Of a stretch of 36,774 nt of DNA, positions 1 to 36,774 are shown piece after piece. The stretch's first letter is position 1, and every line of letters starts with the position of its first letter. Location: the NCBI GenBank assembly GCA_035532835.1, contig DATKQG010000098.1, positions 1 to 36,774 of the forward strand. Direction: 5' to 3'. Under the pieces are notes generated by a model. That model ran no database searches and was not told where the DNA came from. It saw only the letters and a list, made by a program, of their open reading frames with translations. Origin of the DNA: Candidatus Dormiibacterota bacterium. Its GTDB lineage: Bacteria > Vulcanimicrobiota > Vulcanimicrobiia > Vulcanimicrobiales > Vulcanimicrobiaceae. The position numbers were made by a program, and so were the translations under genes.

Positions 1-680
1 CGAATCAGCGATTCTCCGGACGGAACGTTGCAGTCGGGCTCGACCCATAGCGCGGCAACGTCGGCATCCCACCGGCGCAGCTCGATCGCGCGTCGTACCG
101 CGGCGAAAACCTGGGGCTCGGCGTCGCGCACGAACGCATAGAGTTGCGGCTGACTCTGCGTAAAGACGAAGTCCGCGTCGGCATCGATCAGTCCGAGCGC
201 GGTGACGAAGGTGCGCGCGGCTTTGCGCGCGGCCTGTTCGTAAGTCCACAGCCACGCAACGTCGAGATGCGAGTGTCCCCAGAGCGCGAGCGCGGGCCGC
301 TCGAACGCACGCGCCGTTCGCGCGGCTTTGGGCGCCCGAGCTTCGATGCCGATCGACGTATCCGGCTGCGGATGGGAGCGCGCGAGCAGCCACCACCAGC
401 GCAGGTCCGGGCGTGAAGGCAATCCGTTGGTCGGTAACGCGTGGCGTTCGACTTCGATACGAATGGTGCGTTCTCGCGTATCGGGCGGAATGACGATCGC
501 GCCGTGCTCCCGATCGAACGAACCCACGGCTCGCCCGTCGATGCGCGCGAGCGCTCCCGTGCGCGTGCGATAGGTTACGGTCAGCGGCAGCTCGCCGGGC
601 GGAAGCCGGGCCTCGAAGACCACGAGCGCTTCGGTGCGCGCGACGTCACGAAGCGCGCGCCAAACGCGTCGGCCGCTCAT
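1..680 (-). CDS. GH38 alpha-mannosidase, N-terminal part (cut by window edge)
   Basis: The minus strand is open from an ATG at 680 to the window edge, giving 226 complete codons and no stop. A variable N-terminal region of about 130 residues is followed by the start of a glycoside hydrolase 38 catalytic domain. HSHLDVAW at about 136-143 carries the His and Asp that bind zinc in this family. It is followed by a TFVTAL stretch, SQPQLY at about 176-181, and WVEPDCNVPSGESL at about 212-225. Family members hydrolyse alpha-mannosides with a zinc-assisted retaining mechanism. The catalytic Asp nucleophile would lie beyond the edge. The ATG overlaps the stop of the exported-protein gene (ATGA, 677-680), so the two are probably translationally coupled and read from the uvrB side. 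No signal peptide is visible, which suggests a cytosolic enzyme. The family call is firm; the substrate is not known. Confidence 0.88.
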   Translation of the reverse strand, partial: MSGRRVWRALRDVARTEALVVFEARLPPGELPLTVTYRTRTGALARIDGRAVGSFDREHGAIVIPPDTRERTIRIEVERHALPTNGLPSRPDLRWWWLLARSHPQPDTSIGIEARAPKAARTARAFERPALALWGHSHLDVAWLWTYEQAARKAARTFVTALGLIDADADFVFTQSQPQLYAFVRDAEPQVFAAVRRAIELRRWDADVAALWVEPDCNVPSGESLI

Positions 681-1099
681 TCCGAGGGCGTGAGCCGTAA
701 CCCGCCAACTTTGCCGGTGGCATCGTCGAGAGAAAAAATCATCAGCGCCTTCGTACCGTTTTTAAACGTGACCGCGTAAACGTACGCCGTGTAGGTGGGC
801 CCGTGCACGATCCGCGATTGCGTGAAACTCGTCGGAGCGCCGAACGGCGCGATCTCACCCGCAAGGCTCGTAACGGAGGCGTCCGTCATCGCTGCGTTCA
901 TCTCGGGCGTGAGTTGCGTGCGATCGATCTTGCCCGACTGCATCATTCCGAGCCACGATTGCGCGCGTGCGAGAACGGCCGCATCGGGCGACGCCGCCGG
1001 TGCGGCGGAGGCGGACGGGCCGGGCGACGCGGGGGCCGCTACGGCCTGGCCGCCGCACAGCGCGAGCACGCATGCGAGAACTGCAACAAGAATCTTCAA
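677..1099 (-). CDS. Small exported protein of unknown function
   Basis: I chose a TTG start at 1099 (140 aa). AAAGGA at 1110-1115 sits at good Shine-Dalgarno distance, and this start puts a textbook signal peptide at the N-terminus: MKILVAVLACVLAL followed by an Ala-rich cleavage region ending AVAAP. An ATG at 1144 would add 15 polar residues ahead of the signal. After a Pro/Ala/Ser-rich linker (about residues 23-40) comes a domain of about 95 residues with alternating helix and strand character (motifs QSWLGMMQSGKID, TAYVYAVTFKNG). It resembles the small NTF2-like/DUF3887-type domains found beside secreted hydrolases, but I cannot confirm that. Its stop overlaps the start of the GH38 mannosidase gene. 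No function is assigned. Confidence 0.7.
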   Translation of the reverse strand: MKILVAVLACVLALCGGQAVAAPASPGPSASAAPAASPDAAVLARAQSWLGMMQSGKIDRTQLTPEMNAAMTDASVTSLAGEIAPFGAPTSFTQSRIVHGPTYTAYVYAVTFKNGTKALMIFSLDDATGKVGGLRLTPSE

Positions 1100-1181
1100 G
1101 CGATGATGTCCTTTCGACTGTGGTTGCCTGCTCGCTTGTTCCACGCGCTCGGTACGATTCCCACGAGCGCCGCGAGCAATC

Positions 1182-3227
1182 TCACGATCCCACCAAGTCT
1201 TTCAGGGCCGAGTTGAAAATCTTCGGGGCTTTCCCTTGGAACAGGACGGACTCGTTGCCGCCGATCTGTTTGCGCAGTTCCAATAATTCGTCGCGGAGCG
1301 CCGCGGCTTTCTCGAACTCGAGGTTGCCGGCGAACTCGCGCATCTTCTGCTCGATCTCGGCGGCCATTTTCATCGCCACGTCGCGCGGCAATTTATCCAG
1401 CTTGAGCTGGGCGGTCGCCTCCTCGGTCGCGCCGATCATGCGCAGAATGTCGTGGATCTCCTTGCGAATCGTCGTCGGCTCGATACCGTGCGCCAGGTTG
1501 TGCGCGACTTGCCGCTCGCGGCGTCGCTTCGTTTCGCCCAAGGCTCGCGCCATCGATTCGGTGATCACATCGGCATACATGATGACTTTGCCGTCGACGT
1601 TGCGCGCGGCGCGCCCGATGGTTTGAATCAGCGAGGTCGTGCTCCGGAGATACCCTTCTTTATCCGCATCCAAGATGCCCACGAGCGAAACTTCCGGTAA
1701 ATCCAAGCCCTCGCGCAAGAGATTGATGCCCACCAACACGTCGAACACGCCGAGCCGAAGATCGCGCAGAATCGCAATGCGTTCGAGCGTATCGACCTCG
1801 CTATGCAGGTAGCGTACTTTGAAGTTCATCTCCAGCAAGAAGTCGGTGAGATCCTCGGCCATCTTCTTGGTGAGGGTCGTCACCAGGACGCGCTCCTTGC
1901 GTTGCACGCGCAGCCGAATCTCTTCCATCAAGTCGTCCACCTGGTTGCGCGTCGGCCGAACGTCGACTTCGGGATCCACGAGGCCGGTCGGGCGAATGAT
2001 CATCTCGGCCACCTGCGTGCTGCGGCCGACTTCGTACGTGCCGGGCGTTGCCGATACGTAGACGACCTGATTGATGTGCGCGTCGAATTCGTCGTACGTC
2101 AGCGGGCGGTTATCGAGGGCGCTCGGCAGGCGAAACCCGTGCTCGACCAAGATCTGTTTGCGCGCACGATCGCCGGCGTACATCGCATGCGCCTGCGGCA
2201 GGGTGACGTGCGATTCGTCGATGAACAGCAGCCAGTCTTTCGGAAAGAAGTCCAGCAAACACGACGGCGTGGAGCCCGGCTCGCGCCCGGTAAGGTGCCG
2301 CGAATAGTTCTCGACGCCATTACAGTAACCGACCTCGCGCAGCATATCCAGATCGTAGCGCGCGCGCTGCTCTAAACGCTGCGCCTCCAGCAGCTTCCCA
2401 TGCGCTTTGAAGTATTTGAGCCGCTCTTCGAGTTCGGCCTCGATCGAGATGACCGCACGGCGCAGTTTTTCATCCGGCGTTATGAAATGCTTGGCGGGAA
2501 AAATGTGGAGCTCGTCCTTGCTCTGGACGTATTCTCCGGTCATCAAATTGACGACGTTGATCGCTTCGATTTCGTCGCCGAAGAACTCGATCCGATGGAC
2601 CAGCTCCTCGTCGACCGCGACAAATTCGAGGACGTCGCCGCGCACTCGAAACGTCCCTCGGACTAAATTCAGATCGTTGCGGCGATACTGCATGTCGACG
2701 AGTTGCCGTAAAAAGGCGTCTCGGTCGAGTTCGTCCCCGACCGCGATGCGGGCCGACATCTCCATGTAGTCCGAAGGCGAGCCCAAACCGTAGATGCACG
2801 AAATCGACGCGACGATCAGCGTGTCGGGGCGGGTGAGCAGCGATTGCGTTGCCGAGTGGCGCAAGCGTTCGATCTCGTCGTTGACCGAACTATCCTTCTC
2901 GATGTAGGTATCCGTCGAGGCGACGTACGCTTCGGGCTGATAGTAATCGAAATACGAAACGAAGTACTCGACCGCGTTGTTGGGAAAGTACTCGCGAAAT
3001 TCGGCGCAGAGCTGCGCCGCCAGGGTTTTGTTGTGGCACAGGACCAGCGTCGGCTTCTGGACGAGTTCGATAGTCCGGGCCATGGCCATCGTCTTGCCGC
3101 TTCCGGTGACGCCCAGCAGCGTTTGGGCGCGATCGCCCCGCGCGATCCCCTCAGCGAGGATCGCGGTAGCGACGGGTTGGTCGCCCGCCAGAGCATACGG
3201 GGAGACGAGTTCGAAGCGTTGGGCCAT
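1182..3227 (-). CDS. uvrB: UvrABC excinuclease subunit B
   Basis: This 681-residue protein has the usual UvrB length and architecture. The helicase-like N-terminal domain has Walker A GVTGSGKT at 39-46. The damage-probing beta-hairpin region follows ([15 protein letters not shown], about 88-102), then the helicase motifs [15 protein letters not shown] and QTIGRAARN. The C-terminal UVR coiled coil that contacts UvrC is present ([18 protein letters not shown]). UvrB receives DNA lesions from UvrA, verifies damage and recruits UvrC for dual incision in nucleotide excision repair. It is the first gene of a minus-strand run that continues into the exported protein and GH38 mannosidase. It is divergent from prs. 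The minus strand has TATAGC ending only 5 nt before the ATG, so a leaderless or very short leader is possible, but I see no convincing -35. Confidence 0.98.
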
Positions 3228-3361
3228 AGAGCGCTATACGACAACCGGCGGGCGATACCGGGTTGCAGGCTATACCTTCTGCGCCGCTCGGCGAGGATAG
3301 CAAGCGTCACACTCTGAATCTTGCAACTCCATCCCTAAAGCTGCTCGTGGAGAACGGACTG

Positions 3362-4372
3362 TTGAGCAATAACGCGCTCGTATTCAGCGGAAGCTCAAAC
3401 TACGCGCTCGCCGACGAGATCGCCAAGAAACTCAAGATCCATGTGGGCAAAGCCCTCGTCTCGCAGTTCAAGAACGAAGAGACGCGGATCGAGATCGGTG
3501 AGAACGTGCGCGGGTCCGAAGTCTTTGTCGTGCAGTCGATCTGCAAGGCGCCCAACGGCAACGGCGTCAACGATTCGTTGATGGAGTTGCTGCTCATGAT
3601 CGACGCCCTCCGGCGCGCGTCGGCGGCCCGCATCACCGCGGTCATCCCGTATTACGGGTACGCGAAACAAGACAAGAAGACCAAAGGACGAGAGCCGATC
3701 TCGGCCAAGGTCGTCGCCAATCTGCTCAAGGTGACCGGCGCCAAGCGTCTGGTGACGATGGATCTCCACGCCGCGCAGATTCAGGGCTTCTTCGATATGC
3801 CGGTCGACAACCTGATGGCCATGCCGACGCTCTGCAACTACCTCAAACGCGAAGGCCTTTGCGAGGAACGGATCGTCATCGTCTCGCCCGACGCCGGCGG
3901 CGTCCACCGGGCCGAACTCTTCGCCAAGCGTTTGAACAGCTCGCTCGCCATCGTCTTCAAGCGCCGGCCCGAGCCCGACGTCTCCGAAGTCACCGACATC
4001 GTCGGGCACGTCGAGGGCAAGATTGCGGTCGTCGTCGACGACATGATCTCGACCGGCGGCACGCTCGCCAAGGCCGCGGAAGCGATCTTGGCGCGCGGAG
4101 CAACCAAAGTGTATACGGTGGCCACGCACGGCATCTTCGCCGGCGACGCCGTCGACGTGCTGGAACGCTCGCAGATCGAGCGCGTCATCACCACCAACAC
4201 CATCCCGCTCCCGAATCTCGACGAGCACCCCAAATTCGTGCAACTCTCGATCGCGCAGACATTCGCCGACGCGATCAGCCGCATCACCACCAACCGTTCG
4301 GTATCCGAGCTGTTCAACAGCGAAGAATCCGCCGCGGCAACAGAGGCGCCGGCCGAGCCGGCCGCCGTTTAG
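3362..4372 (+). CDS. prs: Ribose-phosphate pyrophosphokinase (PRPP synthetase)
   Basis: The enzyme makes 5-phosphoribosyl diphosphate from ribose 5-phosphate and ATP for nucleotide, His and Trp synthesis. I chose TTG at 3362 because GGAG at 3349-3352 lies 9 nt upstream and the protein then begins at the conserved first strand (SNNALVFSGSSNYALADEIA). That gives 336 aa, near the usual 310-330. An upstream ATG at 3263 would add a poorly conserved 33-residue tail. Visible motifs are the ATP-binding region with GREPISAKVVANLL, the metal-binding TMDLHAAQIQGFFD, and the PRPP-binding loop VVVDDMISTGGTLAKAA. The C-terminus has an Ala/Glu/Pro-rich extension of about 15 residues. It heads the prs-ctc-pth cluster; ctc starts 15 nt after its stop. 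Confidence 0.96.
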   Translation: MSNNALVFSGSSNYALADEIAKKLKIHVGKALVSQFKNEETRIEIGENVRGSEVFVVQSICKAPNGNGVNDSLMELLLMIDALRRASAARITAVIPYYGYAKQDKKTKGREPISAKVVANLLKVTGAKRLVTMDLHAAQIQGFFDMPVDNLMAMPTLCNYLKREGLCEERIVIVSPDAGGVHRAELFAKRLNSSLAIVFKRRPEPDVSEVTDIVGHVEGKIAVVVDDMISTGGTLAKAAEAILARGATKVYTVATHGIFAGDAVDVLERSQIERVITTNTIPLPNLDEHPKFVQLSIAQTFADAISRITTNRSVSELFNSEESAAATEAPAEPAAV

Positions 4373-4387
4373 AAAAGGTACGATACC

Positions 4388-5032
4388 ATGGCAACCAAAG
4401 AACTCACCATCCCCTTCGAGCGCCGCGAAAAAACCGGTACCAGCAGTGCCCACGCACTGCGCGCCGCCGGAAAAGTCCCGGCAGTCGTTTACGGGCATGG
4501 CGCCCAGCCGCAACACGTCGCGCTCGACGCTAAAGCTTTCGACGAAGCGCTCCACCGTGGTGGGCGTACCGGCATCGTCACGCTCTCCGAAAATGGCAAA
4601 AATGTCGAAACCGCGCTCGTGCGCGAAATCCAGATCAACCCCGTTTCGCAGAAGGTCTTCCACGTTGATCTGCAGCGCGTCGGCGTCCACGAATCGGTCC
4701 GTGCGAAGTTACCGGTCGTGATGGTCGGCGTTGCGCGCGGCGTCAAAGATTCCGGCGGCGTGATGGACGTCATCGCGCACGAGCTCGAGATCGAGGGCCC
4801 CGCCGACGAGTTGCCGGAGCGTCTCGAAATCGACGTCGCCGGGTTAGGTATCCACGAACATGTCGTTGCCGGCGACGTCAAGCTCCCCAAGGGCTTCAAG
4901 ATGCTCACCCCGGCCGACACAACGGTGGTCGTGATCGAAGCGTCGAGAACCGCATCGCAGGTCGAAGAAGCGGCAACGCCGGCCGAACAGCTGCAGCCTG
5001 AAGTCATCGGACAGAAGTCCGAGGGCGAATAG
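4388..5032 (+). CDS. rplY: 50S ribosomal protein L25, general stress protein CTC type
   Basis: This 214-residue protein is the long CTC/TL5 form of L25, which binds 5S rRNA. The N-terminal L25 domain (about 1-95) opens with ELTIPFERREKTGTSSAHAL and continues through GKVPAVVYGHG and VFHVDLQRV. The C-terminal TL5 beta domain (about 96-190) includes DVIAHELEIEGPADELPERL and a GDVKLPKGF motif, followed by an acidic tail. Its position between prs and pth matches the order known from many bacteria. It is probably co-transcribed with both; pth follows immediately and its likely ribosome binding site lies inside the last ctc codons. Confidence 0.96.
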   Translation: MATKELTIPFERREKTGTSSAHALRAAGKVPAVVYGHGAQPQHVALDAKAFDEALHRGGRTGIVTLSENGKNVETALVREIQINPVSQKVFHVDLQRVGVHESVRAKLPVVMVGVARGVKDSGGVMDVIAHELEIEGPADELPERLEIDVAGLGIHEHVVAGDVKLPKGFKMLTPADTTVVVIEASRTASQVEEAATPAEQLQPEVIGQKSEGE

Positions 5033-5034
5033 TC

Positions 5035-5607
5035 CTGGCCGAACGAAGCGCCCCACGCATCGTCGTGGGGCTGGGCAATCCCGGCAAAGAGTACGAGGCA
5101 ACGCGCCACAACGTCGGCTTTATGGTCGTCGACGAAGTGGCGCGGCGCTTCGGTGCGTCGTCGTGGAAGAAAAAAGACAACGCCATGCAGTTCTACGACT
5201 CCGCCCGCGGTGTCGTGTTGGTCAAGCCGCTGTCATTTATGAATCTCAGCGGTGCCCCGGTGCGCGTGATCGCCTCGTGGTATCGGACCCCGCCGAGCGA
5301 TATTCTCGCCATCGTCGACGATATGGATTTGGCCTTCGGTACGCTCCGCATGCGGCCGTTCGGCGGGCACGGCGGACACAACGGCTTGCGCTCGATGATC
5401 GCGACCCTGGGCGAAGGCTTCCCCCGGCTGCGCGTAGGCGTCGGCAGGCCGGCCTTCGGGACGATCGATCACGTGCTCAGCCCGTTCCCGCCCCAGGAAC
5501 GCCAGGAGCTCCCGCGGGTAATCGATGCAGCCGCCGACGGCGCGCTGCGCTACCTCGAAGAAGGCATCGAAGCCGCGATGCAGTTCGTCAACAATTGGAG
5601 TTTGTAA
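5035..5607 (+). CDS. pth: Peptidyl-tRNA hydrolase
   Basis: Pth cleaves the ester bond of peptidyl-tRNA released from stalled ribosomes. The family core is intact: VGLGNPGKEYEATRHNVGF with the catalytic His in RHNVG, KPLSFMNLSG, and the DDMDLAFG...GGHGGHNGL loop carrying the conserved Asp. The start is unusual. The only conventional start codon is GTG at 5065, which would begin the protein at GLGNPG and delete the first beta strand. Upstream in frame, before a stop at 4999, there is no ATG, GTG or TTG. A CTG at 5035 is preceded by GAGGG (5021-5025) with 9 nt spacing and restores the strand (RIVVGLGNPG). I therefore place the start at CTG 5035 (190 aa); 5065 is what a standard gene caller would choose. 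Confidence 0.93.
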   Translation: MAERSAPRIVVGLGNPGKEYEATRHNVGFMVVDEVARRFGASSWKKKDNAMQFYDSARGVVLVKPLSFMNLSGAPVRVIASWYRTPPSDILAIVDDMDLAFGTLRMRPFGGHGGHNGLRSMIATLGEGFPRLRVGVGRPAFGTIDHVLSPFPPQERQELPRVIDAAADGALRYLEEGIEAAMQFVNNWSL

Positions 5608-5642
5608 CCTCCTTCGCCGAACACTCGTTATATAAAGACGGG

Positions 5643-6341
5643 TTGCGGAATGTCGAGGTGATCGCCACGGAACAATTCAAGGGAGCCACATTCGTCGTTC
5701 GGGTCGATAGCGCGACGGCGCGTGCGACCGGCAGCACCCTGATCGACGACCTGCATTTCTTAGCCGAACACGCAGTGCATCCGGTCGTCGTGGCGCCCAG
5801 CCCGCGAGCGGCGCACGCGATCGTGCGGACGATCAATCGCAGCACGGATATCGCGGTGAGCTTATGCGGCGCCGACGCAGCGATGCTGCCGCAGACGGCG
5901 GCGGGCATCGGCCGCGTTCAGACGCGCATCCTGCGAACGCTCTTGGATCAAGGCTTTATCCCGGTCGTCGAGCCGACGGCATTCGCGGCATTTTCGAACG
6001 ACGATCCCCGCGTGATCGCCGACGACGTCGCCGCCGCGATCGCGAGCGCCCTCAAAGCGACGCGAGCGCTCTTCTTCCATCCGGCCGGCGGCGTGACCGA
6101 CCCAAAAACGCACGAGACGATCTGCGAGCTCACGCCGGCCGAAGCGCTGGATCTCGCCGAGGATCGCGCGCTCTCGAAAGGCTTGCGGGCGACGATTCGG
6201 GCGGCCGCGTTCGGGGTGCGAAACGGCGTCCCGGCCGCGCAGATCGTCGATGGGCGGCTCGCTCACGCGGCCATCCTCGAATTGATTACCGCGCAACACT
6301 TGGGCACGCAGGTTACCGGCGGGATCGTCCTGGCGGCGTAG
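5643..6341 (+). CDS. Amino-acid-kinase-fold protein, degenerate acetylglutamate kinase-like
   Basis: The C-terminal two thirds aligns by eye with ArgB-type acetylglutamate kinase: LLDQGFIPVVEPTAF, a HPAGGVTDPKT nucleotide-site loop, ELTPAEALDLAEDRALSKGL, and the terminal IVDGRLAHAAILELI...LGTQV. The catalytic features are missing. The first-strand motif IKYGG is VVRVDS here (lysine to arginine, no glycines), and HGGG is replaced by APSP at about 51-54. The PKVEAA lysine segment reads RATIRAA. It is therefore probably not an active kinase and may be regulatory or ligand-binding. The start is uncertain: TTG at 5643 (232 aa) and GTG at 5658 are both possible, and neither has a strong Shine-Dalgarno. 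It follows pth by 35 nt and probably belongs to that operon. Confidence 0.72.
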   Translation: MRNVEVIATEQFKGATFVVRVDSATARATGSTLIDDLHFLAEHAVHPVVVAPSPRAAHAIVRTINRSTDIAVSLCGADAAMLPQTAAGIGRVQTRILRTLLDQGFIPVVEPTAFAAFSNDDPRVIADDVAAAIASALKATRALFFHPAGGVTDPKTHETICELTPAEALDLAEDRALSKGLRATIRAAAFGVRNGVPAAQIVDGRLAHAAILELITAQHLGTQVTGGIVLAA

Positions 6342-6343
6342 CC

Positions 6344-7615
6344 CTACGGACAGGCGTTAGGGACGCCGTTGATCGCCGCTACGCGCACTCCCGCGGACGG
6401 TACGCGCATGAGAAAGATGCGCGTGACCACGTTCGGACAGACTTGCCCCAGGCTTTGATCGGTTTGACGCACGATCGCTCGAACGCCCGCCGCGGGATCG
6501 TGGGTGAGCGCTACCGCATAGCGATCGGCGCGCAGCGCCATGCTGGAGCTCACCGCGTTGTCGATCGGTGAAACCACCAGATAGGCGGCGCAGAGGAGCG
6601 CGCCGACCAAGGCCATCCGCGATAGCTCGTCGTCGTCGCGCCGAAACCCGACGCGGTCCGCGACGAATACCGCAAGTGCGGTGCCGAAGATCACGAGCAG
6701 CGCGTCGTACAGCGCTCGCCGGAGGGGATCGTGGTCGCGCACGTACCCAAGCTCGTACGCGACCGCAAACGCAATTTCTCGCGCGCTCTCACCCGCCAGC
6801 AGCGTATCCGAGAGCACCAGGCAGTCCGAATTACCGAGCCCTTCGACGAAGGCGGCCTCTATCTGCGAGCGATTGGAACGCGTCTGCACGTACATCGGGA
6901 GTGACGATCCGGCGCGCGTTTCGATGCGATTCAGCCGCGCGGACAAGGGCCCTCGCAACGGCTCGATCCGATCGTGAGCGAGGGTGCGAGCGAACGGCGT
7001 CGCATAGGCGACCGCGATGCTGATGACCACGATACCGAGCGCGGTATAGATGTACCACTGGTGGGTCCGCGCGACCAGCCACAGCACGACCGCGATCAAG
7101 ACCCCGACCGCGAGCATCGAAACCAGCGTATCCACGCACCAAGAGAGCGCCCACTCGCGAGCCAATTCGCTTGAAAGCCCCATGATCCGGTCGATGCGGT
7201 AGAGATAAAACTCCGGGATCGCCGATGCGAGTTTGGCGAGCAATGCGAGTGCCGCGCCGAAAATGAAGCGCACGGCCCACATCGATCGCATCCGATGATG
7301 CAAAAAGTCACGCAGACGTGCGGCGTATCCCGATCGCCAAAAGTATGCAAGCAGCGCGATCTGCGCCACGACCGAAAGCAACCATCCGGGTAGTGTCCAG
7401 CGAGCAAGCCGCTCCGCCGCCGATTGGCGATCGGGATCGACCAGCGCCGTGGCCGGTTCGTGCAACAATTGCGAGGAGGTAAGCGCGTCGACGCGCCGAT
7501 CGATGGCGTTCGGGCGCGAGAGGGCGGCCTGCGCCGCATGCGGGACAAAGCCGGCGAGCAGGGCGAGGAGCAGCATCGCCAGGAGCGACCGCGCGCGGCA
7601 AAGGGGCATAGCCAT
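6344..7615 (-). CDS. Ste24/M48-like multi-pass membrane protein lacking zinc ligands
   Basis: A 423-residue membrane protein with an N-terminal signal-like hydrophobic stretch (about 10-30) and several further membrane segments (about 78-92, 115-135, 160-205, 303-320, 335-350). The arrangement and motifs match CAAX prenyl protease 1 (M48A). VEGLGNSDCLVLSDTLLA at 257-273 corresponds to the family segment just before the active site. The site itself is altered. HExxH is YELGY at 287-291, with both tyrosines encoded TAC and the Glu retained. The downstream ExxxD ligand motif is ALRAD at 360-364. All three zinc ligands are thus replaced, which argues against metalloprotease activity. It converges on the preceding plus-strand gene with a 2-nt gap. 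Confidence 0.75.
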   Translation of the reverse strand: MAMPLCRARSLLAMLLLALLAGFVPHAAQAALSRPNAIDRRVDALTSSQLLHEPATALVDPDRQSAAERLARWTLPGWLLSVVAQIALLAYFWRSGYAARLRDFLHHRMRSMWAVRFIFGAALALLAKLASAIPEFYLYRIDRIMGLSSELAREWALSWCVDTLVSMLAVGVLIAVVLWLVARTHQWYIYTALGIVVISIAVAYATPFARTLAHDRIEPLRGPLSARLNRIETRAGSSLPMYVQTRSNRSQIEAAFVEGLGNSDCLVLSDTLLAGESAREIAFAVAYELGYVRDHDPLRRALYDALLVIFGTALAVFVADRVGFRRDDDELSRMALVGALLCAAYLVVSPIDNAVSSSMALRADRYAVALTHDPAAGVRAIVRQTDQSLGQVCPNVVTRIFLMRVPSAGVRVAAINGVPNACP

Positions 7616-7645
7616 GGGTTCGCGGGAACGACGCGCTTTGCTTTT

Positions 7646-8800
7646 TTAACGATAGACGGCGTACGTGGCTGCGTCGACCGCGAAGGAGACCCGGTCGCGG
7701 CCGTGGCGTTTGCTGAAGTACATCGCTCCATCCGCCGCCTCGAGTAAGGCGTTCGACGAGCGGGCGTCGTGCGGAAAGGTCGCCACCCCGATGCTCGCCG
7801 TCACCCGGAGCGGTATGCCGAAATCGCGCTCGCGAATTGCAACGCAGAGGGCGTGGGCGCGCTCGATGGCGACCGTCTTCTGCGATTCTCGCACCAGTGC
7901 GCAAAATTCGTCCCCGCCGTTTCGGCCGGCGATATCCACGTCGACAAAGGTGTGGGCGCGGAGCACGTCCGCCATCCCTTGCAACACGACGTCACCCATC
8001 GCGTGCCCGAACTCGTCGTTGACCCGTTTGAAGTTGTCGGTATCGATGAACCAGAGGCTGGCGGAGATCCGCGTTGCTTGCGCGCCGGGCGCGAGCTCGG
8101 CATGCAAACGGTCGCGAAACGCGCGCGGGGTCAGCAATCCGGTAAGCGCATCGTACGTCGCATCCGCACGGTCGGCTTCACGTTCGCATGCCAGCGTGTA
8201 TGCCAAACCCGCATCGAGCATGATTCGCGCGACGCGTTCGTTCCGGGCGAGCGCCATATCGCTCGACGACGAAGCGTACAGAAGGCCGCGCAAGCCGTCT
8301 GCGTCGCAGAGCGGAATCGCCAGCGCTCGCCGATCGGTCGGCATGAACGGCCGTAACGAACCGGAGAGGACCGCGTGGTGACGGAGCGCGGCGGCGTGGG
8401 CGACGAGGTGATGCTGCGCGTCGCGCGCGACGCGTGCGGTTACAAAGTGTTCGGCTCGCACGCCGGATGCAAACGAACAGCGCAATTCGTTGCCGTCCGG
8501 CGTGAAGGCCACCAAGGCATCGACGGCCGGGTCGATCGCGCGCAAGGTGCGCTCGAGTTGCCGGAGTACCGCGTGGCTCGATTCCCGCGAGGATTCGACG
8601 CACGCGTGGAGGCTTGCGAGATCCTCCGATGCTTCGTCGCATGCGACGCGATGAAGGCGTGATTTGTCCCGCAAACGCGCGTGCGCTCGCCACGCGACCC
8701 ACGCAAGCGCGGCAAAGGGTACGATAAGCGAGAGGATCAATACGAGTAGCGGCATACCAGACGCATAGCGTAGTACCACGCTCCGCAATCGCGCGGACAC
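7646..8800 (-). CDS. Diguanylate cyclase: N-terminal TM, GAF-like sensor, GGDEF
   Basis: The protein has 384 residues. An N-terminal membrane helix (about 16-37, PLLVLILSLIVPFAALAWV) and a short basic/coiled segment lead into a GAF-like region (about 75-205). The GGDEF domain (about 215-375) has YDALTGLLTPRAFRDRL, FIDTDNFKRVND, an intact RNGGDEF active site, and SIGVATFP. The RxxD product-inhibition site normally just upstream of GGDEF reads VDVD, so feedback inhibition by c-di-GMP at that site is probably lost. The domain should make c-di-GMP from GTP. The GTG at 8800 leaves only 27 bp to the divergent decarboxylase start and has no visible Shine-Dalgarno; an ATG at 8755, just before the membrane helix, is an alternative. 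No EAL or other effector gene lies nearby. Confidence 0.9.
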   Translation of the reverse strand: MSARLRSVVLRYASGMPLLVLILSLIVPFAALAWVAWRAHARLRDKSRLHRVACDEASEDLASLHACVESSRESSHAVLRQLERTLRAIDPAVDALVAFTPDGNELRCSFASGVRAEHFVTARVARDAQHHLVAHAAALRHHAVLSGSLRPFMPTDRRALAIPLCDADGLRGLLYASSSSDMALARNERVARIMLDAGLAYTLACEREADRADATYDALTGLLTPRAFRDRLHAELAPGAQATRISASLWFIDTDNFKRVNDEFGHAMGDVVLQGMADVLRAHTFVDVDIAGRNGGDEFCALVRESQKTVAIERAHALCVAIRERDFGIPLRVTASIGVATFPHDARSSNALLEAADGAMYFSKRHGRDRVSFAVDAATYAVYR

Positions 8801-8827
8801 GAAGAATGGAGTTCACAGCAGGCTCTC

Positions 8828-10251
8828 GTGCTCGACCCGAAGGACTGGACGGCGTTCAGAGCGCTCTCGCACGCCGCCCTCGATGACGCCCTCGACTACC
8901 TCGAAGGCATTCGCGAGCGCCCCGCCTGGCAAGAGGTGCCCGCCGACGTGCGGGCGCGCCTCGCATCCGCCATGCCGCAGGAAGGCGCACCGCTCGAATC
9001 GATCTACCGCGAATTCGTACGCGACATTCTGCCCTATCATAGCGGCAATATCCATCCACGCTTCTTCGGGTGGGTTCAAGGGAGCGGCACGCCGACCGGC
9101 GTGATCGCCGAAATGCTCGCGGCGACGATGAACCCGAACGTCGGCGGACGCAATCACGGCGCCGTGTACGTCGAACGCGCCGTCATCGCTTGGTTCTTGC
9201 GTCTCTTCGGATTCCCCGAGGGAGCGAGCGGCGTGATGACCGTGGGCACGTCGGCTTCAAACGTGATCGCCATACTCGTCGCACGCACCCGCGCGCTCGG
9301 TATAGGCGTGCGGGAAAGCGGCCTCACCGACGAGCCCCGGCTCGTCGGCTACGCATCCTCCGCAACGCACGGATGCGTTCGGCGCGCCTTTGAAGTCGCC
9401 GGGCTCGGGAGCGCCGCGCTGCGCGTCCTGCCCACCGATTCGCAGCATCGGCTCGACCCCTCCGCGGTTGCGAGCGCGATCGCTCGAGATCGCGCGGAGG
9501 GTATGCAACCGTTCATGATCGTCGGCAATGCCGGCACGGTGGACGTGGGAGCGATCGATCCGCTCGTGGAGTTGGCCGATCTTGCCGAACGCGAAGGGCT
9601 CTGGTTCCACGTCGACGGCGCGTTCGGCGCGACCGCAATCTTGGCGCCGACGATCGCCCCACGCCTCGCCGGCATCGAACGCGCCGATTCCATCGCCTTC
9701 GATTTTCACAAGTGGCTCCAAGCTCCATACGACGCCGGGTGCCTGTTGGTACGCGATGGCGAGATCCACCGCGCGACGTTCGCTTCGTCGCCTTCCTACC
9801 TCACGCGCATGCCGCGGGGCCTCGCGAGCGGCCAGCCGTGGTTTACCGATTACACGCTCGATCTTTCGCGCGGATTTCGCGCGCTCAAGGTTTGGTTTAC
9901 CATCAAAGAGCACGGTGCCAACGGCCTCGGTGCCGCGATCGAACAGAACGTGCGCCAAGCCAAGCTCTTGGGTGGAATGATCGATGCGGACGAGCGCTTC
10001 GAGTTGCTCGCACCCGTGCAACTCAACATCGTCTGCTTTCGCTATCGCAAGCCGGGCCTGGACGAAGCGGCGCTCGACGCGCTCAACGACGACCTCGTGA
10101 TCGCGCTGCAAGAAAGCGGCATCGCCGTCACGTCGTCAACGACCATCGGGCACCGCCGGGCGATCCGCGTCTGCATCGTCAATCACCGCACGCAAGACGA
10201 AGATCTTACCATCCTTCTGGACGCACTGCGAACGCTCGCGAACGTCGCGAA

Positions 10252-10255
<4 letters not shown>
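8828..10255 (+). CDS. Group II PLP-dependent amino acid decarboxylase (aromatic type)
   Basis: The 475 residues match the pyridoxal-dependent decarboxylase family that includes aromatic-L-amino-acid and tyrosine decarboxylases. Motifs include HPRFFGWVQGSGTPTGVIAEML near the N-terminus, GVMTVGTSASNVIAI at the phosphate-binding region, and WFHVDGAFGA with the Asp that contacts the pyridine nitrogen. The Schiff-base lysine is in DFHKWLQAPYD at K295. The C-terminal domain (about 380-475) is complete. It would release CO2 from an L-amino acid to form an amine; the substrate cannot be read from sequence. The GTG start is supported by AGCAGG 5 nt upstream. Its stop codon overlaps that of glmU on the other strand (shared TTAG, 10252-10255). 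Confidence 0.92.
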
Positions 10256-11588
<1,333 letters not shown>

Positions 11589-11592
<4 letters not shown>

Positions 11593-13088
11593 GCGCTCTC
11601 CCCTTGCGATACCGCGTCGAGCAGTTTCTTCCACTCCGTCTGTTCTTTCGCACTCGGGACGCCGAGCACTTCGAGAGCGCTTCGCAAGCGCTCGCGCACC
11701 ATATCGCGCCCCAGCAAGTCCATCGCGTCGTAGAGCGGGATCGACGTCGGGCTGCCGGTGATCGCCACGTAAAACGGGCGCGCGACGTCGCGAAACTTGC
11801 GGCCTAACGCCTCGGCGACGCGCTTGAGCGCCCGCTCTATGCCGGCGATGCCCCAATCCGGCATGGCATCCAGTTCGAATAGTGCAAGCTGATAGGCCTG
11901 ACGCACCGCTTCGTCGTCCAGCTTGCCGCCGCGCAGATCGCCGGCTTCCAGCGGGAGGCGCCCGGCGAATAAAAACGCCAACAGAAGGCCCAGATCGCTG
12001 AGGCGCTCGATGCGCGGTTGCGCGAGTTGCGCGATCCGTTCGATGCGCTCCGGAGAAAAAGCCCAATCGCGAACGCGCGCGACGAACGCCGCGGGGTCGA
12101 GCCGCTCGCGAACGTATCGCCCGTTGAGCCAATCGAGCTTCTGCACGTCGAAAACCGGCCCGCCGAGCGGGACGTGATCGAGCGAAAAGCGTTCGACCAT
12201 CTGCTCGAGGCTCAGGATTTCATCTTGGCCGTCGTGCGCCGAATTGGCCAGCAATCCGAGAAAGTTTGCCAGCGCCTCGGGCAGATAACCCATGCTCTTG
12301 TAAAAAAGTATGCCGGTGGGATTTTTACGTTTGCTGAGCTTGCTCTTATCGGGATTGCGCAAGAGCGGCAGATGCATGATCGACGGCGGCTGCCAGCCGA
12401 AGTACGAGTACAGCAACAGATGTTTGGGTGCGCTCGAGACCCACTCTTCGCCGCGAATGACGTGCGTGATCTCCATGAGATGGTCGTCGACCACGTTGGC
12501 GAGGTGATACGTCGGCAGCCCGTCCGACTTCATCAACACTTGCATGTCGATGCTCTGCCATTCGATTTCGATCTTGCCGCGGCGCAAATCGTCAAACGTG
12601 CAGACGCCGGTTTCCGGCACCTTCAGACGCACGACGTAGGGCTCGCCGTTCGCCTCCCTGCGCGCCGTTTCGGCGGCGTCGTAGCTCAAGCAGAGGCCGT
12701 CGTAGCGAGGCGGCTTCCCGGCGGCGCGTTGTGCGACGCGCATCTCGTCCAGACGAACGGAGGTGCAGAAGCACTTGAACGCGTGCCCCGCTGCGAGCAG
12801 TTCGTCCACATGCTTCTGGTAGATGGCCGATCGCTCGCTCTGCCGATATGGGCCGTGCGGGCCGCCGACATCGGGGCCCTCGTCCCACTGCAGCCCGAGC
12901 CAATGCAGCGCGTCGAGAATCGCCCGCTCGCTCTGCGGCGTGCTGCGCACCTGGTCGGTATCCTCGATTCGCAGCAGAAATTCGCCGCCGTGATGTTTGG
13001 CGAAACAGTAATTGACCAGGCCGACGTAAGCCGTGCCCACATGCGGGTCGCCGGTCGGCGATGGCGCGATACGCGTGCGAACTTTCAA
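11589..13088 (-). CDS. gltX: Glutamyl-tRNA synthetase
   Basis: This class I synthetase charges tRNA-Glu in the cytoplasm. The 499 residues have the HIGH-equivalent PSPTGDPHVGTAY at the N-terminus, the KMSKS-equivalent KLSKRKNPTG, and the family signature RIEDTDQVRS. A Cys-containing insertion (CFCTSVR...YDGLCL) resembles the zinc-binding pearl domain found in some GluRS. The C-terminal anticodon-binding helical domain runs from about 330 on. It starts with TTG at 13088, with AAAGGG about 11 nt upstream. It is separated from the B12-subunit gene by a terminator-like hairpin, so gltX-glmU probably has its own promoter. Whether it is discriminating or non-discriminating (also charging tRNA-Gln) cannot be decided here. 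Confidence 0.97.
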
Positions 13089-13111
13089 GACGTAAACTAC
13101 CCTTTACTCAC

Positions 13112-13140
13112 AAAAAACGGGCCCCGGATTGTGCAGGGCC
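13112..13140 (-). terminator. Rho-independent terminator after the B12-subunit gene
   Basis: On the minus strand GGCCC (13140-13136) pairs with GGGCC (13124-13120) across an 11-nt loop, followed by CG and a run of six T (13117-13112). It lies 34 nt after the mutase small-subunit stop and 24 nt before the gltX start. It should separate the mutase operon from gltX-glmU. The stem is only 5 bp, so efficiency may be modest. Confidence 0.6.
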
Positions 13141-13173
13141 TCAAGCGGCGTGGCACGATGGATCGAACGAAAG

Positions 13174-13590
13174 CTAACCGACGAGTTCGCGCCGTTTTCC
13201 GCATTGGGATTCGACGAAGTCGACGATCTCCTGTAGTGGAGCGCCCGGGGTGAAGACCGCTTGCACGCCACGCTGCTTGAGCTCTGCCGCGTCTTCGGGC
13301 GGAATGGTTCCGCCGCCGAAAAAGACCACGTCCTCGGCGCCTTGTTCTTTCAACTGGTCGATGACCAACGGAAAGAGCGTCATGTGCGCGCCGGAGAGAA
13401 TCGAGAGCCCGATGCCGTCGGCGTCTTCTTGAATGGCGGTCTGCACGATTTGCTCGGGCGTCTGGAATAGGCCGGTGTAGATCACTTCCATCCCGGCGTC
13501 GCGTAACGCGCGAGCGATGACTTTGGCGCCGCGGTCGTGCCCGTCGAGGCCAGCCTTGGCGATGATGATACGCAGTGGTCGATCGGCCAT
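13174..13590 (-). CDS. Acyl-CoA mutase small subunit, cobalamin-binding (methylmalonyl-CoA mutase type)
   Basis: The 138 residues are a stand-alone B12-binding domain. The DxHxxG motif that supplies the lower-axial His to cobalt is D16-H18-G21 (AGLDGHDRGAKVIARAL), followed by TGLFQTPEQIV, SILSGAHM and VFFGGGTIPPED. This is the archaeal/actinobacterial split arrangement in which the catalytic barrel is a separate protein. It starts at ATG 13590, one base after the stop of a 48-codon ORF, and together with the large-subunit gene forms a tightly coupled minus-strand operon. Partner is the protein at 13738-15450; MeaB nearby should protect the holoenzyme. Confidence 0.94.
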   Translation of the reverse strand: MADRPLRIIIAKAGLDGHDRGAKVIARALRDAGMEVIYTGLFQTPEQIVQTAIQEDADGIGLSILSGAHMTLFPLVIDQLKEQGAEDVVFFGGGTIPPEDAAELKQRGVQAVFTPGAPLQEIVDFVESQCGKRRELVG

Positions 13591-13591
13591 A

Positions 13592-13738
13592 CTATCCCTT
13601 GCTATCGTTCGGCGATTGTGGCCCGAGCCTGCGGTCGCGCACGCGGCTCAGGCGCAACGCTTCCTCGAGCTTTTGCATGACTTGCGAAAGCGTCCGGCGC
13701 ATCCGGTGGGCCTCGAAGTCGCTAAGCGTCTGTGGCAT
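13592..13738 (-). CDS. 48-residue ORF between the two mutase subunit genes
   Basis: An ATG at 13738 overlaps the large-subunit stop by one base (TAATG), and the TAG at 13594-13592 is one base from the small-subunit ATG. The product is basic and probably helical ([20 protein letters not shown], then QKLEEALRLSRVRDRRL, ending in a polar tail). I do not recognise it. The exact start/stop coupling on both sides argues that it is translated and not a chance ORF. It could be a small assembly or linker protein replacing the interdomain linker of single-chain mutases, or simply a coupling peptide. Confidence 0.6.
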   Translation of the reverse strand: MPQTLSDFEAHRMRRTLSQVMQKLEEALRLSRVRDRRLGPQSPNDSKG

Positions 13739-15450
13739 TAAAACACCGACCGTTCCGTGTAGCGCCCGTACACTTGCACCATCGCTTCGGTAATTTCGCC
13801 CTCGGTGCAATACGCGTTGACGCAGTCGATCAAGTGCGGCATCAGGTTGTCCTTCGGATCGCGACACGCGCGTTGCAGGCGTTCCAGCGAAGATTGCACC
13901 GTGCCCGCATCGCGCTTCGCGCGGACGTCCTGCACCGAACGGGCCTGCGCGCGCTCGACTTCCTCGGTAATTTTGAGCAAGTCCATGTCGCCCGGCTTCT
14001 CGTCGCGTGCGAAGGCGTTGACGCCGACGATAACTCGATCCTTCGCCTCGATCGAACGCTGGTAGCGGTACGACGCCTCGGCGATTTCTTTCTGGAAGAA
14101 TCCGGCCTCGATCGCTTCGACGACGCCGCCGTACTCCTCGATCTGTGCGAAGTAGGCCTCGGCTTGGCGCTCCATCTCGTCGGTGAGCGCCTCGACGAAA
14201 TACGATCCGCCGAGCGGGTCGGCCACGTTGGTGACGTTGGTCTCGTAGGCCAACACCTGTTGCGTGCGCAGCGCGATCTCGACCGATTTTTCGGTCGGCA
14301 GCGCGAGCACTTCGTCCATCGAGTTGGTGTGAAGGGATTGCGTCCCACCCAGAACCGCCGCCATCGCTTCGTACGCTACGCGGACGATGTTGTTCTCGGG
14401 CTGCTGCGCGGTCGCGCTACAACCCGCCGTCTGCGTATGAAAGCGCAGTTGCCACGATTTTGGATTCTTGGCGCCGTATCGGTCGCGCATCCGTCGCGCG
14501 TAGATGCGGCGAGCGGCTCGAAACTTCGCGATCTCCTCGAAAAAGTCAATGTGCGAATTGAAGAAAAACGACAGCCGCGGAGCAAACGAATCGACATCCA
14601 TGCCCGCCGCCATGCACGCCTCGACATACGCGAACCCATCGGCGAGCGTAAAGGCCAGTTCTTGCGCCGCGGTCGAGCCCGCCTCGCGAATGTGATAGCC
14701 CGAGATCGAAATCGTATTCCACTTCGGCATCTGCGCGGTGCAGAATTGGATCATATCGACGATCACGCGCATGTGCGGACGCGGCGGGAAGATCCACTCT
14801 TTCTGCGCGATATACTCTTTGAGGATGTCGGCCTGAATCGTTCCGCCGAGTTGCGCCCGCGGGATGCCCTTCTTTTCGGCCGCCGCGATGTATTGCGCGA
14901 CGGCGATAGCCGCCGGGCCGTTGATCGTCATCGAGGTGGTGATCTTGCCCATGTCGATGCCGTCGAACAGCACCTCCATATCGGCGAGCGAATCGATGGC
15001 CACGCCGCAGCGGCCCACCTCGCCGCGCGATTGCGGCGCGTCCGAATCGTAGCCCATCAAGGTGGGCATATCGAACGCCACCGAGAGCCCCATCTGCCCC
15101 TGAGAGAGTAGGAAATGATATCGCTCGTTGGTCTGTTTAGCGTTTCCGAACCCCGCGAATTGGCGCATGGTCCAGAGGCGGTCGCGGTAGCCGTTGGCGT
15201 GGATGCCCCGCGTGTACGGGTACTGCCCCGGATAGGCGAGGTCTCGGGCCAAATCCAAGTGAGCCACGTCCTGCGGGCCATACACCGCCTTCAACGGCAC
15301 GTCGGAAATCGTGCGGTCGGTCGCCCCGGATCCGGGGCCAACGCGCGGCTTTCCAACGGAAGCGGAAACCTCCCAAGCCTGCTGCTGTGCCTCGAATTCG
15401 GGTGTAGTCGGTGCGCCAAGGCCGCTGGCGCGGTCGATTATCTTCGCCAC
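13738..15450 (-). CDS. Acyl-CoA mutase large subunit (methylmalonyl-CoA mutase family)
   Basis: 570 residues starting at GTG 15450, with AGAGGG 5 nt upstream. The TIM-barrel motifs are clear: [96 protein letters not shown] and [12 protein letters not shown]. There is no B12 domain in this chain. The enzyme rearranges the acyl-CoA carbon skeleton with adenosylcobalamin, classically methylmalonyl-CoA to succinyl-CoA. The loop that carries the substrate-contacting Tyr reads HANGYRDR, where typical methylmalonyl-CoA mutases have PTMYRGR; the Tyr is kept but its neighbours differ, so another acyl-CoA substrate is possible. It is divergent from the exported protein at 15550. Confidence 0.9.
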
Positions 15451-15463
15451 GTGAACCCTCTTT

Positions 15464-15489
15464 GAATATGTCTGTTCGAACCGATATTC
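15464..15489. promoter_or_regulatory. Nested dyad upstream of the mutase operon (candidate operator)
   Basis: In the 99-bp divergent gap between the mutase large subunit and the exported-protein gene, GAATAT (15464-15469) and ATATTC (15484-15489) form an inverted repeat. Their centre nearly coincides with the perfect palindrome GTTCGAAC (15474-15481). Such nested symmetry is typical of dimeric repressor sites. It lies 14 nt upstream of the mutase GTG. No regulator gene is adjacent, so the binding protein is unknown. Confidence 0.35.
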
Positions 15490-15549
15490 TCCCAAAGCCC
15501 AGCACGCCCCGCAAGCGATTTGGTGGCAGCGCCGAACGGGGGCTCTCAT

Positions 15550-16122
15550 ATGCAAGCATTCCGCCCCCTGCTCCTCGCCCTTCTGGCAGCCCTTGCCGCG
15601 ACCGCCGGCGCCGGCGCAGCGCTGGGGACGTGGCACTTCACCACATCGTACGGCGAACTGACCGTCACCCGCATTCCCGAATACGCCCAAAGCGCGCCCC
15701 AGGTGCAAGCGTCGGGTGTGATCTTGCGCGCGGCGAGCCGCGCGATCCCCGGCAACCCCTCGCAATCGGCGGCCGATTCTTGGCAGATCGCCTACCGGAC
15801 GACGGTTAGCCGAAAGACCACCCCGAGGGCGATTCTCGCCCCGCTGGCCAACGAGGAAGTCGCGGCCCAAGTTTCGTCGCGGATGCGCATTTTGCAGTAC
15901 GGCACGACCGCCGTCTGCGGCAAGCCGGCATCATTCTATACGGTGAGCGCGGACGCGAGCCAGATCGGGGCACGGGTCTACAGCGTTCGCGTGATCGCGA
16001 TCTTCGATACGCAAGCCTGGGAGTCGACGCTCAACATGGTCGACCGCCCGATCTATCACCGGCCCGGCGCGCTGCCGAAGCTCCTCCGCATCGCCCAAAG
16101 CTTCTGCGTAAAACCGAAGTAG
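15550..16122 (+). CDS. Exported protein of unknown function
   Basis: 190 residues starting at ATG 15550, with a GGGGG stretch shortly upstream. The N-terminus is a signal peptide ([20 protein letters not shown], cleavage likely near residues 22-26). The mature part contains [18 protein letters not shown], then a mixed strand/helix domain. Two cysteines (in TAVCGKPAS and SFCVKP near the C-terminus) could form a disulfide in the periplasm. I do not recognise a family. It is convergent with meaB (3-nt gap) and divergent from the mutase operon, so it sits between mutase and its chaperone without an obvious link to them. Confidence 0.75.
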
Positions 16123-16125
16123 CGC

Positions 16126-17154
16126 TTATAGACCTTTGACGGTGGCGCGGGCGCGGTTCGGCCGCGCGTGCTCGTAGCGTTCGTGCCCGTGCATACCGAA
16201 CTCGAGCAACACGCGTTCGGCGGCGGCGTAGGGATCGAGCCCGATGTCGGCGCGCCGCTCGAGTTCGCGATCGAGCTTGTGCTGCAGTTCCCCGAGTGCG
16301 AGCTGTTTAACTTGATGGATGAAGGCTTCGCGGCGTTTTTCTTCTATTTCGCCCGTTTCGTTTAGGTAGGCCACGTGCGCTGCAATCGCCGCCCACAGTT
16401 CGTCGATCCCCTCTCCCGATAACGCTTGCGTCATTACCAGTTCCGGAACCCAACCCGTGAAGTGCAACATCTCCATCATCGATCGGATCTCGCGTCGCAT
16501 CTGATTGGCCATCGGGTGATCGGCCTTGTTGACGACGAAGATGTCGGCGATCTCCATGATGCCGGCTTTGAGCACTTGCACCGAATCGCCGCTGCCCGGT
16601 TGGAGGGCGACGAGCGTCGTTTGCGCCAGCTCCGCGATCTCGATCTCGCTCTGCCCCACCCCGACCGTCTCGATCAACACGACGTCTATGCCGAAAGCAT
16701 CCATGAGCAACACGGCATCGGCCGTCGCTCCGGCCACGCCGCCCAAGTGCCCGCGGCTGGCCATCGAGCGAATGAACACGTCGGGATCGACGAAGTGCTC
16801 GGTAAGACGGATCCGGTCGCCGAGCAACGCTCCGTGCGAAAAGGGCGAGCTTGGGTCGACGGAGATCACGCCGACGGTCTTACCCACCGACCGCGCCTTG
16901 CGCACGATCGCCGCCGAAAGCGTGGACTTGCCCACACCGGGCGGGCCGGTGAGGCCGATCGTCATCGCGCGGCCGGCGCGCGCGTACACCTGGCGAATCA
17001 ACTCGGCTCCGCGGCCGGATTCCGCCCACGAAATCGCTCGTGCGAGCGCGCGCATCTTGCGCTCTTCAAACTCGCGCAACAGCGCGTCCAACCCAACCAA
17101 GCTCGACAAAGTAGCTCTTGGATTGCGGCCGTGACCGCAGCGCCCCTTCCGCAT
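16126..17154 (-). CDS. meaB: MeaB/ArgK family GTPase, mutase chaperone
   Basis: A 342-residue G3E-type GTPase. Walker A is GLTGPPGVGKST, followed by VISVDPSSPFSHGALLGDRIR, the switch region SMASRGHLGGVA, ETVGVGQSEIEI, and the base-recognition motif NKAD. The C-terminal dimerisation arm is present. Homologues load and protect adenosylcobalamin on methylmalonyl-CoA mutase, and the location about 700 bp from the mutase large subunit supports that role. The first 15-20 residues (from ATG 17154) are poorly conserved and lack a Shine-Dalgarno; a TTG about 18 codons in may be the real start. The old name ArgK (arginine kinase) is not supported by function. Confidence 0.94.
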   Translation of the reverse strand: MRKGRCGHGRNPRATLSSLVGLDALLREFEERKMRALARAISWAESGRGAELIRQVYARAGRAMTIGLTGPPGVGKSTLSAAIVRKARSVGKTVGVISVDPSSPFSHGALLGDRIRLTEHFVDPDVFIRSMASRGHLGGVAGATADAVLLMDAFGIDVVLIETVGVGQSEIEIAELAQTTLVALQPGSGDSVQVLKAGIMEIADIFVVNKADHPMANQMRREIRSMMEMLHFTGWVPELVMTQALSGEGIDELWAAIAAHVAYLNETGEIEEKRREAFIHQVKQLALGELQHKLDRELERRADIGLDPYAAAERVLLEFGMHGHERYEHARPNRARATVKGL

Positions 17155-17195
17155 CGAGCGAACGGGTTTAGGCCGGGAGTACGGAAGGTTGCAGC

Positions 17196-18161
17196 GTGCT
17201 CGCCTTCGCGTTCGCGCTGGCCATGGCGACCGGCGCGCTCCCCCATCCGGCCGCGGCCCGGGTCGATCTCATCGTGCGCAGCGTCATGCACGACCGCGGC
17301 ATCGAGGGGCTCTCCGTCGGCGTCGTCCTCGGCGACCGCAGCGCAGTTCGTGCGTACGGATATACCGACCGGTCGCACGCCGCACGCGTCCGTCCGCGCA
17401 CGCTCTTCGCCATCGGTTCCCTCTCGAAAGGCATGCTTGCGGCAGCGGCTCGCAGCCTGAACGCCGCCGGTCGCATCCGCATGGACATGCGCGTGGACGA
17501 GATCGATCCGTCCTATTCCGCCGCGAGCGACGTCACGTTAGCGATGCTGCTGGAGCAACGCAGCGGCATACCGGACTACGCGCAGATGCCCACGTTCGAT
17601 CGCTTTTCGCGCGAACCGCAAAGCCCCCGAGAACTCGTCGCGCGCGTTTCCGCCCTGCCGCTGCTTTTCCAGCCCGGCACGCAAACCGCATACAGCAACA
17701 CCAACTACCTTCTGGCCGGAATGGCGCTCCAGGAAGCCGTCGGATTACCACTCGCGGCAATCGAGCGCGAGGCGGTCTTCGGCCCGCTCGGGATGCACGC
17801 AACCCGCACGTGGCAGCCGTTCGTTTTCGAAGCCGGTCGCGCGTGGGGAAACGTCGCGCCCGGTTCGCCGACCCTCACGTTCGGTGCCGCCGATCTCGAG
17901 TCGAACGCGCCCGATCTCGATCTCTGGATGGGCGCGCTCTTAACGCACCGCTTCTCGACCGGAGCGATCGGTTTTTGGAACGGTACGCTTTTCGGCGACC
18001 GCGTGACCGCGCAGAGCGGATACGTCAACGGCTTTTCAGCATACATGTTGTTGCTGCCGCGCCGGCACGCCGGCGTCGTGCTGCTCTGCAACGCCGACCG
18101 CATCGACTTGGGGCCGCTCGCTCAAAGCGTCATGGCCGCGGCCTTGAATCTCCCCGACTAA
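17196..18161 (+). CDS. Secreted serine hydrolase, beta-lactamase class C / esterase fold
   Basis: 321 residues from GTG 17196, with GGAAGG just upstream. The signal peptide covers about residues 1-21 (AFAFALAMATGALPHPAAA). The penicillin-binding/beta-lactamase catalytic motifs are present: SxxK as S75-L-S-K78 in FAIGSLSKGM, and YxN as Y166-S-N168 in AYSNTNYLLAG. A third-strand motif reads QSGYVNGF where KTG or HxG is usual. Members include D-Ala-D-Ala carboxypeptidases, esterases and dipeptidases; nothing here identifies a true antibiotic-hydrolysing enzyme. It precedes the GH125 gene in the same orientation with a 47-nt gap, so both may be exported and co-transcribed. Confidence 0.85.
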   Translation: MLAFAFALAMATGALPHPAAARVDLIVRSVMHDRGIEGLSVGVVLGDRSAVRAYGYTDRSHAARVRPRTLFAIGSLSKGMLAAAARSLNAAGRIRMDMRVDEIDPSYSAASDVTLAMLLEQRSGIPDYAQMPTFDRFSREPQSPRELVARVSALPLLFQPGTQTAYSNTNYLLAGMALQEAVGLPLAAIEREAVFGPLGMHATRTWQPFVFEAGRAWGNVAPGSPTLTFGAADLESNAPDLDLWMGALLTHRFSTGAIGFWNGTLFGDRVTAQSGYVNGFSAYMLLLPRRHAGVVLLCNADRIDLGPLAQSVMAAALNLPD

Positions 18162-18208
18162 ATTCGTTTCAAAAGGGAACGCCCGCCGATGTGCGAGAGA
18201 ACCTCTCG

Positions 18209-19636
18209 ATGCATCGAATCGCAGCGCGGCTGGTCGCGTACGCCGTGCCGGCCGCGCTCGTCCTGGGACTGGCGCTCGGTACGCGGATGCCGGCGGCAGC
18301 GCAAACGCTGGTCGTGCCGCTAACCGGGCAACGCCATCGCGCGATTGCGACCGATTCGCTCTTTCACACGCTGTTCGCCGATTTCTATCCCCAAGACGAC
18401 AAGACGACCTACGTCCACACCGGCGATATTCCCGCGATGTGGCTGCGCGATTCGGCCGAACAAGCGCTGCCGTACGTTCGATTTCTGGTGGCATATCCGA
18501 TTCTGCGAAGGCGCATCGCCGGCGTGATCGAGCGCGACGCACGGAACATCGACAAGGACGTGTATGCGAATGCCTTCACCGCGCGCTACGGGATTTGGGA
18601 GCGCAAATGGGAGGTCGACTCCCCGGGTTGGCCGATGCTACTGGCGCTGGTTTACTGGCAGCATACCGCCGATCGTTCGCTCTTCACACCGGCCCTGCAT
18701 CTCGCGCTCGAGCGCATCGTCTTTACCTACGGTTGCGAAGAGCATCATCGCGTCTGCAACCGCTATCGCTGGCCCCATTCCGTGCCGACGCACGAGCGCT
18801 ACGACGACGCTACCGGATTGATTTGGGGCGCGTTCCGGCCGTCCGACGACCCGGTCGAGTATCGTTTCAACATCCCGCAGAACGCATTCGCGGTCGTCGT
18901 TTTGCGCGTGATAGCGCGGCTTGCGACCGAAGGGTACGCGGATCGCGGGCTCGCGCGGCAAGCCGATGCCGTCGCCGCACGCGTGCAGGTGGGGATTCTC
19001 CGCTACGGTTTGGTCTACGACCCGCAACGCAACGACTGGATGTACGCCTACGAGACCGACGGTGACGGCCGGTTCAATCTGATGGACGACGCCAACATGC
19101 CGAACTTGACCACGCTACCGGCGATCGGCTGGTGCTCCGCCTACGATCCGACGTATCTTGCGACGCGCGCGTTCGCGTTGAGTCTGGATAATCCGTGGTT
19201 CTTCACCGGAAAGTATGGCGAAGGGCTGGGCAGCCCGCATACGCCCTACGGTTACGTCTGGCCGCTCGGGATTATCGGGCGCGCCCTCACCGCGACGTCG
19301 TCGCAAGAAGTCGCCGAAAGCATCACGACGCTCGCGGAGACCGATTCGGAGAACGGGCTCATTCACGAGAGCTTCTATCCCGGAGGATACTGGCGATATA
19401 CGCGCGCCGAGTTCGGTTGGGGCAACGCCCTCTATGCCGAATTAATCTTTCGCTCGCTTGCCGGTTTTCATTCCAATCAGTTCGTGCGCGACCGTACGAT
19501 CGTGCCGTTCGAGGTGCCGAGCGAAACGCCCACGCTCGTTCCGGAGATTACCCAGATCGACAACACCGCGGAATTGATGGCCACCTTAGGACGCTTGCTC
19601 TATTTGGGAAGAATGCGCGCCGGCGAAGTGAAGTGA
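18209..19636 (+). CDS. GH125 exo-alpha-mannosidase (DUF1237), exported
   Basis: 475 residues from ATG 18209, with a signal peptide (about 1-32; hydrophobic AYAVPAALVLGLALG, cleavage near AAAQT). The glycoside hydrolase 125 signature is clear: VHTGDIPAMWLRDSAEQ near residue 75, ERKWEVDSPGWPMLLA, RPSDDPVEYRFNIPQNAFA, MDDANMPNLTTLP, GLGSPHTPYGYVWPL and GLIHESFYPGGYWRYTR. Characterised members are inverting, metal-independent enzymes acting on alpha-1,6-mannosides such as N-glycan fragments. Its stop is directly adjacent to the uppS stop on the other strand. With the GH38 gene at the window start it gives two unrelated mannosidase families, one exported and one apparently cytosolic. Confidence 0.92.
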   Translation: MHRIAARLVAYAVPAALVLGLALGTRMPAAAQTLVVPLTGQRHRAIATDSLFHTLFADFYPQDDKTTYVHTGDIPAMWLRDSAEQALPYVRFLVAYPILRRRIAGVIERDARNIDKDVYANAFTARYGIWERKWEVDSPGWPMLLALVYWQHTADRSLFTPALHLALERIVFTYGCEEHHRVCNRYRWPHSVPTHERYDDATGLIWGAFRPSDDPVEYRFNIPQNAFAVVVLRVIARLATEGYADRGLARQADAVAARVQVGILRYGLVYDPQRNDWMYAYETDGDGRFNLMDDANMPNLTTLPAIGWCSAYDPTYLATRAFALSLDNPWFFTGKYGEGLGSPHTPYGYVWPLGIIGRALTATSSQEVAESITTLAETDSENGLIHESFYPGGYWRYTRAEFGWGNALYAELIFRSLAGFHSNQFVRDRTIVPFEVPSETPTLVPEITQIDNTAELMATLGRLLYLGRMRAGEVK

Positions 19637-20371
19637 CTACCCGCCGAAACGCCGCTGGCGCTGCGTAAATTCGGCAATCGCTTCGGCGAAATGCTCTTCG
19701 GTGAAATCCGGCCACATAAGCGGAAGCGTGAGAAGCTCGGTGTACGCGAGTTGGTAGAGCAGAAAATTCGAGACGCGAAAATCGCCGCCGGTGCGAATCA
19801 GGAGATCCGGATCGGGTGCGTGGGGTGCGTACATGTGCGCGCTCAAGAGCTGCTCGTCGATGTCGTCCGGAGCGAGCGTCCCGGCGGCGACGTTGCGCGC
19901 GATCGCCTGCACCGCACGAACGATCTCCGCGCGGCCGCTGTAATTGAGTGCGAGGGTGAGCGTCAAGCGCGAGTTGTGCTGCGTCGCGCGAACGAGATCG
20001 CGCACGGCCGCGCGTGCCGGAAACGCGAAGGCGTCCAAATCGCCGATCACTTCGACGCGTACGCCCTGCTTCGAAAGGCCCGGTTTCTCGCTCTGGGCGC
20101 ACGCGGCGCAGAGCGACATGATCAGCTCCACCTCGTGCGGGGAACGCCCCCAGTTTTCGGTGGAGAATCCATAGACGGTGATGCGCTCCACGCCGGTAGC
20201 AAGCGCTCCGCGAACGGCCGCCCGCAGCGCCGTAACCCCGCGCCGGTAGCCTTCTACCACAGGTAGCCGGTGAGCGCGTGCCCAACGCCGGTTGCCGTCC
20301 ATAATCAGGGCGACATGGCGAGGGATTTCCAGCGGGATCGGCGCCTGCAACATTTGCTTACTTTGTAGCAC
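19637..20371 (-). CDS. uppS: Isoprenyl transferase (undecaprenyl diphosphate synthase type)
   Basis: This cis-prenyltransferase elongates farnesyl diphosphate to the long-chain lipid carrier for peptidoglycan and other glycans. The 244-residue frame has the catalytic MDGNRRWAR (Asp25), GYRRGVTALR, TVYGFSTENWGR, ALNYSGRAEIV, and the diphosphate-binding DLLIRTGGDFRVSNFLLYQ, then EELHFAEA-like helix. The start is GTG 20371 or more likely ATG 20353 (MLQAPIPLEIPRHVALIMDG). The start region lies within a TACTTTG/CAAAGTA dyad (20359-20377). No cdsA follows; the gene is flanked by GH125 (convergent) and Tricorn (divergent). Confidence 0.96.
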   Translation of the reverse strand: MLQSKQMLQAPIPLEIPRHVALIMDGNRRWARAHRLPVVEGYRRGVTALRAAVRGALATGVERITVYGFSTENWGRSPHEVELIMSLCAACAQSEKPGLSKQGVRVEVIGDLDAFAFPARAAVRDLVRATQHNSRLTLTLALNYSGRAEIVRAVQAIARNVAAGTLAPDDIDEQLLSAHMYAPHAPDPDLLIRTGGDFRVSNFLLYQLAYTELLTLPLMWPDFTEEHFAEAIAEFTQRQRRFGG

Positions 20372-20377
20372 AAAGTA
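20359..20377. promoter_or_regulatory. Dyad over the uppS start region
   Basis: TACTTTG (20359-20365) and CAAAGTA (20371-20377) form a perfect 7-bp inverted repeat with a 5-bp centre. It is AT-rich compared with its surroundings and overlaps the first possible uppS start (20371) in the divergent uppS/Tricorn gap. It may be an operator. If uppS starts at 20353 it would lie in the 5' leader. Confidence 0.3.
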
Positions 20378-20434
20378 TTTGCGCCCGCAAGGTGGCGGGG
20401 GGACGCGCGCCGGTCGCCAACCTCCATCCTATCT

Positions 20435-23400
20435 ATGAATCAGGGTTACTATCGATATCCGACGATCGCCGGCGAACGTCTAGTTTTTGTTTGCGAGGAC
20501 GACCTCTGGAGCGTTCCGCTTCGGGGCGGCGTCGCGACCCGCCTGACGGTCAGCTTCGGAGCCTGCTCGATGCCGCGGCTCTCGCCGGACGGGCAAAGCA
20601 TTGCCTTCGTTTCGAACGACGAGGGGAACCCCGAAGTCTACGTGATGCCCGCGGGCGGCGGCCAGCCCGAGCGGCGCACGTTCCTGGGATCGACCGTTGC
20701 ATCTGTCGTCGGCTGGAGCGCCGACGGCAGCGACATCTATTTCGTCGCTAACCCCACCGCCTGGTACGAGGGCGAGACGCGCCCGTTCGCCGTCGCCCGC
20801 GATGGTGGAGCGCCACGCGAACTGCACGTCGGGCACGCGCGTTCGTTCTCGTTCGGTCAGAACGGCGGCATGGTTTTGGGGCGCAACGCCAACGACCCGG
20901 CCCGTTGGAAGCGCTATCGCGGCGGGACCGCGGGCGAGATCTGGATCGACGCGCCGGCAACCGGCGAGTTCGAGCGCCTGCCGCTGCCCGATGGAAATCC
21001 AACTTGGCCGATGTGGCTGGGCGAGCGGGTCTTCTTCCTCGCCGATCACGACGGCATTGCGAATATCTACTCGTGTTCGATCGACGGATCGGACGTTACG
21101 CGCCATACGCACGAAGCGGAGTATTACGCCCGCTTCCCCTCGACCGACGGCACGCGCATCGTCTATACGGCCGGCGGAGCCATCGCGCTCTACGATATCG
21201 CGAGCGATACGACGACGGAGATTTCGATCGAAACGCCCTCGGCCGCACCGCAGACCGTGCGCCGTTTCGAGGGCGCGTCCGAATCGCTCGAAGATTTTTC
21301 GCCGCATCCCGACGGAACGCGCCTCTGCTTCATCTCGCGCGGCCAAGCGTTTAGCATGCCGCTCTTCGAAGGGGCGGTGATCCATCACGGCTATTCCAGC
21401 CGCATCCGTACGCGGCTAGCGCAATGGTTGCATGACGGCAAGCGCTTCGCGTGCGTCACGGATCGCAACGGCTACGAGCAGATCGCCGTACAGCGCGCGG
21501 ACGACGCTGAAGAAGCGCGCACCGTTACCGACGGCGATATCGGACGCATCACCGAGTTGGTATGCTCGCCCAAGAACGACACCGTCGCGTTCGCCAACCA
21601 TCGGCACGAATTGTGCGTCCTCGACTTGAGTGACGGAAACATTCGCAAGCTCGATACGAGCCCGGCAAATCGCATCACGGACGTGGCATTTTCTCCCGAT
21701 GGCCGCTATTTGGCGTACGTGTGGTGGCCCGCGCAAGGCACGTCGATCGTGCGCGTTGCAAAGGTGAAATCCGGAAAAATCCACGACGTGACCTCGCCGT
21801 TGCGCGTCGATCACTCACCCGCGTGGGATCCGGAAGGCAAGTATCTCTATTTTATCTCGACCCGCGACTTCAATCCGGTCTACGACGCGCTGCAATTCGA
21901 TCTGAGCTTCCCCCAAGCCCAGCGCCCGTTCCTCGTGACGCTGCGCAACGACGTGCCCTCGCCGTTCGTCGCACAACCCAAACCGATCCATCGCGAGCAC
22001 GAGCACGATCACGACGCGCAGGATGAAGGCGATAAGAAGGCCGGCAAGCTTCCCGATATCGACATCGATTTCGACGGTATTACCGGGCGCATTCTCTCAT
22101 TCCCGATCGAAGAGGGCGAATACGACCAGGTCATCGCGGCCAAGGGACGCGCGCTCTTCACGCGGATGCCGGTGCACGGCATCAAGCCGGCGGGACGCGA
22201 CGACGACGACGATCACACGCTGGGCGTATTGATCGCCTACGATTTCGAGCAACAACGCAGCGCCATCGTTGCCCACGACGTGAACGAGATCCGCATGGGC
22301 GCCGACGGCCACACGCTCGTCTATCGTTCGAACGATCGCTTGCGCGTCATCGACGCCGCGAGCGACCTCCCCGAGGACGAGGCCGATAAGCCATTGCCCG
22401 AAGCCGGTCGCAAGAGCGGCTGGATCGATCTGGACCGGGCGAGCGTCGAAATCGTCCCGCGCGACGAATGGGCGCAGATGTATCGCGAAGCGTGGCGCCT
22501 GCAGACCGAGCAGTTCTGGGTCGAAGACATGAGCGACATCGATTGGGACCGCGTCTTCGATCGTTATAGCAGCGTCCTCAAACGCGTGCGCACGCGCACC
22601 GAACTCTCGGATTTAATCTGGGAAATGCAGGGCGAACTCGGCACATCGCACGCCTACGAATACGGCGGCGACCACCGCATTCCACCTCAGTATCAGCGCG
22701 GATTCCTGGGCGCTGATATCGTGTGGGACGGCGAGCGCAACGGCTATCGCATCGAGCGCATCTATCGAGGCGATTCTTGGACGCGTGAGAGCGATTCGCC
22801 GCTGGCCGAACCCGGCTTGGACATTCACGAAGGCGATCTCATCGTCGGCGTCAACGGCAAACGCGCCACCGCGACGCTCTCGCCCGATCACCTGCTGGTG
22901 AACGCTGCGGGCAAAGACGTCGCGCTCACGATCAAGACGCGAAAGGACGAGGAGCGCACGCTGCTTGTCAAAGCCTTGAAGAGCGAGTCGAGCCTGCGTT
23001 ACCGCGCGTGGGTGGAGGCGCGCCGCGCGTACGTGCACGAGCGAACCGGCGGGCGCGTCGGCTACGTCCATATTCCGGACATGGGCCCGTGGGGATTCTC
23101 CGAATTCCATCGCGGTTATTTAAGCGAATTCGACCGCAACGGGTTGATCGTCGACGTGCGCTACAATCGCGGCGGACACGTTTCGCCGCTGCTTCTCGAA
23201 AAGCTCGCGCGCAAGCGCGTCGGCTACGACGTCCCTCGCTACGGTGCGGCCGTGCCGTATCCGCCGGAGTCGGTCAGCGGCCCGATGGTTGCGATCACCA
23301 ATCAATTTGCGGGATCCGACGGCGACATCTTCAGCCACTGCTTTAAGCTCTACAAGCTCGGTCCGCTGGTCGGAAAGCGCACCTGGGGCGGGGTAATCGG

Positions 23401-23668
23401 CATCAATCCATACCATCATCTCGTCGATGGTTCGCTCACGACGCAGCCCGAGTATTCGTTCTGGTTTAGCGACGTTGGTTGGAAAGTCGAAAACTACGGC
23501 ACGGATCCCGACTACGACGTCGATATCGCTCCGCACGATTATCGCGACGGCAAAGACCCGCAGATGGACTTCGCGCTACGCTTGATGGAGCGTTCGCTCG
23601 AAACCGCGGTCGAGGTGCGTCCGGATCTCACCACGCGTCCGTCGCTCCCGCTGCCCACCTTGCAGTAA
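20435..23668 (+). CDS. Tricorn protease homologue
   Basis: 1077 residues, matching the length of archaeal Tricorn. An N-terminal six-bladed beta propeller (about 1-300) and a seven-bladed propeller (about 310-660) show repeated SPDGQ/IAFVS-type blades. A His/Asp-rich acidic insertion occurs around 515-535. The helical, PDZ (about 755-850) and S41-type catalytic regions follow. Catalytic residues can be placed: His739 in GTSHAYE, Ser961 in NQFAGSDGD and Glu1019 in GWKVENYG, matching H746, S965 and E1023 of the Thermoplasma enzyme. Tricorn trims peptides released by the proteasome or other proteases in the cytosol; no signal peptide is present here, consistent with that. It is monocistronic as far as visible. 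Confidence 0.95.
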   Translation: MNQGYYRYPTIAGERLVFVCEDDLWSVPLRGGVATRLTVSFGACSMPRLSPDGQSIAFVSNDEGNPEVYVMPAGGGQPERRTFLGSTVASVVGWSADGSDIYFVANPTAWYEGETRPFAVARDGGAPRELHVGHARSFSFGQNGGMVLGRNANDPARWKRYRGGTAGEIWIDAPATGEFERLPLPDGNPTWPMWLGERVFFLADHDGIANIYSCSIDGSDVTRHTHEAEYYARFPSTDGTRIVYTAGGAIALYDIASDTTTEISIETPSAAPQTVRRFEGASESLEDFSPHPDGTRLCFISRGQAFSMPLFEGAVIHHGYSSRIRTRLAQWLHDGKRFACVTDRNGYEQIAVQRADDAEEARTVTDGDIGRITELVCSPKNDTVAFANHRHELCVLDLSDGNIRKLDTSPANRITDVAFSPDGRYLAYVWWPAQGTSIVRVAKVKSGKIHDVTSPLRVDHSPAWDPEGKYLYFISTRDFNPVYDALQFDLSFPQAQRPFLVTLRNDVPSPFVAQPKPIHREHEHDHDAQDEGDKKAGKLPDIDIDFDGITGRILSFPIEEGEYDQVIAAKGRALFTRMPVHGIKPAGRDDDDDHTLGVLIAYDFEQQRSAIVAHDVNEIRMGADGHTLVYRSNDRLRVIDAASDLPEDEADKPLPEAGRKSGWIDLDRASVEIVPRDEWAQMYREAWRLQTEQFWVEDMSDIDWDRVFDRYSSVLKRVRTRTELSDLIWEMQGELGTSHAYEYGGDHRIPPQYQRGFLGADIVWDGERNGYRIERIYRGDSWTRESDSPLAEPGLDIHEGDLIVGVNGKRATATLSPDHLLVNAAGKDVALTIKTRKDEERTLLVKALKSESSLRYRAWVEARRAYVHERTGGRVGYVHIPDMGPWGFSEFHRGYLSEFDRNGLIVDVRYNRGGHVSPLLLEKLARKRVGYDVPRYGAAVPYPPESVSGPMVAITNQFAGSDGDIFSHCFKLYKLGPLVGKRTWGGVIGINPYHHLVDGSLTTQPEYSFWFSDVGWKVENYGTDPDYDVDIAPHDYRDGKDPQMDFALRLMERSLETAVEVRPDLTTRPSLPLPTLQ

Positions 23669-23854
23669 CGCTCGAAGCGCTATCGCCTCAACGGGATCGA
23701 TCGGCGTCTCGACGCGTTCGATCAGAAAATCGATGCGCGATTCGCTCAGGTCGACGCGCGCTTCGGGCATGTCGAGCAACAGTTCATGTGTGTCATCGGC
23801 TTGATCGTCACGTCGTGGGTGACGACGATCCTCGCGGTTCTGCTCCACCGCTAA
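23669..23854 (+). pseudogene. Start-less frame: coiled coil plus C-terminal TM (gene remnant)
   Basis: Directly after the Tricorn TAA, in the same frame, 61 sense codons run to a TAA at 23852. They encode an amphipathic repeat (IDRRLDAFDQKIDARFAQVD, then ARFGHVEQQF) and a membrane helix (VIGLIVTSWVTTILAVLL). This is the typical C-terminus of small bacterial coiled-coil, tail-anchored proteins. No ATG, GTG or TTG precedes the coiled coil; the first ATG is just before the helix. It is probably the 3' remnant of a small gene whose start was lost. Stop-codon readthrough from Tricorn is possible but less likely, because Tricorn homologues end near this stop. Confidence 0.45.
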
Positions 23855-23876
23855 CCGCAGCCGCTCGGAAATCCAC

Positions 23877-23911
23877 AAAAACGCGCTCCCACCGGGCGCG
23901 TTTTTGTTTTG
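23877..23911 (+). terminator. Rho-independent terminator before aceA
   Basis: AAAAACGCGC (23877-23886) pairs with GCGCGTTTTT (23896-23905) around a 9-nt loop, giving a perfect 10-bp stem followed by GTTTTG. The A-rich 5' side could also terminate minus-strand transcription. It separates Tricorn and its downstream remnant from the aceA-aceB promoter. It lies in the only stretch over 300 bases without an intact gene (23669-24062), which also holds the remnant frame, the promoter and a dyad. Confidence 0.85.
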
Positions 23912-23931
23912 TATTTTTATCAATGGGAATG

Positions 23932-23960
23932 TTGACAAGATGAGCGCGCTTTCGTATAAG
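23932..23960 (+). promoter_or_regulatory. Sigma70-type promoter for aceA-aceB
   Basis: TTGACA at 23932-23937 and TATAAG at 23955-23960 are spaced by 17 bp, an almost consensus housekeeping promoter. Transcription should start near 23967 and give a leader of about 95 nt before the aceA GTG at 24063. It follows directly after a terminator. Such a strong core promoter suggests control by repression, because glyoxylate-shunt genes are normally conditionally expressed. Confidence 0.8.
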
Positions 23961-23966
23961 TGAATG

Positions 23967-23989
23967 AACCATCCAACGATGCGATGGTT
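23967..23989. promoter_or_regulatory. Inverted repeat at the aceA transcription start (candidate operator)
   Basis: AACCATC (23967-23973) and GATGGTT (23983-23989) are perfect 7-bp inverted repeats separated by 9 bp. They begin at the predicted +1 of the aceA promoter. A repressor bound here would block initiation; as RNA it could also form a 5' hairpin. No regulator gene is adjacent, so the factor is unknown. Confidence 0.45.
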
Positions 23990-24062
23990 GCGGTCCAATG
24001 GGCCGGTCCATTACATAGTCCGCCACCATCCATTTTTAACTGTCGATCGAGAGGAGCCGTCC

Positions 24063-25373
24063 GTGAGTACCATAGAGAACCGCGCCGCATCGCTCAAAGC
24101 CGCCTGGGCAAACGATACCCGCTGGAGCGGCGTCGAGCGCCGTTACAGCGCCGAAGAAGTCGTTCGCCTTCAGGGGAGCGTCGTCGTCGAACAGACCCTG
24201 GCGCGGCTGGGTGCCGACCGGCTCTGGAGCCTGCTGCACGAATCCGCCGCCACCGCGGCGCTGGGCACCATGACCGGCGGCCAGGCGGTCCAAGCCGCCA
24301 AGGCCGGCCTCAAAGCGATCTACTGCAGCGGCTGGCAAGTCGCCGCCGACGCCAACGTCTCGGGCAACGTCTACCCGGACCAAAGCCTCTACCCGGTCAA
24401 CAGCGTCCCGACGCTGGTAAAGCGCATCAACAGCGCTCTCCAGCGCTACGACCAAATCGAGACGGTCGAAGGACACGGCGGGGAAGAACACTACCTCCCG
24501 ATCGTCGCCGATGCAGAAGCCGGATTCGGCGGCGCGCTCAACGTGTTCGAACTGATTAAGGCCCTCATCGAAGCCGGTGCCGCCGGCGTCCACCTCGAAG
24601 ACCAGTTGAGCTCCGAGAAGAAGTGTGGACACTTGGGAGGCAAGGTGCTGATCCCGACACAACAGGCGGTTCGCCATCTCGTTGCGGCCCGACTGGCGGC
24701 CGACGTCTTGAACGTGCCGACCATCATCATCGCGCGCACCGATGCGGGAGCCGCGACGTTGATCACCAGCGATATCGATCCGGTCGATCGCGCCTTCATT
24801 ACCGGCGATCGCACGGCCGAGGGATTCTTCGTCACCAAACAAGGCATCGATGCGTGCATCGCGCGTGGTTTGGCCTACGCGCCCTACTGCGATCTGCTCT
24901 GGATGGAAACGTCGGAGCCCAATATCGAGGAAGCACGCGCGTTCGCGCAAGCCATCCACGCGAAGTTCCCGGGGAAACTGCTGGCATACAACTGCTCGCC
25001 GTCGTTCAACTGGAAGAAAAAACTGGACGAGAGCGCGATCGCAACCTTCCGCGAAGATCTCAATGCCATGGGATACAAGTTCCAATTCATCACGCTGGCA
25101 GGCTTCCACGCGCTCAATTACAGCTTCTTCGAACTAGCACGCGATTTCAACGCTCGCGGCATGTCGGCGTACGCCGAATTCCAGCAGTCGGAATTCCGCA
25201 GCGAGGAGTTCGGTTATACCGCAACGCGTCATCAGCGCGAAGTGGGGACCGGTTATTTCGACGAGGTCGCGCAAGTCGTGAGCGAAGGGCTCTCGTCCAC
25301 CACGGCGCTCAAAGGCTCGACCGAGACCGAGCAATTCTACGAGAACGGCCATCGCGAGCACGCTCACGCATGA
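24063..25373 (+). CDS. aceA: Isocitrate lyase
   Basis: The enzyme splits isocitrate to glyoxylate and succinate, the first step of the glyoxylate shunt. I place the start at GTG 24063 because AGAGGAG lies a few bases upstream and the product (436 aa) has the normal ICL length. An in-frame ATG at 23964 lies at the predicted transcription start and would add 33 atypical residues. Motifs include [29 protein letters not shown] (split over about 72-105), ADAEAGFGG, and the catalytic KKCGH with Cys188, then [15 protein letters not shown] and GMSAYAEFQ. aceB follows with an ATGA overlap. Confidence 0.96.
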
Positions 25374-26875
25374 ACTTCGCACCAGCCGGCTTTGCAATCG
25401 ATCGCGACCTGCCAGCCGGGTTCGCAGAGTTCTATCGGCCGCTGCACGAGCGTTTTACGCCCGAACAGCAACGCTTAGCGCGCGCGCGGGCCACCCGGCT
25501 CGCGCGCTCGCACGCGGGCGAATTGCCGACGTATGCCGCACCATCCGAGGCCACAACCACGGCATGGCAGATCGAACTCCCCGAGTGGTGCCGCGATCAA
25601 CGTAACCAGATGACTGGGCCCGCAGACGATGCGGAACTCGTCGTCAAGATGATCAATTCAGGCGCTCCCGGCGTGATGCTCGATCTCGAAGACTCGATGG
25701 CCAACACCTGGGATCACCTCATGCTCGGGCACGCAAATATCGTGCGCGCGCTCTATGGCGAACTCACCTACGAAGATCGTAAGCGCGGAGGCACCGTCGG
25801 CATCAAGCCGAGCCCGACGGTAGTTTGGAACCGCGTCCGCGGGCTGCACATCTCGCAAGGGGGTATATTCGAAGACGCCCTGACGAGTGCGTCACTCTTC
25901 GACGTCGCGCTCCTGGCATACAATCTCGATTTCGAGCGCCTGCGTCATCCACTCTGCATCTACATTCCAAAATCGGAAGCGGCCGACGAAGCGTTCTGGT
26001 GGCGCGATCTCTTTGGAGCGTTGATCGCGGCAAAGGGATGGAAGCCGGGATCGATTCGCGCGATGGCGCTAGTGGAATCCCATCCCATGGCGTATGCCAT
26101 GGAAGAATTTCTCTTTAACCTGCGCGAGTATATCCTAGGGTTGAACTTGGGCCGCTGGGATTACATGGCGAGCTTGATTCACTTCAACCTGCACGATCCG
26201 CAGTGGTTGCTGCCCGACCGCAACACGATTCCGCTCGACATTCCGTTCTTCCAAAACTTGCGGACGTTGCTCCCGGATACTACGCACAAGCACGGAGCGC
26301 TCGCGATCGGCGGCATGACCGCACTCTATCCCAGCCGCGAAGATCCCGAACTCAACGCGCGGGCGCTGGCCGTCCTCGAACGCGATAAAAAGAACGAAGC
26401 GTCGTGCTTCATGGACGGCGCGTGGACCGGCCACCCGGACCAAAACGCGATCGCCGTCGCGCAATTTCCCGCCCCGAATCAGTTGGATCGCCGCCCCCAT
26501 CTCGACGATCCGCACCCCGATTTGCGGCCATCGCCCAAGGGTGTCGGGTCGACCACGCTCGAGGGCACCCGCGCTGCCGTGCGTACGGTCATTCGCTATC
26601 GCAACGGCGTGCTCGAAGGCCGGGGCGCCAGCCTCCTCGACGGCTATATGGAAGACCTCGCGACCGATCGCATCTATCGCCTGATGATCGCGCAGCGCGT
26701 GCGCTTCCCGGGCGCGTACACGCCGCCGTCTTTAGGGGGCCTCTTCGACGAAGAGCTCGCCCGCATCGTTGCGGAGTTGCCGGCCGGAACCGACGACGCG
26801 ACGAAATTGCGATATCGCAAGGCTCGCGATCTCTCCGAGCAGATGATCGCCACCGGAGCATTCGATCCCACATAG
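25370..26875 (+). CDS. aceB: Malate synthase A
   Basis: Condenses glyoxylate with acetyl-CoA to malate, completing the glyoxylate shunt with the upstream isocitrate lyase. Starting at ATG 25370 (overlapping the aceA stop), the protein is 501 aa, within the usual range for the A isoform. Motifs include [15 protein letters not shown], the RGLHI segment with catalytic Arg, [51 protein letters not shown] and [12 protein letters not shown]. The C-terminal plug region has [19 protein letters not shown]-like sequence with the catalytic Asp in MED. A hairpin follows 11 nt after the stop. Confidence 0.96.
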
Positions 26876-26886
26876 CCTAGCGTGAA

Positions 26887-26920
26887 AAGGGGTGCGGCCG
26901 CATGAACGGCTGCGCCCCTT
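26887..26920 (+). terminator. Hairpin after aceB, possible terminator
   Basis: AAGGGGTGCGGCCG (26887-26900) pairs with CGGCTGCGCCCCTT (26907-26920) around a 6-nt loop. The 14-bp stem has two G-U pairs that only form in plus-strand RNA. The 3' tail is CTCGTAT and lacks a clean T run, so it could be a weak terminator or a stabilising 3' hairpin. It also contains an ATG (26902), which makes that codon an unlikely start for the next gene. Confidence 0.5.
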
Positions 26921-26937
26921 CTCGTATCTCGGGGACG

Positions 26938-27621
26938 ATGACCCAACAAGCAGCGCTCCTGGTCCTGGCCGTCGTGGCCGTCGGCATTCTGCATACGCTC
27001 GTACCGGACCACTGGGCCCCGATCGCGCTGCTGGCACGGCAATCCGGCTGGACGCGCGTCCAAACGGCGCGCGCCGCCTTCATCGCAGGCTTCGGGCATA
27101 CCGTCTCGACCCTGGCGATCGGCATCATCGTCTGGCTCGCAGGAGTCGCCTTCGCCGAGCGTTTCGGCCGCGACGTATCGGTCGCGTCGAGCCTGGCGCT
27201 CATCGGATTCGGCGGGTGGATCGCGATCTCGTCATGGCGGGAAGCTCGCGGAGACGCGCATCACCAACACGGCCTCGGCGACGAGCATGACCACGAGCAT
27301 GATGTCGATATCGCCAGCGGCGCCGCGCGCCTTGCCAAGCCGAACGCTCGAATGGCGCTCCTGCTCATCCTGGGCTCCTCGCCGATGATCGAAGGCATCC
27401 CGGCGTTCTTTGCCGCTTCAAAATTCGGCTTTGGATTGATCGCGCTGATGTCGGTGCTGTTCGCTGCGAGCACGATCGTGACGTACATGGTCCTGTGCGT
27501 CTACTCGCACGCCGCCTTGGAGCGCGTCTCGTTCGGCCCGCTCGAGAAATACGGAGAGGTCCTCAGCGGCGCGTTCATCGCGATCGTCGGCGTGGTCTTT
27601 CTGATCTGGCCGATTGCATAA
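26938..27621 (+). CDS. NicO-like nickel/cobalt transporter family membrane protein
   Basis: 227 residues from ATG 26938, just after GGGGACG; a further upstream ATG (26902) is buried in a hairpin. About six membrane helices are visible. The first contains the family-type metal motif (H19, then PDHW at 23-26). A second segment has GFGHTVSTLAIGI, and the C-terminal half has LLLILGSSPMIEGIPAFF. A cytoplasmic His/Asp-rich loop (HHQHGLGDEHDHEHD, around residue 105-120) is typical of transition-metal efflux or uptake proteins. Nickel or cobalt is likely; cobalt would suit a genome with B12-dependent mutase, but this is inference. No regulator of the metal type is adjacent. Confidence 0.75.
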   Translation: MTQQAALLVLAVVAVGILHTLVPDHWAPIALLARQSGWTRVQTARAAFIAGFGHTVSTLAIGIIVWLAGVAFAERFGRDVSVASSLALIGFGGWIAISSWREARGDAHHQHGLGDEHDHEHDVDIASGAARLAKPNARMALLLILGSSPMIEGIPAFFAASKFGFGLIALMSVLFAASTIVTYMVLCVYSHAALERVSFGPLEKYGEVLSGAFIAIVGVVFLIWPIA

Positions 27622-27624
27622 TGC

Positions 27625-27639
27625 GTCCCGCTCGTCCCA
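27625..27639 (+). promoter_or_regulatory. Candidate LytTR operator upstream of lytS
   Basis: The 15-mer GTCCCGCTCGTCCCA lies 6 bp before the -35 of the lytS promoter. The identical 15-mer occurs at 29505-29519, upstream of the GT39 gene. It contains an internal direct repeat (GTCCC, 9 bp apart). LytTR regulators bind short direct repeats just upstream of core promoters, so this is a likely autoregulatory site of the adjacent response regulator. Confidence 0.55.
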
Positions 27640-27645
27640 GAGCGG

Positions 27646-27675
27646 TTGACAGCGCGTGCGGCCTTTCGTTATGAC
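27646..27675 (+). promoter_or_regulatory. Promoter of lytS with probable leaderless start
   Basis: TTGACA (27646-27651) and TATGAC (27670-27675), spaced by 18 bp, form a good sigma70-type promoter. Transcription would begin about 7 nt after the -10, at 27682, which is the A of the lytS ATG. No Shine-Dalgarno precedes that ATG. The mRNA is therefore probably leaderless. Confidence 0.6.
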
Positions 27676-27681
27676 GGTGCT

Positions 27682-28749
27682 ATGAAGAACCTACGGATAT
27701 ACGGGCTCTTCGCGCTGTTCACCGCGATCGGGTTGCTCTTCTTCAGCTACCATTACCTCAACGATCTTGCCGACGGGGTCCACGGCACCGCTCCGCAACG
27801 CTTCATCGAGGAAATGACCGGGGCGTATGCGGCACTTGCCCTGGTGCCGTTCGTCGCCTGGGTCGTCCGCACGTTTCCGTGGTCGCGCGATCGCTGGTAC
27901 GGGGCCCTCCTCGCGCAACTCGCCGGCGCTCTAGGTTTCTCCGTCGCGAAGACGACGCTCCAGGAAATCAGCCGCACGCTCCTCTTTGCGGCCTCGGGAT
28001 TGGGACACTACAACTACGGCAACATGCTCTATCGCTATCCGATGGAGTTTTCGAACGATATCGTCGTCTATGCGGTGATTGCCGGCTGCATCTATATCAT
28101 CGCTCGCATCTCGCTGGCGCGCGCGGCCGAATTGCGGGCCTCCGAGCTCCAGGTCGCGCTCGCGCAGGCGAAACTCGAGAATCTGCGGCTCCAACTCCAC
28201 CCGCACTTTCTGTTCAATGCGCTCAACGCCATCTCTTCGGTCATGTACGAGGACGTCGGGAAGGCCGACGCCATGCTCGCGCGGCTGAGCGATTTTCTGC
28301 GCGTTATTCTCTCCTCTGCCGAAGCGCCCGAAGTCTCGCTCGAGCGCGAATTGGAGATCGAGGGATTGTACCTCGACATCATGAAGGCGCGCCTGGAAAA
28401 CACATTGCGCCTGAACGTTCGCATCGAAACCGGAGCCAAGAACGCGCGCATTCCGGCACTCCTCCTGCAGCCCATCATCGAAAATGCGATTCGTCACGGC
28501 ATGAGCGACGCCCGCACCGCGCTGGAGGTCACCATCGAGGCCGAGCGCGTCGACGAGCGAACGCGCGTCCGAATTCGAGACAACGGGGTGGGCCCGGGCC
28601 CGCATCGCCGTGCGGGACACGGGCTCGCGAACGTCAGCTCTCGCCTTTCGCTATTGTTCGGCGACTCGTGCGAATGCAGCATCGGCGCACACGATGCCGG
28701 CGGCACGATCGTCACCCTCTCGTTTCCGTACCGGCACGCGGACGCATGA
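27682..28749 (+). CDS. LytS/YehU-type membrane sensor histidine kinase
   Basis: 355 residues from ATG 27682. The N-terminal half has four or so membrane helices (about 5-22, 48-63, 73-90, 127-145). A short coiled segment leads to the His_kinase domain of the LytS family, with phospho-acceptor His175 in QLHPHFLFNALNAISS. The ATPase domain has LLLQPIIENAIRHG (N box), IRDNGVGPG (G1) and GHGLANVSSRL (G2). It phosphorylates the LytTR regulator encoded immediately downstream, whose ATG overlaps its TGA. The ligand is unknown; there is no extracytoplasmic sensor domain beyond the membrane helices, so the signal is probably within the membrane or envelope. Confidence 0.93.
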   Translation: MKNLRIYGLFALFTAIGLLFFSYHYLNDLADGVHGTAPQRFIEEMTGAYAALALVPFVAWVVRTFPWSRDRWYGALLAQLAGALGFSVAKTTLQEISRTLLFAASGLGHYNYGNMLYRYPMEFSNDIVVYAVIAGCIYIIARISLARAAELRASELQVALAQAKLENLRLQLHPHFLFNALNAISSVMYEDVGKADAMLARLSDFLRVILSSAEAPEVSLERELEIEGLYLDIMKARLENTLRLNVRIETGAKNARIPALLLQPIIENAIRHGMSDARTALEVTIEAERVDERTRVRIRDNGVGPGPHRRAGHGLANVSSRLSLLFGDSCECSIGAHDAGGTIVTLSFPYRHADA

Positions 28750-29504
28750 TTCGCGTCATCATCGCCGACGACGAAGCACCGGCGCGCCGCAAGCTGCAGC
28801 GCTTTCTGCGCGAGCAACGCGACATCGTCGTCTTCGCAGAGGCGGCCAACGGAAACGAAGCCATCGAGCTAGCGAGGGCGCACCATCCCGACCTCCTCTT
28901 GCTCGACGTACAGATGCCGGATATCGACGGCATCGAAGTCGCGCTCGCGCTTGCGCGCGGCGAGCATATGCCGCACATCGTCTTCGTTACCGCGTTCGAT
29001 CACTACGCCGTGCGCGCATTCGAATTGAGCGCCATCGACTATCTCTGCAAGCCCTTCGATCGCGAACGCTTCGACCGGACGATCGAGCGCGTTCGCGCCG
29101 CGCAACGGCGGAGTGAAGGGCCGGCCGATCAAGGCGAACTCAGCACGAAGCTGGAGAGCATGCGGCAACCCGGAACGCATCTCAAGCGGTTGCTGGTCCC
29201 CGACGGCGACCGTTCGTTCTTTGTCGCCGTAAGCGACATCGCGCGCTTGGAAGCGGATCGGAATAACGTCATCGTGCATGCACGGGCGGGATCCTTTCCC
29301 ATACGCGCCACGTTAGAGTCGCTCGAAGAGCGCCTCGACCCGCAGCAGTTCGTGCGCGTCCACCGCTCGCATATCGTCAACATCGACGCGATCAAAGAGG
29401 TACAGCCGTGGTTTCACGGCGATCAGCAGATCGTCTTGCGCGACGGCTCGACGCTGCTCTGGTCCCGGCGTTTCGCCGGCCGCCGGCCGGACATCCTCAC
29501 CTAA
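28746..29504 (+). CDS. LytTR-family response regulator
   Basis: 252 residues. The receiver domain (1-120) has ADDE at 7-10, the phospho-acceptor Asp54 in LLLDVQMPDIDG, the switch Thr in FVTAFD and the Lys in LCKPFD. A linker leads to the LytTR DNA-binding domain (about 148-248) with DIARLEADRNNVIVHA, LESLEERLDPQQFVRVHRSHIVNI and a C-terminal IVLRDGSTLLWSRRF. The gene is coupled to the kinase gene by an ATGA overlap. Matching repeats upstream of lytS and downstream at 29505-29540 suggest it controls its own operon and the GT39 gene. Confidence 0.95.
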   Translation: MIRVIIADDEAPARRKLQRFLREQRDIVVFAEAANGNEAIELARAHHPDLLLLDVQMPDIDGIEVALALARGEHMPHIVFVTAFDHYAVRAFELSAIDYLCKPFDRERFDRTIERVRAAQRRSEGPADQGELSTKLESMRQPGTHLKRLLVPDGDRSFFVAVSDIARLEADRNNVIVHARAGSFPIRATLESLEERLDPQQFVRVHRSHIVNIDAIKEVQPWFHGDQQIVLRDGSTLLWSRRFAGRRPDILT

Positions 29505-29540
29505 GTCCCGCTCGTCCCAACGCCGGGCCCGTTCGTCCGC
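29505..29540 (+). promoter_or_regulatory. Tandem candidate LytTR site upstream of the GT39 gene
   Basis: CCCGCTCGTCCC (29507-29518) and CCCGTTCGTCCG (29528-29539) match in 10 of 12 positions and are exactly 21 bp apart, two helical turns. LytTR regulators typically bind two direct repeats with this period. The downstream copy lies 54 nt before the GT39 ATG, almost the same as the 55 nt for the copy before lytS. A weak -10 (TACATC, 29570-29575) places transcription start at the ATG 29582. Confidence 0.6.
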
Positions 29541-29581
29541 GATCGATAGCATCGGCGCCCGATATCGCGTACATCTAGGAT

Positions 29582-31102
29582 ATGAGCAAGCATCGCCTCC
29601 CGCTTATTGCCGCGATCGTAGCCTTTTTAATACACCTCGTTGGAAACCCGCACTACGGCTTCTTTCGCGACGAACTCTACTTTATTATCTGCGGCCGGCA
29701 CCCGGCGTGGGGATACGTCGACCAACCACCGGTCGTCCCGTTACTCGCCGCCGGGTCGCAACTCTTCGGCCACTCCCTCCTGCTTCTGCGCGCCGTTCCG
29801 GCGCTGTTTAGCGGAGCGAGCATGTACGTCACCTGTCTCCTCGTTGCGGAAATGGGCGGCGGTGCCTTCGCCCAGATGTTGGGCGCGCTCGTCGCGTTTT
29901 TCTGCCCGGTGCTCATGAACTTCGGGATGAAAGCCTCCACCGATATGCCCGGCTTGGTGTTGTGGCCGCTGGCGGCGCTGTGGATTTTGCGGCTCACGCG
30001 CGGCGCCGACCCGCGCCTCTGGCTGGCAGCCGGCGCCGCGTTAGGCATCGCCTTCGAGAGTAAGTATAGCGTCCTATTTTTCGCAGCCGCGATGCTGATC
30101 GGTTTATTGCTGACGCCGCAGCGGCGCATTCTCCGCACACCCTGGTTTGCCGCAGGCGCCGCGCTCGCAATTGCCATCGCCGCGCCGAACGTGATTTGGC
30201 AAGCCGTTCACGGCTTCCCGATGTATACGCTGCTCGAAAATGGGGCACACGGGAAAAATCTGGCGGTCGGTCCGCTCGTATATCTGCTTCAGGAAATCCT
30301 CATCACGAATCTGTTTCTCGCGCCCGTCTGGATCGTCGGCCTCGTCTATCTCTTTCGCACGCAAACGCTGCGCTTCTTCGGTTACGCCTACGTCATGCTG
30401 ATCGCGATGATGATCGCGCTGCACGGTAAGCATTACTACCCGGCCGATATCTACCCGATCCCGATCGCGGCCGGAGCCGTGGCGATCGCCGGATGGATAG
30501 AGCGCCTCGTGGCCATACGCACCGTCGTGTTGGCGTACGCCGTCATCGGCGGCCTCGCGTTCTTGCCGTTCGCTCTGCCTATACTGCCCGAGACGCAGAT
30601 GCTCGCCTATCAGAGCGCGCTGCTTAGCGCGCTGCATCTCCAGCGCCATACGCTCGCAACCGAACGGCATCGGCAACAGCCGCAACTTCCGCCGGATTGG
30701 GCCGATATGCACGGATGGCCGCAGTTGGCGTATGACGTCCGACGCATCTACGATGCGCTGCCGCCGGCCACTCGCGCCCAAACCGTCGTCATGGCCCAGA
30801 ATTACGGGCAGGCGAGCGCCATCGCGTTCTTCACTCCCAGCGTTCCGGTGGCCAGCGGACACAACCAGTACTGGTTGTGGGGAGCGCGCGCCATTCGGCA
30901 GCATCGTCTGACGGGCGAGAACGTGATCGATCTCGGCGGGGATTGCGGGCGGAGCCGGCATCTCTTCGAGAGCGTCGAGCGCGTGGGGACGTTTAGCGCA
31001 CCATACGCCATGCCGAGCGAGAACAACCTCCCGATCATGCTCTGCCGGCACCTGCGCGTACCGATCGCGCAGCTCTGGCCTCATTTGCAAGAGTACATTT
31101 AA
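29582..31102 (+). CDS. GT39/PMT-family membrane glycosyltransferase
   Basis: 506 residues with about ten membrane helices and a C-terminal soluble domain (about 355-506). The family's catalytic acidic pair lies in the first extracytoplasmic loop (HYGFFRDELYFIICGRHPAWGYVDQPPVVPLL, read in parts, about 21-53). GMKASTDMPGLVLWPL and AFESKYSVLFF follow the usual PMT_2/ArnT pattern. Such enzymes transfer a sugar from a polyprenyl-phosphate donor to protein, lipid or polysaccharide on the outer face of the membrane. Donor and acceptor are unknown. It follows the two-component pair and a tandem repeat site, so it is a likely regulatory target. Its stop overlaps that of tag by 4 nt on the opposite strand. 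Confidence 0.88.
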   Translation: MSKHRLPLIAAIVAFLIHLVGNPHYGFFRDELYFIICGRHPAWGYVDQPPVVPLLAAGSQLFGHSLLLLRAVPALFSGASMYVTCLLVAEMGGGAFAQMLGALVAFFCPVLMNFGMKASTDMPGLVLWPLAALWILRLTRGADPRLWLAAGAALGIAFESKYSVLFFAAAMLIGLLLTPQRRILRTPWFAAGAALAIAIAAPNVIWQAVHGFPMYTLLENGAHGKNLAVGPLVYLLQEILITNLFLAPVWIVGLVYLFRTQTLRFFGYAYVMLIAMMIALHGKHYYPADIYPIPIAAGAVAIAGWIERLVAIRTVVLAYAVIGGLAFLPFALPILPETQMLAYQSALLSALHLQRHTLATERHRQQPQLPPDWADMHGWPQLAYDVRRIYDALPPATRAQTVVMAQNYGQASAIAFFTPSVPVASGHNQYWLWGARAIRQHRLTGENVIDLGGDCGRSRHLFESVERVGTFSAPYAMPSENNLPIMLCRHLRVPIAQLWPHLQEYI

Positions 31103-31644
31103 TGCCGGAAACACTCCACGAGGTGATCGTTCACCAATCCGGTCGCCTGCATGAACGCATACATGATGGTCGGGCCGACGAAACGGAAGCCGCGTTTGCG
31201 CAGGTCTTTGCTCAAGGCCTCGGATTCGGCGGTTGCGGCCGGAACCTGCGCCGGCTCGCGCCAGCGGCGCTCGATCGGCGTGCCGTCGACGAAGCGCCAC
31301 ACGTACGTATCGAACGAATCGAACTCGTGCACGACGCGCAGAAAAGCCCGGGCGTTATCGACCGTCGAGGTCACCTTTGCGCGATTGCGAATGATCCCGG
31401 GGTCGGTGAGAATTTTTTCAACGCGCGCGGGCGTAAATCGCGCAACGCGCACCGGATCGAAGTTTGCAAAGACTTCCCGGTATCGTTCGCGCTTGCGCAA
31501 CACGGTTTGCCAACTCAAACCGGCTTGCGCGCCTTCGAGCGTGAGAAATTCACAGAACGTGCGATCGTCGTGGACGGGAACGCCCCACTCGGCGTCGTGG
31601 TACGCGATCATCTCGTCGGTCGATGCCCAAGAGCAACGCATCAT
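31099..31644 (-). CDS. tag: DNA-3-methyladenine glycosylase I
   Basis: Removes 3-methyladenine from alkylated DNA in base excision repair. The gene starts at ATG 31644, overlapping the hydrolase stop (ATGA), giving 181 aa against 187 in E. coli. The zinc-snap ligands are all present: Cys4, His16 in IAYHDAEWG, His174 and Cys178 in the C-terminal DHLVECFRH. Other motifs are DRTFCEFLTLEGAQAGLSW with the substrate-binding Glu region and GFRFVGPTIMYAFMQATG. Expression is coupled to the alpha/beta hydrolase upstream on the same strand. Confidence 0.96.
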   Translation of the reverse strand: MMRCSWASTDEMIAYHDAEWGVPVHDDRTFCEFLTLEGAQAGLSWQTVLRKRERYREVFANFDPVRVARFTPARVEKILTDPGIIRNRAKVTSTVDNARAFLRVVHEFDSFDTYVWRFVDGTPIERRWREPAQVPAATAESEALSKDLRKRGFRFVGPTIMYAFMQATGLVNDHLVECFRH

Positions 31645-32501
31645 TGTGGGTCGATAACCTCCAAAAGCCGTGGATAGACGCGATCGGCCAGCTCCGGGTG
31701 GCGCAGCGGCTCGATGATGTCGTGCGAAAAGGGCAAATCGGTCAATTCCATTGCATGAACCCGGCCGTCCGCGTGCTGGCGCAGGCGGGCTGCCAATCGC
31801 CGAACCGCACGGTTGTTGATCGCCGCCTCCCGGGCGTTGATGACAAAGGTTAAACGCTGCGCCAGCACCGGCGCCGCAGAAGCATCGCGCATGACTTGAC
31901 GCGCGAGCCGGTAGGATTGCGCGACCGCATGCGTGGCAAAACGCGGGTACCCGTGCTCTGGAAGCTGCCTTTCGCGCGCAATCGGGTTCCACCAGCCGAA
32001 CCGGTTAGGGACGCGCAGCGCCAGCTCCATAATCGGACTCATCCATCGGTTCGGGATCCACGAGACGCCCAGAAACGGCGCGATCGCGACCGCAGATTCG
32101 ATCGCTTCGTGTTGAGCGCTCCAAATCGCGAGCAACCCGCCCAGCGAGAAGCCTACGACGGTTACGCGCTCGCCCAAATCCTGCGCGATGGCGACGCTCT
32201 CGCGAGCGGTTCGCTCCAGCCGCTCCTGGGTGAGCCCCGCGAGCGCCGCCGAGAGCCGGTCACCATAGCCATGCCGGGGAAGCCTTGGAACGAGTACGTT
32301 GTGGCCGCGCGCGTGCAAGTCGTGCGCGAACCGCGAGAATTGCGTCGGACTCGCCGAGAGCCCGTGAAAAAGCACGAATGCTCGCGGCCGGCGCTCCCCA
32401 TGTATCAGCAGCTTGGTCCGCCCGGCCTCGCCGATGCCCGCGTGGTCCCGCTCGAGAAAACGCTCCAGCCGTTCGAGGGCCGCTTGTGGCAGGTCGTTCA
32501 T
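31641..32501 (-). CDS. Alpha/beta hydrolase (monoglyceride lipase/carboxylesterase type)
   Basis: 286 residues with the alpha/beta hydrolase fold. The oxyanion segment is VLFHGLSASPTQF, the nucleophile elbow GFSLGG, and the C-terminal catalytic His is in LPFSHDI. The RGHNVLVPRLPRHGYGDRLS segment resembles the Hydrolase_4/Est family that acts on short and medium acyl esters. No signal peptide is present. The substrate cannot be named. It is the first gene of a pair with tag, and shares a 227-bp divergent, hairpin-rich gap with rocD. Confidence 0.85.
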   Translation of the reverse strand: MNDLPQAALERLERFLERDHAGIGEAGRTKLLIHGERRPRAFVLFHGLSASPTQFSRFAHDLHARGHNVLVPRLPRHGYGDRLSAALAGLTQERLERTARESVAIAQDLGERVTVVGFSLGGLLAIWSAQHEAIESAVAIAPFLGVSWIPNRWMSPIMELALRVPNRFGWWNPIARERQLPEHGYPRFATHAVAQSYRLARQVMRDASAAPVLAQRLTFVINAREAAINNRAVRRLAARLRQHADGRVHAMELTDLPFSHDIIEPLRHPELADRVYPRLLEVIDPQ

Positions 32502-32532
32502 CGAGAGAGGTTCCGCATCCAGACGTCCGTAA

Positions 32533-32693
32533 GAACAGCGCTAAGTGTTCCTCGAACGTAAGCGCCCGCGCCCTTACGTTCCTCCTCGATCGCAGACCAT
32601 TCGGGGGCCCCACTTCGTGGGGGCGCGCAGCGGCGAAGCCGCGGAGTGCCTTTCAAACACTGGGGCCCCCAAAATCGCAAAGCGATTTTGGGG
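32533..32693. repeat. Hairpin-dense element in the hydrolase/rocD gap
   Basis: Four inverted repeats follow one another. GAACA/TGTTC spans 32533-32550. GAACGTAAG/CTTACGTTC spans 32554-32581. GGGGGCCCCA (32603-32612) with TGGGGCCCCC (32661-32670) encloses a GCGGC-GAA-GCCGC hairpin (32630-32642) and an AGTG/CACT pair. Last, a perfect 12-bp stem with a 3-nt loop, CCCCAAAATCGC/GCGATTTTGGGG, covers 32667-32693. The outer stem and last hairpin share bases, so alternative folds exist. The last hairpin lacks a T run on either side, so it is not a standard terminator. The gap is between divergent starts, where no terminator is expected. It could be a small mobile repeat or a structured RNA. Confidence 0.6.
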
Positions 32694-32728
32694 TAAACAC
32701 ACGTGGTGCTTAGTGGTGACCGGTAATC

Positions 32729-33943
32729 ATGGATGTCTCTTCAAATGCAGCGCGCGCGTTCATCGACCTGGACGAGCGTTACGGCGCGCATAACTATGCC
32801 CCCCTGGATTTGGTCGTGGAACGCGCGGAGGGCGTTTGGCTCTGGGACGTCGACGGTAAACGCTACCTCGATTGCATCAGCGCCTATTCGGCGGTAAACC
32901 AAGGGCACTGCCACCCGCGCATCATGGCCGCTCTCCTGGAGCAAGCGCGCAAGGTTCCGCTCACTTCCCGCGCGATGCGCAACGACCGGATGGGACGCTT
33001 TCTCGAAAAGCTCACGACGGTGACCGGATTCGAGCGGGCGCTGCCGATGAACACCGGCTCCGAGGCGGTTGAAACCGCGATCAAACTCGTGCGCCGATGG
33101 GGCTACGACGTTAAGGGCATTCCGGAGAACCGCGCCGAGATCATCGTCTTTTCCAACAATTTCCACGGTCGCACGACCGCCATTATCAGCGCCAGCACCG
33201 AGCCCGGCTACCGTCGCAGCTTCGGCCCGTACACGCCGGGATTCGTCTTCGTGCCGTACGGCGACGCGGACGCGCTCGAGCGCGCGATCACGCCCAATAC
33301 GTGCGCGGTACTCATCGAGCCGATCCAGGGCGAGGGCGGCGTGATCGTGCCGCCGGAAGGCTTCATCAAGCGCGCCTGGGCCCTCTGCCGCGAGCACGAA
33401 GTGCTGTTCGTCGCCGACGAAATTCAGACCGGATTCGGACGCACCGGCGACCTCTTCGCTTGCGATTACGACGGTATCAAACCCGATGTGTTGATCGTCG
33501 GTAAAGCGCTCGGGGGCGGCTATTATCCAGTCAGCGCCGCGCTTTCGAGCGCCGCGATCATGGATCTGTTCGGGCCCGGCGATCACGGTAGCACCTTCGG
33601 CGGCAACCCGCTCGGCTCGGCCGTGGCCGAAGCCGCGCTGGATGTGATCGTCGAGGAAAAACTCGCCGCGCGCGCGCGCTATGCCGGCGCATCGCTGATG
33701 CAAGGCCTGCGCAACGCGCGCTCGCCGCTGGTTAAAGAGGTCCGCGGACGCGGCTTGATGATCGGCGTGGAGATGACGGTCCCCGCGAAAGCCTTGGCGT
33801 ACGCCCTCCTCGAGCGCGGCGTTGCGGCGAAAGACACGCACGAACGCGTGCTTCGTCTCGCACCTCCGCTCGTCATCGACGACGACGCCGTTGCCTTCTT
33901 GCTCGAGCGCTATCGCGATGCGCTCGCTTCGCTGAGCGTTTGA
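32729..33943 (+). CDS. rocD: Ornithine aminotransferase (ornithine-oxo-acid transaminase)
   Basis: 404 residues, PLP class III aminotransferase. The RocD-specific opening IDLDERYGAHNYAPLDLVVE is followed by GVWLWDVDGKRYLDCISAYS, NQGHCHPRI, MNTGSEAVETAIKLVRRWGY, FHGRTTAIISAS, ADEIQTGFGRTGDLFACDY and the Schiff-base lysine in IVGKALGGGYYPVSA. It converts ornithine and 2-oxoglutarate to glutamate semialdehyde and glutamate, linking arginine breakdown to proline and glutamate. No other arginine-catabolism gene is adjacent. The acyl-CoA synthetase starts immediately after its stop. The leader contains the hairpin-dense element and a CACGTG palindrome (32700-32705). Confidence 0.93.
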   Translation: MDVSSNAARAFIDLDERYGAHNYAPLDLVVERAEGVWLWDVDGKRYLDCISAYSAVNQGHCHPRIMAALLEQARKVPLTSRAMRNDRMGRFLEKLTTVTGFERALPMNTGSEAVETAIKLVRRWGYDVKGIPENRAEIIVFSNNFHGRTTAIISASTEPGYRRSFGPYTPGFVFVPYGDADALERAITPNTCAVLIEPIQGEGGVIVPPEGFIKRAWALCREHEVLFVADEIQTGFGRTGDLFACDYDGIKPDVLIVGKALGGGYYPVSAALSSAAIMDLFGPGDHGSTFGGNPLGSAVAEAALDVIVEEKLAARARYAGASLMQGLRNARSPLVKEVRGRGLMIGVEMTVPAKALAYALLERGVAAKDTHERVLRLAPPLVIDDDAVAFLLERYRDALASLSV

Positions 33944-33945
33944 CG

Positions 33946-35574
33946 ATGCTCGAGCATAGCGGCGATCCGCGTATCGACTTCCAATGGGACGTTCCTGCGA
34001 CGTTCAACTTCGCACGCGACGTCATCGACCGGCTCGCGCGGGAAGATCGCGCCGGCCTCATCTTTATCGACGCCCAGGGCGTACGAACGTCCTACACCTT
34101 CGCCCAAATATCCGATGCGTCCATGCGGTACGCCCGCGCGCTTGCGGACAGCAATATCGGCCACGGCGACCGTGTCATCGTTTCGCTTCCGAAGGTTCCG
34201 CAGTGGCTCTTCGTCATGCTCGCACTCGATCGCTTGGGTGCCGTGGCCATTCCGTGCGCGGAGCAATTGCGCGCAAAGGATCTGCTCTTCCGCGCCAATC
34301 ATGCCGGCGCCGTCGCACTCGTTGCCGACCGAAGCAATTACGCCGAAGCCGAGCAGATGCGCGGCGCCGCCAAACAGTTGCAGTCGCTCCTCTTGGTGGG
34401 CGGCAGCGCCGACCGATGGATCGATCTCGACGCACTCGCCGCAAGCGCCGACCCGCTGGCCGGCGTGGAAACGCGCAGCGCCGATTGGGCTTACATCGTC
34501 TATACGAGCGGAACGACCAAAGACCCCAAAGGCGTCGTTCACGATCGCGCGTACACGTTTGCCAAACGCATGCAAGCGCGCTACTGGCTCGATGCGACGC
34601 CGGACGATCTCGTCTGGTCCACCGCTGCCACCGGTTGGGCGAAATCGCTCTGGAACGTGCTGCTCGGCCCGTGGTCGTGCGGTAGCACCATCGTGCTGCA
34701 CGAAGGCGCCTTCGACCCCGCCCAACGACTCGATCTGATCGAGGAACTCGGCGTCACGATTCTCTGCCAAGCGCCCACCGAGTACCGCTTGGAGGCCAAG
34801 CTCGAGGACTTAGCGACGCGCTGGAGGTTCCCCAAACTGCGCCATTGCGTCAGCGCCGGAGAGCCGCTCAATCCAGAAGTGATCGAACGCTGGAAAAGCG
34901 CCTTCGGCCTAACGATTCTCGACGGCTACGGCCAAACCGAGAACTCGCTGCTCGTCGCAAATTTACCGGGTGACGCGGTACGCCCCGGCTCGATGGGCCG
35001 CCCCACGCCCGGACACGACGTACACGTCGTCAATGAAGACGGCGCGATATGCACGCCCGGCGAAACCGGCGACATCGGCCTACGCGGCAATCCTCCAACG
35101 CTCTTCAAAGGCTACCTCCACAGCGACGAAGAGACGCAGCAAAGCTATCGTGGCGAGTGGTACCTCACCGGCGACCGCGCAAGCGTCGACGAAGACGGTT
35201 ATTTCTGGTTCGTCGGACGCGCCGACGACGTTATCAGCTCGGGCGCGTATCGCATCGGTCCGTTCGAAGTCGAGAGCGCGCTGCTCGAACACCCGGCCGT
35301 ATCGGAATCGGCCGTAGTCGGCAGCCCCGACGCGGATCGCGGCAACATCGTCAAAGCGTTCGTCGTCCTGCGCAAGGGCTTCGATCCAAGCGCCGAGCTC
35401 GTGCGAGAATTGCAGGCTCATTGCAAACGCGTCACCGCTCCGTACAAATATCCACGCGAAATCGAATTCGTCGACGAACTTCCGAAAACGCGCTCCGGAA
35501 AAATCCGCCGCGTCGAGCTCCGCCAACGCGAACTCGAACGCAAAGGCGCCAACCGCGCCAGCGGCTTCGTATAA
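33946..35574 (+). CDS. Acyl-CoA synthetase (acetyl/medium-chain type AMP-forming ligase)
   Basis: 542 residues of the ANL superfamily. Core motifs are YTSGTTKDPKGVVHD (P loop), TAATGWAKSLWN, YGQTENS, LTGDRASVDEDGYF, RADDVISSGAYRIGPFEVE (hinge and C-domain), and the catalytic C-terminal Lys in PKTRSGKIRR. The overall pattern is closest by eye to AcsM-type medium-chain or acetyl-CoA synthetase-like ligases; chain length cannot be read off. It activates a carboxylic acid with ATP and CoA. I use ATG 33946, 2 nt after the rocD stop; a TTG at 33940 overlaps that stop. It probably forms an operon with rocD and feeds acyl-CoA into central metabolism. Confidence 0.92.
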   Translation: MLEHSGDPRIDFQWDVPATFNFARDVIDRLAREDRAGLIFIDAQGVRTSYTFAQISDASMRYARALADSNIGHGDRVIVSLPKVPQWLFVMLALDRLGAVAIPCAEQLRAKDLLFRANHAGAVALVADRSNYAEAEQMRGAAKQLQSLLLVGGSADRWIDLDALAASADPLAGVETRSADWAYIVYTSGTTKDPKGVVHDRAYTFAKRMQARYWLDATPDDLVWSTAATGWAKSLWNVLLGPWSCGSTIVLHEGAFDPAQRLDLIEELGVTILCQAPTEYRLEAKLEDLATRWRFPKLRHCVSAGEPLNPEVIERWKSAFGLTILDGYGQTENSLLVANLPGDAVRPGSMGRPTPGHDVHVVNEDGAICTPGETGDIGLRGNPPTLFKGYLHSDEETQQSYRGEWYLTGDRASVDEDGYFWFVGRADDVISSGAYRIGPFEVESALLEHPAVSESAVVGSPDADRGNIVKAFVVLRKGFDPSAELVRELQAHCKRVTAPYKYPREIEFVDELPKTRSGKIRRVELRQRELERKGANRASGFV

Positions 35575-35587
35575 CATCCACCTAACC

Positions 35588-35780
35588 TTTGCGTCTGGTA
35601 CGGCGCGGCGGGGAGCAGTGGTGGGATCGGGAGCGTGCAGTTTTTTCGACCTGGCCCGGAGGGCCATTTCCAAACTTCGTTCTGTCGAAAAAATGCTCGA
35701 GCTAAGAAATTTCATGGATGAAATTTCTTGGCGTCTCCCGATCCCGCCACTGCTCCCCGCCGTGCCGTACCAGACGCGAA
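35588..35780 (+). repeat. Long inverted repeat enclosing two helices; candidate structured RNA or MITE-like element
   Basis: The arms 35591-35633 and 35735-35777 pair over 43 consecutive positions with no gap; 41 are Watson-Crick and two (35605/35763 and 35622/35746) are G-U in plus-strand RNA. Three more pairs, the innermost of them a further G-U, extend the base. Inside, TTTTTTCGAC (35641-35650) pairs with GTCGAAAAAA (35684-35693), capped by TGGCCC-GGA-GGGCCA (35652-35666). A second perfect 12-bp hairpin, AAGAAATTTCAT/ATGAAATTTCTT, is at 35704-35729. The result is a three-way junction. It lies in the only long convergent gap, after the acyl-CoA synthetase gene. No transposase or reverse transcriptase is near. 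Confidence 0.8.
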
Positions 35781-35787
35781 CCCCCAC

Positions 35788-35817
35788 AAAAAAGGCACGG
35801 CGCAAGCCGTGCCTTTT
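35788..35817 (-). terminator. Bidirectional terminator between the M61 peptidase and the long inverted repeat
   Basis: AAAAGGCACGGC (35790-35801) pairs with GCCGTGCCTTTT (35806-35817) around GCAA, a perfect 12-bp stem. On the minus strand it ends with a run of six T (35793-35788), and it lies 18 nt past the M61 stop, so it should terminate that gene. On the plus strand it ends TTTTGCTTT and may also end transcripts that cross the long inverted repeat. Confidence 0.85.
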
Positions 35818-35834
35818 GCTTTCCCGTGTCCGTC

Positions 35835-36774
35835 CTATTTGCCGGTGAGGGGTTTTGGGATGTCGCTGAGACGATCGGGCGTACCGGGGATACGCACGAG
35901 ATGCGGGTAGCGCGGGCCGCCGTCGTAAGCTACGGAGACTTCGCGATACGTTTGCGTGCGTTCTAGGAGCAAGCGAATCGGCGCGTGCGAGTGCTGCGAT
36001 TCGACGAGCGCGTTGTAAAGCGTGTCGGCCGAATATTGGCGCCCGTTGACGGCGACCACTTTCGTGAGTATCCCCACACCGGCTTTCCATGCTGGAGAGC
36101 CTTGCTTCACGTCGTAAATCGATCCGTCTTTCGCCATGTTTAGGCCGATCGAGTACCAGAAGTTGTCTTTCTTTACCCAATGCTGCGGCTTGTCGGTATA
36201 GACGAGCTTCCATCCATCGGCGGTGAAACCGTCCGGCGGATGTACGCTGATGTCATCAACCCAGGTTTTGAAGAAACCCGCCCAATCGTATGGGAGAATT
36301 TTATTCAAGCCTGCGATGATATCCGCGCGGTTGTAGGTTTTGACGATCGGCCCGGTGTTATGCTGGCCGAAGAACGCGCGCGCGAACGTGTCGAGCGACT
36401 CTTTGTTATCGGTCTTTTCGCGAATGATGCTGTCGGCTTTGAGCCACATCAGTTCGCCTTCGGAGTAGAAATCGACGCGGCGGCGTTCGGCCGTATATCC
36501 GGGTGCGGCTCCGTACAGAAACGGGGCGGAGACCGCCGTGTCGAGCAGCGGGCGCCATAGACGGCCCGGCTCGTTGTCGTAGTAGGCGTAGGTGGCGGCG
36601 ATGTGATCCGGGTAGGTCTTCTGCGCGCGGATACCGTCGCGCCACGACATCACGTTGCCGTAGTACTGGGTCATGCCTTCGTAGACCCAGAGGAGCGAGT
36701 CGTCGTACGGAATCTGCAGATTTTTCTGGTAGAGGCCATCGGGCATGCGATACTTACCGTCCCACGAGTGGTTG
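35835..36774 (-). CDS. M61-family aminopeptidase with C-terminal PDZ (partial; N-terminus beyond window)
   Basis: The minus-strand frame is open from the window edge to TAG at 35835, 313 codons. The first visible residues are NHSWDGKYRMPDG, the end of the M61 zinc motif (HExxH-x-W), so only the second His is inside the window. The family segment LLWVYEGMTQYYGNVM follows, which carries the third ligand Glu. A helical domain (about 60-200) and a PDZ domain (about 205-285; GLNMAKDGSIYDVKQGSPAWKAG, read in parts) complete the C-terminus. Members cleave N-terminal Gly or Ala, or act as PDZ-containing periplasmic peptidases. A terminator follows 18 nt after the stop. Confidence 0.88.
   Translation of the reverse strand, partial: NHSWDGKYRMPDGLYQKNLQIPYDDSLLWVYEGMTQYYGNVMSWRDGIRAQKTYPDHIAATYAYYDNEPGRLWRPLLDTAVSAPFLYGAAPGYTAERRRVDFYSEGELMWLKADSIIREKTDNKESLDTFARAFFGQHNTGPIVKTYNRADIIAGLNKILPYDWAGFFKTWVDDISVHPPDGFTADGWKLVYTDKPQHWVKKDNFWYSIGLNMAKDGSIYDVKQGSPAWKAGVGILTKVVAVNGRQYSADTLYNALVESQHSHAPIRLLLERTQTYREVSVAYDGGPRYPHLVRIPGTPDRLSDIPKPLTGK

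Follow-up and report, generated by a model that had tools for sequence, protein, structure and literature searches.

A LytS/LytTR two-component system predicted to control its own operon and a neighbouring membrane glycosyltransferase gene in the Vulcanimicrobiaceae

The window, by which we mean the whole 36,774-nt stretch of DNA analysed here, encodes a LytS/LytTR two-component system that very probably has a very small regulon, consisting of its own operon and the neighbouring gene for a PMT_2-family membrane glycosyltransferase. The genes, the half-sites of the candidate operators and the predicted promoter elements are as follows.

27682-28749, + strand: lytS, LytS-type histidine kinase, 355 aa (His_kinase PF06580, E 1.4e-20; HATPase_c)
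28746-29504, + strand: lytR, response regulator with receiver and LytTR DNA-binding domains, 252 aa (PF00072, E 2.6e-25; PF04397, E 2.5e-25; both above cut-off)
29582-31102, + strand: PMT_2-family membrane glycosyltransferase, 506 aa, predicted target (PF13231, E 3e-21)
27628-27636, + strand: lytS half-site CCGCTCGTC, within the first 15-mer (27625-27639); same position relative to the -35 in other lytS promoters
27646-27651, + strand: predicted lytS -35, TTGACA, 9 bp past the half-site (16-promoter alignment)
27670-27675, + strand: predicted lytS -10, TATGAC, after an 18-bp spacer, ATG 6 nt on (leaderless; promoter alignment)
29508-29516, + strand: distal PMT_2 half-site CCGCTCGTC, within the second 15-mer (29505-29519); from the exact pair search
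29529-29537, + strand: proximal PMT_2 half-site CCGTTCGTC, 21-bp period; pair present in 8/8 loci with a free lytR-PMT_2 gap
29547-29552, + strand: PMT_2 -35 position, TAGCAT, a poor match (alignment; TTGCCN or TTGCGG in 6 of 9 aligned)
29570-29575, + strand: predicted PMT_2 -10, TACATC, ATG 6 nt on (leaderless; promoter alignment)

The first-pass annotation had pointed to an identical 15-mer, GTCCCGCTCGTCCCA, at 27625 and 29505, and to a related half-site exactly 21 bp downstream of the second copy. Both are present: the copies at 27625-27639 and 29505-29519 are exact, the first starting 3 bases past the stop of the upstream gene and the second directly past the lytR stop, and the related half-site lies at 29529. 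The near-constant distance to the start codon also holds: from the first base of the half-site to the ATG it measures 54 nt at lytS and 53 nt at the PMT_2 gene. Only exact matches to the 15-mer are meaningful, because at up to 3 mismatches the window holds 4 matches against 2.7 expected. Its 13-base core, GTCCCGYTCGTCC, has exactly two copies in the 2.89 Mb genome, both at this locus, and the genome scan for pairs that the annotation had proposed returns the exact arrangement CCGYTCGTC-N12-CCGYTCGTC once, at 29508/29529. On its own, the 9-mer CCGYTCGTC is no rarity: the two strands of the window together hold 8 exact copies, 5 of which lie away from the lytS and PMT_2 promoters. What counts is pairing or promoter context.

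LytR orthologues (E <= 1e-60) occur in 18 of the 99 genomes of the family, and the closest among named records, at 94 percent, belongs to a Candidatus Eremiobacterota assembly. lytS and lytR occur together in all 18, and the PMT_2 gene adjoins them in 16, the exceptions being G011 and G073. Upstream of lytSR, in the window (24057-26875) as in the majority of genera that carry the system, lies the putative aceA-aceB pair, an isocitrate-lyase-like and a malate-synthase-like gene.

First, a half-site precedes lytS in 16 of the 17 loci that could be assessed. Among the 18 loci, one is cut by its contig (G071) and one (G113) has no site because lytS overlaps the preceding gene and has no promoter, the occurrence of CCGCTCGTC there falling inside the lytS coding sequence; the 16 aligned promoters come from 10 genera. 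They share a geometry of half-site, 9 bp, a -35 element (mostly TTGACN), 17-18 bp and a -10 element (mostly TATGAN), and the exact 9-mer was found upstream of lytS in 15 of 15 tested regions, against 0.1 expected in all of them from shuffles. One period (21 bp) further upstream, C, C and G occupy the first three columns in 14, 13 and 14 of the 16 rows. The window's genus is among the exceptions: its lytS has a single clear half-site, with TGGCCGATT 21 bp upstream (27607), unlike several relatives in which a second half-site is recognisable at that position. In G067, the distal half-site alone is intact, and the proximal one, exactly 21 bp downstream, is degenerate.

Second, wherever the PMT_2 gene has a promoter of its own, whether linked or moved, a half-site pair with a 20-21 bp period stands before it (9/9). 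This includes all eight loci in which a free gap separates lytR from PMT_2 (G000, which is the window's genome, G001, G111-G114, G016 and G002), where the period is 21, except for 20 in G112, one half-site has one mismatched base in each of G111, G113 and G114, and shuffles gave the pair in 0 of 2,000 trials each. The half-sites of the pair are separated by 12 nt in the window, as they are in 7 of 8 adjacent PMT_2 promoters, and by 11 nt in G112 and before the displaced gene of G011. The distance from half-site to -35 is 9 bp throughout the 16 lytS and 9 PMT_2 promoters listed, although in G000, G001 and G002 the PMT_2 promoter has no recognisable -35, the three hexamers at that position being poor.

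Third, the family supplies natural controls, in which the gene is fused to the operon, has moved away or lacks the regulator. Where PMT_2 abuts lytR (G030, G091, G033, G096, G092, G071, G067 and G026), the pair is absent in 8 of 8; counted by genus, the site is present before free-gap genes in 5/5 and before operonic genes in 0/5 (p 0.008), a comparison in which a short gap has no room for a site in any case. The PMT_2 gene of G011 is unlinked (C8) and still carries a pair (20-bp period) and promoter. Among the 81 genomes without a LytR match, 17 returned a PMT_2 locus, and none of the 17 has an exact half-site within 260 nt upstream. One of these genomes, G060, has a lytR remnant and was omitted from the Fisher test (0/16 LytSR-negative PMT_2 genes). 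In its locus (L256), a LytTR C-terminus is fused in sequence to a hydroxyacyl-CoA dehydrogenase-like stretch before PMT_2, probably through misassembly. Per-genome counts are not independent, since the genomes are related. In the PMT_2 tree, site-less copies from LytSR-negative genomes stand next to copies that bear a site: G035 next to G111/G112 and, both with modest support, G105 next to G002 and G010 next to G000/G001. In G073, no linked PMT_2 copy was found; its unlinked copy has no site and clusters with the second PMT_2 copy of G067, an unregulated one (support 100/100).

Fourth, the strict pattern CCCGYTCGTCMCN7TTG tracks the regulator. It has 21 exact matches in the 99 genomes, 16 in the 18 LytSR-positive and 5 in the other 81, and its reversed form has 4 in all 99; genomes with a match number 11/18 against 5/81 (Fisher 7.5e-7, relatedness ignored). 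Within the LytSR-positive set, 15 of the 16 matches lie at predicted promoters, namely those of lytS, PMT_2 and two further genes of G011, and the remaining one (G016:C16) is coding; three of the five in LytSR-negative genomes were read and all three are coding (G084 and G121 are not among these). Looser patterns do not discriminate, as both the pair with one mismatch, often in coding sequence, and the relaxed promoter pattern match in 57 of the 99 genomes. A wider regulon was also sought in G000 with pairs at 1-2 mismatches, 13-mer variants and promoter patterns, which gave no convincing extra site; the two near-matches inspected, on C53 and C78, are inside coding sequence. The two further G011 sites (L260, about 3118-3161, and L261, about 2445-2487) precede Acyl_transf_3 and DUF5916 genes and may represent a regulon expansion in that genus. 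At E 1e-30, no homologue of the acyltransferase turned up in the remaining 17 LytSR-positive genomes, and among 19 DUF5916 upstream regions read, an exact half-site at the promoter position occurs in one only, that of G011.

The alignments also predict two leaderless promoters in the window. An in-frame start lies 6-7 nt past the -10 in 19 of the 25 promoters, and therefore the distance from half-site to ATG is a constant 53-55 nt in those 19; in the other six the start lies 10-13 nt past the -10. Leaderless promoters may be common throughout the clade: among 301 other genes of the loci, which come from 265 sources, TA stands 6 nt before the start codon in 21, against a background of 8.8 (s.d. 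3.4), a count suggestive at most, as a different offset (21 nt) also reaches 20.

The predicted target had been labelled GT39. A membrane glycosyltransferase it is, by its domain, but the name is loose: the Pfam family is PMT_2, and the predicted GT-C fold is nearest to ArnT. The protein model (pLDDT 76) has ArnT as its best PDB matches in Foldseek (5f15/5ezm, E about 1e-6, TM about 0.55). The model shares the GT-C fold with ArnT, at 16 percent sequence identity, and a PDB sequence search with the protein gave no match. The modelled ArnT-like fold denotes the GT-C class and says nothing on substrate.

Taken as sequence features, the sites, their spacing, their conservation and their co-occurrence with LytSR are established, and a mechanism can be proposed on them. 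On a signal, LytS would phosphorylate LytR, which would then bind the 9-bp half-sites CCGYTCGTC, observed usually as a head-to-tail pair with a 20-21 bp period, the proximal half ending 9 bp before the -35. Provided that transcription starts where predicted, the pair is centred near -60, from where LytR would most likely activate RNA polymerase; we infer activation because the half-sites lie upstream of the -35 and the promoter elements are poor. The targets would be the lytSR operon itself, in a putative positive feedback, and the PMT_2 membrane glycosyltransferase, which presumably takes a sugar from a polyprenyl phosphate and attaches it to a component of the envelope. Each of the two transcripts probably starts at the initiation codon or no more than a few bases from it; this would fix the distance from half-site to ATG at about 54 nt. 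Autoregulation together with control of the neighbouring glycosyltransferase, the reading first put forward for this DNA, is thus well supported by genome comparison, in which sites are kept before lytS (16/17) and before PMT_2 genes with their own promoter, the moved G011 gene included. PMC6222199 concerns an OmpR-family case and does not enter the argument.

A more elaborate reading, which we consider unlikely, makes the system a metabolite switch: LytS, like BtsS, would sense a small carboxylate and, through a leaderless LytTR promoter, turn on an enzyme of envelope glycosylation; in the genus of G011 the regulon would have grown to an acyltransferase and a DUF5916 protein. Its context is the linkage of lytSR to the glyoxylate-shunt genes aceA-aceB in most genera. 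It is also unlikely that the sites are real operators read differently, either by another regulator or by LytR as a repressor. The window's genome does encode a second LytTR protein (G000:C75), which could in principle read them, and sequence alone does not settle whether LytR activates or represses; against this, the C75 locus has no CCGYTCGTC pair at a 20-22 bp period, the strict pattern follows LytSR over the 99 genomes, and the half-sites lie upstream of the -35 and -10 and do not overlap them.

That the 15-mers are the scar of an insertion, a target duplication or attachment ends left when lytSR landed between two genes, is very improbable. The copies are identical and flank lytSR, and in several LytSR-negative genomes (for example G010, G074, G075 and G103) PMT_2 directly follows the malate-synthase-like end. 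We nevertheless reject this origin as largely refuted, because the second copy is itself paired and at promoter spacing, the site is missing where PMT_2 is operonic and present before the unlinked gene of G011, and the surroundings of the core vary between genomes while the -35/-10 spacing is constant. Chance recurrence of a GC-rich word, or scattering of the motif through coding sequence, which the first-pass annotation had named as fatal to its proposal, is partly true of the bare 9-mer, some of whose eight window copies are coding, and of relaxed patterns, but has a negligible probability for the operators, being refuted by the shuffles and by a promoter geometry conserved across 10 genera.

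Outside the family, no exact pair was present at any of the 12 loci from other taxa that hold LytR relatives (L064-L075); within the phylum, 7 lesser relatives (L041-L047) likewise lacked it. A repeated CCGTTCGCC occurs in L071, distant from lytR, and sites near the Lysobacteraceae and Mizugakiibacter relatives were rejected as lying in coding sequence. A membrane acyltransferase-looking gene follows the LytSR relative in the Lysobacteraceae genome (L064, 6116-7519), and a similar sequence follows lytR in Mizugakiibacter (L065, about 1300-1560), recalling the G011 acyltransferase target. A literature search for LytTR in Eremiobacterota found no paper, and one for any two of LytTR, glycosyltransferase and Eremiobacter had none on such a system among the matches listed. 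For an almost unstudied phylum, the present proposal supplies a regulator together with its operator and target gene.

Among known systems, BtsS/BtsR and YpdA/YpdB of E. coli likewise join a LytS-type kinase to a receiver-LytTR regulator. The BtsR motif is close to ACCGCTCA repeats with a 13-bp spacer, and LytR scores 180.9 bits against the NCBIfam model of BtsR (PRK11697), below its cut-off of 246. The target of the E. coli systems is a transporter, in contrast to the glycosyltransferase here; YpdB has a single target gene, according to the account in PMC4847170. BtsS and YpdA are described in PMC5552118 as carrying 5TM-LYT and GAF domains, whereas the window's LytS has no match to 5TM-5TMR_LYT (PF07694) or GAF, only His_kinase and HATPase being found up to E 10, and its N-terminal part has no recognised sensor domain. 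The AlgR core of Pseudomonas, CCGTTCGTC, equals the proximal half-site at 29529, but AlgR sites, according to PMC4064291, need not be direct repeats with 12 bp between them, in contrast to the 20-21 bp period here. The operators of the HdrR/BrsR type (PMC6193735) share with ours 9-bp direct repeats with a 12-bp spacer (11 in a few), placed just upstream of the -35 of the regulator's own operon; the regulator's partner there is a membrane inhibitor, as in LytTR regulatory systems (LRS) generally, whereas LytR has a receiver domain and is partnered by a LytS-type histidine kinase. LytTR operators are summarised in PMC4847170 as two repeats of 9-11 nt with an 11-13 nt spacer, and those of LRS in PMC6193735 as repeats of 9 bp whose spacing is mostly 12 bp, which tend to lie 10 bp before the -35 and which drive positive autoregulation; the window's repeats agree in repeat length (9-11 nt), spacer (11-13 nt) and placement about 10 bp before the -35. 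The principle of a LytTR regulator acting on 9-12-9 repeats beside a -35 is already known, and the present system is of a known kind because its layout is that of a textbook LytTR operator, with 9-bp repeats, a 12-bp spacer and about 10 bp to the -35.

Follow-up and report, generated by a model that had tools for sequence, protein, structure and literature searches.

A dispersed extragenic repeat with a conserved folded core and copy-specific outer stems in a family of Candidatus Eremiobacterota

REP/BIME elements with RAYT are extragenic palindromes that occur in tens of copies at gene ends, avoid promoters, and are landing sites into which IS110-family elements insert (PMC1525189). The repeat described here resembles them in all of these respects. 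However, REPs are short and have a conserved stem, whereas here a copy-specific stem of ~ 38 bp encloses a conserved core of ~ 105 nt, no conserved palindrome sequence is common to the copies, and the main carriers have no Y1/RAYT gene. The repeat is REP-like in placement, not in anatomy. MITEs and PATEs are likewise small, non-coding, dispersed, and palindromic, but the arms of the present repeat are not common to its copies, a clear target duplication was not seen, and its cores are under purifying selection. RNAs with GGA loops (TwoAYGGAY and the CsrB/RsmZ type) share with it the AYGGAY/GGA apical loops and the covarying helices; unlike them, it has no Rfam match at gathering score, is present in ~ 40 dispersed copies, has a long perfect outer stem, and does not track CsrA. 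Template switching between inverted repeats has the published effects of homogenizing the arms and inverting the spacer or loop, and quasipalindromes homogenized in this way show the coupled arm changes and spacer inversion that we observe (PMC8604942, PMC8794818), although their spacer is usually a few bases whereas ours is a structured core of ~ 105 nt in a dispersed family.

The window, by which we mean the whole stretch of 36,774 nt that was analyzed, contains one copy at 35588–35780. An earlier note on this DNA had described a long inverted repeat here, with a continuous helix of 43 positions including two G-U pairs and internal helices forming a three-way junction. This was confirmed, with a small correction: as a gap-free stem, the outer helix P1 has 45 positions, consisting of 42 Watson–Crick pairs, three G-T pairs, and no A-C mismatch. 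Its plus-strand 5′ and 3′ arms (35588–35633 and 35735–35780) are 46 nt each, 93% complementary, and separated by a 101-nt spacer; the 5′ arm is copy-specific, and only its inner 6–8 bp are similar to those of other copies. The conserved core (35634–35734, plus strand) belongs to subfamily i and is 86–95% identical to the other core copies found in this genome by BLAST. Within it, P2 (35634–35699, with strands 35634–35650 and 35684–35699) has nearly all of its pairs covarying and bears the hairpin P2a (35652–35666, apical loop CGGAG), which is followed by the conserved segment UUUCCAAACUUCGUUCU (35667–35683, consensus CUUCAAAACUUYGUUYU). This segment could possibly form a small hairpin, AAAC-UUC-GUUU. 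P3 (35701–35732, apical loop AUGGAU) completes the junction of P1, P2 with P2a, and P3. The predicted plus-strand RNA fold of the hairpin has an energy of −145.4 kcal/mol (z = −17.3), compared with −132.3 (z = −15.6) for minus-strand RNA and −90.2 (z = −16.0) for ssDNA. We regard the fold as far beyond chance since no shuffled sequence equaled it and since dozens of copies show the same structure with covarying pairs.

The left arm begins 13 nt downstream of the stop codon of a plus-strand AMP-binding gene of the acyl-CoA synthetase type (33946–35574), and a gene of M61-peptidase type (35835–36773, minus strand) converges on the hairpin from the other side. The gap between them is 260 nt, whereas the five other convergent gaps in the window measure 2, −4, 3, 0, and −4 nt by our gene calls, in agreement with the note's statement that they do not exceed 3 nt. 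The repeat does not have the layout of an intrinsic terminator, a short GC-rich hairpin followed by a T run. That layout is found at 35790–35817, where an ordinary 12-bp bidirectional terminator hairpin adjoins the element and is separate from it.

The window hairpin is one of ~ 40 copies of a repeat family in its own genome (G000, 2.89 Mb in 120 contigs). A DNA search recovered nine close core copies, one of them divided between contigs C22 and C65 at their ends, and every intact copy in this genome has its own long stem. Orthologous copies are present in a congener (G001, records DAHUXY01, Candidatus Eremiobacterota); like all assemblies compared, both genomes are metagenome-derived and fragmented. 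Using home-made covariance models, for which E-values are rough, we obtained hits in 50 of the 99 family genomes (model R1) and in 62 of the 117 class genomes (R2). The R2 matches were confined to one Candidatus Eremiobacterota family, except for two weak ones that belong to a sister family in the same order. A fuller search put the number of matches at 42 in G000, 29 in G001, 13 in G092, nine each in G025 and G074, and one in G008, counts that include a few halves, IS-interrupted copies, or weak hits. The family is apparently undescribed: we found nothing in the literature on such repeats in this phylum, and searches both permissive and at gathering score and Rfam gave no credible family and only weak matches, none to a GGA-type family. 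A phage or plasmid origin was rejected, as the window copy had no match of either kind. Two copies (L204 on G000:C3 and L215 on G001:C9) form a fourth, diverged subfamily whose P2 differs and whose P3 loop is CATGGATG; the left arm of the G001 member now pairs poorly, and this copy is apparently decaying.

Throughout the family, a folded core of ~ 105 bases sits inside a near-perfect outer stem that is specific to the copy. Over 71 matches, 95.7% of cells were paired in the consensus P1–P2(P2a)–P3 structure, and changes on both sides of a pair were seen at 39 of 40 pairs and in 930 cells, which are not independent events; one-sided changes were rare. The covariation score was 0.824, as compared with 0.221 after shuffling and at most 0.152 when the pairing partners were slid. 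Unpaired positions were more conserved than paired ones (0.80 versus 0.64). The P2a apical loop contained GGA in 66 of 69 copies, and the P3 apical loop contained GGA in 59 and CGA in nine of the 69. Beyond these loops, the other strongly conserved stretch is the CUUCAAAACUUYGUUYU segment.

The outer stem behaves differently, as its sequence is peculiar to each copy (median length 38 bp over the 71 matches). That arms are copies of other genomic loci was rejected for one copy, L087, whose arms had no second occurrence in G000 or among 98 relatives. Inverted repeats of comparable length without a core were absent from 246,630 b of G000, where the best was 20 bp, and almost absent from the 734,621 b covered by all fetched loci. 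Deviations from Watson–Crick pairing in the arms were G-T rather than A-C in a ratio of 115:37 (91:19 when the outer eight positions were left out), which bears out, over many copies, the earlier suggestion that G-U pairs hint at plus-strand RNA. In the core, the bias was weak (31:26). It also held in arms for which both neighboring genes are antisense to the element (26:9), and for this reason the G-U bias is not proof of RNA and lends the idea weak support only. Two loci deserve mention here. In L133/L039 (G001:C12), the stem continues for ~ 130–145 bp to the contig end with scattered mismatches, and is either a genuine extended palindrome or an assembly fold-back. At the locus of a weaker core match in G074 (C7, L182:1435–1682), there is a perfect inverted repeat of 24 bp, TGTCATCCTGAGCCTGTCGAAGGA, whose halves lie 200 nt apart.

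We then compared 13 orthologous pairs from G000 and G001, the only two species that this comparison covers. Their cores were identical at 1316 of 1331 positions (98.9%) and their arms at 687 of 801 (85.8%), with ~ 92% identity in the flanking DNA. These identities imply constraint on every core at its own site and rapid change in the stems. The stems nonetheless keep their pairing through coupled changes: 42 were double Watson–Crick changes, 19 of which were of a transversion type that has no path through G-U, compared with 15 single changes that created or removed a G-U pair and ~ 23 that involved other mismatches. In two of the nine copies for which both flanks were resolved (L096/L132 and L102/L134), the core was inverted with respect to both flanks, and in the remaining seven its orientation was the same; this count leaves out several further apparent inversions at contig ends. 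Coupled arm changes and core inversion suggest that the template switching described for inverted repeats elsewhere is also at work in these stems.

Within a genome, the history of a core differs from that of its stem. Paralogues with cores that are 98–99% identical have arms that are unrelated past the inner ~ 6 bp (L086/L090, L194/L198, the L103 pair, and a pair in G092). Among G000 paralogues with 96–99% identical cores, arm similarity was at the level of shuffled sequence except in the borderline case L188/L195, whereas orthologues with equally similar cores share ~ 86% of the arm; L187/L188 gave a hint of common arms that was not convincing. We therefore rejected the idea that stems are inherited along with cores. 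Either a moving core builds or receives new arms, or cores are swapped between sites, and gene conversion limited to the core would give the same pattern as such an exchange. An apparent case of core replacement in situ is L100 (G000:C22) and L213 (G001:C235), in which the flanks are the same, the core subfamily and inner arms differ, and the outer arms are partly alike (14 of 20 positions by eye).

In the same two-species comparison, five or six sites that are filled in G000 are empty in G001 (L087, L099, L188, L189, L193, and L199). The empty sites hold no hairpin and lack most or all of the arms, although several retain 7–20 nt that resemble the outer right arm, in part because this piece overlaps the end of the neighboring gene. 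No consistent target duplication distinguished filled from empty sites; a TAG repeat at one of them corresponds to stop codons. In outgroups, the L087 site has the length of the empty site. Since no other core is more than 88% identical to that of L087, loss of this copy from G001 is as possible as a gain in G000.

Placement was assessed with a simple hexamer gene caller. In G000, 23 copies lie between convergent genes and ten between codirectional ones (seven U+D+ and three U−D−), and none lies in a divergent gap; such promoter gaps are almost never occupied by the repeat. Outside G000, most codirectional copies run antisense, as do 25 of 31 in a mixed set. The nearest stop codon is a median of 30 nt from the edge of the covariance model and the arms extend a median of 32.5 nt past that edge, so that the outer arms reach about to the stop codons of the adjacent genes, and about half of the arms extend into coding sequence. 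Ten neighboring proteins that we checked were metabolic enzymes, peptidases, or a transporter, with no common theme. No reverse transcriptase was among them, which speaks against the retron-like msr/msd fold that the earlier note had entertained. Its proposal of an RNase III site or a 3′ UTR role for a single transcript was too narrow for ~ 40 copies that lie behind unrelated genes in either orientation. The note had named the locus an undescribed structured RNA or a mobile element, with dispersed copies as the test for a MITE and compensatory changes as the test for an RNA. Each half is partly right, as we found both several copies in the genome and covariation across them; a MITE with long terminal repeats, however, does not fit arms that differ from copy to copy and the lack of a clear target duplication. 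As a separate observation, the left flanks of L196 and L202 (G000:C22 and C19) are 97% identical over 70 nt, a likeness due to a local duplication that takes in the end of the upstream gene.

The window copy is one member of a dispersed family of extragenic structured repeats, and on balance we lean toward the view that its stem is kept mainly by template switching and its core by selection. DNA polymerase switching templates at the hairpin would be the main keeper of stem perfection, using either arm as the template for its partner and occasionally inverting the core; selection for pairing would probably add to this upkeep, the stem sequence itself being unselected. The core would be maintained by selection, its folded form being bound by a putative protein that may contact the GGA loops and the CUUCAAAACUUYGUUYU segment. 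This folded form could be RNA made by read-through from a neighboring gene or extruded ssDNA, and the most likely result would be a stable structure at transcript ends that is either ribonuclease-resistant or processed by RNase III. Because copies may face either way relative to codirectional genes, a strand-specific read-through RNA cannot serve all of them, and the near-equal G-U and A-C counts of the core are as compatible with ssDNA or arm copying as with RNA. Template switching alone is insufficient to explain unrelated stems around 99% identical cores. A putative trans-acting process would disperse cores to new sites and replace them at old ones. It is possible, although we put it forward only tentatively, that the folded core alone moves and is enclosed at each site in a newly made perfect inverted repeat of ~ 40 bp, a stem that then evolves through copying templated by the hairpin, with the core free to flip.

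The evidence for dispersal also bears on a selfish, non-autonomous element of MITE or PATE kind, with a core that is recognized by a transposase acting in trans and with copies that are tolerated only behind genes. Many dispersed copies in subfamily bursts, the five or six sites empty in G001, and the avoidance of promoters and coding sequence all suit such an element, yet we find it doubtful: the cores of immobile orthologous copies are constrained relative to their arms (98.9% versus 85.8%), as those of dead selfish copies would not be, terminal repeats are not common to the copies, clear target duplications were not seen, and some of the sites empty in G001 may have arisen by deletion, with a piece of the right arm left over. 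Moreover, a Y1/HUH (RAYT/TnpA-REP) transposase gene was found in only four of 99 genomes and is absent from nearly all carriers, G000, G001, and G026 among them, and mobilization of the REP or IS200/605 type was rejected on these grounds. Rather unlikely, in our view, is a site that acts purely as DNA, an extruded T-shaped cruciform or ssDNA hairpin to which a protein of the chromosome or of replication binds, RNA playing no part. While this would agree with the strong ssDNA fold, the lack of G-U preference in the core, and an invertible core whose orientation is untied to genes, the strand bias of arm mismatches to G-T argues against it, and placement at 3′ ends is more natural for transcript ends.

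The GGA frequencies of the P2a and P3 loops, and a CsrA gene in G000, would be expected of a multi-copy small RNA that titrates a CsrA/RsmA-like protein through its apical loops. The loops fit but presence of the repeat does not track CsrA, which is common in the family, including many genomes without the repeat (for example, genus g24), and was not found in several carriers, including G001 (~ 29 copies), G026, G028, G087, and G009; nor is any promoter conserved outside the core. We rejected this sponge as very unlikely. We give slightly less credence still to the reading that cores land in pre-existing long hairpins, such as terminators, that supply the copy-specific stems. Stems that differ even around 99% identical cores, and the L100/L213 locus, at which the two species differ in core subfamily but have outer arms that are partly alike, are what such landing would produce, but the empty sites are without hairpins and the survey of coreless inverted repeats described above found no such palindromes to insert into.

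Returning to the reading that we favor, a stem kept mainly by template switching around a selected core, the repeat is of interest beyond its apparent absence from earlier descriptions of an entire bacterial family whose genomes hold tens of copies each. One molecule separates structure from sequence, in that the core keeps its sequence and the stem keeps only its pairing, and this separation makes the debated upkeep of long hairpins by template switching directly testable in bacteria, with two sister species, 13 orthologous stems, and 42 coupled changes as a testbed. It is also a warning that perfect covariation need not mean selection on RNA. The repeat probably accounts for many of the contig breaks in these assemblies.

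Finally, the repeat is an identified landing site of an IS110-family element (L231, G000:C27), which is inserted inside the GGA apical loops. Three G000 copies (L201, L202, and L203) carry the insertion in the P3 loop with the junction GCAG^ATACC, and copies of G000 and G001 (L205, L216, and L219) carry it in the P2a loop. Contig ends at the insertions suggest that the element is itself present in multiple copies.
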